Virus record (IMG/VR): IMGVR_UViG_3300025928_000015
Span: 1-46,016 of that record
Strand: one strand, 5' to 3'
Length of the DNA: 46,016 nt
DNA from: a virus
The position numbers and the translations under genes were made by a program. This document shows, in pieces, positions 1 to 46,016 of the stretch; position 1 is the stretch's first letter, and every line of letters begins with the position of its first letter. The notes beneath the pieces were generated by a model. It saw nothing but the letters and a program-made list of their open reading frames with translations, was not told the origin of the DNA and did no database searches.

Positions 1-61
1 ATCTCGGCGGCCATCGGATTTGTACGGCACCCACCCCCAGCCCAAGCGAGCACGACCCACG

Positions 62-241
62 TCAAACGGCTATGGCGATCAAGCCGGCGACGATGCAGAC
101 GAGGCCGATGGCGGCGGTGACGGCGGTGCGGAGCGGCGCGGGGTCGGGCAGTGTCGGGTGTGGGCGCAGCGTGCGCGTGCGATGTCGTGCCACCACCACC
201 AAGGCGATGCCGATGCCGATCACGATCAGGCCGGCGGTCAT
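62..241 (-). CDS. small two-span membrane protein
   Basis: Unknown function. The 59-residue product has two hydrophobic segments, one at the N terminus (TAGLIVIGIGIALVVVA) and one at the C terminus (VTAAIGLVCIVAGLIAIAV), separated by a short basic, proline-containing loop, so it should be a two-span inner-membrane protein. I chose the ATG at 241 because it overlaps the stop of the upstream HNH gene in an ATGA arrangement; a longer reading frame upstream has no support. It is the last gene of the leftward operon inside the window. If the contig is circular the next gene would be the ParB-like gene at the right edge. Confidence 0.6.
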   Translation of the reverse strand: MTAGLIVIGIGIALVVVARHRTRTLRPHPTLPDPAPLRTAVTAAIGLVCIVAGLIAIAV

Positions 242-564
242 CGTGCGAAGCCGGTCGACAGCGCCGTGTGGCGGCTGTGGTGAGACTTGCACAAGGCGCG
301 GAGGTTGGCCCATTCGAGCCTCAGCTCCGGGTAGTCGGCGACCGAGCGGATGTGATCGACCTCGGCGGCCAGCGCACCACAGAGCGGCATGCAGCAGAAC
401 GGGTGGGCGTTGAGATAGGCGGCACGCAGTTTGCGCCAGTCGCGATCATAGCCACGACGCCACGACGACGGTCGTGTGGTGTTGAACGTGCGCTTGCGGT
501 CGCGCTCGACCTCGACGCGCGGCTTCCATGATGGCGGGCGATGAACAGGTGAGCGTGACGGCAT
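238..564 (-). CDS. HNH endonuclease
   Basis: A 108-residue HNH nuclease. Visible landmarks are a Cys-x3-Cys pair (C58, C62), the Asp-His of the first strand (D70-H71), the central Asn (N87) and a C92-x2-HH zinc/active-site end. The spacing fits small phage HNH proteins, which in many HK97-like phages are encoded beside the terminase and help cleave DNA during packaging (known of the family). Here it lies at the left edge while the terminases lie at the right edge, consistent with a circularised genome. No clear Shine-Dalgarno site precedes the ATG at 564, so the start could lie a little downstream; the basic N-terminal 40 residues are low-complexity. A palindromic operator-like site lies immediately upstream. 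Confidence 0.85.
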   Translation of the reverse strand: MPSRSPVHRPPSWKPRVEVERDRKRTFNTTRPSSWRRGYDRDWRKLRAAYLNAHPFCCMPLCGALAAEVDHIRSVADYPELRLEWANLRALCKSHHSRHTALSTGFAR

Positions 565-566
565 CG

Positions 567-583
567 ATCAACACAACGTTGTG
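567..583. promoter_or_regulatory. operator-like palindrome upstream of HNH gene
   Basis: ATCAACA-caa-CGTTGTG, 11 of 14 arm positions matching the ATCAACG-N3-CGTTGAT palindrome of the immunity region. It lies just upstream of the HNH start in a roughly 200-base stretch (565-766) in which I see no gene. On the minus strand a weak promoter (TTGACG at 770-765, 18-base spacer, CGTAAT) could read through it. Confidence 0.4.
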
Positions 584-766
584 AGCTGTGCCGAGCGGCA
601 CTCGATCCAGAACGGAGTAGGGATCGAGGCCACCCGCGCAGCCGTGCACTCGTTGGGTGTGTGGAGACGGCACGAGGTCGACGGCGAAGGTCGAGCGGAG
701 CACGGAGGCTGCATCACGCAGCTCTGCAAGACCTTAGCGAATTACGGCCAGACTATTGCCGGTGCG

Positions 767-1480
767 TCAAGCGCCAATCAACACACCGTGGATGGTGTGG
801 ACGGGCCGCAGCCAGCCGCGCAGCTCACACCAGCAGTCGAGCGCCCGCTCGTAGATCGCCAGTGCGCGACCTTGGGGCAGGCGGTGCTGTGTCTCGATTT
901 GCCGCAGGGTCTGCGGCTCGGTCAGCACGTCGAGCACCACGTCGCGCCGGATGCGGCGGCGGCCCAGCTCGGGCAGGAATTCGCGCCACGTCTTCTCGAG
1001 GCCGGTGGTGCCGATCATCAGCGTGGCGACGCTCGACGTTCCGAAGCGCGGTCGGAAGGCCGCCGACGACGTGGGGCCCAGGCCGTGGGTGATGACGCGC
1101 CACACGAAGGCGATCTCGCTCTCGGCCTGCCGCTGCATGGTCGACAGGTGATTGTGCCGCCACGCCTCGGACTGGCGCACGCGGGTCAAGTTGCGGCGGG
1201 CTCGACGCTTGCTCTCGGGGTCGTCGACGGCGATCTCGACGGTCGGCGAATGGCGCTCCTGACACAGCTCGGGGTCGCTGAGCCGGCTGCGCCGTCGCCA
1301 GCTGGCGGTGATGTCGGTGCGGCGGCGGTCCCACGCCAGCCGCTGATGGGCGATCTCGATGCAGGCGTCGGCGGTGCGGACCTCGCTGTAGTCGGGTTTG
1401 GGGCCAACCGCTGCCAGTGCCCGCTGCAGATCGCCGGGCGGTCGCTTGACGATACCGACCACGTGCCGCTGAGATGCCAT
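767..1480 (-). CDS. hypothetical early protein, possible late regulator
   Basis: Not recognised. The 237-residue product is rich in Arg and Trp, with a charged N-terminal half and a C-terminal region (about 175-225) that reads like a helix-turn-helix: a helix, a turn around the QTLRQIETQH stretch, then an amphipathic helix ending in CWCELRGW. A strong purine-rich ribosome site (GGGGG, about 6 bases upstream) supports the ATG at 1480. Its place at the end of the leftward early operon, after replication genes, is where many lambdoid phages carry a late activator or antiterminator. That role is inference from position only. Confidence 0.6.
   Translation of the reverse strand: MASQRHVVGIVKRPPGDLQRALAAVGPKPDYSEVRTADACIEIAHQRLAWDRRRTDITASWRRRSRLSDPELCQERHSPTVEIAVDDPESKRRARRNLTRVRQSEAWRHNHLSTMQRQAESEIAFVWRVITHGLGPTSSAAFRPRFGTSSVATLMIGTTGLEKTWREFLPELGRRRIRRDVVLDVLTEPQTLRQIETQHRLPQGRALAIYERALDCWCELRGWLRPVHTIHGVLIGA
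777..793. promoter_or_regulatory. operator-like palindrome at 3' end of 767-1480 gene
   Basis: ATCAACA-cac-CGTGGAT matches 12 of 14 arm positions of the phage operator consensus and keeps the 3-base spacer. It overlaps the last codons of the 767-1480 gene, so part of the match may be coding constraint. Confidence 0.3.
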
Positions 1481-1606
1481 CGCGAACCCCCTTTTTTTGA
1501 CCGCTGAGCGTCATCGTGCCGACGTGCGTCATTCCCTCGACCCATCGGGCGAACCCGTCAGGTGGTCACGCCAGCCATTCCTGAGCGTCGTCGCCGTTGA
1601 TCGTCA

Positions 1607-1623
1607 ATCGACGGCCCGTTGTT
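1607..1623. promoter_or_regulatory. operator-like palindrome in intergenic gap
   Basis: ATCGACG-gcc-CGTTGTT, 12 of 14 arm positions matching ATCAACG-N3-CGTTGAT. It lies in the 1481-1652 gap between the replication helper and the downstream unknown gene and overlaps the parS-like site by four bases. A second half site, CGTTGAT, lies at 1595-1601. Confidence 0.5.
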
Positions 1624-1635
1624 TCACGTGGAACA
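1620..1635. other. parS: parS-like centromere site
   Basis: TGTTTCACGTGGAACA. Its reverse complement, TGTTCCACGTGAAACA, matches the bacterial chromosomal ParB-binding consensus TGTTNCACGTGAAACA at every defined position. It is intergenic. The phage's own ParB-like protein has only the N-terminal nuclease-like domain and no DNA-binding helix-turn-helix, so if the site works it would be bound by host ParB. Function is inferred from the sequence match alone. Confidence 0.65.
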
Positions 1636-1652
1636 TTGGTCGACAACCGGGC

Positions 1653-2045
1653 CTATCTATCCACAGGCGCGGCTAGTGCCTGTTGAAGAAGCTGGCGCGG
1701 CGCGACGCGCCGATCACAGGCGGCGCGCAGCTCGGCCCATGCCGGCCAGAAGCGATGACCGTCGGCCCAATCCGAGCAGGCGTCGGCGGCAACGTCGCGC
1801 GGGTACTGCGCCAGTCGCGCCGAATAGGCCGACGCCAGCACGTCGTCAGCGATCTCGTCGTGCGCGCGACGCACCGTCAGCGCTGCCAGCTCGCCGAGCA
1901 CCGCCTCGGCCTGCTCGACGCCCATCGGGCGGCACAGCTCGTCGATCAGCGCGCGCAATGTCTCGACATCAGCGGGCTCGGCGTCTTTGTGCAGCACCAC
2001 CTGGGCCGGCACGATCCGGTCGAATTGGCCGTCGTCGCCGATCAC
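1653..2045 (-). CDS. phage replication helper protein
   Basis: About 130 residues if translation starts at the GTG at 2045, one base after the stop of the DUF1376-type gene; a GTG at 2072 would add nine residues and overlap that gene. The C-terminal half holds a pattern I associate with phage replication accessory proteins: Tyr-Pro near the middle of the helical region, then WADGHRFWPAWAELR followed by an Arg-rich VAPRQLL segment. The role is inferred from this pattern and from its place directly after a DUF1376-type replication protein. No Walker motif or helicase signature is visible, so it is more likely a loader or adaptor than a motor. Confidence 0.65.
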   Translation of the reverse strand: MIGDDGQFDRIVPAQVVLHKDAEPADVETLRALIDELCRPMGVEQAEAVLGELAALTVRRAHDEIADDVLASAYSARLAQYPRDVAADACSDWADGHRFWPAWAELRAACDRRVAPRQLLQQALAAPVDR

Positions 2046-2046
2046 G

Positions 2047-2817
2047 TCACGCGTCGTGACGACGACGATCACGCTGGCGAGCAAAGGCGCTGACGAGATT
2101 GCCGCCGCCAGTGGCAGCTGGAACAGCGCGACGAGGCGGCGGTCGGCGAGGGTCGGTGGCTTCGCGATCACACCAGACCTCGAAGGTGCGGTCCCACGTC
2201 GGTCGTCGCGTGCGCCGCCCGCGACTGCTCGTCCAGTAGTCGACGAACGCTTTGGCGATGACATCTGCATCGAGGCCGCGATCCGACGCGTAGCGTCGGA
2301 GAGCGGGCGAGGGCCGCCAGTCGTCGGGGAGCGTGGTGGCATGCTCGGTTCTCCTTTCGTCTTTCACAGCCGGTGGATGAGGTTTCGCGCGCGCGCGCGA
2401 TGTCGCGCGTGATAGGGGTGCAGGGGGTTGGGGGGCTCCTTGCACGGGGGAAGGGGGAGAGGGGGCCGCGTCTCCGAACAGGCTCTGCTGCGCTCGTGGT
2501 ATCAGTTTCTTGTTTTCTTCCCGTGCCTTAGCGGCAACGCTCCGCGCCGCGTCACGCTCGACCCGCTTCTGGTGGACCCAATTCCCCGAGCAAAAACAAA
2601 ACTCTCGGATGATCGGTCGGAGATCGGCGCGCACCTCGTCGACCGAGCGCTTGAATTTGCGCGCGAGCCACTCGTCGTCGTTCGGCACCCGATTGCCGGG
2701 CGTGAGCTTCATCAGCATCAGCAGGCGCAGGTAGCGCCCATGCTCGGCGTCGCTGAGATGGCCGCAGTCCGCGAGATAGGCGGCAATGTCGAGCGCCAGC
2801 GTCTTCGGCTTCGTCAC
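2047..2817 (-). CDS. DUF1376-type replication protein
   Basis: The N-terminal 90 residues carry the DUF1376/YdaU pattern: LALDIAAYLAD, then the helical HGRYLRLLMLM segment, VPNDDEWLARKF and WVHQKRVERD. A proline-rich linker follows, and a C-terminal FVDYWTSSRG...RPTWDRTFEVWCDRE segment of the kind seen in phage replication-initiation proteins. I chose the GTG at 2817 because it starts right at the domain (VTKPKTLALD) and overlaps the upstream stop as GTGA. Family members act in phage DNA replication, probably in origin recognition or primosome assembly. With the next gene it forms the likely replication pair; the origin itself is not identifiable here. Confidence 0.8.
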   Translation of the reverse strand: MTKPKTLALDIAAYLADCGHLSDAEHGRYLRLLMLMKLTPGNRVPNDDEWLARKFKRSVDEVRADLRPIIREFCFCSGNWVHQKRVERDAARSVAAKAREENKKLIPRAQQSLFGDAAPSPPSPVQGAPQPPAPLSRATSRARAKPHPPAVKDERRTEHATTLPDDWRPSPALRRYASDRGLDADVIAKAFVDYWTSSRGRRTRRPTWDRTFEVWCDREATDPRRPPPRRAVPAATGGGNLVSAFARQRDRRRHDA

Positions 2818-3020
2818 GACGGCCACCGCTGCCAGTCTTCCCATCGCGTCGTGATGTTCAGCTCGGCGGCGACGACCACGATCTGCGCCCACCACGTCGC
2901 GGCGTCGAGCGGGGCGTCGCCGTGGCGCAGTCGACGCAGGCTCGAAATCTTCCGCTGATCGCGCAGCATCCACGCTGGGCGCGCGTCGTCACGCCCCTCG
3001 GGCAACAGCGGCGCGCTCAT
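2814..3020 (-). CDS. small hypothetical protein
   Basis: A 68-residue product starting at an ATG that overlaps the methyltransferase stop (ATGA) and ending in a GTGA overlap with the DUF1376-type gene, so it is clearly translated within the operon. It contains a basic segment (MLRDQRKISSLRRLRHGD) and a Trp-rich C terminus (TTRWEDWQRW). I recognise no family. The coupling at both ends suggests a small accessory factor for replication or the neighbouring methyltransferase. Confidence 0.6.
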   Translation of the reverse strand: MSAPLLPEGRDDARPAWMLRDQRKISSLRRLRHGDAPLDAATWWAQIVVVAAELNITTRWEDWQRWPS

Positions 3021-3817
3021 GTGATGGCCTCCAGGCCGGCGCGCATGAACAGGGCGGCGAGCTGCGGCACTACGGCAGCACCGTAGCCGCGCAGTCGTCC
3101 CACTCGGGCGGGAACCCCATGAGCCACCGGGCATGTGCCGGGTTCAACGCGTCGCCGCGTGCCGTCGTCGAGATGGGCAACGTGGAAATGCCGCCAGTGA
3201 TCGAGTGCACCTGATGCGCCTGTCGCGGCAGCTGGTCGTTGCGCAGGCGCGTCGAGCCGTCTGGATCGATCGCCGTCGTCGCCATGCCCGGCGTGTCCTT
3301 CCAGTCGCGCGCCGAGGGTGTGGCCCATCCAGTATAGCCGCTGGCGTCGATGGGGAGCGCCGAGCAGCGCAGCCGGGAGATCGGCGGCCCCGACGGCATA
3401 TCCCACGTGCTCCAGATCAGCTCGAATTCCGGCGAGCCATTCACGTCCGTCAGCGCCCGCAACCTGCTCTCCAAAGACCACTGCAGGGCGGCGGACGGCG
3501 ACGAGGCGGAAAAAAGCGGGCCAGACGTGTCGTTGGTCGACATGGCCTCGCTGCTCGCCAAGCTGCGAAAGCGGCTGACAGGGAAGACTGGCGGTCCAGA
3601 TCGCGGCGTCGTCAGCCAGTCCAGCAAGTCGAGCTGCACGGGGCCAGCCGCCGATGCCGGCGAAGAAGTGGCATTGCCCGTAGCCCCGGAGATCGGGTGC
3701 CGTGACATCAGCAACGTCGCGTTGATCGACATCGCCGTCGGCGATCAGCCCGGCGGCGATCAGCGTGCGCAGCCAGTGGGCGGCAAACGGGTCGTTGTCG
3801 TTGTAGTAGGCGCGCAT
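3017..3817 (-). CDS. DNA cytosine-5 methyltransferase
   Basis: Transfers a methyl group from S-adenosylmethionine to cytosine in DNA. Motif I (FAGIGG, about 52-57), the catalytic PCQPLS of motif IV (79-84) and QRLYW of motif VIII (159-163) are present; the usual ENV of motif VI is GEQV, and motif X reads [11 protein letters not shown] where GN is commoner. At 266 residues it is short, as in orphan phage Dcm-like enzymes with a small target domain. No restriction partner is nearby, so protection from host restriction is the likely role. The ATG at 3817 has GGGAT eight bases upstream; a GTG one codon earlier is possible. Confidence 0.88.
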
Positions 3818-3832
3818 CACAGATGATCCCGG

Positions 3833-4339
3833 TCATCGCGCGAGGACGCCGGGCCGCGCCTCGGCGCGGACGTGGTCGTAGGCGCACAGCCCGACAGCGA
3901 TGGCGTCGGCCTCGTGATCGTTCGCGACAACGAACCCGAGCTTGACGGCGGCCACGATCATGTCGTCGCCTTTGGCGCGACCGTTGCCCGTCAGGCGCTT
4001 CTTCGCCGTCTGGCTGTGCACTTCGAGGGCGCGCACCTTGAGCCGCCATGCCACCATCTCGGCGACGGTGGCGAGCCCGATCAGGGTGCGAATGGTGTGC
4101 TCGTTGGTGGCGAGATCGGAGCTCCACTTGACGAAGATCGGGCTCTCGAACGCCAGCACGTCGGGCTTGTCGAGGCACGTGAAGTCGTTGAGCCACGTCT
4201 CGAAAGCGACGCAGCGCTTGGCGTAGTCGCCCACCTGGGCCGGCGGGGCGCGCCACGTGCCGAGCCGTGGCACGCGCTTCTCGCCCGCGAACAAGGCCCA
4301 GCCGACGCTGGTGCTGATGTCGAGGGCGAGCACGCGCAC
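3833..4339 (-). CDS. RuvC-like Holliday junction resolvase
   Basis: The 168-residue product has the RNase H-fold resolvase pattern: LALDISTSVGWAL with the first catalytic Asp (D7), the acidic strand AFESPIF (E65), a basic patch (TAKKRLTG, about 111-118) and the C-terminal DHEADAIAVG with D141 and D145. Length fits RuvC. In phages such enzymes resolve branched replication or recombination intermediates before packaging. It lies between a small conserved gene and the methyltransferase in the leftward early operon, with short gaps on both sides. Confidence 0.88.
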   Translation of the reverse strand: MRVLALDISTSVGWALFAGEKRVPRLGTWRAPPAQVGDYAKRCVAFETWLNDFTCLDKPDVLAFESPIFVKWSSDLATNEHTIRTLIGLATVAEMVAWRLKVRALEVHSQTAKKRLTGNGRAKGDDMIVAAVKLGFVVANDHEADAIAVGLCAYDHVRAEARPGVLAR

Positions 4340-4343
4340 GGCG

Positions 4344-4688
4344 TCACGCCCGCGTTGCGCGCTGCAGCCGGTATTCCGATTTCTTCGAGGCGTGCGAGGC
4401 GCTGTCGCGCGGTGCGACGATCCTGCCGGTCGGCACCAGACCGCCGAGCTTGATCACGCGGCGGATCACCGCGCCCCACACGTTCGGGTGATAGCCCGGC
4501 CCGACGATGGGCTCGACGAGATGGCGCACCATCTCGCCGCTGGCGAGCTGGCCGGCATGATCGTCGCACACGTCGAGACAGGCACGCACGGCGGCGGCCA
4601 TCCACTTCTCGCCGGCATGGCGCGAGACGCGGTCGAGCGCCTCGTCGCGCAGGGTCTTGCCGCTGGTGAACAGATCAGGCTCGCGCAT
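4344..4688 (-). CDS. conserved phage protein, probably DNA-associated
   Basis: A 114-residue product with an N-terminal helical segment (LRDEALDRVSRHAGEKWMAAAV) and a C-terminal half (GAVIRRVIKLGGLVPTGRIV, then Ser/His/Arg-rich) that reads like a winged-helix end. I know this pattern from small early proteins of many tailed phages, always without a defined function. The start overlaps the upstream gene by 14 bases and the stop lies five bases from the RuvC-like start, so the two are probably translationally coupled. Confidence 0.7.
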   Translation of the reverse strand: MREPDLFTSGKTLRDEALDRVSRHAGEKWMAAAVRACLDVCDDHAGQLASGEMVRHLVEPIVGPGYHPNVWGAVIRRVIKLGGLVPTGRIVAPRDSASHASKKSEYRLQRATRA

Positions 4689-5211
4689 CGTCGCCGCCCA
4701 ACGCCTTCACCGCAGCCGCCGCACCGTGCTTGTGGCCGCTCAGCCATTCCTCGAAGACCTCGCTGCCCGGCGTGTGCGGGTTGTCGTCGACCGGCGCACC
4801 GCTCTTGCCGGCCTGCGTGCCCGCCAACCAGGCCGACGCAGTCGGCGCCCGCTTGGGCAGCGGGAACAGGTCGAGCTGCACGACGAGCTGATGCTGCATC
4901 ACGCGCAGGATTTGCCCGGTCGCCTCGTGCTCGAGGGCGACGTCCGCCGGGTCGCGCTTCGCCAGCTTGCGCGCCGCCAGCATGCCCTTGCGGTGGCCGC
5001 CGTCGTCTTCCATCGCCTTGATCACGTTCTGATAGCGACCGCGCGCGCTGTCGTAGGTTTCCTTGGCGCGGTCCATCGCCTTCGCTGCCGTCTCGATCTT
5101 GGGCAGCCAGCGCTCGTAGACCTCGTCAGGCACTTGGCCGCTGTTGTGGCCGATGCCGTTGCCCTTGCGCTTGCGCTGCTTGCTGTCTTTGCCGCGTGCC
5201 TTTTCGGCCAT
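4675..5211 (-). CDS. helical protein with Rmf-like C-terminal motif
   Basis: The 178-residue product starts with a basic tail and a GHNSG motif (about 21-25), continues with a helical, coiled-coil-like part (about 30-115), and ends in a segment resembling ribosome modulation factor: AWLAGTQAGKSG, then DDNPHTPGSEVFEEW and LSGHKHG (about 127-165). The helical part loosely recalls GapR-type DNA-binding proteins, but I cannot confirm that. Rmf-like motifs bind ribosomes in known cases, so it may link DNA or ribosome binding to early infection. A GGGAGAG ribosome site supports the ATG at 5211. Confidence 0.65.
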   Translation of the reverse strand: MAEKARGKDSKQRKRKGNGIGHNSGQVPDEVYERWLPKIETAAKAMDRAKETYDSARGRYQNVIKAMEDDGGHRKGMLAARKLAKRDPADVALEHEATGQILRVMQHQLVVQLDLFPLPKRAPTASAWLAGTQAGKSGAPVDDNPHTPGSEVFEEWLSGHKHGAAAAVKALGGDDARA

Positions 5212-5289
5212 GTCGCTCTCCCGGCGGGGGCAGTGAGATCGACGCGCAGGTCGGGCGCCCCCGAGGAATTCCCGGCCCGCGTGTCGTGC

Positions 5290-5619
5290 TCAGAGGGCGG
5301 GGCGAGCTGGCGCGCTGAGGCCGTTGCGTCCGACGCGTCGAGGCTTCGAGCGGTTGGCCCGCTTCGGCTTGCGACGCGTCGGACGCCGGGCCGGGGGCGT
5401 CGTCTTGGGCTTCGCGTTGATCCAGTCCGCCGGCAGGCGGATGCGACTCTTGCGCGCCAGCTGGAAGACGGCGGCGCGGTGCTCCCACGAGATGCCGCTG
5501 GGGCGTTTGCGCCACCAGTGCAAGGTCTGGGCGTTGGGCAGGCCGAGCAGCTGCGCGACCTTGGCGTCGGTGCCGTGCTTGCTCAACAGAGCGTCGAGCA
5601 CTTCAATGTCGGTCTTCAT
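5290..5619 (-). CDS. Cro-like transcriptional regulator
   Basis: A 109-residue protein divergent from the repressor. Residues about 1-65 form a Cro-type helix-turn-helix (VLDALLSKHGTDAKVAQLLG, then NAQTLHWWRKRPSGI and EHRAAVFQLARK); the rest is a basic Arg/Lys/Pro tail. The position, first gene of the leftward early operon across from a repressor gene, is the classical Cro place. The ATG at 5619 gives this domain exactly; a GTG three codons upstream is the alternative. It should bind the palindromes at 5652-5668 and 5690-5706 in competition with the repressor (inference). Confidence 0.8.
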   Translation of the reverse strand: MKTDIEVLDALLSKHGTDAKVAQLLGLPNAQTLHWWRKRPSGISWEHRAAVFQLARKSRIRLPADWINAKPKTTPPARRPTRRKPKRANRSKPRRVGRNGLSAPARPAL

Positions 5620-5651
5620 GGGCGGCACTGTGCCCGTCGCCGCACCACACG

Positions 5652-5668
5652 ATCAACGTGCCGTTGAT
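5652..5668. promoter_or_regulatory. operator, perfect 17-base palindrome
   Basis: ATCAACG-tgc-CGTTGAT, two perfect 7-base arms with a 3-base spacer, 33 bases upstream of the Cro-like start. On the minus strand it exactly fills the 17 bases after a TTGGCA (5674-5669) that could be a -35 element, though the matching -10 (CGTGTG) is poor. This is the best copy of a palindrome found at many places in the genome. Confidence 0.75.
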
Positions 5669-5689
5669 TGCCAACGACACCATATGTGG

Positions 5690-5706
5690 GACAACGGACC
5701 GTTTCT
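5690..5706. promoter_or_regulatory. second operator-like palindrome in immunity region
   Basis: GACAACG-gac-CGTTTCT keeps the CAACG-N3-CGTT core. It lies 38 bases centre to centre from the perfect site and overlaps the position expected for the -35 element of the rightward repressor promoter. An overlapping inverted repeat GTTTC-N7-GAAAC occupies 5701-5717. Confidence 0.5.
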
Positions 5707-5729
5707 TTTCACGAAACTGTGTATAGAAT
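5701..5729 (+). promoter_or_regulatory. putative repressor promoter
   Basis: A rightward TATAGAAT (5722-5729) is the best -10-like element in the divergent gap, with a weak -35-like TTTCTT at 5702-5707. It precedes the repressor start at 5793 by about 65 bases. The operator-like palindrome at 5690-5706 overlaps its upstream half, which would allow autoregulation. Confidence 0.4.
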
Positions 5730-5792
5730 GCCATCCGGGTGCTGGGTCGGCTCGTAGACCTAGTGACGGACTTGGGGTCGATGAGGCTGCTA

Positions 5793-6131
5793 ATGACGGA
5801 TCGGAAACGCGCAGCGCGTCGCGCTGGCGAAGGGTCGCGTGGTACGCGTAAGGCTGCCGAGCGAGTGCGGACAGAGCAACAGAAGGCCCGCACGCTGCAG
5901 CTGCGAAAAGAGATCGGAGCCCGCCTGGGCGAGCTTCGCCGGCTCTACAACGTGGAGCAGCTGGAGATCGCGGCGGAGATCAACATCAGCCCGCAACGCT
6001 GGCATAACTACGAGGCCGGCAAGCGACCGCTCGATGTCGAGATCGTCTTCGATCTCTGCCAGCGGTTCGACGTGCACGCCGACTGGCTGCTGCTCGGCAA
6101 GGGGCCGGTGCGACCGCTGCCGAAAAAATAA
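5793..6131 (+). CDS. CI-like repressor, XRE helix-turn-helix
   Basis: A 112-residue repressor candidate. After a basic N-terminal extension (about 1-35) comes a full XRE helix-turn-helix domain: EIGARLGELRRLYNVEQLEIAAEINISPQRWHNYEAGKRPLDVEIVFDLCQRFDVHADWLLLG (positions about 40-102, read from its start to end). There is no C-terminal S24 peptidase domain, so it is not cleaved by RecA-type self-proteolysis as lambda CI is; induction must work otherwise. I chose the ATG at 5793 for its GAGG six bases upstream; ATG at 5781 is an alternative. It is transcribed away from the Cro-like gene. Confidence 0.82.
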   Translation: MTDRKRAARRAGEGSRGTRKAAERVRTEQQKARTLQLRKEIGARLGELRRLYNVEQLEIAAEINISPQRWHNYEAGKRPLDVEIVFDLCQRFDVHADWLLLGKGPVRPLPKK

Positions 6132-6144
6132 TTCGCGGCGAATT
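6130..6144 (+). repeat. inverted repeat after repressor stop
   Basis: AATTCGC-g-GCGAATT, perfect 7-base arms, starting inside the TAA stop of the repressor. No T-run follows, so it is a weak or factor-assisted terminator at best, or a small operator. Confidence 0.35.
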
Positions 6145-6234
6145 ACAATTTACAGACGCGCGCGCCACAAAGCGAACACGCGCGCGTTGATCGCGCCTGT
6201 GGGAAATTCCGGGGATAAGAGGCTGACGCGCCGC

Positions 6235-6262
6235 TTGCCATAATCAACGCGGCGTTTATTGT
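6235..6262 (+). promoter_or_regulatory. rightward early promoter with operator in the spacer
   Basis: TTGCCA (6235-6240), a 16-base spacer and TATTGT (6257-6262) form a promoter reading into the rightward early genes. The operator palindrome ATCAACG-cgg-CGTTTAT occupies 6243-6259, between and partly over the elements, the arrangement of a repressor-controlled early promoter. Thirteen of 14 arm positions match the perfect site at 5652. Confidence 0.65.
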
Positions 6263-6302
6263 GCCCGCTTCTCGCCGAACGCGCGGGGGAGAGGGGACGC
6301 CG

Positions 6303-6473
6303 ATGGTGGACTGGTCACTGATCACGGGCTCGGGAGCGCTCGTCGTCACGCGACGCCGACGCAGCCGCCGCCTGCAACATCTGATGGCACGCCTCGATGC
6401 GCCGTTGATCGGGACGGCGCTGGCAATCACCGCTGCGTCAATCGGCGCGCTGCTGCTGGTGGTGCACGCATGA
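6303..6473 (+). CDS. small membrane protein
   Basis: A 56-residue first gene of the rightward operon. It begins with a short hydrophobic stretch (SLITGSGALVV), a strongly basic cluster (TRRRRSRR), and a C-terminal membrane span (PLIGTALAITAASIGALLLVV). A GAGAGGGG ribosome site supports the ATG at 6303. Unknown function; the ATG of the next gene overlaps its stop. Confidence 0.55.
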   Translation: MVDWSLITGSGALVVTRRRRSRRLQHLMARLDAPLIGTALAITAASIGALLLVVHA

Positions 6474-6688
6474 GCGTCGAGAAGCCCGAGCAGTTTCTGC
6501 CGTGCCCGTGTGGCTGGCCGCTGCCGCCGACCATCAAGCGCGCCGGCAATCGTATCTGTGAGCGCGCGCTGCGCTGCCCCAACTGTGGGTTGACCGGCGC
6601 GCCGTCGCCGACATTCCACGGTCGCCTGCGCAACTGGAACATCAAAGTGCGCTGGGTGTCGCGCGACCCCGAGGCGGTGGCGTCATGA
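6470..6688 (+). CDS. Lar-like zinc-ribbon protein
   Basis: A 72-residue protein with two cysteine pairs (C12-x-C14 and CPNCG at 36-40) and a C-terminal part with RLRNWNIKVRW. The spacing resembles Lar-family restriction-alleviation proteins, which are small zinc ribbons of phages and prophages that modulate host type I restriction. The match is by pattern only. Start and stop overlap both neighbours by four bases, so it is translated with the operon. Confidence 0.65.
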   Translation: MSVEKPEQFLPCPCGWPLPPTIKRAGNRICERALRCPNCGLTGAPSPTFHGRLRNWNIKVRWVSRDPEAVAS

Positions 6689-7068
6689 TCACGCTGCCGA
6701 TCACCGACACGCCGCAGCGCGGCTTCTACAAGATGACGCTGGTGCGCGGCGGCATCGAAGTGCCGGTGATGATCTGGTTTGGCAGGCCGGTCATCGACGG
6801 CGAGACGCAGGATCGCGCGCCGCGCTGGTGCGTCGCCATCAACGGTTTCAGCAGCCGCATCGACCGCAGCGACAGCGGCTTCAGAACGTGGCGCGCACCG
6901 ATAGATGTCGAGCTGGCGTGGCCGAGCTGCGCGAAGCATCCGATCAGCCATCACGAGTACGCGTTCCTGCGTCGTCGCACGCGCTGGGCAATCGAGCACG
7001 CGCCCGATCATCCCGCCGCCAATCCCTACAAGCCGATGAACGTCGCCAAGTTGCCCGCCGCCTTCTGA
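6685..7068 (+). CDS. conserved phage protein, unknown function
   Basis: A 127-residue protein with the pattern GFYKMTLVRGGIEVPVMIWFG near the N terminus, an ARG/Trp-rich middle and a C-terminal HEYAFLRRRTRWAIEHAPDHPAANPYKP segment. I know this pattern from early regions of alphaproteobacterial phages, where it is uncharacterised; no catalytic motif is visible. It is coupled to the zinc-ribbon gene by ATGA. Confidence 0.65.
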   Translation: MITLPITDTPQRGFYKMTLVRGGIEVPVMIWFGRPVIDGETQDRAPRWCVAINGFSSRIDRSDSGFRTWRAPIDVELAWPSCAKHPISHHEYAFLRRRTRWAIEHAPDHPAANPYKPMNVAKLPAAF

Positions 7069-7082
7069 ACGGAGCGTTGCGC

Positions 7083-7259
7083 ATGTTCGCCCAGGTGGAG
7101 CGTCTCACCCAATTCGTGCAGCTCGTCGACACGATGCGCACGGCACAGAAGCACTATTTCAAGACGCGCGACCGCGACGCGCTGATCGCCGCACGGGTTG
7201 CCGAGAGCGCCGTCGACAAGGAGCTGCGCGAGATCAGGACGCCGGAGGCCGCCAAATGA
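7083..7259 (+). CDS. small helical hypothetical protein
   Basis: A 58-residue, almost wholly helical product (VERLTQFVQLVDTMRTAQKHYF, then charged heptads). The ATG at 7083 has GGAG 12-9 bases upstream. That ribosome site sits inside CTGAACG-gag-CGTTGCG, a degenerate copy of the operator palindrome (10 of 14). The stop overlaps the next start. No family recognised. Confidence 0.55.
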   Translation: MFAQVERLTQFVQLVDTMRTAQKHYFKTRDRDALIAARVAESAVDKELREIRTPEAAK

Positions 7260-7456
7260 CCACGTCGATCTTCATGCGCCACGTCTGCGATCACTGTCGG
7301 CGCACCGTCGAGAGCGAGCACGAGAAGGACAAGCCCACCATGCCGCTGGGCTGGGAAATGATCATCGTCAGCGGGACATCGCCGCTGCTCTGCCCGGATT
7401 GCGTCGAGCTGCTGCGCGAGTGGATCAGCAAAGAACCCGAGCCAGCGGTGCACTGA
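7256..7456 (+). CDS. small zinc-ribbon hypothetical protein
   Basis: 66 residues with an N-terminal CDHC and a C-terminal CPDC pair, a classical zinc-ribbon spacing, and the middle segment MPLGWEMIIVSG. Such proteins are common in phage early operons and usually unassigned. It overlaps both neighbours by one to four bases, indicating coupled translation. Confidence 0.6.
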   Translation: MTTSIFMRHVCDHCRRTVESEHEKDKPTMPLGWEMIIVSGTSPLLCPDCVELLREWISKEPEPAVH

Positions 7457-7674
7457 TGTCGATGCGCAACAAGCTCAACGAGCGGCTCGACTACCTCAAT
7501 CCCGGCGTGCGCAGTCGCGTGATCGAAGACGTGCTGAGCGCGCTGCACACGCCGACCCCGTTCATGGTCGAGAATGGTGCCGCGTCGTTGAAGCGCGATC
7601 TCGACAAGCCCTATCAGGCGCGCGCCGAGTGGTGCTTCCAGCACATGATCCAGTCGGCGCAGGAGGGCGGCTGA
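7456..7674 (+). CDS. small hypothetical protein
   Basis: 72 residues; the ATG shares its A with the upstream TGA and the stop shares its A with the next ATG (TGATG). The product is mixed helical with LNERLDYLNPGVRSRVIEDVLSA near the start and a Trp-Cys pair near the end. No family recognised. Confidence 0.55.
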   Translation: MSMRNKLNERLDYLNPGVRSRVIEDVLSALHTPTPFMVENGAASLKRDLDKPYQARAEWCFQHMIQSAQEGG

Positions 7675-8414
7675 TGATCGACGCGCCCGCCGGCATGGGC
7701 CACAACGAGCCGCCGTCCGATCTGTTCGACCGGATCGACGAGCTGGTGCGCAACGCCGACAAGTGGATCGCCGAGCGGCCCGGCATCGCCAATGACGAGC
7801 AGGCCAAGACGGCGCAGACGTTCATCGATCAGCTGGTGATCGCGCGGCACGAGCTGGAGCGCGAGCGCGGACGCGAGCTGTCGCCGCATCAGACCGAGAT
7901 CGCGATGATCCGCACGCGCTACGAAAACCCGCTGGCGCTGCTCGATCTGTGCCTGTCGGCGATGCGCGCCAAGGCCGCCGACTGGCTGCAGAAGCTCAAG
8001 CAGCGACTGCGCGAGGATCAGGCCCGCTTCGAGCGCGAGGCGAAGACGCTGCGCAGCTTCGCCGACGAGATGGCACGAGAGGCGGCGCAGCCGACCGCCA
8101 GCATCGAGGAACAGCGCGCCGCTCAGAAGGCCGAGGAAGCAGCCGTCCAGGCCGAGCGACGCGCCGACCAGAAGCCCAAGCGCGCACAGGTCAAGGGCGA
8201 CTACGCCGGGCGCGCGATGTCGCTGCGCACCTACTGGCACGCCCGCGTGCTCGACAAGACGGTGGCGCTGCAGACCTACGCCAGCAACGAAAACGTGCGC
8301 AACGCTGCGTTGGTCGCCGCGCTCAAGGAAGCCGAGGCGCTCGCGAAGAAGGCCAAGCGCGCCGACGCCGCGCCGGCTGGCTTTGAATTCTACGTCGACG
8401 AGAGGGCAACATGA
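7674..8414 (+). CDS. coiled-coil early protein with GHN motif
   Basis: 246 residues. It starts with MGHNEPPSDLFDRIDELV (positions 8-25), continues with DEQAKTAQTFIDQLVIARHELE, then a long charged helical region (about 85-170) that should form a coiled coil, and a C-terminal globular part with YAGRAMSLRTYWHARV. I know proteins of this layout from alphaproteobacterial phages next to recombination genes, without a proven function. It lies about 1.2 kb upstream of the annealing-protein candidate; a role as recombination or nuclease partner is inference. Confidence 0.65.
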   Translation: MIDAPAGMGHNEPPSDLFDRIDELVRNADKWIAERPGIANDEQAKTAQTFIDQLVIARHELERERGRELSPHQTEIAMIRTRYENPLALLDLCLSAMRAKAADWLQKLKQRLREDQARFEREAKTLRSFADEMAREAAQPTASIEEQRAAQKAEEAAVQAERRADQKPKRAQVKGDYAGRAMSLRTYWHARVLDKTVALQTYASNENVRNAALVAALKEAEALAKKAKRADAAPAGFEFYVDERAT

Positions 8415-8569
8415 CCATGTCGATGCCCGTGTCGCTCGACGGATGGGAAGCCATCGCCGACTTTGCGTGTCTGCTGTTCGCGCTGATGGGCGTCTCGTCG
8501 CTGCTGCAATGGCTGTGCGCCGATCCCGACGCCGAGCACGACGAGCACGACGAGGACTTCTGGTCATGA
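8411..8569 (+). CDS. small single-span membrane protein
   Basis: A 52-residue product with one hydrophobic segment (IADFACLLFALMGVSSLLQWLCA) and a very acidic His/Asp/Glu C-terminal tail (AEHDEHDEDFW). The ATG overlaps the upstream stop and its own stop overlaps the next ATG, so the gene is tightly embedded. The acidic His-rich tail could bind metal. Unknown function. Confidence 0.55.
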   Translation: MTMSMPVSLDGWEAIADFACLLFALMGVSSLLQWLCADPDAEHDEHDEDFWS

Positions 8570-8754
8570 CCGACGAGCTGCGCAAGGCGGCGCGGATCGT
8601 CGCGCGCGACAAGCTGCACAGTCGGCTTCGCCGCATCGCGCGCGATGCCGTGGCGGGCGGCCAGCTCGACCGCGACGATGTCGCCGACTGTTTCGAGGCA
8701 GTGATCGACGAATTTCGCAGCCGCTTTGTTCAACAGCAGGAGAAAAGTCGATGA
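8566..8754 (+). CDS. small helical hypothetical protein
   Basis: 62 residues, basic and helical (RKAARIVARDKLHSRLRRIARDAV, then DVADCFEAVIDEFRSRF). The second half looks like a short two-helix unit. It is coupled by four-base overlaps on both sides. No family recognised. Confidence 0.55.
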   Translation: MTDELRKAARIVARDKLHSRLRRIARDAVAGGQLDRDDVADCFEAVIDEFRSRFVQQQEKSR

Positions 8755-9272
8755 GCACCGAAGAACTGCAAACCCGCGTCGCCGAACTCGAAGACCGCCT
8801 GCAACGCGTCAAGGATGCCGTCGCGCCGACGCCGACGCCGCCGACGCCGAAGCCGCGCAATCACGACGCGGTCGACATCGAGGGCATCTGCAATGCCGTG
8901 ATCGAACGCCTGCAGGAGCGTGCGCCTTCGCTCGTGCGGCTGGCCGACACGCAGCCCGAGATCGAGGTGCACACCTATCGCCCGGTGCGCATCGTCGAGG
9001 GCTCGTCGACCAAAGGCCGTGCGCTGCGGCTGATCGCCGAGGGCTTCCTGTCGGAAGGGCGCACGATGACCGAAGTGAAGATCGAGATGGAACGCACCGG
9101 CAGCCCGGTCAACCCCGGCACCGTCCACGGCGTGCTGCAGCAACTGATCGTCGAGCGCATCCTCGTGCGCGAGGGCACTGATCGCAAGCCGCTCTACCGC
9201 GCGAGCGGTGCCAAGGTGACCCACGTCGAGCACGACGAGGCCTCGCCACAAGCTGCCTCAGTGGCCGCCTGA
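8751..9272 (+). CDS. coiled-coil and winged-helix-like protein
   Basis: 173 residues. The first 30 form a heptad-rich coiled coil (ELQTRVAELEDRLQRVKDAV), then a Pro/Thr linker (PTPTPPTPKP), a helical part, and from about residue 85 a domain that reads as a winged helix: KGRALRLIAEGFLSEGRTMTEVKIEME, NPGTVHGVLQQLIVERILVRE and the wing KPLYRAS. It is probably a DNA-binding oligomer. No specific target can be named; the gene lies upstream of the annealing-protein candidate. Confidence 0.6.
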   Translation: MSTEELQTRVAELEDRLQRVKDAVAPTPTPPTPKPRNHDAVDIEGICNAVIERLQERAPSLVRLADTQPEIEVHTYRPVRIVEGSSTKGRALRLIAEGFLSEGRTMTEVKIEMERTGSPVNPGTVHGVLQQLIVERILVREGTDRKPLYRASGAKVTHVEHDEASPQAASVAA

Positions 9273-9295
9273 ACATGAACGGGGAGGGCGTCGCC

Positions 9296-9580
9296 ATGAA
9301 GCTCACATCGAACGAGGCCATCCGCCGGGTCAACGCCAGATCGCGCGATCTTTTCATCTCGCTCAAGGATGCTGCGGCGTTCTTCGAGGAAATGGGCCTG
9401 ACGCGCGACGATCTCACTGCCGCCTTGCGCGCCGGCATCATCGAGAGCACCGGCGTTCCGGTCACGCTCGGCGGCTCGACGACCTATCACAACGTCGAGC
9501 TGTGCGTCGCTGATCTGATCTCCGCTGCAGCGCGGACACTCGCCGACAAAGAAGGCGAACACGGCCCAAGGAGGATTTGA
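9296..9580 (+). CDS. hypothetical early protein
   Basis: 94 residues from the ATG at 9296, preceded by GGGGAGGG seven bases upstream; an ATG at 9275 would place that ribosome site inside the gene and is less likely. The sequence is helical at first (SLKDAAAFFEEMGLTRDDLTAALRAGII) and then strand-rich. No family recognised. The stop lies just upstream of the next gene's ribosome site. Confidence 0.6.
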   Translation: MKLTSNEAIRRVNARSRDLFISLKDAAAFFEEMGLTRDDLTAALRAGIIESTGVPVTLGGSTTYHNVELCVADLISAAARTLADKEGEHGPRRI

Positions 9581-9582
9581 AA

Positions 9583-10740
9583 ATGGCACGCCCCCCCGAA
9601 TTGATTTCCGACGACGACCCGATGGTGCAGGCAGTGGCGACGCTGCAGCAGGGTCGCATGCCCGAAGGCACCACCATCGTCAACGAGCGCTCGGTGTTCG
9701 GTGACATCATCACCGCGCAGCCGATCAAGGTGGCGCGCAACGAGCCGAACATCCTGCGCCGCATCGATGCGATGGCGCAGGCCAACGGCGAGAGCTGGTA
9801 CTATTCGTTCCCGGTCCGAAATCGCCGCACCGGCAAGATCGACCGCATCGAAGGCCCGTCCATCGAGTGCGCCGACGCCGTCGCGCGCTACTACGGCAAC
9901 TGCCAAGTGCAGAGCGCGCTGGCCGCCGAGACGCCGACGCAGTGGATCTTCGCCAGCCGCTTCGTCGATCTCGAAACCGGCTATTCGCTGATCCGCCCGT
10001 TTCTGCAGCCCAAGAGTGGAGCCCGCCTGGGCGGCGAGGACAACGAGCGCCGCGTGCAGATCGCCTTCGGCATCGGCGTCAGCAAGTGTCAACGCAACGT
10101 TGTCGATCACGCGCTGAAGGATGTGATGGAGCGAGCATTCAAGGCCGCGAAGAATTCGCTGGTCGAGAAGATCGGCAAAAATCTGCCCGAGGCGCGCGCC
10201 CGCGTCGTCAAGTTTATCCGCGAGATCGGCGGCGACACGTTGCTGGCCCGCGTCGAGGTGCTCAATCAGCGCAAGGTCGACGAGTGGCTCGCGCCGGATG
10301 TCGCCCGTCTGATCGCCGAGTGCAAGGCGATCCACGACGGCATGGCGTCGGTCGACGAGACGTGGCCGCGCGAAGCGCCGCCCGAGCCGCGACGCGAAGA
10401 CAACGTGACCGATGTGGCTGCGCCGGCATCCCCGCCAGCGCAGCCCGTCGAGGGCGAGGCGGCGACTGCTCAGAGCGCCGCCGCGACCGGAGGCGGCGAC
10501 GCCCCACCCAAGCCGACCTCCGGTCCGCCCGAGACGAACCCGTGGCGCGTGCCCGACGACGTGGTCGGGCAGGACGCCATCATCAAGGCGCTGCACGCGC
10601 TGATCGACAAGGCGGCGAGCGACGATCATCTCGAGGAAATCCGCACTGGCAACCAAGAGCGCATCACCAAATTCTCGCAGGCCAAGCAGGCCGATCTCTA
10701 TCGCCGCATGGGCGACAAGTCGCGGGAGCTCCAGCGGTGA
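9583..10740 (+). CDS. candidate single-strand annealing/recombination protein
   Basis: 385 residues, the largest early rightward gene. The conserved-looking core (about 60-210) contains WYYSFPVRNRRTGK, IEGPSIECADAVARYYGN, ASRFVDLETGYS and FGIGVSKCQRNVVDHALKD; then a helical part, a Pro/Ala-rich linker and a C-terminal helical tail. I know this core from phages in the place of a Rad52/RecT-like annealing protein. That assignment is inference, and no helix-hairpin or ATPase motif is visible. The perfect AGGAGG ribosome site seven bases before ATG 9583 suggests high expression. A CAACG-N3-CGTTG palindrome (10089-10103) lies inside the gene. Confidence 0.6.
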   Translation: MARPPELISDDDPMVQAVATLQQGRMPEGTTIVNERSVFGDIITAQPIKVARNEPNILRRIDAMAQANGESWYYSFPVRNRRTGKIDRIEGPSIECADAVARYYGNCQVQSALAAETPTQWIFASRFVDLETGYSLIRPFLQPKSGARLGGEDNERRVQIAFGIGVSKCQRNVVDHALKDVMERAFKAAKNSLVEKIGKNLPEARARVVKFIREIGGDTLLARVEVLNQRKVDEWLAPDVARLIAECKAIHDGMASVDETWPREAPPEPRREDNVTDVAAPASPPAQPVEGEAATAQSAAATGGGDAPPKPTSGPPETNPWRVPDDVVGQDAIIKALHALIDKAASDDHLEEIRTGNQERITKFSQAKQADLYRRMGDKSRELQR

Positions 10741-10967
10741 GCTTCATCGCGACAGCGAGCTTCCGCTGCGACGGCTGCCGGATCGAGAGCCAGCCCATAG
10801 AGCTGTGCGCCGACATCCTGCAGGCCGTGCTGCCGGTGAAATGGCTGCGCGTCGAGACGGGCGAAGTGCAGCGCGAGATCGACGTGCGCTCGATCAAGCA
10901 CTTCTGCCCGATCTGCGCGCCGCTGGTCGCGGCCTTTCTCAACACGCGACGACAGGCGCAGGCATGA
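10737..10967 (+). CDS. small zinc-ribbon protein
   Basis: 76 residues starting at a GTG that overlaps the upstream stop (GTGA), with GGGAG eight bases before. Cysteine pairs CDGC near the start and CPIC near the end can hold one zinc ion. The middle is an alternating strand pattern. Unknown function; translated with its neighbours. Confidence 0.6.
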   Translation: MSFIATASFRCDGCRIESQPIELCADILQAVLPVKWLRVETGEVQREIDVRSIKHFCPICAPLVAAFLNTRRQAQA

Positions 10968-11200
10968 CCGACGTGCGCTCCCTGATCGCGGGCACCGAGC
11001 ACGCCGAGCTGGTCGAGCGCATCCGACCGCTGCTCGCCGGTCGCCATCCCGCGCTGCAGAGCGCCGTGATCGCCGATCTCGCCGCGATCTGGCTGGCCGG
11101 GCACGACAAGGCGCTGCGGGTCGAGCTGTTCGGCGCGCACGTCGCGCTGATCCAGCAGCTGGTGGCCGTCAACGCCGCGATGATGGGGACCGAGCCATGA
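10964..11200 (+). CDS. hypothetical protein, helical
   Basis: 78 residues, overlapping both neighbours by four bases (ATGA). The C-terminal half (ALQSAVIADLAAIWLAGHDKALRVELFGAHVALIQQLVAVNAAMM) is strongly helical and partly hydrophobic but too charged for a clear membrane span. It resembles small uncharacterised phage proteins with a conserved Trp-Leu-Ala-Gly helix. Confidence 0.55.
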   Translation: MTDVRSLIAGTEHAELVERIRPLLAGRHPALQSAVIADLAAIWLAGHDKALRVELFGAHVALIQQLVAVNAAMMGTEP

Positions 11201-11598
11201 AGCGCAAGCTGCCGAAGGCGATCAGCTTCGAGGGCTGGGATTGGGGCGACTTCGAGGAGTCGGTCGGGGCGTTCTTCGAGGCGCTCAGCGATACGATGAC
11301 GGCGGCGGTCGCCAAAGACATGGCCAAGGTGATCGACGACCAGGCCGACCAAGACGGCATCGACGTGTCGCTGATGCCGGGCGGGAACGGCGGCGAGCTG
11401 CCCGAGATCAGCGTCGACTTGGGATTTCTCACGACCAAGGGCGCAGCCGTCGACGAGATCGACAGCGCTCATGTCGAGATCGGTCTGCCCGATCTGCTCG
11501 ACGAGCTGATCGAGCGCGACCGCAACGCCGCGCGGGACTTGCTGCCCGCCTTCCGCGCGATGGTCGTCAAGCTCGAAGCCCTGCAGGTTCAATCATGA
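11197..11598 (+). CDS. acidic hypothetical protein
   Basis: 133 residues, very acidic, with a Trp-rich start (FEGWDWGDFEESVGAFFEAL) and a helical C terminus (ERDRNAARDLLPAFRAMVVKLEAL). The charge and size would suit a DNA mimic or a regulator of a DNA-binding protein, but no family is recognised and this is speculation. Coupled by overlaps with both neighbours. Confidence 0.55.
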   Translation: MKRKLPKAISFEGWDWGDFEESVGAFFEALSDTMTAAVAKDMAKVIDDQADQDGIDVSLMPGGNGGELPEISVDLGFLTTKGAAVDEIDSAHVEIGLPDLLDELIERDRNAARDLLPAFRAMVVKLEALQVQS

Positions 11599-12296
11599 GC
11601 GACGACAACATCAGACAGGCGCGCCCGCGCTTCGCCCTCGACGACGTGCCGATGCGCATGCGCAAGCTGCCGCTCGATCATCGCGGCTTCCCCGTGCCGT
11701 GGTTCGTGGCGTGGTTCCGCGACGGCAAGACCGTCAATCCAGGTTACGGCGAGCCCGACTTCCGCGTCGTCGACACGCCCAAGCTGGGGCGCGCGGTGAA
11801 GGAGCGACTGTGCTGGGTGTGCGGCGAGCGCCTCGGTCGTCATCTCGCCTTCGTCATCGGCCCGATGTGCGCGGTGAACAGGATCAACAGCGAGCCGCCG
11901 TCGCATCGCGAGTGCGCGCTGTTCTCGATGCGTGGCTGCCCGTTCCTGTCGCGCCCGCGCATGCGACGCAACGAGAAGGACATGCCGGCGGGCACCGTCG
12001 ACGCTGCCGGTCGGCCCGTCGACCGCAATCCCGGCGTCATGGCGCTGTGGACGACGACGGGCTACAAGCCCGTCAGCGCCGAATTGGGGAACCCCGGCGT
12101 GCTGTTCCAGCTCGGCGATCCCGAGCGCGTCGAATGGTTCGCCGAAGGGCGTGCAGCCACACGCGTTGAAGTCGACGCAGCCCTGTCGAGCGGTCTGCCG
12201 ACGCTGCGCGCGATTGCCGAAACCGAAGGACAAGATGCCGTCGATCAGTTGGTCGCGCTGATCGATCGGATGCAGCCCCTTCTGCCGCGACCATGA
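11595..12296 (+). CDS. conserved phage protein with cysteine cluster
   Basis: 233 residues. The N-terminal half carries PRFALDDVPMRMRKLP, HRGFPVPWFVAWF and CWVCGERLGRHLAFVIGPMCAVNR, followed by HRECALFSMRGCPFL; the cysteines and histidines could bind zinc. The C-terminal half contains WTTTGYKPV, LGDPERVEWFAEGR and a helical tail. I know this layout from phage early regions, where it is uncharacterised. Start overlaps the previous stop. Confidence 0.65.
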   Translation: MSDDNIRQARPRFALDDVPMRMRKLPLDHRGFPVPWFVAWFRDGKTVNPGYGEPDFRVVDTPKLGRAVKERLCWVCGERLGRHLAFVIGPMCAVNRINSEPPSHRECALFSMRGCPFLSRPRMRRNEKDMPAGTVDAAGRPVDRNPGVMALWTTTGYKPVSAELGNPGVLFQLGDPERVEWFAEGRAATRVEVDAALSSGLPTLRAIAETEGQDAVDQLVALIDRMQPLLPRP

Positions 12297-12309
12297 AGGG
12301 AGATACGTG

Positions 12310-12618
12310 ATGGATACTCTGCTGCACGACACTGCCCAGACCGAGCGCGTCGTCGCCGTGATCAACGGCCACGAGGCACACCGCAACACGAACGTCGATC
12401 CGCCGTCGCTCGCCGACTGCGCGTCGCGTGCCGGTGGCGTCAAGGGCGTGGTTTCTCTCAACGTCACCAACGAGGAAAGGGAAGCGCTATGGGCGAGCTG
12501 CTACACCGACCACCGGGAGAAGACGATCCCGGTCCCGCGTCGCATGCTGATCCACCTGTTGCTGGATCACGCCCATCTGCTCTGCAAGCTGGTCATGCTG
12601 CGCGGCTCGCCCAGCTGA
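12310..12618 (+). CDS. hypothetical protein
   Basis: 102 residues from ATG 12310, preceded by GAAGGGAGA; a GTG directly before it (12307) is equally placed. No domain recognised; the end (PRRMLIHLLLDHAHLLCKLVML) is a hydrophobic helix. The 3' part overlaps a second frame with its own strong ribosome site (12489-12722), and the two cannot be ranked from sequence alone. Confidence 0.5.
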   Translation: MDTLLHDTAQTERVVAVINGHEAHRNTNVDPPSLADCASRAGGVKGVVSLNVTNEEREALWASCYTDHREKTIPVPRRMLIHLLLDHAHLLCKLVMLRGSPS

Positions 12619-12722
12619 TCGTGTGGCCGGTGCATCTGCTCTGGCTTGTGTTCCTGATCGCGGTTGTCGCGGTGATCCCCTCCGGCCAGCGCGCGCAGCG
12701 CCAACTTCGGCGGGGCAAATGA
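12489..12722 (+). CDS. overlapping small membrane protein
   Basis: 77 residues in the +1-shifted frame of the preceding gene. The first half is Pro/Ala-rich without clear structure; the C-terminal part (LIVWPVHLLWLVFLIAVVAVIPSG) is an unmistakable membrane span with a basic end (RAQRQLRRGK), i.e. positive-inside cytoplasmic tail. AGGAAAGGGAAG just upstream supports ATG 12489; a GTG at 12621 would give only the span. Either way a small membrane protein is likely. Confidence 0.45.
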   Translation: MGELLHRPPGEDDPGPASHADPPVAGSRPSALQAGHAARLAQLIVWPVHLLWLVFLIAVVAVIPSGQRAQRQLRRGK

Positions 12723-12743
12723 ACGAGTAGGGAGTAGCGTCCC

Positions 12744-12971
12744 GTGGCACACGAGCGTACCGACGAGATCATGCAGGGCCTGGCACGTGCCATCGACGGC
12801 ACGCTGCCGGGTCTTGCGTTCTCGCTTTTCATCTGGCCGACCGACGAACAGCCCAGCGAGGGCAACGTCAACTATGTGTCGAATGTGCCGCGCGCGCAGC
12901 GTGACGAGATCGCGGCAATGATGCGCGCAGTGTTACGCCGCTGGGAGGGCGACCAGCAAGTCGGACGGTGA
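12744..12971 (+). CDS. conserved small phage protein
   Basis: 75 residues starting at GTG 12744. The pattern [26 protein letters not shown], then [28 protein letters not shown], is one I know from many phage and prophage early regions; it has no assigned function. The stop overlaps the NrdR-like GTG start by four bases. Confidence 0.65.
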
Positions 12972-13285
12972 GCAAGCCGAAGGGTCTTGGGTTGGTGTGC
13001 CCGCTCTGCGGGGCGGGTGACAGTCGAGTGGCCGACAGCCGCGCGAGCGGCGACATGATCCGGCGGCGCAGACTGTGCGCCAAGTGCAGCAAGCGCTGGA
13101 CGACGTTCGAGCTGAGCGTCACCGACGACGAGACGCTGCACGGCTTTCATGCGGCCATGCGACTGAGCGGCGAGCTGGCGACCATGCCGAAGGCCGGGCG
13201 ACTGATCGTCGAGCGCCTGATCGCGCTGCTGTCGCGACAGGGCGCCATGCTCGAGGCCGTGCTCGACGACGAGGCGACCCAATGA
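12968..13285 (+). CDS. NrdR-like zinc-ribbon regulator without ATP-cone
   Basis: 105 residues from GTG 12968. Residues 11-48 follow the NrdR N-terminal zinc ribbon closely: CPLCG, the [15 protein letters not shown] stretch, CAKC and WTTFE. NrdR represses ribonucleotide reductase genes through this ribbon and senses dATP/ATP through a following ATP-cone. Here the ATP-cone is absent: the rest is a short helical tail ([21 protein letters not shown]). It may bind NrdR boxes or other DNA without nucleotide control; this is inference. Sits directly before the excisionase gene. Confidence 0.75.
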
Positions 13286-13530
13286 CGGCAAGCGAGCGAC
13301 GCCATCGCAGCCAGCCGCGGCGCGGTCTGCGCCGGCTGGAAGCGGCAGAATATCTCGGACTGAGCGCGCGCAAATTCGATGCGCTCGTGCGCGACGGCAA
13401 GATGCCGAAGCCGAAGCGCGTCGACAGCATCCCGATCTGGGACATCGACATGCTCGACCACTTTTTCGACCTGCTGCCGGACAGCGACGCCGACGCTGGC
13501 AACGCGTCGGGCTCGCGCTTTGTGCGCTGA
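13282..13530 (+). CDS. excisionase-like, AlpA/MerR-type helix-turn-helix
   Basis: 82 residues with a compact winged helix-turn-helix: [31 protein letters not shown], then [14 protein letters not shown], the standard pattern of phage excisionases and AlpA-type regulators. An Xis role is supported by the integrase about 1.1 kb downstream. Start overlaps the NrdR-like stop. It ends the first rightward early unit; a 144-base gap with a second promoter follows. Confidence 0.75.
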
Positions 13531-13607
13531 GACGCGCCGTCGCAGGCTAAAGCCGCGCTCGGCTTGTGACGGACGGGCCAGCCCAGGTTGACAGTCGTTT
13601 CCGACGC

Positions 13608-13636
13608 TTCGGCCCGATCAACGGAGCGTTTATACT
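13608..13636 (+). promoter_or_regulatory. second rightward promoter with operator
   Basis: TATACT (13631-13636) is a good -10; TTCGGC at 13608-13613 is a weak -35 at 17 bases. The palindrome ATCAACG-gag-CGTTTAT fills 13617-13633, so a bound repressor would block this promoter. A TTGACA lies further upstream (13588-13593), too far to pair with this -10. The promoter reads into the gene at 13675 and the integrase block. Confidence 0.6.
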
Positions 13637-13674
13637 GTTCCTGCGTCGATTTTGACGCGATGAACGGAGACGAC

Positions 13675-13947
13675 ATGCCTACCAAGAGACGCGACCCCGA
13701 GCTGGATCGGCTGCTCGCCGAGTATCACAAGGAGCAAGAGAAGCAGGGCGAGCGCAACGCCGCTCGTGATCTGCGCATGAAGCGCAAGGGCTACACCCAC
13801 AAGGTGCTCGCCTGCATCCACCCGAGCGCGGGTGGCGACGACTTCTTCACGCAGACCTACTTCAAGGGCGAGCCGACGAAGGTCGACATCGCCGCGCTGC
13901 TGCGCAAGTCGGCAGTGAAGGACGACTATCGCGTGGAGGTGCTGTGA
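13675..13947 (+). CDS. hypothetical basic protein
   Basis: 90 residues. The first half is highly charged and helical (LDRLLAEYHKEQEKQGERNAARDL), the second more globular (YTHKVLACIHPSAGGDDFFTQTYF). The start ATG 13675 has GGAGA seven bases upstream; the 14 bases GAACGGAGACGACA covering this site recur before the gene at 35760. No family recognised. Confidence 0.6.
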   Translation: MPTKRRDPELDRLLAEYHKEQEKQGERNAARDLRMKRKGYTHKVLACIHPSAGGDDFFTQTYFKGEPTKVDIAALLRKSAVKDDYRVEVL

Positions 13948-14261
13948 TGGCGACATGGCGCGAGGAATTCCCCGACTTCCCGGTCGAGGACATGATCGAC
14001 ATCCCGCAGGGCTTCGTCGATCAGAGTTGGCACAACGACACGTGCCCGTGCTTCGACAACGAGCGCGCCGGCCTGCGACTGTGGGTCGACTACAAGGACA
14101 AGGCTCAGCGCGAGATGCCCAACGTGTCGTCGCGCTTTCTGCTGACCGACATCGACGGCGAGCACACGATCATCGCCCACAGCGAGACGTGGGACGTGAT
14201 CGAGCGCGCGATCTGTCAGCGCTACGTCGACATCGTGCTCCAGAACGGGGTGAAGTCGTGA
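13947..14261 (+). CDS. hypothetical protein
   Basis: 104 residues; ATG 13947 shares its A with the previous TGA. A mixed alpha/beta sequence with WREEFPDFPVEDMIDIP, a central CPCFDNERAGLRLWVDY and FLLTDIDGEHTII. It reads like a small globular protein of unknown family. The stop overlaps the next GTG. Confidence 0.55.
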   Translation: MATWREEFPDFPVEDMIDIPQGFVDQSWHNDTCPCFDNERAGLRLWVDYKDKAQREMPNVSSRFLLTDIDGEHTIIAHSETWDVIERAICQRYVDIVLQNGVKS

Positions 14262-14407
14262 CGATCAATCGAACGATACGACCCGACGGGCGCGTGCGCG
14301 TCGAGATCGTCAGCGAGCGCGCCCGCGTCGTGTGGGACGAGCTGAGCGCGAGCGAGGCCGACGCGCTGGTCGGCGAGCTGCAACGTCTGATCGAGGTGAA
14401 GTCGTGA
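14258..14407 (+). CDS. small hypothetical protein
   Basis: 49 residues from GTG 14258 (GTGA overlap). The N-terminal part is strand-like (RPDGRVRVEIVSERARVVWDEL), the rest an acidic helix. Only the tight coupling with both neighbours supports it. Confidence 0.45.
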   Translation: MTINRTIRPDGRVRVEIVSERARVVWDELSASEADALVGELQRLIEVKS

Positions 14408-14658
14408 CCCGCTGCAGCGACTTCTGGCTGATCACAGAGCCGCGCGAAGGCAGCTCGCTCGTGATCGAAGTGCCGCCCGGTCAGAATGCCGAGCACGTGC
14501 TCGTGCATTGGGCGGCCAAGCACAATGCGCGCGCGCTCGCCGACTATCAGGCGAGCGGGTGCAACGGAGCGTTTAGTGAGTGGCTGAACGGTGAAGACGG
14601 CGACGACGTGCGCTTCGTGCGCGTCGGCAATTTCTTTGGCTACGAGGCGAGAGGCTGA
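14404..14658 (+). CDS. small hypothetical protein
   Basis: 84 residues from GTG 14404 (GTGA overlap). The central part (VIEVPPGQNAEHVLVHWAAKHNARALADY) is helical; the C terminus is acidic and ends with a Phe-rich strand. Its last third contains TGCAACG-gag-CGTTTAG (14560-14576), a copy of the operator palindrome of the promoter at 13617, about 85 bases upstream of the integrase. Confidence 0.5.
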   Translation: MTRCSDFWLITEPREGSSLVIEVPPGQNAEHVLVHWAAKHNARALADYQASGCNGAFSEWLNGEDGDDVRFVRVGNFFGYEARG

Positions 14659-14660
14659 TC

Positions 14661-15875
14661 ATGGAAGACTTCATCACGACGACGAAGCAGCCGAGCGGCA
14701 AGGTCGTCTACTATCTGCGACTGCCGAAGACGCTGTCGCATTTGCCGGGCTACGGGCAGAAGCTGCGCATGCCCGGCACACCGGGCTCGCCCGAGTGGCG
14801 GGCGTTCTATCGCGCGACGCTGGCGGGCGAGACGAGTGACGAGCCCGTCAAGCGACAGCTGCCGACGCCCAAGCTGCCGGGCGGCGTGCGCATGGGCTCG
14901 CTGCGCGCGCTCGTCGTCGACTATCTGCAAAGCGCCGAGTACAAGTCGATGGACGCGATGCCCGCGAAGCATCGTCGCCGCTATCTCGAGGAAATCTGCG
15001 CGAGCACCGATCACGTCGAAAAGACGCGCACGCGCGCCGATCTCAACGTGGACAAGATCAGGCGCAGCGACTGCGTCGCGATCCACACCGATGCCGCGTG
15101 GCTCGACTTCGGCTCGTCGACAGCTGACAGCCGATTGATCGCGCTGCGCACGCTGTTCTCGTGGGCTGTGCTCAAGGATCGCATGCCGGGCAACCCTGCA
15201 GCGAAGATCAAGATGCTGCGCAGCGACGACGACACGCACGACGCTTGGACTGCTGACGACTGCGAGCGCTACAAGCGCGCGCACCCCGTCGGCACGATGG
15301 CGCGTCTCGCGTTCGACATCTTCTGGACGACGGGCGTGCGTCGCTCAGACTGCTATCGCCTCGGGCCTCAGCACTTCGAGGGCGGCATGCTCGAATTCAC
15401 CGAGCACAAGGGCGCGCGCTCGAAGGCGCTGATGGCAAAGGGTCGCTTCAAGCGCAAGGAGCGCCAGCTGCCAATGACGGCAGAGCTGGCGCGCTCGATC
15501 ATCGAGACGCGCAAGGCGATGCCGCCGAAGCGTCACAAGACGCAGTCGGGCAAGCCCTACGGCAAGCAGCTCGTGTTCCTGCTCGACGACTTCGGCAACC
15601 CGTTCAACTGCGGGCGCTTCGGCAAAGCGATGCGGGCCTGGACGGCGGCAGCCGGCCTCAAGGGCAAGAGCGCGCACGGCATTCGACACGCTGTCGGCAA
15701 TCGACTGGCCGAAGAAGGCATGAGCGAGAAGCAGATCGCCAACTTCCTCGGGCACTCGTCGCTGCAGCACGTGCGTCGCTACACGCTGCACGCCGACAAG
15801 CTCAAAATGGCGCACGACGCTATCGGGCTGCTCGGCACGAAGGCCAACGCAGCGTTGCTTCGGGAGGTCGCGTGA
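14661..15875 (+). CDS. int: tyrosine recombinase integrase
   Basis: 404 residues. The C-terminal catalytic domain has R227 (in TTGVRRSD), the HGIR box with H339 and R342, H365 in LGHSS and the nucleophile Y374 in VRRYTLHAD. The N-terminal 90 residues should bind arm-type sites and about 90-190 the core (SAM-like helices). It integrates phage DNA at attP/attB by strand exchange through a phosphotyrosine link. The excisionase lies upstream and a repeat-rich non-coding region downstream (17142-17300) is the best attP candidate. Confidence 0.95.
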   Translation: MEDFITTTKQPSGKVVYYLRLPKTLSHLPGYGQKLRMPGTPGSPEWRAFYRATLAGETSDEPVKRQLPTPKLPGGVRMGSLRALVVDYLQSAEYKSMDAMPAKHRRRYLEEICASTDHVEKTRTRADLNVDKIRRSDCVAIHTDAAWLDFGSSTADSRLIALRTLFSWAVLKDRMPGNPAAKIKMLRSDDDTHDAWTADDCERYKRAHPVGTMARLAFDIFWTTGVRRSDCYRLGPQHFEGGMLEFTEHKGARSKALMAKGRFKRKERQLPMTAELARSIIETRKAMPPKRHKTQSGKPYGKQLVFLLDDFGNPFNCGRFGKAMRAWTAAAGLKGKSAHGIRHAVGNRLAEEGMSEKQIANFLGHSSLQHVRRYTLHADKLKMAHDAIGLLGTKANAALLREVA

Positions 15876-16087
15876 TGGCCAAGCGACCCAAACGCCCGCT
15901 GCCCGTGCGCGTGCCCGAGCTGCACGCTGCGATCCTGCGCATGATGGTCAGCGAATTCGCGGGGCGCGAGCTGACTATCGAGACAGCGCGCTTGGCGCTC
16001 GCACAGGTCGCCTACGACCTGACGTTCGAGCATCTGCGCGAAGTCGCGAAGCGCTCAGAGCGCGAGCGACGGGAGCGCATGCAATGA
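15875..16087 (+). CDS. small basic hypothetical protein
   Basis: 70 residues from ATG 15875, whose A is shared with the integrase TGA; a GTG one codon earlier is possible. Helical and basic (ILRMMVSEFAGRELTIETARLALAQVAYDL) with an Arg/Glu-rich end. No family recognised; translated after the integrase, so it could modulate integration or immunity. Confidence 0.55.
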   Translation: MAKRPKRPLPVRVPELHAAILRMMVSEFAGRELTIETARLALAQVAYDLTFEHLREVAKRSERERRERMQ

Positions 16088-16584
16088 GCAACGGCAACGT
16101 CGGCACGTTCAAGCGTGCGCACTTCGTCGGCGAAGACAGCTTCGCCGAGTGGGCGCGGCCCTATGCTGCGCTGAACCTCAAGCCGCAGACGCTGCGTCGA
16201 CTGTACGATCAGCAGCGTCGCGACGTGGTGTATCTGTCGGAGCACTATCAGGTCGCGATCAACAAACAGTTGAGACACGGCTTTGCCGGCTCGACGATCT
16301 GGTGGCTGTCGATCAAGCGCATCGACAAGCAGCCGATCATGGACTGGCGCGATCTGCAGGCGATCAAGTCGCAGCTCTGCGGCGCAGAGGCCGAGGCGAT
16401 CCAGCTGTTCCCCGCCGAGAGCCGCGTCGTCGACACGTCCAACCAATATCATCTCTATGTGTTCATGAAGGGCACGCGCGGCAAATTCCCGCGACTGCCC
16501 ATCGGGTTCGACGACGGCCAGATCAGCGATCACGAGGACGACACGCCGTGGAAGCAGCGCCCGCTCGACAAGGTGTCGTCATGA
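16084..16584 (+). CDS. DUF7694-like conserved phage protein
   Basis: 166 residues. The C-terminal half holds the characteristic run WWLSIKRIDKQPIMDW, DLQAIKSQLCGAEAEAIQLFPAESR and VDTSNQYHLYVF. I recognise this as the widespread phage family now called DUF7694, function unknown; the name is from memory of the pattern. ATG overlaps the previous stop. Confidence 0.75.
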   Translation: MSNGNVGTFKRAHFVGEDSFAEWARPYAALNLKPQTLRRLYDQQRRDVVYLSEHYQVAINKQLRHGFAGSTIWWLSIKRIDKQPIMDWRDLQAIKSQLCGAEAEAIQLFPAESRVVDTSNQYHLYVFMKGTRGKFPRLPIGFDDGQISDHEDDTPWKQRPLDKVSS

Positions 16585-17141
16585 GCGAGCGCGAGATCGT
16601 GCAGAGCGCGCGTCGCTGCGGCGACTGCCAGCTGTGCTGCTACGTCATGCCGACTGCCGAGATCGAGCTGCCGGCCAACACGCGCTGCGAGCATCAGTGT
16701 CGCAAGGGCTGCGCGATCTACGCGCGCAGGCCGTTCTCGTGTCGCGCGTTCTCGTGTCAGTGGCTGATCGGCGTCGATGTCGGTCGTCGCCCTGATCGCA
16801 CGCACATGGTCGTCGACCCGCTGCCCGACTTCGTGACAGCTGTGCCTGACGGGGGCGGGGAGCCCGTCAACATCGCTGTCGTGCAAGTGTGGGTCGACCC
16901 GCGCTATCCCGACGCGCATCGCGACCCGGCCTTCCGTCGCTGGCTCGACAGCGTCGGCAAGTTTGCGCTGATCCGCTACGGCAGCGACGAGGGCTTCCTG
17001 CTCGCGCCCCCGTCGCGCACGGGCGGGCAGTGGGTCGAGCAGGGCACATCCAAGCAGGCTGCGCCCGCGCACACGCTGGCCGACGTGCTCGACGCTGTCG
17101 GCGGGCAGCTCGACGACATCGACATCGTGATCAAGGACTGA
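16581..17141 (+). CDS. YkgJ-like cysteine-cluster protein
   Basis: 186 residues. The first 60 are cysteine-rich: C13-x2-C16-x2-CC (19-20), C36, C40, C44, C54 and C59 in the pattern CGDCQLCC, RCEHQC, GCAIYARRPFSCRAF. This is the metal-binding signature of YkgJ-type proteins (zinc or iron-sulphur). The C-terminal part is mixed alpha/beta. Phage copies have no known function. Last gene of the rightward block; no rho-independent terminator with a T-run follows it on this strand. Confidence 0.8.
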   Translation: MSEREIVQSARRCGDCQLCCYVMPTAEIELPANTRCEHQCRKGCAIYARRPFSCRAFSCQWLIGVDVGRRPDRTHMVVDPLPDFVTAVPDGGGEPVNIAVVQVWVDPRYPDAHRDPAFRRWLDSVGKFALIRYGSDEGFLLAPPSRTGGQWVEQGTSKQAAPAHTLADVLDAVGGQLDDIDIVIKD

Positions 17142-17300
17142 TGTTCCACAGCTGTTCCAACGCTTCGTTGTCCCATGCTTGTCCCACTGTCCCCAACCGT
17201 GCTCTAAGCCTTTGAAATGACTGGCACGGCTGTTTACGAGATGAAACTGCGCTCTGTAGCGATCTCAACGACTTAGCGTGTCCCACGTGGGACAATGTTC
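17142..17300. other. attP: candidate attP region
   Basis: Non-coding. It holds short repeats of TGTCCCA or TGTTCCA (near 17144, 17155, 17171, 17181 and 17279), a perfect 16-base palindrome TGTCCCACGTGGGACA (17279-17294), and a CAACG-N3-CGTTG palindrome at 17158-17170. Repeated short arm-type sites near a tyrosine integrase are typical of attP. A 10-base run CGTGCTCTAA (17199-17208) resembles the reverse complement of a tRNA D-arm, a common integration target. The crossover site cannot be fixed from sequence alone. Confidence 0.4.
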
Positions 17301-17423
17301 GCAATGCGTTGCACAGCAGCGCAGGGCGAGCAGGGAAGCTCACCTGACGCTGTCGAGCTGAGCAGCTGCCCCAACCTGGGGTGCTCGCGGAGATCGAGCT
17401 GCAGCGTCGCCCCTGACAACGAC

Positions 17424-17460
17424 AAAAAGCGCCCGCCCCGAGATCATCGGGACGGGCGCT
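17424..17460 (-). terminator. rho-independent terminator of the leftward late operon
   Basis: On the minus strand: AGCGCCCG stem pairs interrupted by one mismatch, inner stem CCCGA/TCGGG, loop of five bases, followed by TTTTT. It lies just past the last leftward gene (17499-17669). The rest of 17301-17498 shows no gene. Confidence 0.8.
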
Positions 17461-17498
17461 CTCCGGTTCCCCCGCTGTGCGGGTCGTCGCTGCAGCTT

Positions 17499-17669
17499 CT
17501 ACGGATGCAGGGGCGGCCCGAACACCTTCCAGCCGAGCAGGGCGAGCAGGATGAACAGCACGACGCCGAAGCCGAGCCCAGCGCCGGGCGCGTAGATGCC
17601 GAAGTGCCAGCCGAGCCCGAGCAGCAGCTCGATCAGCATGATCAGCCAGAACACGAAACCGAACGACAT
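17499..17669 (-). CDS. small two-span membrane protein
   Basis: 56 residues, almost wholly hydrophobic: first span FVFWLIMLIELLLGLGW, second span LGFGVVLFILLALLGW, short C-terminal tail ending in GPPLHP. A GAAGGAGG ribosome site seven bases upstream is among the strongest in the window. As the last gene of the late operon, near lysis genes, it could be an accessory holin or antiholin (inference). Confidence 0.65.
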   Translation of the reverse strand: MSFGFVFWLIMLIELLLGLGWHFGIYAPGAGLGFGVVLFILLALLGWKVFGPPLHP

Positions 17670-17681
17670 GGCGTTCCTCCT

Positions 17682-17876
17682 TCACTGCGACAGGGGTCGC
17701 GGCACGAGCGGGCGCTGCCGTTCGGCTCGACGGTCGACGATCACGCTCTTGATCTGATCGCAGACAGGCGTCGAGACGATGCTGCCATCGGCGAGCTGCT
17801 CGTAGCGCACGTGACACGTGACGGCGGTGACGGTGAGTGCGCCAGCGACCGCCGCGATGATCCAGAATGCCAACAT
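17682..17876 (-). CDS. single-span membrane protein, late
   Basis: 64 residues with an N-terminal hydrophobic helix (MLAFWIIAAVAGALTVTAVTC) that could be a signal anchor, followed by a polar part ending in Arg/Pro. GGAGG upstream supports ATG 17876. A spanin-type role is possible because it lies in the late operon after the lysis genes, but no spanin signature (coiled coil or lipobox) is seen. Confidence 0.6.
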   Translation of the reverse strand: MLAFWIIAAVAGALTVTAVTCHVRYEQLADGSIVSTPVCDQIKSVIVDRRAERQRPLVPRPLSQ

Positions 17877-17885
17877 GACTTTGCC

Positions 17886-17902
17886 TCCAACGGTTCGTTG
17901 AT
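17886..17902. promoter_or_regulatory. operator-like palindrome between tail spike and membrane gene
   Basis: TCCAACG-gtt-CGTTGAT, 12 of 14 arm positions matching the immunity operator with the same spacer. It begins in the stop codon of the tail-spike gene and reaches the ribosome site of the next gene, inside a leftward operon where no promoter is needed for early control. Confidence 0.5.
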
Positions 17903-19029
17903 CATTTGACGACGCGCGTCGGGTCGGGCGGATTGCCATAGTAGCTCACGTGATTGTCGGTCTGACGAACGCCCGCACCGATTGCCATCAGGTAGAGCTG
18001 CGGCGCGCCGACGCTCTCCCACGCTTGGCCGTTCCACTTGCGGCAGTGCGTCGCGCCGTCAGAGCTGCCTTCGCAGAGATTGAGCACGCTGCCGTAGCCG
18101 TTGCTCGGCACGACGAACACAGCGCCGTCCTTTCCGGCGGTGTTCTCGCCGTTGCACATCAGCGCACCGCGCAGCCCGTCGGGCGCCTGCACGCCGCCGT
18201 TGCCGTTGAGGATGAAGCTGCCGCCGATGATGTAGACCGAGTACACCGCGCGGATGCCAGCGCCGAAATTGCGCGAGCAGTTGGGGTGCAGCATCAGCAC
18301 ATTCGACACGACGCCTTGAGCGGGCGCGCCGAGGTTCATGTGGCGCATCAGCACGCCGTCGCCCGTGCAGTTTTCGGCGTGCACGTTCTCGCACATCCCT
18401 TCGTACACGCCGCCCTCGATCACCAGACCGTTGATGGCGCACATCGTGAAGACATCGCGCAGCTGGAACTTGTAGAGCGGGCCGTGATCGCCGAGCGGCG
18501 CGCTGAGCCGCAGGCACGCATCAGCGCCGGCCTGGTTCATGTTGGGATCGTTGCCGTCGAGCACGAGCTTCTCGACCGTCAACCCTCTGTTGCTGACGTT
18601 CTCGACGCCGATGAAGCGCAGCATGTCGTGCTTCGCCGGGCCGCCCCATTTCAGCTGCGCAAAGTTGCCGTTGACGCCCCACGGTGCGCCCGCGTTGGTG
18701 CGCTGCGCGATCTCGATAGTGCTGGTCAGCGTGATCCGCGTGCGCGGGTCGAGCATGCCGACGCGGTTCTCGTTGGCGTAGGCGTTGAGACAGCTGCGCA
18801 GCTCGCTCTCGTTCTTCGGATAGTCCATTCCATCCTCCGTGGGTGACGGGTCGGGGCCGGGATCGGGGCCGGGGTCGGGCGGGTCGGGTGGCACTGGCGG
18901 CGCAGCTTCGAGCGCCTCGAGGATTTCGGTCGACATGGCCGGCGCGTCGCGCAGCCATTGCATCGCCTGCTCGCTGATCATGTCTGGCGGCGTGGCCTGC
19001 ACGACGCCGATGGGCTTCGGTTTGCGCAT
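17902..19029 (-). CDS. beta-helix tail spike, possible depolymerase
   Basis: 375 residues. An N-terminal part (about 1-45) is followed by a proline-aspartate linker (DPPDPGPDPGPDPSP) and then a long region with the short strand-turn rhythm of a right-handed parallel beta-helix: TLTSTIEIAQR, KLVLDGNDPN, FTMCAINGLVIEGGVYEGMC, VLMLHPNCSRNFGAG. This fold is typical of tail spikes that bind or cut surface polysaccharide. No catalytic residues can be assigned. Located after the tail fibres and lysis genes, at the end of the structural block. Confidence 0.7.
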   Translation of the reverse strand: MRKPKPIGVVQATPPDMISEQAMQWLRDAPAMSTEILEALEAAPPVPPDPPDPGPDPGPDPSPTEDGMDYPKNESELRSCLNAYANENRVGMLDPRTRITLTSTIEIAQRTNAGAPWGVNGNFAQLKWGGPAKHDMLRFIGVENVSNRGLTVEKLVLDGNDPNMNQAGADACLRLSAPLGDHGPLYKFQLRDVFTMCAINGLVIEGGVYEGMCENVHAENCTGDGVLMRHMNLGAPAQGVVSNVLMLHPNCSRNFGAGIRAVYSVYIIGGSFILNGNGGVQAPDGLRGALMCNGENTAGKDGAVFVVPSNGYGSVLNLCEGSSDGATHCRKWNGQAWESVGAPQLYLMAIGAGVRQTDNHVSYYGNPPDPTRVVK

Positions 19030-19042
19030 GCTGTTCTCCCTG

Positions 19043-19486
19043 TCAGGCGAAGGCTCGCGTGCCGGCGCTGTCGATGGTCAACGCCATGCAGCGCGCCTCG
19101 TCGTCGTTCTCGTGCAGGCCCAGGTGGACCCAATCGCCGTACTCCCAGATCAGCTGATCGATCTGCAGCTCGGCCATGTACGGCACCAGCTGCTCGACGA
19201 TCTCGTGCGGCGTGCCGAAGTCGGGGGCGATGAAGTCGACCGCGCGACCGTAGACGTGCGCGCTGTCGGGCACACCGCCGACTGCTGCGTTGAGCTGCGG
19301 GCAGCGATAGCCCGACGTGATCATGATCGGGCTGTCGTCGAGCAGCGTGCGCACGCGTTCGAGCAGGTCGGCGAGGTCTTCGAGCTCCGACAGCGCGTCC
19401 TGATCCGGCGTGTTGTCGATGCCGAGCTGCGCCGCCGTCGTCGATATGGTGAATTCCTCCAGCGTGAAGTGCGGCGACAGGTTCAT
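19043..19486 (-). CDS. M15-type peptidase, endolysin
   Basis: 147 residues. The C-terminal half has the M15A zinc-peptidase motifs: SGYRCPQLN, SAHVYGRAVDF with H77 and D84 as ligands, and GDWVHLG with H121. Such enzymes cut the peptide cross-links of peptidoglycan; in phages they are endolysins. No signal peptide, so it needs the holin encoded next to it, whose stop overlaps the start (ATGA). AAGGGAGG supports ATG 19486. Confidence 0.85.
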   Translation of the reverse strand: MNLSPHFTLEEFTISTTAAQLGIDNTPDQDALSELEDLADLLERVRTLLDDSPIMITSGYRCPQLNAAVGGVPDSAHVYGRAVDFIAPDFGTPHEIVEQLVPYMAELQIDQLIWEYGDWVHLGLHENDDEARCMALTIDSAGTRAFA

Positions 19487-19758
19487 ACCTTGCCTCCCTT
19501 GTCGGTCGGTGGTGGATCGTCGGGCGGCTTGCGCATGAAGCCGCCCGCGAAGGCGAGCGCAGCCGCGAGCGCGGCGGTGAGCAGAGCGGCGAGACGGTTG
19601 TCGGGGTCGCACTTGATCTCGGGGGTCGTGAGGATCAGCTCGGCGTGCCAGATGCACGCGCCGACGGCGATCAGCACGACGAGCGCCTGCACGCCGATCA
19701 CGAAGGCGATCAGCCAGAACGCAGCGCGGACCGGGTCGAAGGGCGGACGGTCGGGCAT
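19483..19758 (-). CDS. holin-like membrane protein
   Basis: 91 residues with two membrane spans: AAFWLIAFVIGVQALVVLIAVGACIW and LLTAALAAALAFAGGF, separated by a short polar loop, and a charged Pro/Lys tail. Size, topology and overlap with the endolysin gene are those of a phage holin, which opens the inner membrane for endolysin release. GGAGGT upstream supports ATG 19758. Confidence 0.75.
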   Translation of the reverse strand: MPDRPPFDPVRAAFWLIAFVIGVQALVVLIAVGACIWHAELILTTPEIKCDPDNRLAALLTAALAAALAFAGGFMRKPPDDPPPTDKGGKV

Positions 19759-19809
19759 GACGATCCGACCTCCGGTCTGGGCGGAAAAATTAACGTGGGG
19801 TCGCGCGCG

Positions 19810-20049
19810 TCACTTCTTCGTCGGTCCCTGCTGCACGTCGACCTTGATCGACACGGCCAAGATCGCGCTGCCGTCGATCTGCCACACGCCAGCGCCGAGG
19901 CTGCCCTGCGCGACGCGCAGCGTCACCTCGGTCGACGACGCGCTGTCGAGCCACGCTGAGCCGTTCAGCAGCATCGTGCTATTCGAGATGATCAGCGTGC
20001 CCTCGATGGCGTTGTCTTCGCCGACCGGGAAGTATTGCTTGATGTCCAT
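19810..20049 (-). CDS. hypothetical late protein
   Basis: 79 residues, strand-rich and acidic (GTLIISNSTMLLNGSAW, VTLRVAQGSLGAGVWQIDGSAILAVSIKVDV), reading like a small beta-sandwich. Lies between the tail fibre and holin genes, so a small virion or fibre-associated protein is likely. No family recognised. Confidence 0.6.
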   Translation of the reverse strand: MDIKQYFPVGEDNAIEGTLIISNSTMLLNGSAWLDSASSTEVTLRVAQGSLGAGVWQIDGSAILAVSIKVDVQQGPTKK

Positions 20050-20059
20050 GCGAGGCTCC

Positions 20060-21106
20060 TTATGGCGAGATTTCGTCGACGATGAGCGTGGTGCGGGCGT
20101 TGCCGTAGGCGGTGGTGTAGCCGTTCATGAAGACCGAGCCCGCGCCCGTGTTGGGGCCGACGCGCAGCGAGTAGGTGCGCGCCGCTGTCGAACCGGCAGG
20201 CACTTCGATCTCCATGTGCATCGGGATCGTCGAGCCGTTCGAGAAATTGCCGCAAGCGCAGGTGACCAAGGCGGGCGACGACCGGCTGTCGAACAGCCCC
20301 GCGCCCAACGAGATGCTGGCCGAGTTGCCGGTCCAGATGCCTTGCGCGCGCAGCCTGATGCGGCTGCCCGCGTTCGTCGGCGTGATCGGCACAGCGATGA
20401 GCTGCTCGCCCTCGGTGATGGCGGGCGGCGTGGTGCCCATCGACATCGCGGTGCCGTGCGCTACGCCGAACGCGGTGTACTCGCCATACTTCGACTGGAT
20501 CAGGTAGCTGCCGACGCCCGGTGGACCGGCCACGCCCGGCGGACCCTGGACGCCTTGCCCGACTTCCTCGATGACGAGCACGCACGCCTCGGTGCCGCCG
20601 CCGCCGTTGACCGTGCCGGTGTTGAGGTAGAAGCCGCCCGATACGCCGCCGCCGCGCAGCTCGAAGGTGTGCGCGCCTGCGGCCAGCACGCCTTCCCAAG
20701 TCAGCTCGCCCCACGCGTTCCAGTTGGTGTTCGGCGTGACAATGACACTTCGCGCCGCGTTGACCGCGCCGTCGATGAACAGCGCCAGCGTGATGTACTG
20801 CGCGGTAGTGTTGAGGAACATGCCGCTGTAGCGCAGGCGGATTTTGTTGGCCGCGTTGTTGGCGGTGTAGCTCTGTTGCGTGATGCGCGCGCCGCCCGAG
20901 ATTTGCGGCACGCCCGCGATGGCATAGGTGCCGTTAATGATCGAGTTGGTGTTGTCCTCGACGCGAAGCTGCGGCGCGATGGGACCGCCCAGCAGCGCGG
21001 GCGAGTAGACGACCCACAGCACGCCGGTCCACATATACGTGACGCCGTTCGGCGCGGTGAAAAGCTGGTTGACCGCAGGCGAGGCGGGGAAGTCGATGGC
21101 TGCCAT
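20060..21106 (-). CDS. tail fibre with collagen-like repeat
   Basis: 348 residues. An N-terminal segment (PASPAVNQLFTAPNGVTYMWTG) resembling fibre attachment sequences, a beta-sandwich region (about 45-180), a short collagen-like stretch (GVQGPPGVAGPPGVG, about 183-197) and a second beta-sandwich (about 200-348). The two sandwich regions look alike (IRLRYSGMFLNTTAQYITLALF against IRLRAQGIWTGNSASISLGAGLF), suggesting internal duplication. Probable receptor-binding fibre in the tail-tip block. Confidence 0.75.
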   Translation of the reverse strand: MAAIDFPASPAVNQLFTAPNGVTYMWTGVLWVVYSPALLGGPIAPQLRVEDNTNSIINGTYAIAGVPQISGGARITQQSYTANNAANKIRLRYSGMFLNTTAQYITLALFIDGAVNAARSVIVTPNTNWNAWGELTWEGVLAAGAHTFELRGGGVSGGFYLNTGTVNGGGGTEACVLVIEEVGQGVQGPPGVAGPPGVGSYLIQSKYGEYTAFGVAHGTAMSMGTTPPAITEGEQLIAVPITPTNAGSRIRLRAQGIWTGNSASISLGAGLFDSRSSPALVTCACGNFSNGSTIPMHMEIEVPAGSTAARTYSLRVGPNTGAGSVFMNGYTTAYGNARTTLIVDEISP

Positions 21107-21116
21107 CGGTGCGCTC

Positions 21117-22265
21117 CTATTTCATTCCGGTGACGAACATCGACGAGCCCGCCGCGAACTGGCCGCCAACCGCATCGAATTGCAGGCCGTCGAGCGGCAG
21201 GTTGGCGGGCGTGCCGTAGATCAAGCTGCCGCTCAACGTCATCGCGCCCGCGCTGAGACCGTCGAAGTCACAGGTGAAGTGCGCACGCTGCCACACGCCT
21301 GCGCGCGTGATGTCGTTGAACGTCGCTTCGACGATGCCGCCGCCGCGCGGGTTGGCATCGACCAAAATCCCGCCGAGGTTCCACCCCGTCAGCGCCGACT
21401 GGTACAAGCCCGCGGTCGTTCCGGTTGAGTTAGAGTAGGAGTAGCTCTGGCTGTAGTTGGCATCGCTAAACGCCGCGCCGCCTTTGCGCACGCGCAGGAC
21501 AGGCGCGACGTTGGTGACACTCGGCACGAGGCTCGCCAGCACCTTGATCGCGCGATAGCCCGCGAGCCCGTCGACGATGATCGACGCCGCCGTGCCGCCC
21601 AGCACCTGCCGGTTGATCAGCGTCCACGCCGACGAGGGCGGCGGTGCGGCCTGCGGCGCGGCAGGCACCCACTGCACCGAGTTGCCGTCGTCGTAGCGCA
21701 GGTACATCACGCCGTCGTCGGACTTCCACCATTGCTGCCCGACCAGCGGCGAGCCCGGTGGCGCGGTGCCGATGAACACGCCCTGCGGCGGCAGGCCGGT
21801 GGCGAGCGACAGGTCGGCGATCAGCTTGCCGTCGCGGTTGAACGTGATCGCGCCGACCTCGACGCCCGCGTCGTTGTACGCCCCGAAGCGCAGCGTGCCG
21901 CCAACCGGCACCGTCGCGCGCCACGCCTTCACATCGGCGGCGTTGCCGGTGGCGTTCCATCGCATCGACGGATTTGTCGCCGACTGTGCGAGCAGCATGG
22001 CGGCGCTCGCCGTGATCACGCCGGTCGTCGTGTCGTAGGTGAACAGGACCAGGTCGCCGACGCTCGGCCCGAGATAGACCATCACCAGCCAGTTGGTCGG
22101 ACCGCCCGTGTCGTTGATCCAGGCCATGCCGGGCACGGCGTAGCTGGGGCGCGCCGCGCCGCGATGCCACGAGTGCACCGCGTCGCGCCAGTTGTTCAGC
22201 ATGTCGGCGAGCGTCACACCGTCGTCGGTGTAGGGGTCGATGGTGCCGAAATCGTACTGGCTCAT
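21117..22265 (-). CDS. tail fibre protein
   Basis: 382 residues from the ATG at 22265, which overlaps the stop of the J-like gene (ATGA). N terminus with MSQYDFGTIDPYTDDGVTLA and WHRGAARPSYAVPGMAWIND, common in phage fibre proteins; the middle contains fibre-type segments (GTLRFGAYNDAGVEVGAITFNRDG, GQQWWKSDDGVMYLRYDD); the C-terminal 150 residues are a beta-rich domain (about 230-382). Direct position after J fits a receptor-binding side or central fibre. Confidence 0.75.
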   Translation of the reverse strand: MSQYDFGTIDPYTDDGVTLADMLNNWRDAVHSWHRGAARPSYAVPGMAWINDTGGPTNWLVMVYLGPSVGDLVLFTYDTTTGVITASAAMLLAQSATNPSMRWNATGNAADVKAWRATVPVGGTLRFGAYNDAGVEVGAITFNRDGKLIADLSLATGLPPQGVFIGTAPPGSPLVGQQWWKSDDGVMYLRYDDGNSVQWVPAAPQAAPPPSSAWTLINRQVLGGTAASIIVDGLAGYRAIKVLASLVPSVTNVAPVLRVRKGGAAFSDANYSQSYSYSNSTGTTAGLYQSALTGWNLGGILVDANPRGGGIVEATFNDITRAGVWQRAHFTCDFDGLSAGAMTLSGSLIYGTPANLPLDGLQFDAVGGQFAAGSSMFVTGMK

Positions 22266-25200
22266 GAATAGCCCCCATACCCTTGGACGTAGTAGTCGAT
22301 GGAACCGCCCGCAGTCGGCGCACCCGCCGCGTTGCGGTGCTCGACCTTGAAGTGATGCGCATCGCTCTCGATCAACACGATGTTGCCGCCCGGCGCGAGG
22401 TCTTGCCGGGCGGTGAGCTGCACGCTGGGCGTCGCGAGAAAGTCGCGCGCGTAGGTGACGACGAGATGGCCGGTGCCATCGAGCACGAGATCGTTGCCGC
22501 TGATGGCGCGCGTCGGCACCTGCACGTCGACCTCGGCGCGTTTCATGCGCAAGGTCGTCGCCAGATCGTAGACTGCGCCAATGAGCTGCCACTCGAAGGC
22601 GCGGCCCGCGATCAGCGCCGATTTCAGCGGCGTCCAGTCGTCGTAGGCCACGCCGTCTTGGCTCACGCGCACTTCGATGTGCGCATCCCACTGGTTCGAG
22701 CGACCGATGGCGAGCGGCACCGCCGAAGCGAGCGGCACCCATGCCGCCATATTGCCGCTGACGCCCGAGGCGAGCGGGGCTTGCGACGCCAGCGGCACCC
22801 ACGTCGACATCGTGCGGCCCATCTGCTCGCCGTAGGCTTCGACCAGCGCCACCATCGAGACGTTGCACACGATGCCGAGGTCGAGCGCATGGCTGAAGCC
22901 GTAGACATCGACGCGCGTTGGCGAGCTGTTCACCGCGAGCGCCCTGTCGCCTGGGTACACGCCCGGCGGCACCGCCTCGGGCGCGGTCGGCGGCGGCAGC
23001 AGCAGCTCGGGCGCGTGCACGTGCCAGTTGGTGCCGAGATCGCCCAGCCAGCTCGGTTGCTCGGCCTCGACGGCGAGCTGCACCTGCTCGGTGATCTGCG
23101 GCAGCAGGATCGCCGCCTCGAAGTCGACGCTCTCCTGCCCGAGCGCGTCGATGCTCTTGATCATGAATGTGCCCGAGCGGGTCGGCGTGGTGATCTGCGT
23201 CGTGTTGCGGTTGACGCGCGCGATTGAGGTCGTCGCGCCTTCCCACGTCGCCGTGCCGTCGCTCAGCGGGCTCCACTGTATCCAGTAGAACACCACGTCG
23301 ACCTCGCCGGTCGGCACCCATGTCAGCGTGCACGTCTGGCCCTGTGGCGTGATGAACAGCGACGCGGGCGGCAGCGGCTTGGCGGTGAGCCCGACCGGGA
23401 CGAAGTCGAGCGTGATCGGCAGCGTGCGCCGACCGAGATTGTCGAAACCGCGCAGCACGGCGAGCCACTCGCCCTGACGCATCGCCGGCACTTCCTGCGC
23501 GACGTTCGGGATGTTGGCGAAGCGGCGATAGTCGCCGGCGGGGCCGCTGAGCTCCAGCTGATAGCTCGTCACGCGCGGATCGGGCGACGCGCGCCACGAC
23601 ATGATGACGCCAAACTGCGGCGTGCCCGCGCCGTCGAGGTAGATGTACTCCTGCTTGGTGAGGTCCGATGGCCCGGTGAGCTGCCCGGTCGGCACCAGCG
23701 AGAAGACCGGCGGCGGGATCAGCACGCCGTCGTCGACGTAGTCGAATTTTTCCTCGTGATGCTCGGTGGCGAGGACTTCATAGAGGCCCGCGCCCCGATC
23801 GCTGACAGCGGCGACGCGCCAGTGCGTCGGCTGGGCGTCGCTCGACGCCGCCATCCAGTTGCAGCCGGCTTCCATGCCGGCGATCTTGTTGGTGACGCGC
23901 AGCTGGTTGCCGCCGAGCACGGCTTGCACCGCGCAGGCGTACACGGTCGGCGTCTGACCTTCGGCGGCGCTGCCGACCACGACATAGATCGTCCAGGCCG
24001 CCGGGGTCGCGACCAGCTGATCGGGCATCGCGTCGAGCGTCAGCGTGTCCGCGCCGGGGTCGTCGAGCAGGCGACCGCCAAGGCGCGCGCCGACGCGGCT
24101 CGGGTCGCTGATCGACACGATCTCGCCGGGCCGCACGTCGGCGTTCTCGAGGCCGACGCGAAACGTCACCACCTCCGTCTCAAATTGGTTCGTGTAGATC
24201 ATCCAGCGACCGAAGCGCTGCGCTTGACCGCGTGACGTGCAGGCGAACGCCACCTGCTGGCTGTCGCGATAGCCCTGCTGCGCGACCAGCGTCTGATCGA
24301 GCACCAGCTCGACGGCGGCGTTGTAGCTGTCGCTCGGGTCGTTCCACGCGACGGCGACCGCCGTCCATCGGCTGCGAAAGTCGGCACCCTGATAGTCGAA
24401 CAGCCCTTGCTCGACATCAGCCGGCGTGAACAGGCGCGTCGGCGGGCCGGCGCGACGATCCTGCGCGACGAACACCGTGCCGTTGCTCCAGTAGAGCAGC
24501 GCGAGCATCGTCGAGGCGATGGAGTTGAGGACCGCGTAGGCGTCTTGCCGGGTGTTGATGACGCAGTTGCACGTCCATCGCGGCTCGGTGCCGCCCAGGC
24601 CATCGGGCACCAGCTGATCGTTGTACTGCGCCGCCTCGTAGAAGCTCCACTTGTCGACGGCGGTCACGTCGACGTAGCGCCCGAGGCCCCAGCGCTCGTT
24701 GACGAGCAGGCCGTAGAGCACCCACGCCGGGTTGTTCGTCCAGCCCTGCTTGAAGGTGCCGTCCCAATCGCCCGTGTAGGTGCGCGCGCGCGGATCGTAG
24801 TTGCTGGGGATGTCGAGCAGCAGGCCGTCGAGCAGATAGCCGCGCGACGGCGGGTTCGAGAATTGCTCGGCGTCGATGGTCATCGCCGCGACGGCGGTGT
24901 CGTCGTAGGCGATCTGCCCGTCGATGATCTCGACATAGGCCGACCAGAACAGGTTGTTGTTGACGCCCGGCGCGGGCTCGGGATCGAAGCGCACCACGCG
25001 CCCTTGGATGGTGCCGGTGGTGTAGGGCAGCTGCACGCGCACCGCGCGCTCATAGGCCGACATCGTCTTGCCGCTGATCTGCTCGGTGACGACGTTGGTC
25101 CAGTCGCCGCCGTCGACCGATATGTCGAAAGCGTAGGTGACGCTCGCCGGGGTCACGTCGCCCGTGTTGCTGCCCGAGGCGACCTGAGAGAACAGCGCCG

Positions 25201-25657
25201 GCAGCTGCAGGATGTAGCGCACGGCGCTGATCGGCGTGTTGAACGCGCGCACGACCGGCGTGCCGGTGTGCACTTGCACGCCGACCGAGTAGGGGGCTTC
25301 GCCCAGCGGGTAGCCGGGGATCGCGTCTTGGCTCGGCCAGCCCTCGCGGAAGTAGCCCTCCTTGATGAAGAACTGCGCATTGCCGGCGGCGTCGACGACT
25401 GGCGTGCCGTCGAGATAGACCGCCTGCCAGTCCGAGATCGGCGCATTGTGCGGACCGAAGATCGGTCCCTCGCTCAGCACCTCGAGGATGCGCACCGTCG
25501 CCAGCGAGCGCAGCGTGTTGGGCGCGATCTGCGGCTGATGGGCCTGCTGCTGGCCGCCGCCGCCGCCGCCCTTGCCACCACCGCCACCAGCGGCGACGCG
25601 CGTCAGCCCGCGCGGATCGGCGACAGCCTGGACGCGCACGCCCGCCGGGTTGTTCAT
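22262..25657 (-). CDS. J: J-like tail tip/host specificity protein
   Basis: 1131 residues, the largest protein. After a Gly/Gln-rich N-terminal stretch it follows the lambda J pattern: LATVRILEVLSEGPIFG, AVYLDGTPVV, GTPVVRAFN, a central baseplate-hub region (YDPRARTYTGDWDGTFKQGWTNNPAW) and fibronectin-like segments (about 660-860). The C-terminal part carries repeats such as WVPLASQAPLAS and WVPLASAVPLA. J forms the tail tip, contacts the receptor and starts DNA ejection. Coupled to the I-like gene by overlap. Confidence 0.92.
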   Translation of the reverse strand: MNNPAGVRVQAVADPRGLTRVAAGGGGGKGGGGGGQQQAHQPQIAPNTLRSLATVRILEVLSEGPIFGPHNAPISDWQAVYLDGTPVVDAAGNAQFFIKEGYFREGWPSQDAIPGYPLGEAPYSVGVQVHTGTPVVRAFNTPISAVRYILQLPALFSQVASGSNTGDVTPASVTYAFDISVDGGDWTNVVTEQISGKTMSAYERAVRVQLPYTTGTIQGRVVRFDPEPAPGVNNNLFWSAYVEIIDGQIAYDDTAVAAMTIDAEQFSNPPSRGYLLDGLLLDIPSNYDPRARTYTGDWDGTFKQGWTNNPAWVLYGLLVNERWGLGRYVDVTAVDKWSFYEAAQYNDQLVPDGLGGTEPRWTCNCVINTRQDAYAVLNSIASTMLALLYWSNGTVFVAQDRRAGPPTRLFTPADVEQGLFDYQGADFRSRWTAVAVAWNDPSDSYNAAVELVLDQTLVAQQGYRDSQQVAFACTSRGQAQRFGRWMIYTNQFETEVVTFRVGLENADVRPGEIVSISDPSRVGARLGGRLLDDPGADTLTLDAMPDQLVATPAAWTIYVVVGSAAEGQTPTVYACAVQAVLGGNQLRVTNKIAGMEAGCNWMAASSDAQPTHWRVAAVSDRGAGLYEVLATEHHEEKFDYVDDGVLIPPPVFSLVPTGQLTGPSDLTKQEYIYLDGAGTPQFGVIMSWRASPDPRVTSYQLELSGPAGDYRRFANIPNVAQEVPAMRQGEWLAVLRGFDNLGRRTLPITLDFVPVGLTAKPLPPASLFITPQGQTCTLTWVPTGEVDVVFYWIQWSPLSDGTATWEGATTSIARVNRNTTQITTPTRSGTFMIKSIDALGQESVDFEAAILLPQITEQVQLAVEAEQPSWLGDLGTNWHVHAPELLLPPPTAPEAVPPGVYPGDRALAVNSSPTRVDVYGFSHALDLGIVCNVSMVALVEAYGEQMGRTMSTWVPLASQAPLASGVSGNMAAWVPLASAVPLAIGRSNQWDAHIEVRVSQDGVAYDDWTPLKSALIAGRAFEWQLIGAVYDLATTLRMKRAEVDVQVPTRAISGNDLVLDGTGHLVVTYARDFLATPSVQLTARQDLAPGGNIVLIESDAHHFKVEHRNAAGAPTAGGSIDYYVQGYGGYS

Positions 25658-26340
25658 GTCTTGCCGCCGCCGCCGCCGGGGAACCAGCTCGGCGGCTGCG
25701 CCGACGCACTCTCGCCGGTCGGGATGTCCTCGGCGTTGAGGCCGGCATTGACCACGACCGAGCCGACGAGATGCGTGCCGAACACCAGCGGCACCGGGCC
25801 GCCTTGCTGGCTGTTGTTGGTGACGCCGTTGAACAGAAACGACGGCACGTCGCCGGGCGCGGCCCTGTCGGTCGCCGCTTCGGGCGTCGGCGGTTGCGAC
25901 AGCAATCCCGTGACGCCCGCCAAGAGCATCGAGGCACCCAGCATGATCACCGTCGCCTGCGTGATGCCCATGCTCGCCAACGCGCCGCCCGCCGCGAGGC
26001 CGAGCGCGGGCGCAAACACCAGCGCCGCGCCGATCAGCACGACGCCGACGATGATCGAGCCGATGGCCTTGCCCGACCCGCCGCCGCGCGGGCGCGTCGC
26101 TGGCACGAAGTGGATCGGCTGGTGGCCCGCGTTCATGTTGAGATGGTCAATCGAGATCGCGTTGCGAATGCGCGGCGGGCCGACGACGACGCGCCACATC
26201 CCTTCGCGGATCGTGCGACGCAGGCCGGGGCGCAGGGCGATCAGCGCGCGCACCGCCTCGGCAGGGCTCGCCACGTCGATGCGGAAGTGACTGCCGTGCA
26301 GCTGCCCGGCGACGCCATAGAGGTAGATGTCGCGGATCAT
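25654..26340 (-). CDS. I: I-like tail tip assembly protein
   Basis: 228 residues. Matches lambda I-type tail assembly proteins: MIRDIYLYGVAGQLHG start, WRVVVGPPRI, then a Gly/Ala hydrophobic hairpin (SIIVGVVLIGAALVFAPALGLAAGG) and a C-terminal SFLFNGVTNNSQQGGPVPLVFG motif. It helps build the tail tip complex with K and J. ATG 26340 overlaps the upstream stop. Confidence 0.85.
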   Translation of the reverse strand: MIRDIYLYGVAGQLHGSHFRIDVASPAEAVRALIALRPGLRRTIREGMWRVVVGPPRIRNAISIDHLNMNAGHQPIHFVPATRPRGGGSGKAIGSIIVGVVLIGAALVFAPALGLAAGGALASMGITQATVIMLGASMLLAGVTGLLSQPPTPEAATDRAAPGDVPSFLFNGVTNNSQQGGPVPLVFGTHLVGSVVVNAGLNAEDIPTGESASAQPPSWFPGGGGGKT

Positions 26341-27110
26341 TTGTGCCTCAGAGCGAAGCTGGCGTGGCGCACGAAGCGCGAGCGCGGCACGAGCACGCTG
26401 AGCCGCGTCGGGTCGACGGGTCGCATGCCGGCGGGGTGATGCAGCAGCATGTCGCGGTCCCACACGACCATGCCGTGCATCGGGACGCGGTAGTTGAATT
26501 GCATCATCAGGCCGTCGCCGGGCTCGGTCGCCTCGCCGACCGGGATTTTCTGGAAGCCCGCCTTGTCGAAATAGTCGCGATAGAGATCGAGGCCCTTGCC
26601 GAAGCGGGGGTCCCACCAATTCCAGTCGCGCGGCTGGTCGATCAACGGCGTGCCGCGCACGGTGGCGTAGTAGTCGCGCAGCAGCGAGTAGCAGTCGTGG
26701 ACGCCATGACGAAAGCCGCGCCCCAACAGCGGCGCAGGCTTCAGCGTGTCGCCCCACCAAAACACATCGTAGAGCGGCCACACCATCACGACGAACGGGA
26801 TGCCAAGCTGCATCTGGTAGGTCATGTCGCTTTCGCTCGGGCAGCCGACGCCGTCAGGGTGGCTGTGAAAGAACAGATCGGCCCGCGCGACGCGCAGCAG
26901 CGCCGCGTCATCGAGCACGACATCCTTCGCCGGCTCGTCGCTGTAGTTGTCGAGCCGCTGATACTCGCCGCCGACGACGATGCCGACCGCCTCGTTCGGG
27001 TAGGCTTCGGCGGTGTGCGCCTTGGCCGCCTCGTGCACGGCATCGCTCCATGCCGCCGGGCGCGCGGGCGAGGTCGGCGCGTTCTCGGGTCGCGCTTGCG
27101 TGATCATCAT
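26337..27110 (-). CDS. K: K-like tail protein, JAMM and NlpC/P60 domains
   Basis: 257 residues with two enzymatic domains. The first (about 23-120) has the Mov34/JAMM pattern with E40, HSHPDG (H82, H84) and SESD with D95, all ligands present. The second (about 135-257) is NlpC/P60-type: HDCYSLLRDYY with catalytic C140 and a His in MHGMVVW. Lambda K-type proteins process tail-tip parts or open peptidoglycan during entry. GAAAGG supports the first of two adjacent ATGs. Confidence 0.88.
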   Translation of the reverse strand: MMITQARPENAPTSPARPAAWSDAVHEAAKAHTAEAYPNEAVGIVVGGEYQRLDNYSDEPAKDVVLDDAALLRVARADLFFHSHPDGVGCPSESDMTYQMQLGIPFVVMVWPLYDVFWWGDTLKPAPLLGRGFRHGVHDCYSLLRDYYATVRGTPLIDQPRDWNWWDPRFGKGLDLYRDYFDKAGFQKIPVGEATEPGDGLMMQFNYRVPMHGMVVWDRDMLLHHPAGMRPVDPTRLSVLVPRSRFVRHASFALRHK

Positions 27111-27790
27111 TTGACCTTTCCGACGCCGGGGAAGAAGCGCGCCGGCAGCACTTGGCCGGGGAAGCGCAGCTGACAGCCCAACAGATTGCGCGAGCATTGA
27201 TCGTGCGCGTCGTCGGTCGGCGCGTTGCTCGTGTCGAAGTCGGCTGCGCCGGTATAAGGGCAGCTCGCCTTCGAGTAGTCGAAAGCGCCAGCCACAGGAT
27301 CGTAGAAGCGATAGACGTGCGTGCAGACATCGCGAAGTATCTGGCGGCGCGGCAGCTGCGTGCCCTCGACGTCCATGCGGCTCGCCAGCTTGAAGGCGAT
27401 GGCGACGGCGGTGTGCGAGGTCTTCTGCGCCACCACGAACTTGTCGCGCGTGATGAAGGCCGCCGGATCGGGCGTCTCGCCGTCGTCGAGGAAGCGCCGC
27501 AAGGTCAGAATGCGCACGACCTCGGCCCCGACCAGGCCCTTGTAACTGTCGAGCAGCAGATTGCCCGCGCCGTAGAGATTGCTGATCGTGATTGTCGGCG
27601 ACGGGATCGCGCCGCGCGTCGTCATCTCGAACCCGCTCGCGTCCATCGGCAGCTTGGCGTAGAGCTGGCCGCCCCACACGATGTCATGATCGATGTCGGC
27701 GGCGCTGGTGAAGTAGAACACCGGACCACCGAGCGACGTGGTGTCGAGCTGCCACAGCGTGATCAGCCCCTCGGTCGTGAGGTTGGTCAT
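27107..27790 (-). CDS. L: L-like minor tail protein
   Basis: 227 residues. LITLWQLDTTSLGGPVFYF at the start, MTTRGAIPSPTITISNL, and a C-terminal cysteine set (RDVCTHVYRFYDP, ASCPYTG, DQCSRNLLGCQLRFP) that in lambda L binds an iron-sulphur cluster. Forms part of the tail tip beside I, K and J. Overlaps both neighbours by four bases. Confidence 0.9.
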   Translation of the reverse strand: MTNLTTEGLITLWQLDTTSLGGPVFYFTSAADIDHDIVWGGQLYAKLPMDASGFEMTTRGAIPSPTITISNLYGAGNLLLDSYKGLVGAEVVRILTLRRFLDDGETPDPAAFITRDKFVVAQKTSHTAVAIAFKLASRMDVEGTQLPRRQILRDVCTHVYRFYDPVAGAFDYSKASCPYTGAADFDTSNAPTDDAHDQCSRNLLGCQLRFPGQVLPARFFPGVGKVK

Positions 27791-28170
27791 GGCGGTGTGA
27801 ACGGCACGCCGGGCTGCGGATTGAAGCTCTGTGTCAACGAGACGTTGAGCGTGCCGACGATGCCGGTGGCGTTGCTTCTGTCGGCGATGGTGGCCGACCA
27901 CTCGTCGGCGGTGACGAAGACGTAGTCGGTGCCGTCGGGTGGCGTCATCCAGAAGCCGGTCGCGGCGTAGCTCCTGAGAAAGCTGTCGCGTTCCTCAAGC
28001 TCGGCGAGCGACGCGAACGGGAAGGCGAGCGACCAGCTCGGGCGTGCCGGGTTGAGGCCGCGCGTCGCGCGATGCGTGTAGCCGTCGCCGAACGCGACCA
28101 CGTCGAGCGACAGTTTGGTGTCGCGCATCGCGCCCGGCATGGCGCACCACGGCCAGTAGGGAGAGGGCAT
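27787..28170 (-). CDS. M: M-like minor tail protein
   Basis: 127 residues: VVAFGDGYTHRATRGLNPARPSWSLAFPF, EERDSFLRSYAATGFWMTPPDG and a C-terminal strand part with NVSLTQSFNPQPG, as in lambda M-type distal tail proteins. It caps the tail tube end by the tape measure protein and is encoded directly after it. Confidence 0.88.
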   Translation of the reverse strand: MPSPYWPWCAMPGAMRDTKLSLDVVAFGDGYTHRATRGLNPARPSWSLAFPFASLAELEERDSFLRSYAATGFWMTPPDGTDYVFVTADEWSATIADRSNATGIVGTLNVSLTQSFNPQPGVPFTPP

Positions 28171-28179
28171 GACGCAACC

Positions 28180-30390
28180 TCACGCGTTGACGCGGCGATA
28201 GAGCGTGCCGCCCGGTCGCTTCTCCTGAGCGATGACATCGACGACGGCGGCGCGGACGCGTCGCCCGAATTCCAGCGCGGCGGTCGGGTTGGCCGCGCCT
28301 TGCGTCGAGCCCATGTCGAGATTGACGGTCACGCCACCGCCCGGATCGGCGGCGTGCGGCTGGATCGTCCCGGCGACGGCTGGCACGAAGCGCTCGGGGC
28401 CGCTCTCGCCGACCGTGTAGCTCATGCCCGGCTGCACCGGGCCACCGCCCGCGCGCCCGCCACTGAACAGACCGCCGAGGAAGCCGAACAGACCACCGCC
28501 CGCGTTGGGATTGACCGGACCGAAGTAGGGGTTGCCCGGCGTGCCGGCGCCCGCCATGCCGGTCATGCTGCCAAAGATCGCCGAGAACACCGCCGACGCG
28601 GCGGCCTTGATCGCCATCTGCTCCAGCATCCGCGCGAATTCGAGCGCGATGTCGCCGAAGGTCTTGGTGCTCTTGCCCTGCAGCGCGTCCAGGCCCTCCA
28701 TCATCGAATTGGTGATGCCGTTGAACAGCTCGCCGCCCTGCGTATAGAGATCGTTGGAGCGCGCGTAGGCGTTGGCCGCGTGCTCGAAGCCGGCGACGAG
28801 CGAGCCGAGATTGTCGTCGTACCGCTTGGCCGCCAACGCAGCGTTGTTGATGGCTTCTTCCTGCTCTTTCAGCGCGCGATTGTAGGCGTCCTGCGACAGT
28901 CGCCCGGTCGCCAGCTCGCGATTGAGATCGCGCACAGCGACTTGATGCGCCTTGGTGCCGTCGCCCAGCCGCCTTTCGAGCGCCTCGGCCTGCGTCGCGT
29001 ACTGCAGCTGCCGCTGTTCCTCGGCCTGCGCCAGCTTGGCGGTCTGCACCGCGTCCTCGAGCTGCTTTTTGATGCCGGGATCGAGCGCGCCTTTCGACTT
29101 CTCGATGTTGGCGATGATGTTCTGCGCTTCCTCTTTCGCCTTCACCACGAGCCCGAGATCGTCGATGTCGGTGGCGGTGTTCGTGCGGATTTGGTCGCGC
29201 GCGTCGTTCGCCGCCTTGGTCATCTGCTGATAGCGGCGGATCAACGCTTCGATGTCCTCGGCCTGCTTCGCCGCCTCTTTGGTCGGGGGGTTGCGCGCGC
29301 CGGTCACGGTCACAGCCGGCAGCGTGCCCGCATTTTGCTCTTGGCCCTGCTCGAACAGTATGCGCTGCTGCTCGGCCTGCAGCTCGGCCTTGCGCTGCGC
29401 GAGCTGCGCGGCGCGCTTGTCCATGTCCCGCAGCACGTTCTGCGCGACGCCCTGATCGGACGCGCGCTTCTGCTGCTCGGTGATGTAGTCGAGCTGCTTG
29501 CTGGTGATCGCCAGCTCGTTGTTGACGCGCGCCAGATCGGCAGCGGCGGTGCGCGGCGTGTCGACCACACCGATGGCGCGCAGCGCATCGCCGACGCGAT
29601 AGCTGACCGCCTCCAGCTCCTTCATCAGCGCCAGCACGGCTTCGATGAACGTGCCCTTGATCGGCGCATAGAGCTGCGCCGTTATCGCCGCGATCTCCTT
29701 GCTCGCAAGCTCGCTGCGCTGCTCAAACTCGTGCATCCGCTCGATGGTTTCTTCGGGGATGATGCCGCTTTTGAATTTCTCCTGCAGCGTGCCGACGCCC
29801 TGCGCGAGCTGCTGCAGGATCGGGTTGATCTGCTGGCCCGAGCGACCAAACAGGGCGATCTCGGCGGCGGCGCGCTGTGCGCCCTCGGGCACCTTGAGCA
29901 GCGCCTGCGCGACCTCCGTCAGCAGATCGGTCTGCGGGCGCAGCTTGCCGTTCACGTCGAGGATTTTGACGCCCAGCTGGTTGAGCACGTCGATCTGCTG
30001 CTTGCTGCCGAGCTGTGCCTCGCCGATGGCGCGATTGAAGCGGGTGATCGCCTCCATCATCGTGTCGACTGACGATCCGCTGGCGATGGCGGCGAGCTGG
30101 TACGCCTGCAGCGCGTCGGTGGTGAGCCCGACCACCTGGGCCTGCGCTTTCAGCTCGGCGGTCGACTTCGCGACGCCCTCGGCGTACTGCAGCATGTGCT
30201 GCGCCGCCTGCTCGACGCCGAGCGCGGCGAAGCCGGTCTTCAACAGGCCGATGAAGTTGGTGACGTTGTCGCCGGTCTGCTTGGCGTGCTTGCCGAAGTC
30301 TTCGAGGCGCGACGCAGCCTCGGTCATCCCGCGCGTGAATTCGGCAAGGTCTGCGGCGACCTTGATCATGATGTCGCCGGCAACAGCCAT
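28180..30390 (-). CDS. H: tail tape measure protein
   Basis: 736 residues. N-terminal helical part with GDIMIKVAADLAEFTRGMTEAASRLE, long coiled-coil segments (about 250-520, rich in Gln, Glu, Lys, Ala), a hydrophobic Gly/Ala segment (about 600-660) and a C-terminal SYTVGESGPERFVPAVAG motif found in many tape measure proteins. It sets tail length and is expelled ahead of the DNA. The modest size predicts a tail shorter than lambda's. Confidence 0.93.
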   Translation of the reverse strand: MAVAGDIMIKVAADLAEFTRGMTEAASRLEDFGKHAKQTGDNVTNFIGLLKTGFAALGVEQAAQHMLQYAEGVAKSTAELKAQAQVVGLTTDALQAYQLAAIASGSSVDTMMEAITRFNRAIGEAQLGSKQQIDVLNQLGVKILDVNGKLRPQTDLLTEVAQALLKVPEGAQRAAAEIALFGRSGQQINPILQQLAQGVGTLQEKFKSGIIPEETIERMHEFEQRSELASKEIAAITAQLYAPIKGTFIEAVLALMKELEAVSYRVGDALRAIGVVDTPRTAAADLARVNNELAITSKQLDYITEQQKRASDQGVAQNVLRDMDKRAAQLAQRKAELQAEQQRILFEQGQEQNAGTLPAVTVTGARNPPTKEAAKQAEDIEALIRRYQQMTKAANDARDQIRTNTATDIDDLGLVVKAKEEAQNIIANIEKSKGALDPGIKKQLEDAVQTAKLAQAEEQRQLQYATQAEALERRLGDGTKAHQVAVRDLNRELATGRLSQDAYNRALKEQEEAINNAALAAKRYDDNLGSLVAGFEHAANAYARSNDLYTQGGELFNGITNSMMEGLDALQGKSTKTFGDIALEFARMLEQMAIKAAASAVFSAIFGSMTGMAGAGTPGNPYFGPVNPNAGGGLFGFLGGLFSGGRAGGGPVQPGMSYTVGESGPERFVPAVAGTIQPHAADPGGGVTVNLDMGSTQGAANPTAALEFGRRVRAAVVDVIAQEKRPGGTLYRRVNA

Positions 30391-30393
30391 CGA

Positions 30394-30702
30394 TCAGCTC
30401 CCGAAAGTCTGCCGGAACCGCTCGGCCTCGCTCAGCTCGACGACTTCGTCGGGCGACGGTTTCAGCATCAGGAAGTCGGTCAGTCGGAACGGCGCGCTGT
30501 CGCTGCCGCGCGCGATGTTGGCGACGACACTGCACAGCAGCGCGCTATGCAGATCGGCCAGCTCGTCGGGCAGCGGGTGGTCGAGCTGGAACACGCACCA
30601 GTCGCGCAGCTCGCGCTCGGTCATGTCGCGCTCGATCTCGGCGACGGTCCGATGCAGAGCGAGCGCGAGCCGGTGCAGGAACCGGCGCTCGTCGCTCAGG
30701 CG
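30394..30702 (-). CDS. T: T extension of GT tail assembly chaperone
   Basis: This frame has no start of its own and is reached from the G frame by -1 frameshifting at CCCTTTC (30708-30702). It adds about 102 residues: LSDERRFLHRLALALHRTV, DMTERELRDWCVFQLDHPLPDELADLHSALLCSVVANI and FRLTDFLML, the T-type pattern of tail assembly chaperones. The GT fusion would be about 212 residues and recruits tail tube subunits to the tape measure. It ends four bases before the tape measure start. Confidence 0.82.
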   Translation of the reverse strand, partial: RLSDERRFLHRLALALHRTVAEIERDMTERELRDWCVFQLDHPLPDELADLHSALLCSVVANIARGSDSAPFRLTDFLMLKPSPDEVVELSEAERFRQTFGS

Positions 30703-31031
30703 AAAGGGCGAACCTCGCCCTCGCGCGCCTCGGTGGTGAAGCCGTTGAGATCGAGCGCCTGCGCGGCGAAGCGCATCAGACGCTGCTGCAGACGGAAGGG
30801 CTGCGTCTCCAGCTCGTCGACGCTGGTGAAGACGGGCGTGCCGTCGTCGGCGTAGCGCGCCGACTTCACCAGCACCATCCACATGCCCGTCTCGCCGTCG
30901 ACCTGATAGGCCGCCCGCACTTCGCGACCCTCTTTGATCGAGAATTCGGCGAAGCGGATCGGGCGGCCCTGCCACTCGAACAGGTTGACGACGTTGCCGC
31001 CCTCGGCTGCGGCGGCAGGGGCGTCGCTCAC
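30696..31031 (-). CDS. G: G tail assembly chaperone
   Basis: 111 residues, between the tail tube protein and tape measure as in lambda. Small alpha/beta protein with NLFEWQGRPIRFAEFSI and the helical end QPFRLQQRLMRFAAQALDLNGF. It coats the tape measure during tail assembly and is not in the finished tail (known of the family). Its last codons contain the slippery heptamer that yields GT. ATG overlaps the tube-protein stop. Confidence 0.88.
   Translation of the reverse strand: MSDAPAAAAEGGNVVNLFEWQGRPIRFAEFSIKEGREVRAAYQVDGETGMWMVLVKSARYADDGTPVFTSVDELETQPFRLQQRLMRFAAQALDLNGFTTEAREGEVRPFA
30702..30708 (-). other. -1 ribosomal frameshift site CCCTTTC
   Basis: In the G frame the codons are CGC CCT TTC GCC TGA. 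The heptamer C CCT TTC fits X XXY YYZ, allowing both tRNAs (Pro and Phe) to re-pair as CCC and TTT, after which reading continues CGC CTG AGC into the T frame. The G stop follows six bases after the site. Confidence 0.75.
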
Positions 31032-31732
31032 GCGGCGACCCGTGCGCGCGCTTCGTCAGGTGCCGCCGGCTTGGCCGCGCCGACGACGACGGTGCCCTTG
31101 GGGAAGAAGGACACGAGGCCGCTGATGTTGCCGCCCAGGTTGTTCGTCACGGCGGCGTTGATGCCGGCGGTGATGTCGAACACGTTGACGTTGCCGACGA
31201 AGGCGATGCCCGAGCCGTCGCGGAAGATCGCCTGTATCGGGATCAGCTCGCCGCTGCGGTAGTAGTCGCGCGCCTTGAGCATCATCGTGTCGTCGGCGTC
31301 ATAGAAGCCGTTGGCCGCCCACGTGGCGATCGCCGGCAGGCCCGACACGATCTTGTGCGCGTCGTCGCACAGCGTCGTCACGTCGATGGTCGCGCCGGCA
31401 GGCTGGTTGACCGTCAGCGTCGAGCGGCACAGCTCGGCCATCGGCGGCTTCTCGAGGGTCGCGCCCACAGCGGCGACGCCGGCCTCGCTGCTGGTGTCGC
31501 TGTCGCCCAGCGTGACGCTGCCGGCGGCGGCGGCGGACACGACGAACGGGCGGTCGTCGAGCGAGGCGAACCCGCTGCCGCGCACGATGACGAGATCGCC
31601 GACGACTGCCGTCGTCGCGGTGATCGACAGCACGGCGGGCTTGGCCTTGGTGATGGCGGTGATCGCTTCGCCAGCCGGCGCGTCGTCCGACTGCATCATG
31701 ATCACGGTGCCCTGAGACGAGATGCGGCTCAT
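31028..31732 (-). CDS. V: major tail tube protein
   Basis: 234 residues, strand-rich, between the HK97-gp10-like protein and G. Segments VGDLVIVRGSGFASLDDRPFVVS, LCRSTLTVNQPAGATIDVTTLCDDAHKIVSG and GLVSFFPKG match the phage major tail (tube) family. It polymerises into the tail tube. No Ig-like C-terminal domain is visible, unlike lambda V. Confidence 0.88.
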   Translation of the reverse strand: MSRISSQGTVIMMQSDDAPAGEAITAITKAKPAVLSITATTAVVGDLVIVRGSGFASLDDRPFVVSAAAAGSVTLGDSDTSSEAGVAAVGATLEKPPMAELCRSTLTVNQPAGATIDVTTLCDDAHKIVSGLPAIATWAANGFYDADDTMMLKARDYYRSGELIPIQAIFRDGSGIAFVGNVNVFDITAGINAAVTNNLGGNISGLVSFFPKGTVVVGAAKPAAPDEARARVAA

Positions 31733-31742
31733 GGTTGTTCTC

Positions 31743-32381
31743 CTACTTTGGAAGTTTGGCGACTTCGGTTTCTGTGAGCTGCCGCATCGTCGCCTCGTAG
31801 GTGTCGACAGCTGCTCGGTCGCTTGCGGCGAACGCTGGCCGCACCCACGGGCGCGCAGCGATGCCGCCGCGGTTGGGCGAGGCGAAATAGCGGGCCTTGC
31901 TGCGCTCCTGCCGCGTCGACAACGACTTGTTGGACGCGCGGCGCAGGAAGCGCGGCATTTTTTTCGCGCGACGCTGGCGCGTGCCGAATTCGAGGAAGCG
32001 CCACCAGAAGGCGACCTGCGCCAGCGAGGCGCGGCGCGCGTCGAGCTTCGGCATGTGCGTCGAGCGGAACAGCGACGCCATCGGGTTGAGCGCGCCGCCG
32101 TACTGCGGCAGCTCGGCGACCACGGCGTTGAGGACGGTGCCCTTGATGCCTTGCGCGACGCGCACGCCGACGCCGCTCTTGATCCAGCCGGTCTGCTGCT
32201 TGAACGTCGTGTAGGTCGCGCGCTTGATCGCGTCGCCGACCGTCCAGGCCGCAGCGCGCGAGCTGCCGCGCGCGATCATCGTGCGCAGCGGGCCGCTGGC
32301 GAGGTTCATCATGTTTTCGGCGGCTTGGCTGAGCCCTTTGACCGTGAAGCTGTAGGAGGCGTAGTCGATTGCCGGCGGCAA
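31743..32381 (-). CDS. HK97 gp10/Z-like minor tail protein
   Basis: 212 residues. Basic, with FKQQTGWIKSGVGV, WWRFLEFGTRQRRAKKMPRFL and ARPWVRPAFAAS near the end, the last two being the usual signature of gp10/Z-type tail completion proteins, which join the tail tube to its terminator. Its place between the U-like gene and the tube protein fits. Confidence 0.82.
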   Translation of the reverse strand: MPPAIDYASYSFTVKGLSQAAENMMNLASGPLRTMIARGSSRAAAWTVGDAIKRATYTTFKQQTGWIKSGVGVRVAQGIKGTVLNAVVAELPQYGGALNPMASLFRSTHMPKLDARRASLAQVAFWWRFLEFGTRQRRAKKMPRFLRRASNKSLSTRQERSKARYFASPNRGGIAARPWVRPAFAASDRAAVDTYEATMRQLTETEVAKLPK

Positions 32382-32819
32382 TCAGAAGCCCTGCCACTGC
32401 TGCAGCGGGCCGGTCGCGTCGCGCCGCGTCTGGAACGTGTAGTTGGCGGTGAGCCCGAGCCGCCACCATTCGCCGTCGACCTCGGGATCGATGTCGTGCG
32501 GGCCGTCGACGCTCTCGATGTGCAGCCCATTGAGCGCGACGCCGTGAAAGACGCTGCGCAGCTCGTCGACAGCGGCGTCGAGCGCGGCAGGCCCGGTGCG
32601 CTGGCGCGTGAACAGGCCAATGGAGATGGTGCCGCTTTCCTCGACCCACGGGTTGCTGCCCATCGTCTGATCGGCGCGCGTCGTCGGCTGGATGATCGCG
32701 CTGCCCCATTCGTCGGGCAGGCTGTCGGTGTCGACGGGTGTGTTGACGCACTCGACGAAGGGCACGCTCACCACCTCGTCGGTCCATATCTGCATGAAGA
32801 CTTCGAGCGGCGTCGTCAC
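32382..32819 (-). CDS. U-like tail terminator protein
   Basis: 145 residues from GTG 32819, which overlaps the upstream stop (GTGA). Pattern VFMQIWTDEVVSVPFVECVNTP, TISIGLFTRQRTG, LNGLHIESVDGPHDI, DGEWWRLGLTANYTF fits phage tail terminators, which stop tube growth and bind the head completion complex. Assigned by pattern and by place. Confidence 0.72.
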   Translation of the reverse strand: MTTPLEVFMQIWTDEVVSVPFVECVNTPVDTDSLPDEWGSAIIQPTTRADQTMGSNPWVEESGTISIGLFTRQRTGPAALDAAVDELRSVFHGVALNGLHIESVDGPHDIDPEVDGEWWRLGLTANYTFQTRRDATGPLQQWQGF

Positions 32820-33160
32820 TGCGAGCCTCCGCGCAACAGCAGCTTGAAGAAGGTCGGCGTGGCGTCGTTGGGCGCGCCGCGCCATTCCTCGACGGTGAAG
32901 GTGCGCGTGCCGACCTTGATGCGATCGAGCCGCTGCGGCGTGGTGCGTGGCGCGAAGGCCGTCGCGAACGCCGCCGCGTTGATCTCGGCGGCCTGGTCCT
33001 GCTGCATGGCGGCGGCGAACAGATCGTCAGAGCGCACGCCGCGCAGATAGCCGGTCATCGTGACCTGTTCGCCCGAGTGCAGCATGTAGACCAGCGGGCC
33101 GCGCGCCCAGAAGCCCAGCGCGGTCTGGAACAGGTTGGCCGTGCCGTCGACGAGGTTCAT
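32816..33160 (-). CDS. head-tail joining protein
   Basis: 114 residues with GEQVTMTGYLRGVRSDDLFAAAMQQDQAAEI, then VGTRTFTVEEWRGAP and a strand-rich end. This is the pattern of FII/gp10-type head completion proteins that connect the portal side to the tail. Located between the connector and the U-like gene and overlapping both. Confidence 0.7.
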   Translation of the reverse strand: MNLVDGTANLFQTALGFWARGPLVYMLHSGEQVTMTGYLRGVRSDDLFAAAMQQDQAAEINAAAFATAFAPRTTPQRLDRIKVGTRTFTVEEWRGAPNDATPTFFKLLLRGGSQ

Positions 33161-33951
33161 GGCGGCGGGGCCGGGACCTTCGTCGTCGCCGCGTAGCTCG
33201 ACGGGCCGCCGATCAGCGTGCGGTAGTCGGTGTAGGTGTCGAGCACGCTGCCGTAGATGCCGACCAGCGGGTCGGGCACCTTGCCGGCGCGGCTCGACTG
33301 ATCGGCCAGCCAGTTGGGCGACGGGTCGAGGTCGACCTGCCCGACATCGGTGATGCTGATGCGCGAGGCGTTGAAGCCGCCAGCGGTCAACCCGCTCTGG
33401 CTGGTCTGCCGCTGCTGCCAGTGCACCGTGACGACGCCGAGCAGGGCGTCGTAGAGATCGGCGGGAATGACATCGAAGCCGGCCTGATACTCGATGCGCG
33501 TCTGCATGCTGATCAGCGTGCCGCCGAGATCGCTGGCGAAGCCGGGGCCGCTCAGCGACACCAGCTTGCCCGTCTCGGCGACGAACAGCACCGAGGCGGG
33601 GTCGCCGTCCGCGCCGTTGGCCGTGATCTTGGTGATCGACGCCACGGGGTAGTTGCGCAGGAACGCCGACGAGTACGGGAACGGGTAGGGCGTGTAGGGG
33701 TGCCGATGATGATGCGGGATCGCGCCCCAATCGTCGGCGTAGCCGGCGACGAGCTGGAGCTCGCGCCCGGTGATCTCCTGAAAACGGCTCCACGCCGCGT
33801 CCATGCGGCGCTGCAGGAACGCGTCGCTGCTGGTGTCGCCCGACGGCACGCCGAGATCGTCCTTGATCGTCGCCAGATCGATCGGGCAGACGCCCGTGGC
33901 GAGCGTCTTGGCGGCCTTGTCGCGGGCCTGGGCGGTGCTGTTGTCTGTCAC
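33157..33951 (-). CDS. head-tail connector, gp6-like
   Basis: 264 residues from GTG 33951 (GTGA overlap). N-terminal helices (DLATIKDDLGVPSGDTSSDAFLQRRMDAAWSRFQEITGREL), a His/Pro/Tyr-rich loop, a strand region and PADLYDALLGVVTVHWQQRQ are the pattern of the HK97 gp6/phage connector family, which forms a ring under the portal. C-terminal tail Pro-rich. Confidence 0.8.
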   Translation of the reverse strand: MTDNSTAQARDKAAKTLATGVCPIDLATIKDDLGVPSGDTSSDAFLQRRMDAAWSRFQEITGRELQLVAGYADDWGAIPHHHRHPYTPYPFPYSSAFLRNYPVASITKITANGADGDPASVLFVAETGKLVSLSGPGFASDLGGTLISMQTRIEYQAGFDVIPADLYDALLGVVTVHWQQRQTSQSGLTAGGFNASRISITDVGQVDLDPSPNWLADQSSRAGKVPDPLVGIYGSVLDTYTDYRTLIGGPSSYAATTKVPAPPP

Positions 33952-34223
33952 GATGGCGGCTCCCGCTGGCTCGACAGGCACTCGTCGACGACTTCGCGGA
34001 ACACCGGGCGCACGTCGCCCACGCGCTTGCCGTCGCAGTACAGCTCGCCCTTGGGCGTCAGCTGGAAGTTGGGGCTGCGCAGTTCCAGCAGCTTCTCGTA
34101 GAGCGCGCTGCGCAGGCGCTCGACGTGCTCGTCGACGTGGCGATGCAGATCGTCGCGGATCGTCGCGATGTGCTCGACGATGCGCTCGTCGATCAGCTCG
34201 GCCAACATTTCCTCTTTGGTCAT
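33948..34223 (-). CDS. small helical protein in portal-connector gap
   Basis: 91 residues; the first 55 are a strongly heptad-like, charged helix (EEMLAELIDERIVEHIATIRDDLHRHVDEHVERL), then a strand-turn unit (FQLTPKGELYCDGKRVGDVRPVF) that resembles a short beta-hairpin module. Likely a homo-oligomeric head or connector accessory protein. Start and stop overlap both neighbours. Confidence 0.6.
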   Translation of the reverse strand: MTKEEMLAELIDERIVEHIATIRDDLHRHVDEHVERLRSALYEKLLELRSPNFQLTPKGELYCDGKRVGDVRPVFREVVDECLSSQREPPS

Positions 34224-35623
34224 GCCGCCCTCCGCAGGCGTCGAGCGGCCAGCGCGTCGCGCAGCAGCTCGACATCGATGTGCTCGGTGCTCGGCTCACC
34301 CGGTGGCGGCGCGGGCGCGTCGGGCGCGCCGGGGGCCGGCACGCCGGGGGCAGGCGACACCTTGCCGCTCTGGCTGAGCGGGATGTACTGCGACTGGATG
34401 TGTGGCTCGTCGCCGCCCTCGACCGGGGCGAGGCTCTCGTTGGCGCGCGCCTCGTTGGGCGTCATCCAGCCGGCGGCCAGCGCCTTCTGGTAGGCATCGA
34501 AGCGCACGTCGACCTCGGCGCGCAGCATGTCGGCCAAGTTGAATTCCATCGAGAACGGCGTGCCGTCCATGTCAAAGGCCCGCGTGAAGCGCGCCTCGAG
34601 CGCCTCGACGTGGAAGCCGAGACAGTTGCTGAGATAGGCGCGCGCGAGCTGCTCGCTGTTGCGGTAGGTCGTCTTGCTCACGTCTCCGAGCAGAAACGGC
34701 GGCACGCGAAACACGCGCCCGACATCCTCGACGCTCCAGCGCAGCTGCTCGATCAGCTGCGCGTCGGTCGCGGTCATCGTCAGCGCTTCCCACTTCAAGC
34801 CTTCGGGCAGGACGGCGGTGCGCCCGTAGCGGTTGTTGGAATAGTTGTTGTCCCAATCCTCCTGCAGCCGCTCGCTCGTCGCCTTGGAAATCTTGCCGGG
34901 CGCGGTGAGCACGCCGGCAGGGCGCGCGGCATTCGAGAAGAACGACTGGCTGTTGAGCAGAATGCGCAGCCCGACCTCGCTCGACGCGGCGGCGGCGTAG
35001 ATCGGCGTCACACCGACCAGCGGGTAGCTCGGCATCAGCGGCAGGCGGTGATGGATGATGTTGCGCTCGGGCACCATCGCGCCGGCTTCCAGGCCCGCCA
35101 GCTGATTGTAGCCGCAGCGATAGAACAGCGCGCCGCTTTCCGGCTCGATGTACGGCTGCACCTGTCGCGGATCGAGCGGGTGCATCGCGTTGATCTCGCC
35201 GCGCATGTTGCGCGTGCAGTAGGCGTAGGCGTTGCCCTGCAGCAGATACGAATTGACGTAGAGCTGCAGGAAGTCGACGCCGGTCTGGTACTCGTTGGGC
35301 GACGCCATCAGCAGCTCGTAGTAGTCGCCCTTTTTGCGCAACGGCACGCCGGTCTCGGCGTCGTCGCGCATCACCATCATGTCGAGCTTGCCGATGTCCT
35401 GCGAGATGATCGACGTGCAGGCGTAGACCGCCGAGAACGCCGTCAGCTCGCTCGGCATCGACGCGCCGCCACGGCTCCACTGCTGCCACCAACCAGGTGG
35501 GCCACGGTCGCCGTTGCCGCCGGGCGGCCAGTAGATGCTGGGCGCGCTGCCGCGATCACGCGCGAGCAGACGGTCGGCGATGCGCCCGAGATACGACCCG
35601 AGCACGACGGGGAGCGGGGGCAT
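34220..35623 (-). CDS. HK97-type portal protein
   Basis: 467 residues. TAFSAVYACTSIISQDIGKLDMMVM, PNEYQTGVDFLQLYVNSYLLQGNAYAY, a helical stem with FFSNAARPAGVLTAPGKIS, and FRVPPFLLGD followed by EQLARAYLSNCL are hallmark segments of HK97-family portals. The C-terminal 60 residues are Pro-rich and variable. It forms the ring for DNA entry and exit. The gene lies about 1.8 kb downstream of the capsid gene (in transcription order), not between terminase and protease as usual. Confidence 0.93.
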   Translation of the reverse strand: MPPLPVVLGSYLGRIADRLLARDRGSAPSIYWPPGGNGDRGPPGWWQQWSRGGASMPSELTAFSAVYACTSIISQDIGKLDMMVMRDDAETGVPLRKKGDYYELLMASPNEYQTGVDFLQLYVNSYLLQGNAYAYCTRNMRGEINAMHPLDPRQVQPYIEPESGALFYRCGYNQLAGLEAGAMVPERNIIHHRLPLMPSYPLVGVTPIYAAAASSEVGLRILLNSQSFFSNAARPAGVLTAPGKISKATSERLQEDWDNNYSNNRYGRTAVLPEGLKWEALTMTATDAQLIEQLRWSVEDVGRVFRVPPFLLGDVSKTTYRNSEQLARAYLSNCLGFHVEALEARFTRAFDMDGTPFSMEFNLADMLRAEVDVRFDAYQKALAAGWMTPNEARANESLAPVEGGDEPHIQSQYIPLSQSGKVSPAPGVPAPGAPDAPAPPPGEPSTEHIDVELLRDALAARRLRRAA

Positions 35624-35723
35624 GCGCGATCTCCAAGCCGGTTAGCGTTTTAGCCGCGACAATCTGCGGCTCGCCGCTGCCGACAATTCGGGCCGCCCCG
35701 TTACGATGGCTGATCAGACAGCG

Positions 35724-35740
35724 CACAACGTGCTGTTGAT
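35724..35740. promoter_or_regulatory. operator-like palindrome before moron genes
   Basis: CACAACG-tgc-TGTTGAT, 11 of 14 arm positions, with the same tgc spacer as the perfect site at 5652. It is followed within 20 bases by the start of the plus-strand gene at 35760. The leader GAACGGAGACGACA (35745-35758) also occurs at 13662-13675. A TACGAT at 35702-35707 could be the -10. Confidence 0.5.
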
Positions 35741-35759
35741 CAACGAACGGAGACGACAA

Positions 35760-36194
35760 GTGACTTTCGAGAGCAACACGACGACGACGAAGAAGCCCGC
35801 CGCCAAGCCCAAGGCCGCCAAGGCCAAGAGCAAGGCGACGAAGCCGGCGGCGAAGCAGGCAGCGACGACCGCAGGCAAGCCCGCCGCAACACCGAAGGCA
35901 CCGAAGCCGCTCGCGCCCGAGATCGTCGAGCTGGTCGCGCTGTTGAAAACGAAGAAGGGCGCGACCAACGAGGAAGCGGCGACGAGGATCAAGGGCTTCA
36001 AGACGGCGCGCGACGTGCGTGCGGCGAACCGCGACAAGGTTCGCAAGCTGATCGTCGCGCCGCTGCAGCTGACGAAGGAGCACGACGCCGAGCGCGAGGG
36101 CGTCGTGTTTCGGATCGAGACGGCAGCCGACCAGAAGAAGCGGCAGGCCGAGCGTGCCGCCGCCGATAAGGCCGCCGCGAAGGTGCAGAAGTGA
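35760..36194 (+). CDS. histone H1-like basic protein with DUF3489-like end
   Basis: 144 residues from GTG 35760. The first 55 are Lys/Ala/Pro repeats (KKPAAKPKAAKAKSKATKP), like histone H1 tails; the C-terminal part (about 60-125) is a small winged-helix-like domain: EIVELVALLKTKKGATNEEAATRIKGF, then DKVRKLIVAPLQL and GVVFRIE, similar to DUF3489. It probably binds DNA non-specifically through the tail and specifically or structurally through the domain. It is transcribed against the surrounding late genes. Confidence 0.65.
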   Translation: MTFESNTTTTKKPAAKPKAAKAKSKATKPAAKQAATTAGKPAATPKAPKPLAPEIVELVALLKTKKGATNEEAATRIKGFKTARDVRAANRDKVRKLIVAPLQLTKEHDAEREGVVFRIETAADQKKRQAERAAADKAAAKVQK

Positions 36195-36415
36195 GGGCCG
36201 CCATCGCGCTCGCGCTCGTGCTCGCGAGCAGCTCGGCTTTGGCGCAGGTCAACCCGACCAAGCCGAGCGACTTGCCGCTGCGCGCGGGCGCAGATCGTCA
36301 AGCCTGCTGGACGCTCTACACGCAATACACGGGCGCTCTGTTCAACAACCCTGCGAAGGCAGACAGCGCGCGCGAGGCGTACAACAAGTGGTGCGCGCCC
36401 GAGACGAAGAAGTAA
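36191..36415 (+). CDS. secreted small protein, possible lysogenic conversion factor
   Basis: 74 residues from GTG 36191 (overlap with the previous stop). Residues 1-19 are a typical signal peptide: basic start, AIALALVLASSSALA, cleavage likely after ALA. The mature part is about 55 residues with two cysteines (in QACWTLYTQY and KWCAPE) that could form one disulphide. A periplasmic protein in a moron-like position may act in exclusion or host fitness (inference). Confidence 0.6.
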   Translation: MRAAIALALVLASSSALAQVNPTKPSDLPLRAGADRQACWTLYTQYTGALFNNPAKADSAREAYNKWCAPETKK

Positions 36416-36431
36416 CCAACACAGCGTTGAG
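36415..36431. promoter_or_regulatory. operator-like palindrome next to moron terminator
   Basis: ACCAACA-cag-CGTTGAG, 11 of 14 arm positions. It begins inside the stop codon of the secreted-protein gene and directly precedes the terminator stem, a position where a bound repressor could only affect elongation or antisense transcription. Confidence 0.4.
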
Positions 36432-36460
36432 AAAGCCCCGCTCCGGCGGGGCTTTTTTTT
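36432..36460 (+). terminator. rho-independent terminator of the moron unit
   Basis: AAAGCCCCGC and GCGGGGCTTT stem, four-base loop TCCG, followed by eight T's. It isolates the plus-strand unit 35760-36415 from the opposing late operon; on the minus strand the tail is too poor in T to stop late transcription. Confidence 0.9.
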
Positions 36461-36463
36461 GGG

Positions 36464-36661
36464 CTACGGCTTCGCCCGCATGTCGCGACGGTTGTACGTG
36501 CCGGCGGGCGGCTCGACGATCTGCGCGACCTTGGCCTCGACCATCTTGTCGGCGTCGGCGCGCGTCACGGTGTACTGCAGGTTGGGGAAGTAGGCGCGGT
36601 CGCGATAGGGAAACCGCATCAGCGGCTGAATGACCACGCTCTCGTCCTTGGGCTTGCTCAT
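36464..36661 (-). CDS. small hypothetical protein near capsid genes
   Basis: 65 residues starting MSKPKDESVVIQPLMRFPYRD, then VTRADADKMVEAKVAQIVE. Reads like a small globular protein. Overlaps the upstream gene's stop. Perhaps a head accessory protein given its place after the capsid gene. Confidence 0.55.
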   Translation of the reverse strand: MSKPKDESVVIQPLMRFPYRDRAYFPNLQYTVTRADADKMVEAKVAQIVEPPAGTYNRRDMRAKP

Positions 36662-37011
36662 GCCGGCTCTCCGGTCGGCGGGCGCTCGTGATGCGCAGCG
36701 CGTCGACGATGATTGGCAGGGGCGCGCTGCTCGTCGGCCTCGACCAGCGCCGGGATGCTGCCGCTGGCGGGCCACGCAGGCGGCGGGAACGGCGCGACGT
36801 TGTAGTCGACGACCTGTCGCCACTTCGCGGCGTCGGCGGGCAGCACCAGCGCCACCTGGGCGGCGTTGAGCGTGACGCGATTGCCGGGAAAATACATGCG
36901 GGCGAGCTGGCCGGTCAGCTGCGGGTTCGGATCGGTGAACCCGGTGAAGGTGTAGTGGAAGCACTTGCCGTCGGCGCTGCGCAGCGCTTCGAGCACGACC
37001 TGATCGGGCAT
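36658..37011 (-). CDS. hypothetical protein near capsid genes
   Basis: 117 residues. A strand-rich domain (KCFHYTFTGFTDPNPQL, MYFPGNRVTLNAAQVALVL) with a disordered Arg/His/Pro tail. GAAGGAGGT before ATG 37011 is the strongest signal; the longer TTG start would put that site inside the gene. Possible minor head protein; no family recognised. Confidence 0.55.
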   Translation of the reverse strand: MPDQVVLEALRSADGKCFHYTFTGFTDPNPQLTGQLARMYFPGNRVTLNAAQVALVLPADAAKWRQVVDYNVAPFPPPAWPASGSIPALVEADEQRAPANHRRRAAHHERPPTGEPA

Positions 37012-37088
37012 GGCGACCTCCTTCAATGAACGGGAAAAATCGCGTCGCGCTTTCGGGGGCAGTGTGATCGCGCGACGCGTCGCAGGTG

Positions 37089-37349
37089 CTAGGCGTTGGC
37101 GTGGTGTGCCTTCGCCGCGTGTTCCTTGTCGGCGTGCTCCTTGATGCGATCTCGCTCGGCCTGTTCTTTGGTCAAGCGGTCGAAGTCGGCGAGCATCGCC
37201 TTGGTGCCCTCGTCGCTGTCGGCGGCGTAGGGGTGATAGGCCCGCACCACGTCTTCGATGTGGCGGTCGGGCATCTTGGCCCTGATCTGGTCGAGGCGAC
37301 GCTTGCGCGCGGCCTCGGCGTCGTCGTGTGCCTTGTGGTTGTTCGTCAT
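37089..37349 (-). CDS. charged helical hypothetical protein
   Basis: 86 residues, very rich in Lys, Glu, Asp, His and Ala (DDAEAARKRRLDQIRAKMPDRHIED, then KEQAERDRIKEHADKEHAAKAHHA), almost certainly helical. It lies directly after the capsid gene, where a small scaffold or decoration helper is sometimes found. No family recognised. Confidence 0.55.
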   Translation of the reverse strand: MTNNHKAHDDAEAARKRRLDQIRAKMPDRHIEDVVRAYHPYAADSDEGTKAMLADFDRLTKEQAERDRIKEHADKEHAAKAHHANA

Positions 37350-37388
37350 TGATCTACCTCCATCGTTGAAGGCTGATCACGCCCCAAC

Positions 37389-38780
37389 TCAGGGCGCCGC
37401 CGCCGGGAAGCCGGTGATCTGGTAGACGAAGTTGGCCACCGAGCGGCGCATCAGCCAATAGATGTAACGCTCGACCTTGATGGCGAGCATGTTCTGCTGC
37501 CACATCGACACCATGATCGTGGCGGCGACGGGCGGCGTGACGGGTGCGCTGTCCATCTGCAGCGATGCCTCTGCCGAGGCGTCGAACAGCATCTGGCCGT
37601 CGTCGGCGAGCAGCAGATCGTTGGCGTCGAAAAGCGTGATCGACGACAGGCCCGCCGCAATCGGCACGTTGTTGCTGACGATGAACGGAATTCCCATCAG
37701 CTTGCCGGTCAGCATCTCGTCCTTCCAGACGAAGGTGTCGATGCTCGACCGCTGCGTGATCAGGAACTGGTAGGCGTGCGTGTGCATGATCCACACGGGC
37801 GCGATCATTGGGCTGTTCTGGTCGGTGAGGTACAGCATCGCCGCCGACAGATCGGCGGTGACGTGCGCCACGCTGTTGCCCGAGGCGGCGACCTGATGGC
37901 TGCCGTTGGTGATCGAGCCCGGACGCACGGCGGCGAGCGCCGCCACGGCGGGATCGACGAACTGCTGATCCATGAACTGCGCGACGCTCGCGGCGAGATC
38001 GTTGCGCACGAGCATCTCGGCTGACGGGCTGGAGAAGCGCGCCAGCTCGTCGGTGATCGCGCTGATCAGGGCGATTTTGGCCCACGGCAGCGTGATGCGG
38101 TCGAAGCTGATCGCGCCGACCGGCTTGCCTTGGCCTTCACCGACCCACTGCGCGCTGAACCCGGTGGTCTGGCGCGGAATGCTGACGAGGAACGGCACGG
38201 GGCGATAGCCGACGAGCTTGCCGAGGATGGTCTGCGGGCGCAGGAACTCGACGAATTCGCTGACGAGGTTCTGGTAGAACACCAGCGGCCCCGCCCAGGC
38301 CGCGTCCGTCGTCGTGCCGCCCGCGACGGCGGCGCGCTGCAACCACTCGGGGTTGGCTGACGAGCCGATGCCGGCGAAGGCGCGCAGGATGTGGCCGATC
38401 TCGGGCTGCTGGTGATCCCAGCGCTTCGATAGCTCGACGGCCTGCAGCAGATTGCCTCTCGCCGTGGCGAGCGTCGCGACGAGCCGGGTCAATCCCTGCG
38501 CGGGGAACGCCTTGAACGGCTTGACCTCGATCTCGGGCGACGGCTTGAGCGGATCGGCGATGGGCACCGCTCGGGCGGCGAGCTGGCGCTCGGCTTCCTC
38601 GAGGCGGACGACCTGCGCATCGATGTCGCGCACTTCGCCCTGATCCTTGTCGAACGCCTTTTGCTCGTCTTCGGTGAACAGGCGGTTGTCGTTCGACGCT
38701 GCGTCATTGGCCGCCGTCATGCGGTCCAACGCTTCGTTGCGCTTCTTCTGGAGCGCGGCGATGTTCTTACGGAATGACAT
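37389..38780 (-). CDS. major capsid protein, HK97 fold
   Basis: 463 residues. The first about 95 form a charged coiled coil (RKNIAALQKKRNEALDRM, then DIDAQVVRLEEAERQLAAR), the delta domain that scaffolds assembly and is removed by the protease. The rest carries HK97-type segments: EFLRPQTILGKLVGYRPV, GQGKPVGAISFDRITLPWAKIALISAITDEL and a C-terminal PVWIMHTHAYQFLI region. Cross-linking as in HK97 cannot be judged from sequence. Transcribed directly after the protease. Confidence 0.93.
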   Translation of the reverse strand: MSFRKNIAALQKKRNEALDRMTAANDAASNDNRLFTEDEQKAFDKDQGEVRDIDAQVVRLEEAERQLAARAVPIADPLKPSPEIEVKPFKAFPAQGLTRLVATLATARGNLLQAVELSKRWDHQQPEIGHILRAFAGIGSSANPEWLQRAAVAGGTTTDAAWAGPLVFYQNLVSEFVEFLRPQTILGKLVGYRPVPFLVSIPRQTTGFSAQWVGEGQGKPVGAISFDRITLPWAKIALISAITDELARFSSPSAEMLVRNDLAASVAQFMDQQFVDPAVAALAAVRPGSITNGSHQVAASGNSVAHVTADLSAAMLYLTDQNSPMIAPVWIMHTHAYQFLITQRSSIDTFVWKDEMLTGKLMGIPFIVSNNVPIAAGLSSITLFDANDLLLADDGQMLFDASAEASLQMDSAPVTPPVAATIMVSMWQQNMLAIKVERYIYWLMRRSVANFVYQITGFPAAAP

Positions 38781-38791
38781 GGCTGTATCTC

Positions 38792-39442
38792 CTATGCGTT
38801 GCGTCCGGCTTCGGGCCTCGCGCCGAGCCGGGTCAGGGTGATTTCTCGGGAACGTGCCGCCGCTGCGATGCGCGCCGCCTCGGCGGCGTCGTCAACGAAC
38901 AGGGAGCGCACTCGGTCGGCGCTGAGGCCAAACGACTTGGCGAGCTGCAGCGCGTTGGGGTTGGCGGGCACCGGCACGCAGCTCAATTCGAGCAGCTCCT
39001 GCCCGTTGTACTCGAAGCCCGTGATGTGCTTGTCGGCGTCAAAGATCGGCGTCGGCGAGGCGAGCGGCAGGAAGCCGACCGACACGGCGTTGAGAAACCC
39101 GCCGTTGACCATCTCCCACACCGTGTCGGCGAAGTCGCTCATGCCCTCGGGCGTGAATTCGGCGTGGGCGATCAGGCGCGTGCCCTCGACGGCAATCGGA
39201 TCGACCTTGCCGACCGGCAGCTCGCGGCTCTGGTGGCCGAACAGCAGCACGGGGTTTTTGCGGTAGGCGTCGAGCTGCCAGCCCGAGGCGCGGATGATGT
39301 CGCCGTAGCGATCAACGCTTTCGTCCGAGGCCACGAAGCGCACGCGCCGATTTGATGGCGCACTGGTATCGCGCTCGATACTAAGCGAATGCTCGGATAC
39401 ACGGCGTTCGCCGACCTGCGGCGCAAGGCGCTGGACGCTCAT
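38792..39442 (-). CDS. HK97-type prohead protease, S78
   Basis: 216 residues from ATG 39442, preceded by GGGGA. VRFVASDESVDRYGDIIRASGW, LLFGHQSRELPVGK with the catalytic His, and FLNAVSVGFLPLAS with the catalytic Ser are present, followed by ELLELSCVPVPANPNAL, the typical end of the S78 core. It cleaves the delta domains and itself during maturation. In HK97-like genomes it sits between portal and capsid; here the portal is elsewhere. Confidence 0.93.
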   Translation of the reverse strand: MSVQRLAPQVGERRVSEHSLSIERDTSAPSNRRVRFVASDESVDRYGDIIRASGWQLDAYRKNPVLLFGHQSRELPVGKVDPIAVEGTRLIAHAEFTPEGMSDFADTVWEMVNGGFLNAVSVGFLPLASPTPIFDADKHITGFEYNGQELLELSCVPVPANPNALQLAKSFGLSADRVRSLFVDDAAEAARIAAAARSREITLTRLGARPEAGRNA

Positions 39443-39465
39443 GTGACATTCCCCATGCAAATGGT

Positions 39466-39486
39466 TTGGCAAGTATTGGTTGCCAA
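39466..39486. repeat. 21-base inverted repeat upstream of protease gene
   Basis: TTGGCAA-gtattgg-TTGCCAA, perfect 7-base arms, 24 bases upstream of the protease start. The same TTGCCAA occurs beside the perfect operator at 5668-5674. It may be a second regulator's site at a leftward promoter for the head genes. Confidence 0.4.
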
Positions 39487-39493
39487 AAGGTTG

Positions 39494-39510
39494 AACAACG
39501 AAGCGTTGAT
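39494..39510. promoter_or_regulatory. operator-like palindrome between divergent late units
   Basis: AACAACG-aag-CGTTGAT, 13 of 14 arm positions matching the perfect operator. It lies in the divergent gap 39443-39587 between the protease gene (minus) and the plus-strand island, so one bound dimer could control both. Confidence 0.6.
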
Positions 39511-39587
39511 CTGAGGCGGCTTTGCGGGATAGGGTCGACCCTGCGAGGGGGGCGTGTGCGAGATCAACAGGGAGTTGGAACAGGCCC

Positions 39588-40025
39588 ATGAAGCGCATCG
39601 ACGGTCAGCCGGTCGCGAATTCAGCGACATCGATCCGATTGACGATCACCGAGCGAGACATCAAGGACGGCGCGCCGCTCAACCCCAATGCGTGCGCGAT
39701 TGCGCTGGCAGCGCAGCGCCACATCGAAGGCGTCACGGCGGCACGCGCCCACCTGGGCTGCATCTATCTCATGATCAGAGGCAAGTGGCGGCGCTTCCAC
39801 ACGTCGGGCGCGCTGTCACGCGAGATCGTCGCCTTCGACCGTGGCGGCAAGTTTTATCCCGGCGAATACGATCTGCTGCCGGTGCCGGCGCACACGCTGA
39901 TCAAGCGCGCGCGCAAGCCCAGCTCGACGCCGCGTCGTCGCGGCCCGCCGCGTCGTCGCAAGCCGCACTACACCGAGGGCGTGCGCTCGACGGCGCACTC
40001 GAACGAGGAGGCGCGCCGCTCGTGA
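39588..40025 (+). CDS. hypothetical protein with basic tail
   Basis: 145 residues. N-terminal globular part (IRLTITERDIKDGAPLNPNACAIALAAQRHIEG, then YLMIRGKWRRFHTSG) and a C-terminal Arg/Pro/Lys-rich tail (about 115-135), which suggests DNA or RNA contact. First gene of a plus-strand island inside the leftward late region. The start ATG 39588 lacks a strong ribosome site. No family recognised. Confidence 0.6.
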   Translation: MKRIDGQPVANSATSIRLTITERDIKDGAPLNPNACAIALAAQRHIEGVTAARAHLGCIYLMIRGKWRRFHTSGALSREIVAFDRGGKFYPGEYDLLPVPAHTLIKRARKPSSTPRRRGPPRRRKPHYTEGVRSTAHSNEEARRS

Positions 40026-40288
40026 AAGTCATCAATCTCGAAGACGAGCGACACGCTCGCAGGAAGGTCGCGCACGAGCATCTCGACGACATGCTCAAGG
40101 TGCTGCGCGCGATGCCCGTCAACGAACGCGGCGAAGTGCTGGTGTCTATCTTCAGCATGGTCGCCAGCGAATTCGCCCGCATGGTGCTCGATCACACCGA
40201 CCCGCCGCCGAGGGCGAAGAAGTACGCGCGTCGGGTCGTCAAAAACTCGGATGCGATCCGCAGGATCGCCCGACGAAGGAGAGGCTGA
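40022..40288 (+). CDS. helical hypothetical protein
   Basis: 88 residues from GTG 40022, overlapping the previous stop. Helical (AHEHLDDMLKVLRAMPVNERGEVLVSIFSMVASEFARMV), with a very basic C terminus (RRVVKNSDAIRRIARRRRG). Unknown. The stop shares its A with the next ATG. Confidence 0.55.
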   Translation: MKVINLEDERHARRKVAHEHLDDMLKVLRAMPVNERGEVLVSIFSMVASEFARMVLDHTDPPPRAKKYARRVVKNSDAIRRIARRRRG

Positions 40289-40593
40289 TGCCGAAAGGAA
40301 TTCCCAAGCACAAGGAGCTGCCGACAGCTGTGACTGCCCAGCTGCAGGCCGCCATCGACGAGCTGCGACAGCGCATCTCCGTCGAGCACAAGCGCGAAGT
40401 GCAGCGCAGGAAGCTGCGCCGCACGTTGAAGACGCTGGCGCTGCTCACGCGGCGCGACATCCAGAGCATCGTTGCCGAGCACGTCGTGCCGAAGCGTGCC
40501 GCGAAGCCGGTGCAGTCCAAGCACGCGCGGCTCGCCACCAGCAAGGCTGTCGCGAAGCGGCGCACCACCAACGGCTCGGGCGCGCACGCTTGA
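40288..40593 (+). CDS. basic coiled-coil hypothetical protein
   Basis: 101 residues, helical and strongly basic (LQAAIDELRQRISVEHKREVQRRKLRRTLKTLALL), with a Lys/Ala/Arg tail. It resembles small nucleoid-type proteins in composition only. Translated as the third gene of the island. Confidence 0.55.
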   Translation: MPKGIPKHKELPTAVTAQLQAAIDELRQRISVEHKREVQRRKLRRTLKTLALLTRRDIQSIVAEHVVPKRAAKPVQSKHARLATSKAVAKRRTTNGSGAHA

Positions 40594-40856
40594 CGTTCAA
40601 GCCCGACCAGCCGGTCGTCGTCACGACGATTGACGGCGGCGGGCTTGGCCCGGCTCAGCATCGCCCGAACCGTCAGCCCAAGATCGACATTTGGGTCGCC
40701 ATCGTCATCGGCCCATCACCGCTCGGCAACGATCTCTGGCTGGTGCGCAAGTGGGGCAAGCGCGGCAAGGGCGGCGCGGTCTACACTGTGCCCGGCTCGG
40801 AAATGCGGGGAGCCCGCAGCAATGGCAACGGAGCGAAACGAACGAGGCCCGCTTAG
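40590..40856 (+). CDS. hypothetical protein, TTG start
   Basis: 88 residues from TTG 40590, which overlaps the previous TGA as TTGA. The central part (KIDIWVAIVIGPSPLGNDLWLVRKWGKRGKGGAVYTV) is strand-like; the C-terminal third overlaps the next gene's start and is low-complexity. Existence rests on coupling and reading-frame continuity. Confidence 0.45.
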   Translation: MTFKPDQPVVVTTIDGGGLGPAQHRPNRQPKIDIWVAIVIGPSPLGNDLWLVRKWGKRGKGGAVYTVPGSEMRGARSNGNGAKRTRPA

Positions 40857-41154
40857 AATTCCGGTCTACGTGCAGCCGGGCGCTGCGCCCGTCGTGCGCG
40901 CGCTGGCTCGTCTCCACCTGAACCTCGGCTCGGTCGCTGCCGACAAGCTCGAAGGCGAGGGCGCGCCCGGCCATCGCTATCTCTGCGTCGCGCTCGCCGA
41001 TCTGCACCAGCTCGACCGCCTCGGGGCAGGGCTGCGCGACGAGCTGGCCGACGATCCCGACGCGCTGCGTCTCACCGACCGGGTGGCGGTCGTTCCGCTG
41101 CCGCTCGGAACGCTGTGCGTGGCGTTTCTCGACATCTTCGCGGTCGAGGCATGA
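40822..41154 (+). CDS. hypothetical protein, first of a tandem pair
   Basis: 110 residues. ALARLHLNLGSVAADKL, HRYLCVALADLHQLDRLGAGLRDELADD and VAVVPLPLGTLCVAFLDIFAVEA align along their full length with the next gene's product, so the two arose by tandem duplication. A mixed alpha/beta fold is likely. No family recognised; see the paired gene. Confidence 0.6.
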   Translation: MATERNERGPLRIPVYVQPGAAPVVRALARLHLNLGSVAADKLEGEGAPGHRYLCVALADLHQLDRLGAGLRDELADDPDALRLTDRVAVVPLPLGTLCVAFLDIFAVEA

Positions 41155-41459
41155 TCGAGAAGGTCAAGCTATGGGTCGGCAGCGACGCGCAGCCGATCAT
41201 CGACGCGCTCGCCCGCCTGCAGCTCGATCTCGGCACGCTGCGCGCCGGCCAGCTCTTTTACAACGCGCCCGACGAGGCGCGACTGCTGTGCGTCGTGGTG
41301 GGCGACGAGGCAGCGGTGCAGCAGCTGCGCATCGATCTCGGGCGCGAGCTGGTCGACGAAGACGACGCGACGCAGCAGCTCGCCAGTCACGTTGCGCTGA
41401 TCACGCTGCGCAATGGCGTGCTGGTCGTGTTTCGCGACATCGTGGCGGTCGTTGCCTAG
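41151..41459 (+). CDS. hypothetical protein, second of a tandem pair
   Basis: 102 residues, paralogous to the preceding product: ALARLQLDLGTLRAGQL, ARLLCVVVGDEAAVQQLRIDLGRELVDED and VALITLRNGVLVVFRDIVAVVA. ATG overlaps the previous stop. The stop overlaps the opposing ASCH-like gene by four bases, so the two units converge tail to tail without room for a terminator. Confidence 0.6.
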   Translation: MIEKVKLWVGSDAQPIIDALARLQLDLGTLRAGQLFYNAPDEARLLCVVVGDEAAVQQLRIDLGRELVDEDDATQQLASHVALITLRNGVLVVFRDIVAVVA

Positions 41460-41881
41460 AGCCGCTCGACGAGCAGGCGATGCAGCCCGCCGTCAGGCAG
41501 CAGGCGGCGCGCGATCTGCGGCGGGTTGAAGTCGGGCTCGATCTGGCGCAGCTCGTTGAGCGTCGCGCCCGCGATGTCGCGCACGCCCCGCAGCTCGAGG
41601 ACGGTCGCCCACTGGCAGCCGTCGAGATACAGATCGACCTCGCGCCGTGCGAAGCCGAGCCGCTCGCCGTAGAGCGACCAGACGCGGCTGCGGGCGACCT
41701 CGCCGACGCTTTCCAGGCGGGCGATCAGCGCCACGGCGCGCACCGGCAGCTTGACGTAGAACCAGATGCGCGAGCCCGCCGGCATGTGCAGGCGACGACG
41801 ACGCAGCTCGACCGACTTCACGCCCCGTTGATAGGCGGCGAAGGCTTCGGGTGTGATCGTCATCAACACATCGTTTGTCAT
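41456..41881 (-). CDS. ASCH/PUA-like domain protein
   Basis: 141 residues from ATG 41881, seven bases after the terminase stop. NDVLMTITPEAFAAYQRGVKSVELRRRR at the start, SRIWFYVKLPVRAVALIARLESVG in the middle and a helical end follow the ASCH pattern (I-P-A-I-x-G-K-x-E-R then a strand ending in Y-x-x-P). ASCH and related PUA folds bind RNA or modified DNA bases. A copy of the operator palindrome (41862-41878) covers its first codons. Confidence 0.65.
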   Translation of the reverse strand: MTNDVLMTITPEAFAAYQRGVKSVELRRRRLHMPAGSRIWFYVKLPVRAVALIARLESVGEVARSRVWSLYGERLGFARREVDLYLDGCQWATVLELRGVRDIAGATLNELRQIEPDFNPPQIARRLLPDGGLHRLLVERL

Positions 41882-41888
41882 GCGCCGA

Positions 41889-43676
41889 CTATCGCTCATC
41901 CGGTGGTGCGCCGCCAATGTAGAAAACGCCCGGCTCGCCGCCCTCGGTCGTGGCGATCATGCGCCCGATCGCCATGATCAGCGCCGACATGCCGTCGATG
42001 CGCCCGATGCTGTTCTGCTTGTGCGGCATCTCGTTGAGGTTCTTGTCGCGCTGCACTTTCAGGTTCGACGCCATCACCGTCAGCACGGGATTGTCGCCGT
42101 GGTCGAGCTTGGTGCCGGCGATCAGCGCCTGCAGCTCCTTGGTCGGCGCGGTGTAGCTGCGCAGCCCTTGGATGAATTCGAGCGCCTCGACGCCGCCTTC
42201 GTTCAGCTCGACGCCGAGCTGCGTGGCGTTCCACGGATCGAAGGCGACGCTCTGCAGATCGAAGTGCTCGGCGTCCTGCAGCACGGCGCGCTTGATCTCG
42301 CCATAGTCGATGACGTTGCCGGGCGTCGCCTCGATCCAGCCTTCCTCGACCCAGCGCCGGTAGGGCATGCGGTCGCGGTCGGCGCGTTCCTCGATGGTGT
42401 CCGCCGGCATCCAGAAGCGCGCCACGATGCGATGGCGACCCTCGTCGTCGGCGTCGAACAGCTTGACCCACGCGGTGATGTCGATTTTCGACGACAGGTC
42501 CAGGCCGCCCCAGCAGCGCCGCTGCTCGGGCGCGATCTTGTCGGGATCGAACCGCCCGCGCGAATTCTTCGCCCACTGCAGCATGTCGATGGCGCGCTCG
42601 GCGACGCTGCTGCGCACGTTGAGCCGCAGCCGCTTGAACGCCGACAGCGCCGACGGCGATCCTGCCGCCTTCTTCGCCTGTCGCTCGAGGTCGTCGAGCT
42701 TCACCGACACGCCGAGGTTGGGGTTGGCCTTGGCCCACGCCACCGGATCGTCCCAACGGTCGGTCTTGTCGATGGTGGCGATGAAGGCGAACACGTTGTC
42801 GTCCTCGATCACGCCTTCGAGCACCTTGATCGCGTAGTCGTTCTCCGTGGCGTAGACGCTTTCCGGCGCGTCGTCGCCCGCCGTCGTGATGATCCACAGC
42901 AGCGGCTGGCGTCGCGCACCGAGCGCGGTGTCGAGCACGTCGAGCAGGGCGCGCGTGCGATGCTTGTGCAGCTCGTCGATCAGCAGCCCGTGCGGGTTCA
43001 GCCCGTCGAGCGTGCGCTCGTCGCTCGACAGCGGCTCGAATTTCGACGCCGTGCGGTCGACGCTCATGTTGAGCTTGAAGCGGGCGATGCTGGCGGCCAG
43101 CTCGGGGCTCGCGCCCACCATCCGCTTCGCCTCGTCGAAGATGATGCGGGCCTGGTCCTTCTTCGTCGCGGCGGCATAAATCTCCGCGCCCGGCTCGTCG
43201 TCGCACAGCAGCAGATCGATGCCGACGCCTGCGAGCTTGGTGGACTTGCCGTTCTTGCGCGGCAATTCCTCGTAGACGTAGCGAAAGCGCCGCGTGCCGT
43301 CGCGCCGCTTCCAGCCGAACACGCTGCCGATCACGAATTTCTGCCACGCTCCCAGCTCGACGGGCTGGCGCGCCCATTCGCCTTTGCTGTGGCGCAGGAA
43401 CGCCGGATAGAAGCGCATGCGGTGCTGCGCCGTCGCCACGTCCCAAACCAGGCCGCGCGTCTTGCCGCGCCTGAGATCGCGCAGGTGCCGCTTGCACGCC
43501 AGCTTGACGTAGCGACAGGCGACGATGTCGTCGGCCACCACGGCGCGGGCATAGGCGGTCGTCTCGTCAAGCGCGTCGGTCGTCAGGGAGCCGTCGCGCC
43601 CAGAGGCGACCTTGCGTGTCGACGCGGTACTCGAATTCGTCTTCCTGCGTCGGTCCGGGGCAGGGGCACTCGGCAT
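41889..43676 (-). CDS. terL: terminase large subunit
   Basis: HK97-type packaging motor. ATPase part: YVYEELPRKNGKSTKLAG as the Walker A-like loop, GLLIDELHKH as Walker B, WIITTAG as coupling motif; nuclease part with GGLDLSSKID and later acidic residues (about 400-560). It pumps DNA into the prohead and cuts it. The start is uncertain: homologues seem to begin near TTDALDETTAYARAVV, which here follows a CTG codon at 43586; ATG 43676 is the nearest standard start but overlaps the upstream gene by 109 bases. Confidence 0.92.
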   Translation of the reverse strand: MPSAPAPDRRRKTNSSTASTRKVASGRDGSLTTDALDETTAYARAVVADDIVACRYVKLACKRHLRDLRRGKTRGLVWDVATAQHRMRFYPAFLRHSKGEWARQPVELGAWQKFVIGSVFGWKRRDGTRRFRYVYEELPRKNGKSTKLAGVGIDLLLCDDEPGAEIYAAATKKDQARIIFDEAKRMVGASPELAASIARFKLNMSVDRTASKFEPLSSDERTLDGLNPHGLLIDELHKHRTRALLDVLDTALGARRQPLLWIITTAGDDAPESVYATENDYAIKVLEGVIEDDNVFAFIATIDKTDRWDDPVAWAKANPNLGVSVKLDDLERQAKKAAGSPSALSAFKRLRLNVRSSVAERAIDMLQWAKNSRGRFDPDKIAPEQRRCWGGLDLSSKIDITAWVKLFDADDEGRHRIVARFWMPADTIEERADRDRMPYRRWVEEGWIEATPGNVIDYGEIKRAVLQDAEHFDLQSVAFDPWNATQLGVELNEGGVEALEFIQGLRSYTAPTKELQALIAGTKLDHGDNPVLTVMASNLKVQRDKNLNEMPHKQNSIGRIDGMSALIMAIGRMIATTEGGEPGVFYIGGAPPDER

Positions 43677-43764
43677 AGTCGACACCACAGATCGGACAGT
43701 TGCCCAGCTCGTCGCAGTCAGCGCCGAACACAACGCGCTGCCACGGGCGCACGCGGGTCGTCAT
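43567..43764 (-). CDS. small cysteine-rich protein between terminases
   Basis: 65 residues with CPICGVDYAECPCPGPTQEDEFEY and RLWARRL, a pattern I know from many phages next to the terminases; the three to four cysteines could hold zinc. Function unknown, perhaps in packaging. ATG overlaps the small-terminase stop (ATGA). Confidence 0.7.
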   Translation of the reverse strand: MTTRVRPWQRVVFGADCDELGNCPICGVDYAECPCPGPTQEDEFEYRVDTQGRLWARRLPDDRRA

Positions 43765-44282
43765 GAGTTGAGCCGGTCGGGCTTCTCGGCGAGGTAGGCG
43801 GCGAGACTGCCGCGCACAGCGCCGCGCGTGGCGCGCTCGCTCTTGGGGTTGAGCAGCGGGCCGCCGCCGAATTGCGGCGCGCGGTCGCCCAGCGATGCGC
43901 GTGCTGCGGGCGAGAAGCCCAGCTCGCCGCCGGCTTTGAGCATGATCATCGCTTGGCGGTTCACGACGCCGAGGTAGGGGTTTTGGATGACGTTGCCGTC
44001 CTTGGTCTTCACGATCTGGCCGCTGCGTCGCACCTCGACCACGGCGCGCGCGTGCTCGACGCAGGCCACGCACCAGATCACCAGCGCTTCGCGGTCGGTG
44101 CCGGTGAGCAGTCCCGGCGGCGCGTATTCGAGGGCGTAGTGCCACTGCGCGCGCTGCTCGTCGTCGAACCACTCGGGCGGTGCCCAGAGATCGCCGACGC
44201 CTTCGGGCTCGTTCTTCGGCAGCGGATGGTTGCCGGGGTTGCCGTGCAGCTTCTTCAACGCCGTCGGCACGATCTTGGTCAT
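43761..44282 (-). CDS. terS: terminase small subunit, P27-like
   Basis: 173 residues. KLHGNPGNHPLPKNEPEG at the start, then PPEWFDDEQRAQWHYALEYAPPGLLTGTDREALVIWCVACVEHARA, and GGELGFSPAARASLG near the end are the P27 family signatures. It recognises the packaging site and stimulates the large subunit. Starts five bases after the ABC-GNAT stop. Confidence 0.9.
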   Translation of the reverse strand: MTKIVPTALKKLHGNPGNHPLPKNEPEGVGDLWAPPEWFDDEQRAQWHYALEYAPPGLLTGTDREALVIWCVACVEHARAVVEVRRSGQIVKTKDGNVIQNPYLGVVNRQAMIMLKAGGELGFSPAARASLGDRAPQFGGGPLLNPKSERATRGAVRGSLAAYLAEKPDRLNS

Positions 44283-44286
44283 GGCG

Positions 44287-45396
44287 TCACTCCGCGATCA
44301 GGTCGCCCAGAGCGGGATCTGTGACAGGCTCGCCGCAGTAGCTGAAAACCGCGCACGGGCGCCCGCCGCTGCCGAATTCCTCGGCACGACCTGGTCGGCG
44401 CTGCGGCGACGAAAACTTGCCGGGCTTCTTCTCCAGCTTCCACCGCGGGGAGTGATCGAAGCTCCTGATCAGCGACGGATGCGCCGGGTAGGTGCGCAGC
44501 TGCCAGCCGCGCCCGCGATAGAGCGCGCCGAGCTGGTCGACGAGGATCAGCGCCAGCCCGAGCCCTTGCCAGTCGGGCAGCGTGACGAGGCGCGACACGC
44601 CCTTGATGAAATTCGAGCGACCATGCGGGCGGTGGATCACGCCGGCGAACGCTGTCGGCTCGTCGCCGATGAACAGCGCCCAGCACGCCGCCGCCTTGTT
44701 GAGCTCCGCTGTCAGATAGTGAAACGGCGCGAATAGCTGCCACGTGCGGTACTCGACGCGGCGAAGCTCGACATCGATCGGTGGTCGTCGTTGAAGCGAC
44801 CTCCATGTGAAGACCATCGTGGCCGGCTCGAACGTCCAGTCGGGCTGCAGCCATTCGATGATGTCGTAGTGGCACGACGCGGCAATGAAGCGCTTGTCGG
44901 CGCGGCGCACCGCCTTCTGCACGGCGTGCGCGCCGATCTTGGCGACTTGCCGGTCGACGACGCTGGTGAATTCGTCGACGACGATCAGGCCCTCGGTTTC
45001 GAGCAGCCGTCGCGCCAGCTCGACGCGGAACTTCTCGCCATTCGACAGCACGTCGAACGGGCGCAGCCACGCCGGGATGGTGTTGAAGCCGACCGCCTGA
45101 CAGGCGCGCGCGATGTCCTGCATCGTCAGCGCCGTCGAGAAGTCGTCGATGACCGACGCCCCGTTCCACTGCAGCTCGGCGGGCGTGCCGAACAGCTGGC
45201 GCAGGATCGACGACTTGCCGCTGCCCGACGGGCCGACGATCAGGCCGACATTCCACGGTCGATCATCCAGCGGCAGATCGCCGTGCCATTCGAGATGCGC
45301 CACCTGGGCGGCAGGGACATCGAACATCGCTTCGAGCTGCAGCGCGCGCGCCGAGCGGGAAAGCGGGCTCTCGACTACGAGATCAATGCGCGGCAC
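44287..45396 (-). CDS. ABC ATPase fused to GNAT acetyltransferase
   Basis: 369 residues from GTG 45396 (GGAGGG six bases upstream). The N-terminal half is a complete ABC ATPase: Walker A GPSGSGKSS (55-63), signature LSNGEKFR (117-124), Walker B GLIVVDEFTS (136-145) and H-loop SCH (174-176). The C-terminal half (about 205-315) is GNAT-like, with FAGVIHRPHG and the acetyl-CoA loop QGLGLA (277-282). No membrane part exists, so it is not a transporter. I recall this architecture as COG2401. A role in DNA base modification, Mom-like, is plausible but unproven. Confidence 0.85.
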   Translation of the reverse strand: MPRIDLVVESPLSRSARALQLEAMFDVPAAQVAHLEWHGDLPLDDRPWNVGLIVGPSGSGKSSILRQLFGTPAELQWNGASVIDDFSTALTMQDIARACQAVGFNTIPAWLRPFDVLSNGEKFRVELARRLLETEGLIVVDEFTSVVDRQVAKIGAHAVQKAVRRADKRFIAASCHYDIIEWLQPDWTFEPATMVFTWRSLQRRPPIDVELRRVEYRTWQLFAPFHYLTAELNKAAACWALFIGDEPTAFAGVIHRPHGRSNFIKGVSRLVTLPDWQGLGLALILVDQLGALYRGRGWQLRTYPAHPSLIRSFDHSPRWKLEKKPGKFSSPQRRPGRAEEFGSGGRPCAVFSYCGEPVTDPALGDLIAE

Positions 45397-45971
45397 TTGA
45401 GGCCCTCCGTCCGGAAGCGCTCGATCAGCTCGGCCTGCTGCTGCTCGCCCTCGCAATCGACGATGACGCGGTAGGCCATGCCGTCGCCGAGCTTGGCGTC
45501 GGCGGTTTCAGCGCCCGAGCCGCCCCACGTCTGCATCACGCTCTCGATCTCCTTCTCGGAGAAGCCCATCGTGGCGAGCCCGCCGTCGATGCTCTGCAGA
45601 TCGTGCAGCTCGAGGCGCAGCAGCTCGTCGTCCCACTGCGAGTTGAGGCCGAGCTTGTTGTCGGCGATGGCGTAGGCGCGCTTTTTGTCCTCGCTCCAAC
45701 CGCGCGCGACCACACACGGAACGTCTGGCAACCCGAGCTTGATCGCGGCCAACAGTCGCCCGTGGCCTGCCAACACTCCGTTGTCTTCGTCGATCAGCAG
45801 GGGAACCGTGAAGCCCCACCGCGTGATCGCGTCGGCCAGCTGATCGACCTGTCGCTCGCTGTGCTTGCGCGCGTTGCGCTTGTAGGGCGTGAGCTGGTCG
45901 GGCTTGCGCAGCACGACCTGCTCGCCCGGCATGCGCGGGACGGGCCGCAGCTTCGCCACCTTGGACCCCAT
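45375..45971 (-). CDS. ParB-like nuclease-domain protein
   Basis: 198 residues. NARKHSERQVDQLADAITRWGFTVPLLID, GVLAGHGRLLAAIKLGLPDVPCVV and AYAIADNKLGLNSQWDDELL form the ParB/Srx N-terminal domain, including the GHGR box; the helix-turn-helix of true ParB is missing. The C terminus (YRVIVDCEGEQQQAELIERF, then LKCRALI) is shared with phage relatives that accompany ABC-GNAT or methyltransferase genes. Likely part of a DNA modification or packaging-associated module. ATG 45971 follows GGGGGCGG. Confidence 0.85.
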   Translation of the reverse strand: MGSKVAKLRPVPRMPGEQVVLRKPDQLTPYKRNARKHSERQVDQLADAITRWGFTVPLLIDEDNGVLAGHGRLLAAIKLGLPDVPCVVARGWSEDKKRAYAIADNKLGLNSQWDDELLRLELHDLQSIDGGLATMGFSEKEIESVMQTWGGSGAETADAKLGDGMAYRVIVDCEGEQQQAELIERFRTEGLKCRALIS

Positions 45972-46016
45972 GCGATCCGCCCCCTGTTGAATTTACTGCT
46001 GGCGCATCTCTCAAGC

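Follow-up and report, generated by a model that had tools for sequence, protein, structure and literature searches.

What is a soluble ABC ATPase fused to a GNAT acetyltransferase doing in a phage genome, behind a ParB-like gene and next to the terminases? The locus lies on the 46-kb IMG/VR virus record IMGVR_UViG_3300025928_000015 (positions 1-46,016), which in its whole length is referred to as the window. An earlier note, written from the sequence alone, had placed this gene pair beside the terminases, which is borne out by Pfam, PHROG and AlphaFold2, and it was also right about an ASCH-like protein just past them and about a cytosine methyltransferase in the early region. The relevant features are as follows.

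45375-45971 (-): ParB/Srx-fold protein of 198 aa (PHROG 620 and 498)
44287-45396 (-): ABC ATPase-GNAT fusion (ABC-GNAT) of 369 aa (Pfam, PHROG 11143, AlphaFold2; start from a 22-nt overlap)
43761-44282 (-): TerS, P27 family (TIGR01558, E 6e-14; PF05119, E 2e-13)
41889-43733 (-): TerL (PF03354, PF20441, PHROG 9)
41456-41881 (-): ASCH-domain protein of the ZmASCH type (PDB IDs 5guq/5y6c, E ~1e-15)
14661-15875 (+): tyrosine integrase (PF00589, E 3e-15), suggesting that the phage is probably temperate
3017-3820 (-): C5-cytosine DNA methyltransferase-like ORF in the early region, far from the cassette (partial profile match to PF00145 at 3317-3610 (-), E 4e-15)

The window ABC-GNAT matches the Pfam families ABC_tran (E 6e-8) and Acetyltransf_1 (E 4e-4), both exceeding the cut-off, and PHROG 11143, a family of unknown function, spans the whole protein (E 3e-97). 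Its Walker A (GPSGSGKS), signature (LSNGE), Walker B/D-loop (VVDEFTSVVDR) and H-loop (CHYD) motifs are all intact and are joined to a GNAT domain with an intact acyl-CoA loop (QGLGLA), as expected for this family. In an alignment of 56 relatives, Walker A, the LSxGE signature, DEFTSVVDR, CHxD and the R-V-P-Q-G of the acyl-CoA loop are invariant or nearly so. The AlphaFold2 model, based on 56 homologues, has a mean pLDDT of 90 and shows two domains in a soluble fold. In Pfam and PHROG searches neither the fusion nor the adjacent genes contain a permease domain, arguing against a transporter nucleotide-binding domain, and the database name “ABC transporter” is a misnomer. The longest ORF opens at 45456, whereas the GTG at 45396 produces a 22-nt overlap with the parB gene. 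Of the ParB/ABC-GNAT pairs, 55 of 74 viral and 30 of 66 genomic ones have a start codon at exactly this overlap, and because it is fixed in most homologues we took the GTG as the start and dropped the one at 45456.

Relatives of the fusion are found in 314 IMG/VR stretches, 401 bacterial-genome stretches and 81 phage records. The co-occurrence analysis proposed in the earlier note supports the pairing: ParB immediately precedes the ABC-GNAT gene in 74 of 80 loci from IMG/VR and in 66 of 80 from bacterial genomes (140/160 together), far exceeding chance. The two-gene cassette of ParB and ABC-GNAT is real, conserved and common among viruses. The myophages PX29 and VmeM-32 encode an ABC-GNAT for which no adjacent ParB is annotated. 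ParB was also not detected immediately upstream of the ABC-GNAT in six loci of Nonomuraea and relatives (L132, L135, L136, L140, L142, and L145), a set covering many species of one genus; in at least one of these, L140, a terminase-like gene lies near the ABC-GNAT.

The window ParB is best described by PHROG 620 (“ParB-like partition protein”, E 9e-47) and PHROG 498 (ParB-DNA methyltransferase, E 4e-43). Its match to Pfam ParB_N is marginal, scoring 19.5 bits where the cut-off is 26.3, and the TIGR00180 ParB/RepB/Spo0J model yields 21.5 bits against a curated cut-off of 58.45, so that the protein shares only the N-terminal fold with canonical ParB. ParB-type domains bind CTP, ATP or GTP (PMC12704722). 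The C-terminal module of the window protein, YRVIVDCEGEQQQAELIERFRTEGLKCRALIS, is typical of ParBs paired with ABC-GNAT, of which 115 of 127 carry a C-terminal E..Q..[LIV] motif.

Terminase genes follow the ABC-GNAT in many loci, and the cassette usually sits just upstream of TerS/TerL. This position would suit a packaging or partition accessory: pac-site binding by ParB and the ABC ATPase, or cooperation of the two with the terminase, leaving the acyltransferase a secondary role. We consider this very improbable, since the ParB pairing stays constant while the terminase families vary, several being represented, and since the cassette is also found remote from the terminase, at the late end of the EastWest genome, near the tail genes of Komp_PAO1_1 and in PX29.

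The two domains are not always fused. ABC and GNAT are separate genes in Lactococcus P335, Streptococcus MismyG and Oenococcus Vinitor-27 phages, indicating that the domains cooperate whether fused or separate. In these Lactococcus, Streptococcus and Oenococcus phages, the split genes overlap or are adjacent (L236:5001-6055, L237:5004-6073, and L248:3995-5055), the ABC part carries a transporter annotation, and the ParB of the Oenococcus locus carries a methyltransferase annotation. Rhizobium phage RHph_N1_10 (L249:1972-7130) encodes two ParB-like genes and a GNAT-less ABC gene upstream of the terminase, with a nearby gene of 294 aa that has a weak GNAT match; this is possibly a split, divergent version of the cassette.

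That ABC-GNAT proteins acylate a base in DNA has been predicted before: Iyer et al. 2021 describe this as an earlier prediction of the same group and name Tenacibaculum phage pT24 as an example (PMC7824862). A tblastn search of the pT24 record finds a homologue of the window protein (36% identity, E 3e-53) with the same ABC and GNAT fusion. The core of the prediction is thus older than this analysis. The earlier statement that no function is established for these genes stands, and the literature searched contains no experimental test of the predicted acylation, but a function had already been proposed. We take the source of the original prediction to be a 2013 paper (doi 10.1093/nar/gkt573).

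Phage Mu Mom transfers an acyl group to adenine N6. It belongs to the GNAT superfamily too, but it lacks an ABC ATPase, and the classical acyl-CoA loop QGLG is a feature of the ABC-GNAT proteins. Mom adjoins or lies near ParB in two phages: in Microbacterium phage Appa the ParB gene overlaps the Mom gene, and Arthrobacter phage LeeroyJ carries ParB and Mom at the same locus where the Arthrobacter phage EastWest carries ParB and ABC-GNAT. The flanks of this locus are conserved on both sides, with identities of 62% for the upstream gene, 55% for the ParB N-terminus, 83% for an AlpA-like protein and 46% for the sliding clamp. Between the flanks, what differs is the enzyme, together with the C-terminal part of ParB and some small ORFs that are unrelated. 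The ParB C-terminus tracks the enzyme, having CxxC zinc-ribbon-like ends with Mom and an “E..Q..L...EG” module with ABC-GNAT. The position of ABC-GNAT is thus interchangeable with that of Mom, as seen in one phage pair, which makes the evidence strong but not statistical. Aeromonas phage PX29 carries both a Mom and an ABC-GNAT gene, at separate sites (L121:3932-4816 and L242:3911-5089).

The window protein has no match to the Mom family (PF25680), hhalign of ABC-GNAT against a 10-member Mom alignment results in a probability of 0.1-0.2%, and membership of the GNAT domain in the Mom family is ruled out by this profile comparison. In a viral structure library, Mom proteins appear beyond the homologues only amid many other GNATs. 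The idea in the earlier note of a DNA-acting, Mom-like non-transporter is supported indirectly, by genomic context, namely the Mom exchange, the ParB-methyltransferase kinship and the recurrent ASCH gene, while the GNAT domain lies outside the Mom family by sequence. As to the ParB-methyltransferase kinship, outside the ABC-GNAT system nothing comes closer to the window ParB than the N-termini of proteins that fuse ParB to an N6/N4 DNA methyltransferase, at 52-53% identity; these fusions are likewise encoded upstream of the terminase. In the PHROG 498 fusions an S-adenosylmethionine (SAM) methyltransferase is joined to ParB, whereas in the window the acyltransferase is separate.

The closest solved structures to the GNAT domain alone are RimI/GCN5-type protein acetyltransferases, which counts against a DNA-acting enzyme and would fit acetylation of a host or phage protein for host takeover, ParB and ABC then serving to direct the enzyme to its target. 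Such an activity has a precedent in the phage Rac protein, which acetylates RNA polymerase (cited in PMC7824862). We regard protein acetylation as unlikely, because it does not account for Mom and ABC-GNAT replacing one another behind a shared ParB, for the kinship to the ParB-methyltransferase fusions, or for the linked ASCH protein and the donor genes described below.

The Foldseek search with the full-length model gave TmcA (PDB ID 2zpa) at rank 19, the sole acetyltransferase among the best 50 matches. TmcA/NAT10 tRNA cytidine acetyltransferases likewise have an NTPase followed by a GNAT domain, suggesting an enzyme with tRNA or another RNA as its acylation substrate and an ASCH protein that likewise acts on RNA. 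In line with this, 2 of the 56 relatives weakly match PF13718 (best E 0.001), which we take to be the TmcA-type GNAT family; the window protein has no such match. ZmASCH, moreover, cleaves ssRNA (PMC5615036). An RNA substrate nevertheless appears quite improbable, since the TmcA ATPase is of a non-ABC class, the superposition is poor (TM 0.28) within an overall weak structural and sequence similarity, TmcA is not among the best 50 matches of the GNAT domain alone, and the ParB and Mom/methyltransferase context favors DNA.

The window ASCH protein has no Pfam match but is homologous to PDB IDs 5guq/5y6c, which are structures of ZmASCH (PMC5615036). Its octapeptide GVKSVELR fits the GxKxxExR pattern, placing it in the ASCH superfamily, and the alignment to the PDB match shows that the equivalent of the nucleic acid binding Tyr47 of ZmASCH is retained. 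Direct searches found no relatives of this protein in IMG/VR or phages, and the family was recognised via PDB. The terminase genes part it from the ABC-GNAT in the window; in other phages the linkage is tight. MismyG has the gene order ParB, ABC, GNAT, ASCH, “stress-induced protein” (probably the small terminase) and TerL, and Vinitor-27 has an ASCH gene after the ABC and GNAT parts. Both of these ASCH proteins resemble the ZmASCH-like type of the window.

Using the remainder of the same contigs as a control (49 records, 1.68 Mb), 8 of the 17 matches to the ASCH family (PF04266) lie no more than 600 nt after an ABC-GNAT match, where 0.4 are expected; the nominal binomial p value of about 2e-9 is only indicative, as the contigs are partly related and not fully independent. 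The recurrence of the families, which the earlier note had wished to see checked, therefore extends to ASCH. A second ASCH-like type, Pfam-negative but sharing the K..E.R core of the octapeptide, is also found at this position after the ABC-GNAT, usually in convergent orientation. An ASCH neighbor is present in 17 of 80 bacterial-genome ABC-GNAT loci. Among terminase-control loci, which are few and in some cases truncated, ASCH of the A5 type is found in 2 of 4 with a detected ABC-GNAT and in 0 of 26 others. Counting against a DNA-modification role of the cassette, ASCH is undetected in about two thirds of the viral relatives.

The catalytic residues of the ASCH protein YqfB are a Thr(Ser)-Lys-Glu set (PMC6972931). 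The Lys and Arg of the octapeptide are common to YqfB and the linked ASCH proteins, whereas YqfB Thr24, at position +3 from the Lys, is replaced by Glu in the window protein and in all aligned linked ASCH proteins. They are thus not YqfB-type ac4C hydrolases. A writer/eraser pair for ac4C, composed of a TmcA-like GNAT and a YqfB-like ASCH, had been raised by the TmcA match; it is weakened by the lack of the YqfB nucleophile and by the GNAT domain alone matching RimI/GCN5 instead.

PUA/ASCH-superfamily domains bind modified bases, and (PIN)-GNAT-EVE operons with ASCH have been proposed to acetylate a DNA base (PMC7641849). These operons resemble our cassette in associating a GNAT with an ASCH protein; they differ in having EVE and PIN domains and in occurring in type I RM loci or prophages, and an ABC ATPase or ParB is not reported for them. 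As ASCH is present in nearly all GNAT-EVE operons, which have been seen as toxin-antitoxin systems (PMC7641849), the cassette could in principle be a prophage defense or toxin-antitoxin module acting against superinfecting phages, and the ASCH gene is indeed a convergent, separate unit in several loci. We find this improbable, given that the cassette contains no nuclease or toxin domain and is also present in LE3 and LE4, phages described as lytic (PMC6078989).

A further line of evidence comes from genes directly after the ABC-GNAT. In an actinophage, in one viral contig, in Gemmataceae genomes and in that of a Thermoanaerobaculia bacterium, the next two genes encode the aspartate decarboxylase PanD (PF02261) and a short class III CoA-transferase (PF02515); the ParB - ABC-GNAT - PanD - CoA-transferase tandems are the following.

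L240:3453-6218 (Jace)
L076:2311-4895
L192:321-2576
L188
L149:906-3700

The CoA-transferase has about 230 aa compared to a profile of 366 positions. L126 has the CoA-transferase with PanD elsewhere, and in L125 a CoA-transferase lies nearby. A search of 37 viral records found PanD in only one, where it adjoins the ABC-GNAT. In other phages and loci, a formyltransferase (PF00551) takes the place directly after the ABC-GNAT.

L243:1826-2473 (NHagos)
L238:6110-6727 (Komp_PAO1_1)
L198:8756-9637

As there is no formyltransferase in 49 viral records, this variant is rare, and donor genes are absent from most viral relatives, which counts against DNA modification by the cassette. Where they occur, the neighboring PanD/CoA-transferase or formyltransferase genes suggest tailored acyl donors. 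As read from the genes, a route from aspartate over beta-alanine and its CoA thioester to the GNAT would be a coherent donor pathway.

Together, the Mom exchange, the ParB-methyltransferase kinship and the donor enzymes point to DNA modification. We favor, with a probability of roughly 60%, that the cassette is an anti-restriction system for Mom-like but ATP-dependent DNA acylation, using ParB and ABC-GNAT, with ASCH as a reader. The analysis establishes the gene anatomy, the intact ATPase and acyl-CoA motifs, the ParB pairing, the ASCH enrichment, the Mom exchange and the donor cassettes; we infer that the cassette acts on DNA, which base and acyl group are involved, what ATP hydrolysis and ASCH contribute, and that restriction is blocked. 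The ParB-fold protein, an NTP-binding DNA-clamp module, would load or position the ABC-GNAT on DNA; the ABC domain, probably dimeric, may use ATP to remodel DNA or flip the target; and the GNAT domain would move the acyl group from acyl-CoA to an exocyclic base amine (adenine N6 or cytosine N4). A different GNAT, aided by ATP, would thereby do what Mom does for phage Mu. The ASCH protein would most likely recognise the modified base, as a reader or an accessory factor. Some relatives would make a donor of their own, PanD yielding beta-alanine and the class III CoA-transferase beta-alanyl-CoA, and the formyltransferase of other phages may supply a special donor. A more detailed version, which we put forward only tentatively and hold to be doubtful as a whole, is that ABC-GNATs are ATP-dependent DNA acylases with the donor set by their neighbors, the Jace type beta-alanylating a base and the window type using acetyl-CoA or another host acyl-CoA, with the ParB C-terminus as a dock and ASCH reading the product.

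The linkage to ASCH, the swap with Mom, the coupled change of the ParB C-terminus and the PanD/CoA-transferase and formyltransferase cassettes appear to be new. They are not described in the literature searched, where neither COG2401 nor the combination of PanD/CoA-transferase, ParB and DNA modification gave a match. The PMC7824862 text does not mention the ParB partner, the ASCH linkage, the Mom exchange or the donor genes; the original paper may contain some of these, such as the ParB and ASCH links.

With relatives this widespread in viral and bacterial sequences, a class of phage DNA chemistry may be unmeasured. The Mom exchange and the donor cassettes narrow the general prediction down to the cultured phages Jace, EastWest, MismyG and NHagos, with virion DNA accessible to mass spectrometry. 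For the beta-alanyl type a definite mass is expected, and beta-alanine on a DNA base in the type of Jace, L076, L192, L188 and L149 would, if true, be an unreported hypermodified base. If the proposed function is true, ATP-driven base acylation would join the counter-defense repertoire of phages, helping them to evade bacterial defenses, with the ASCH protein as a candidate reader of the modification.
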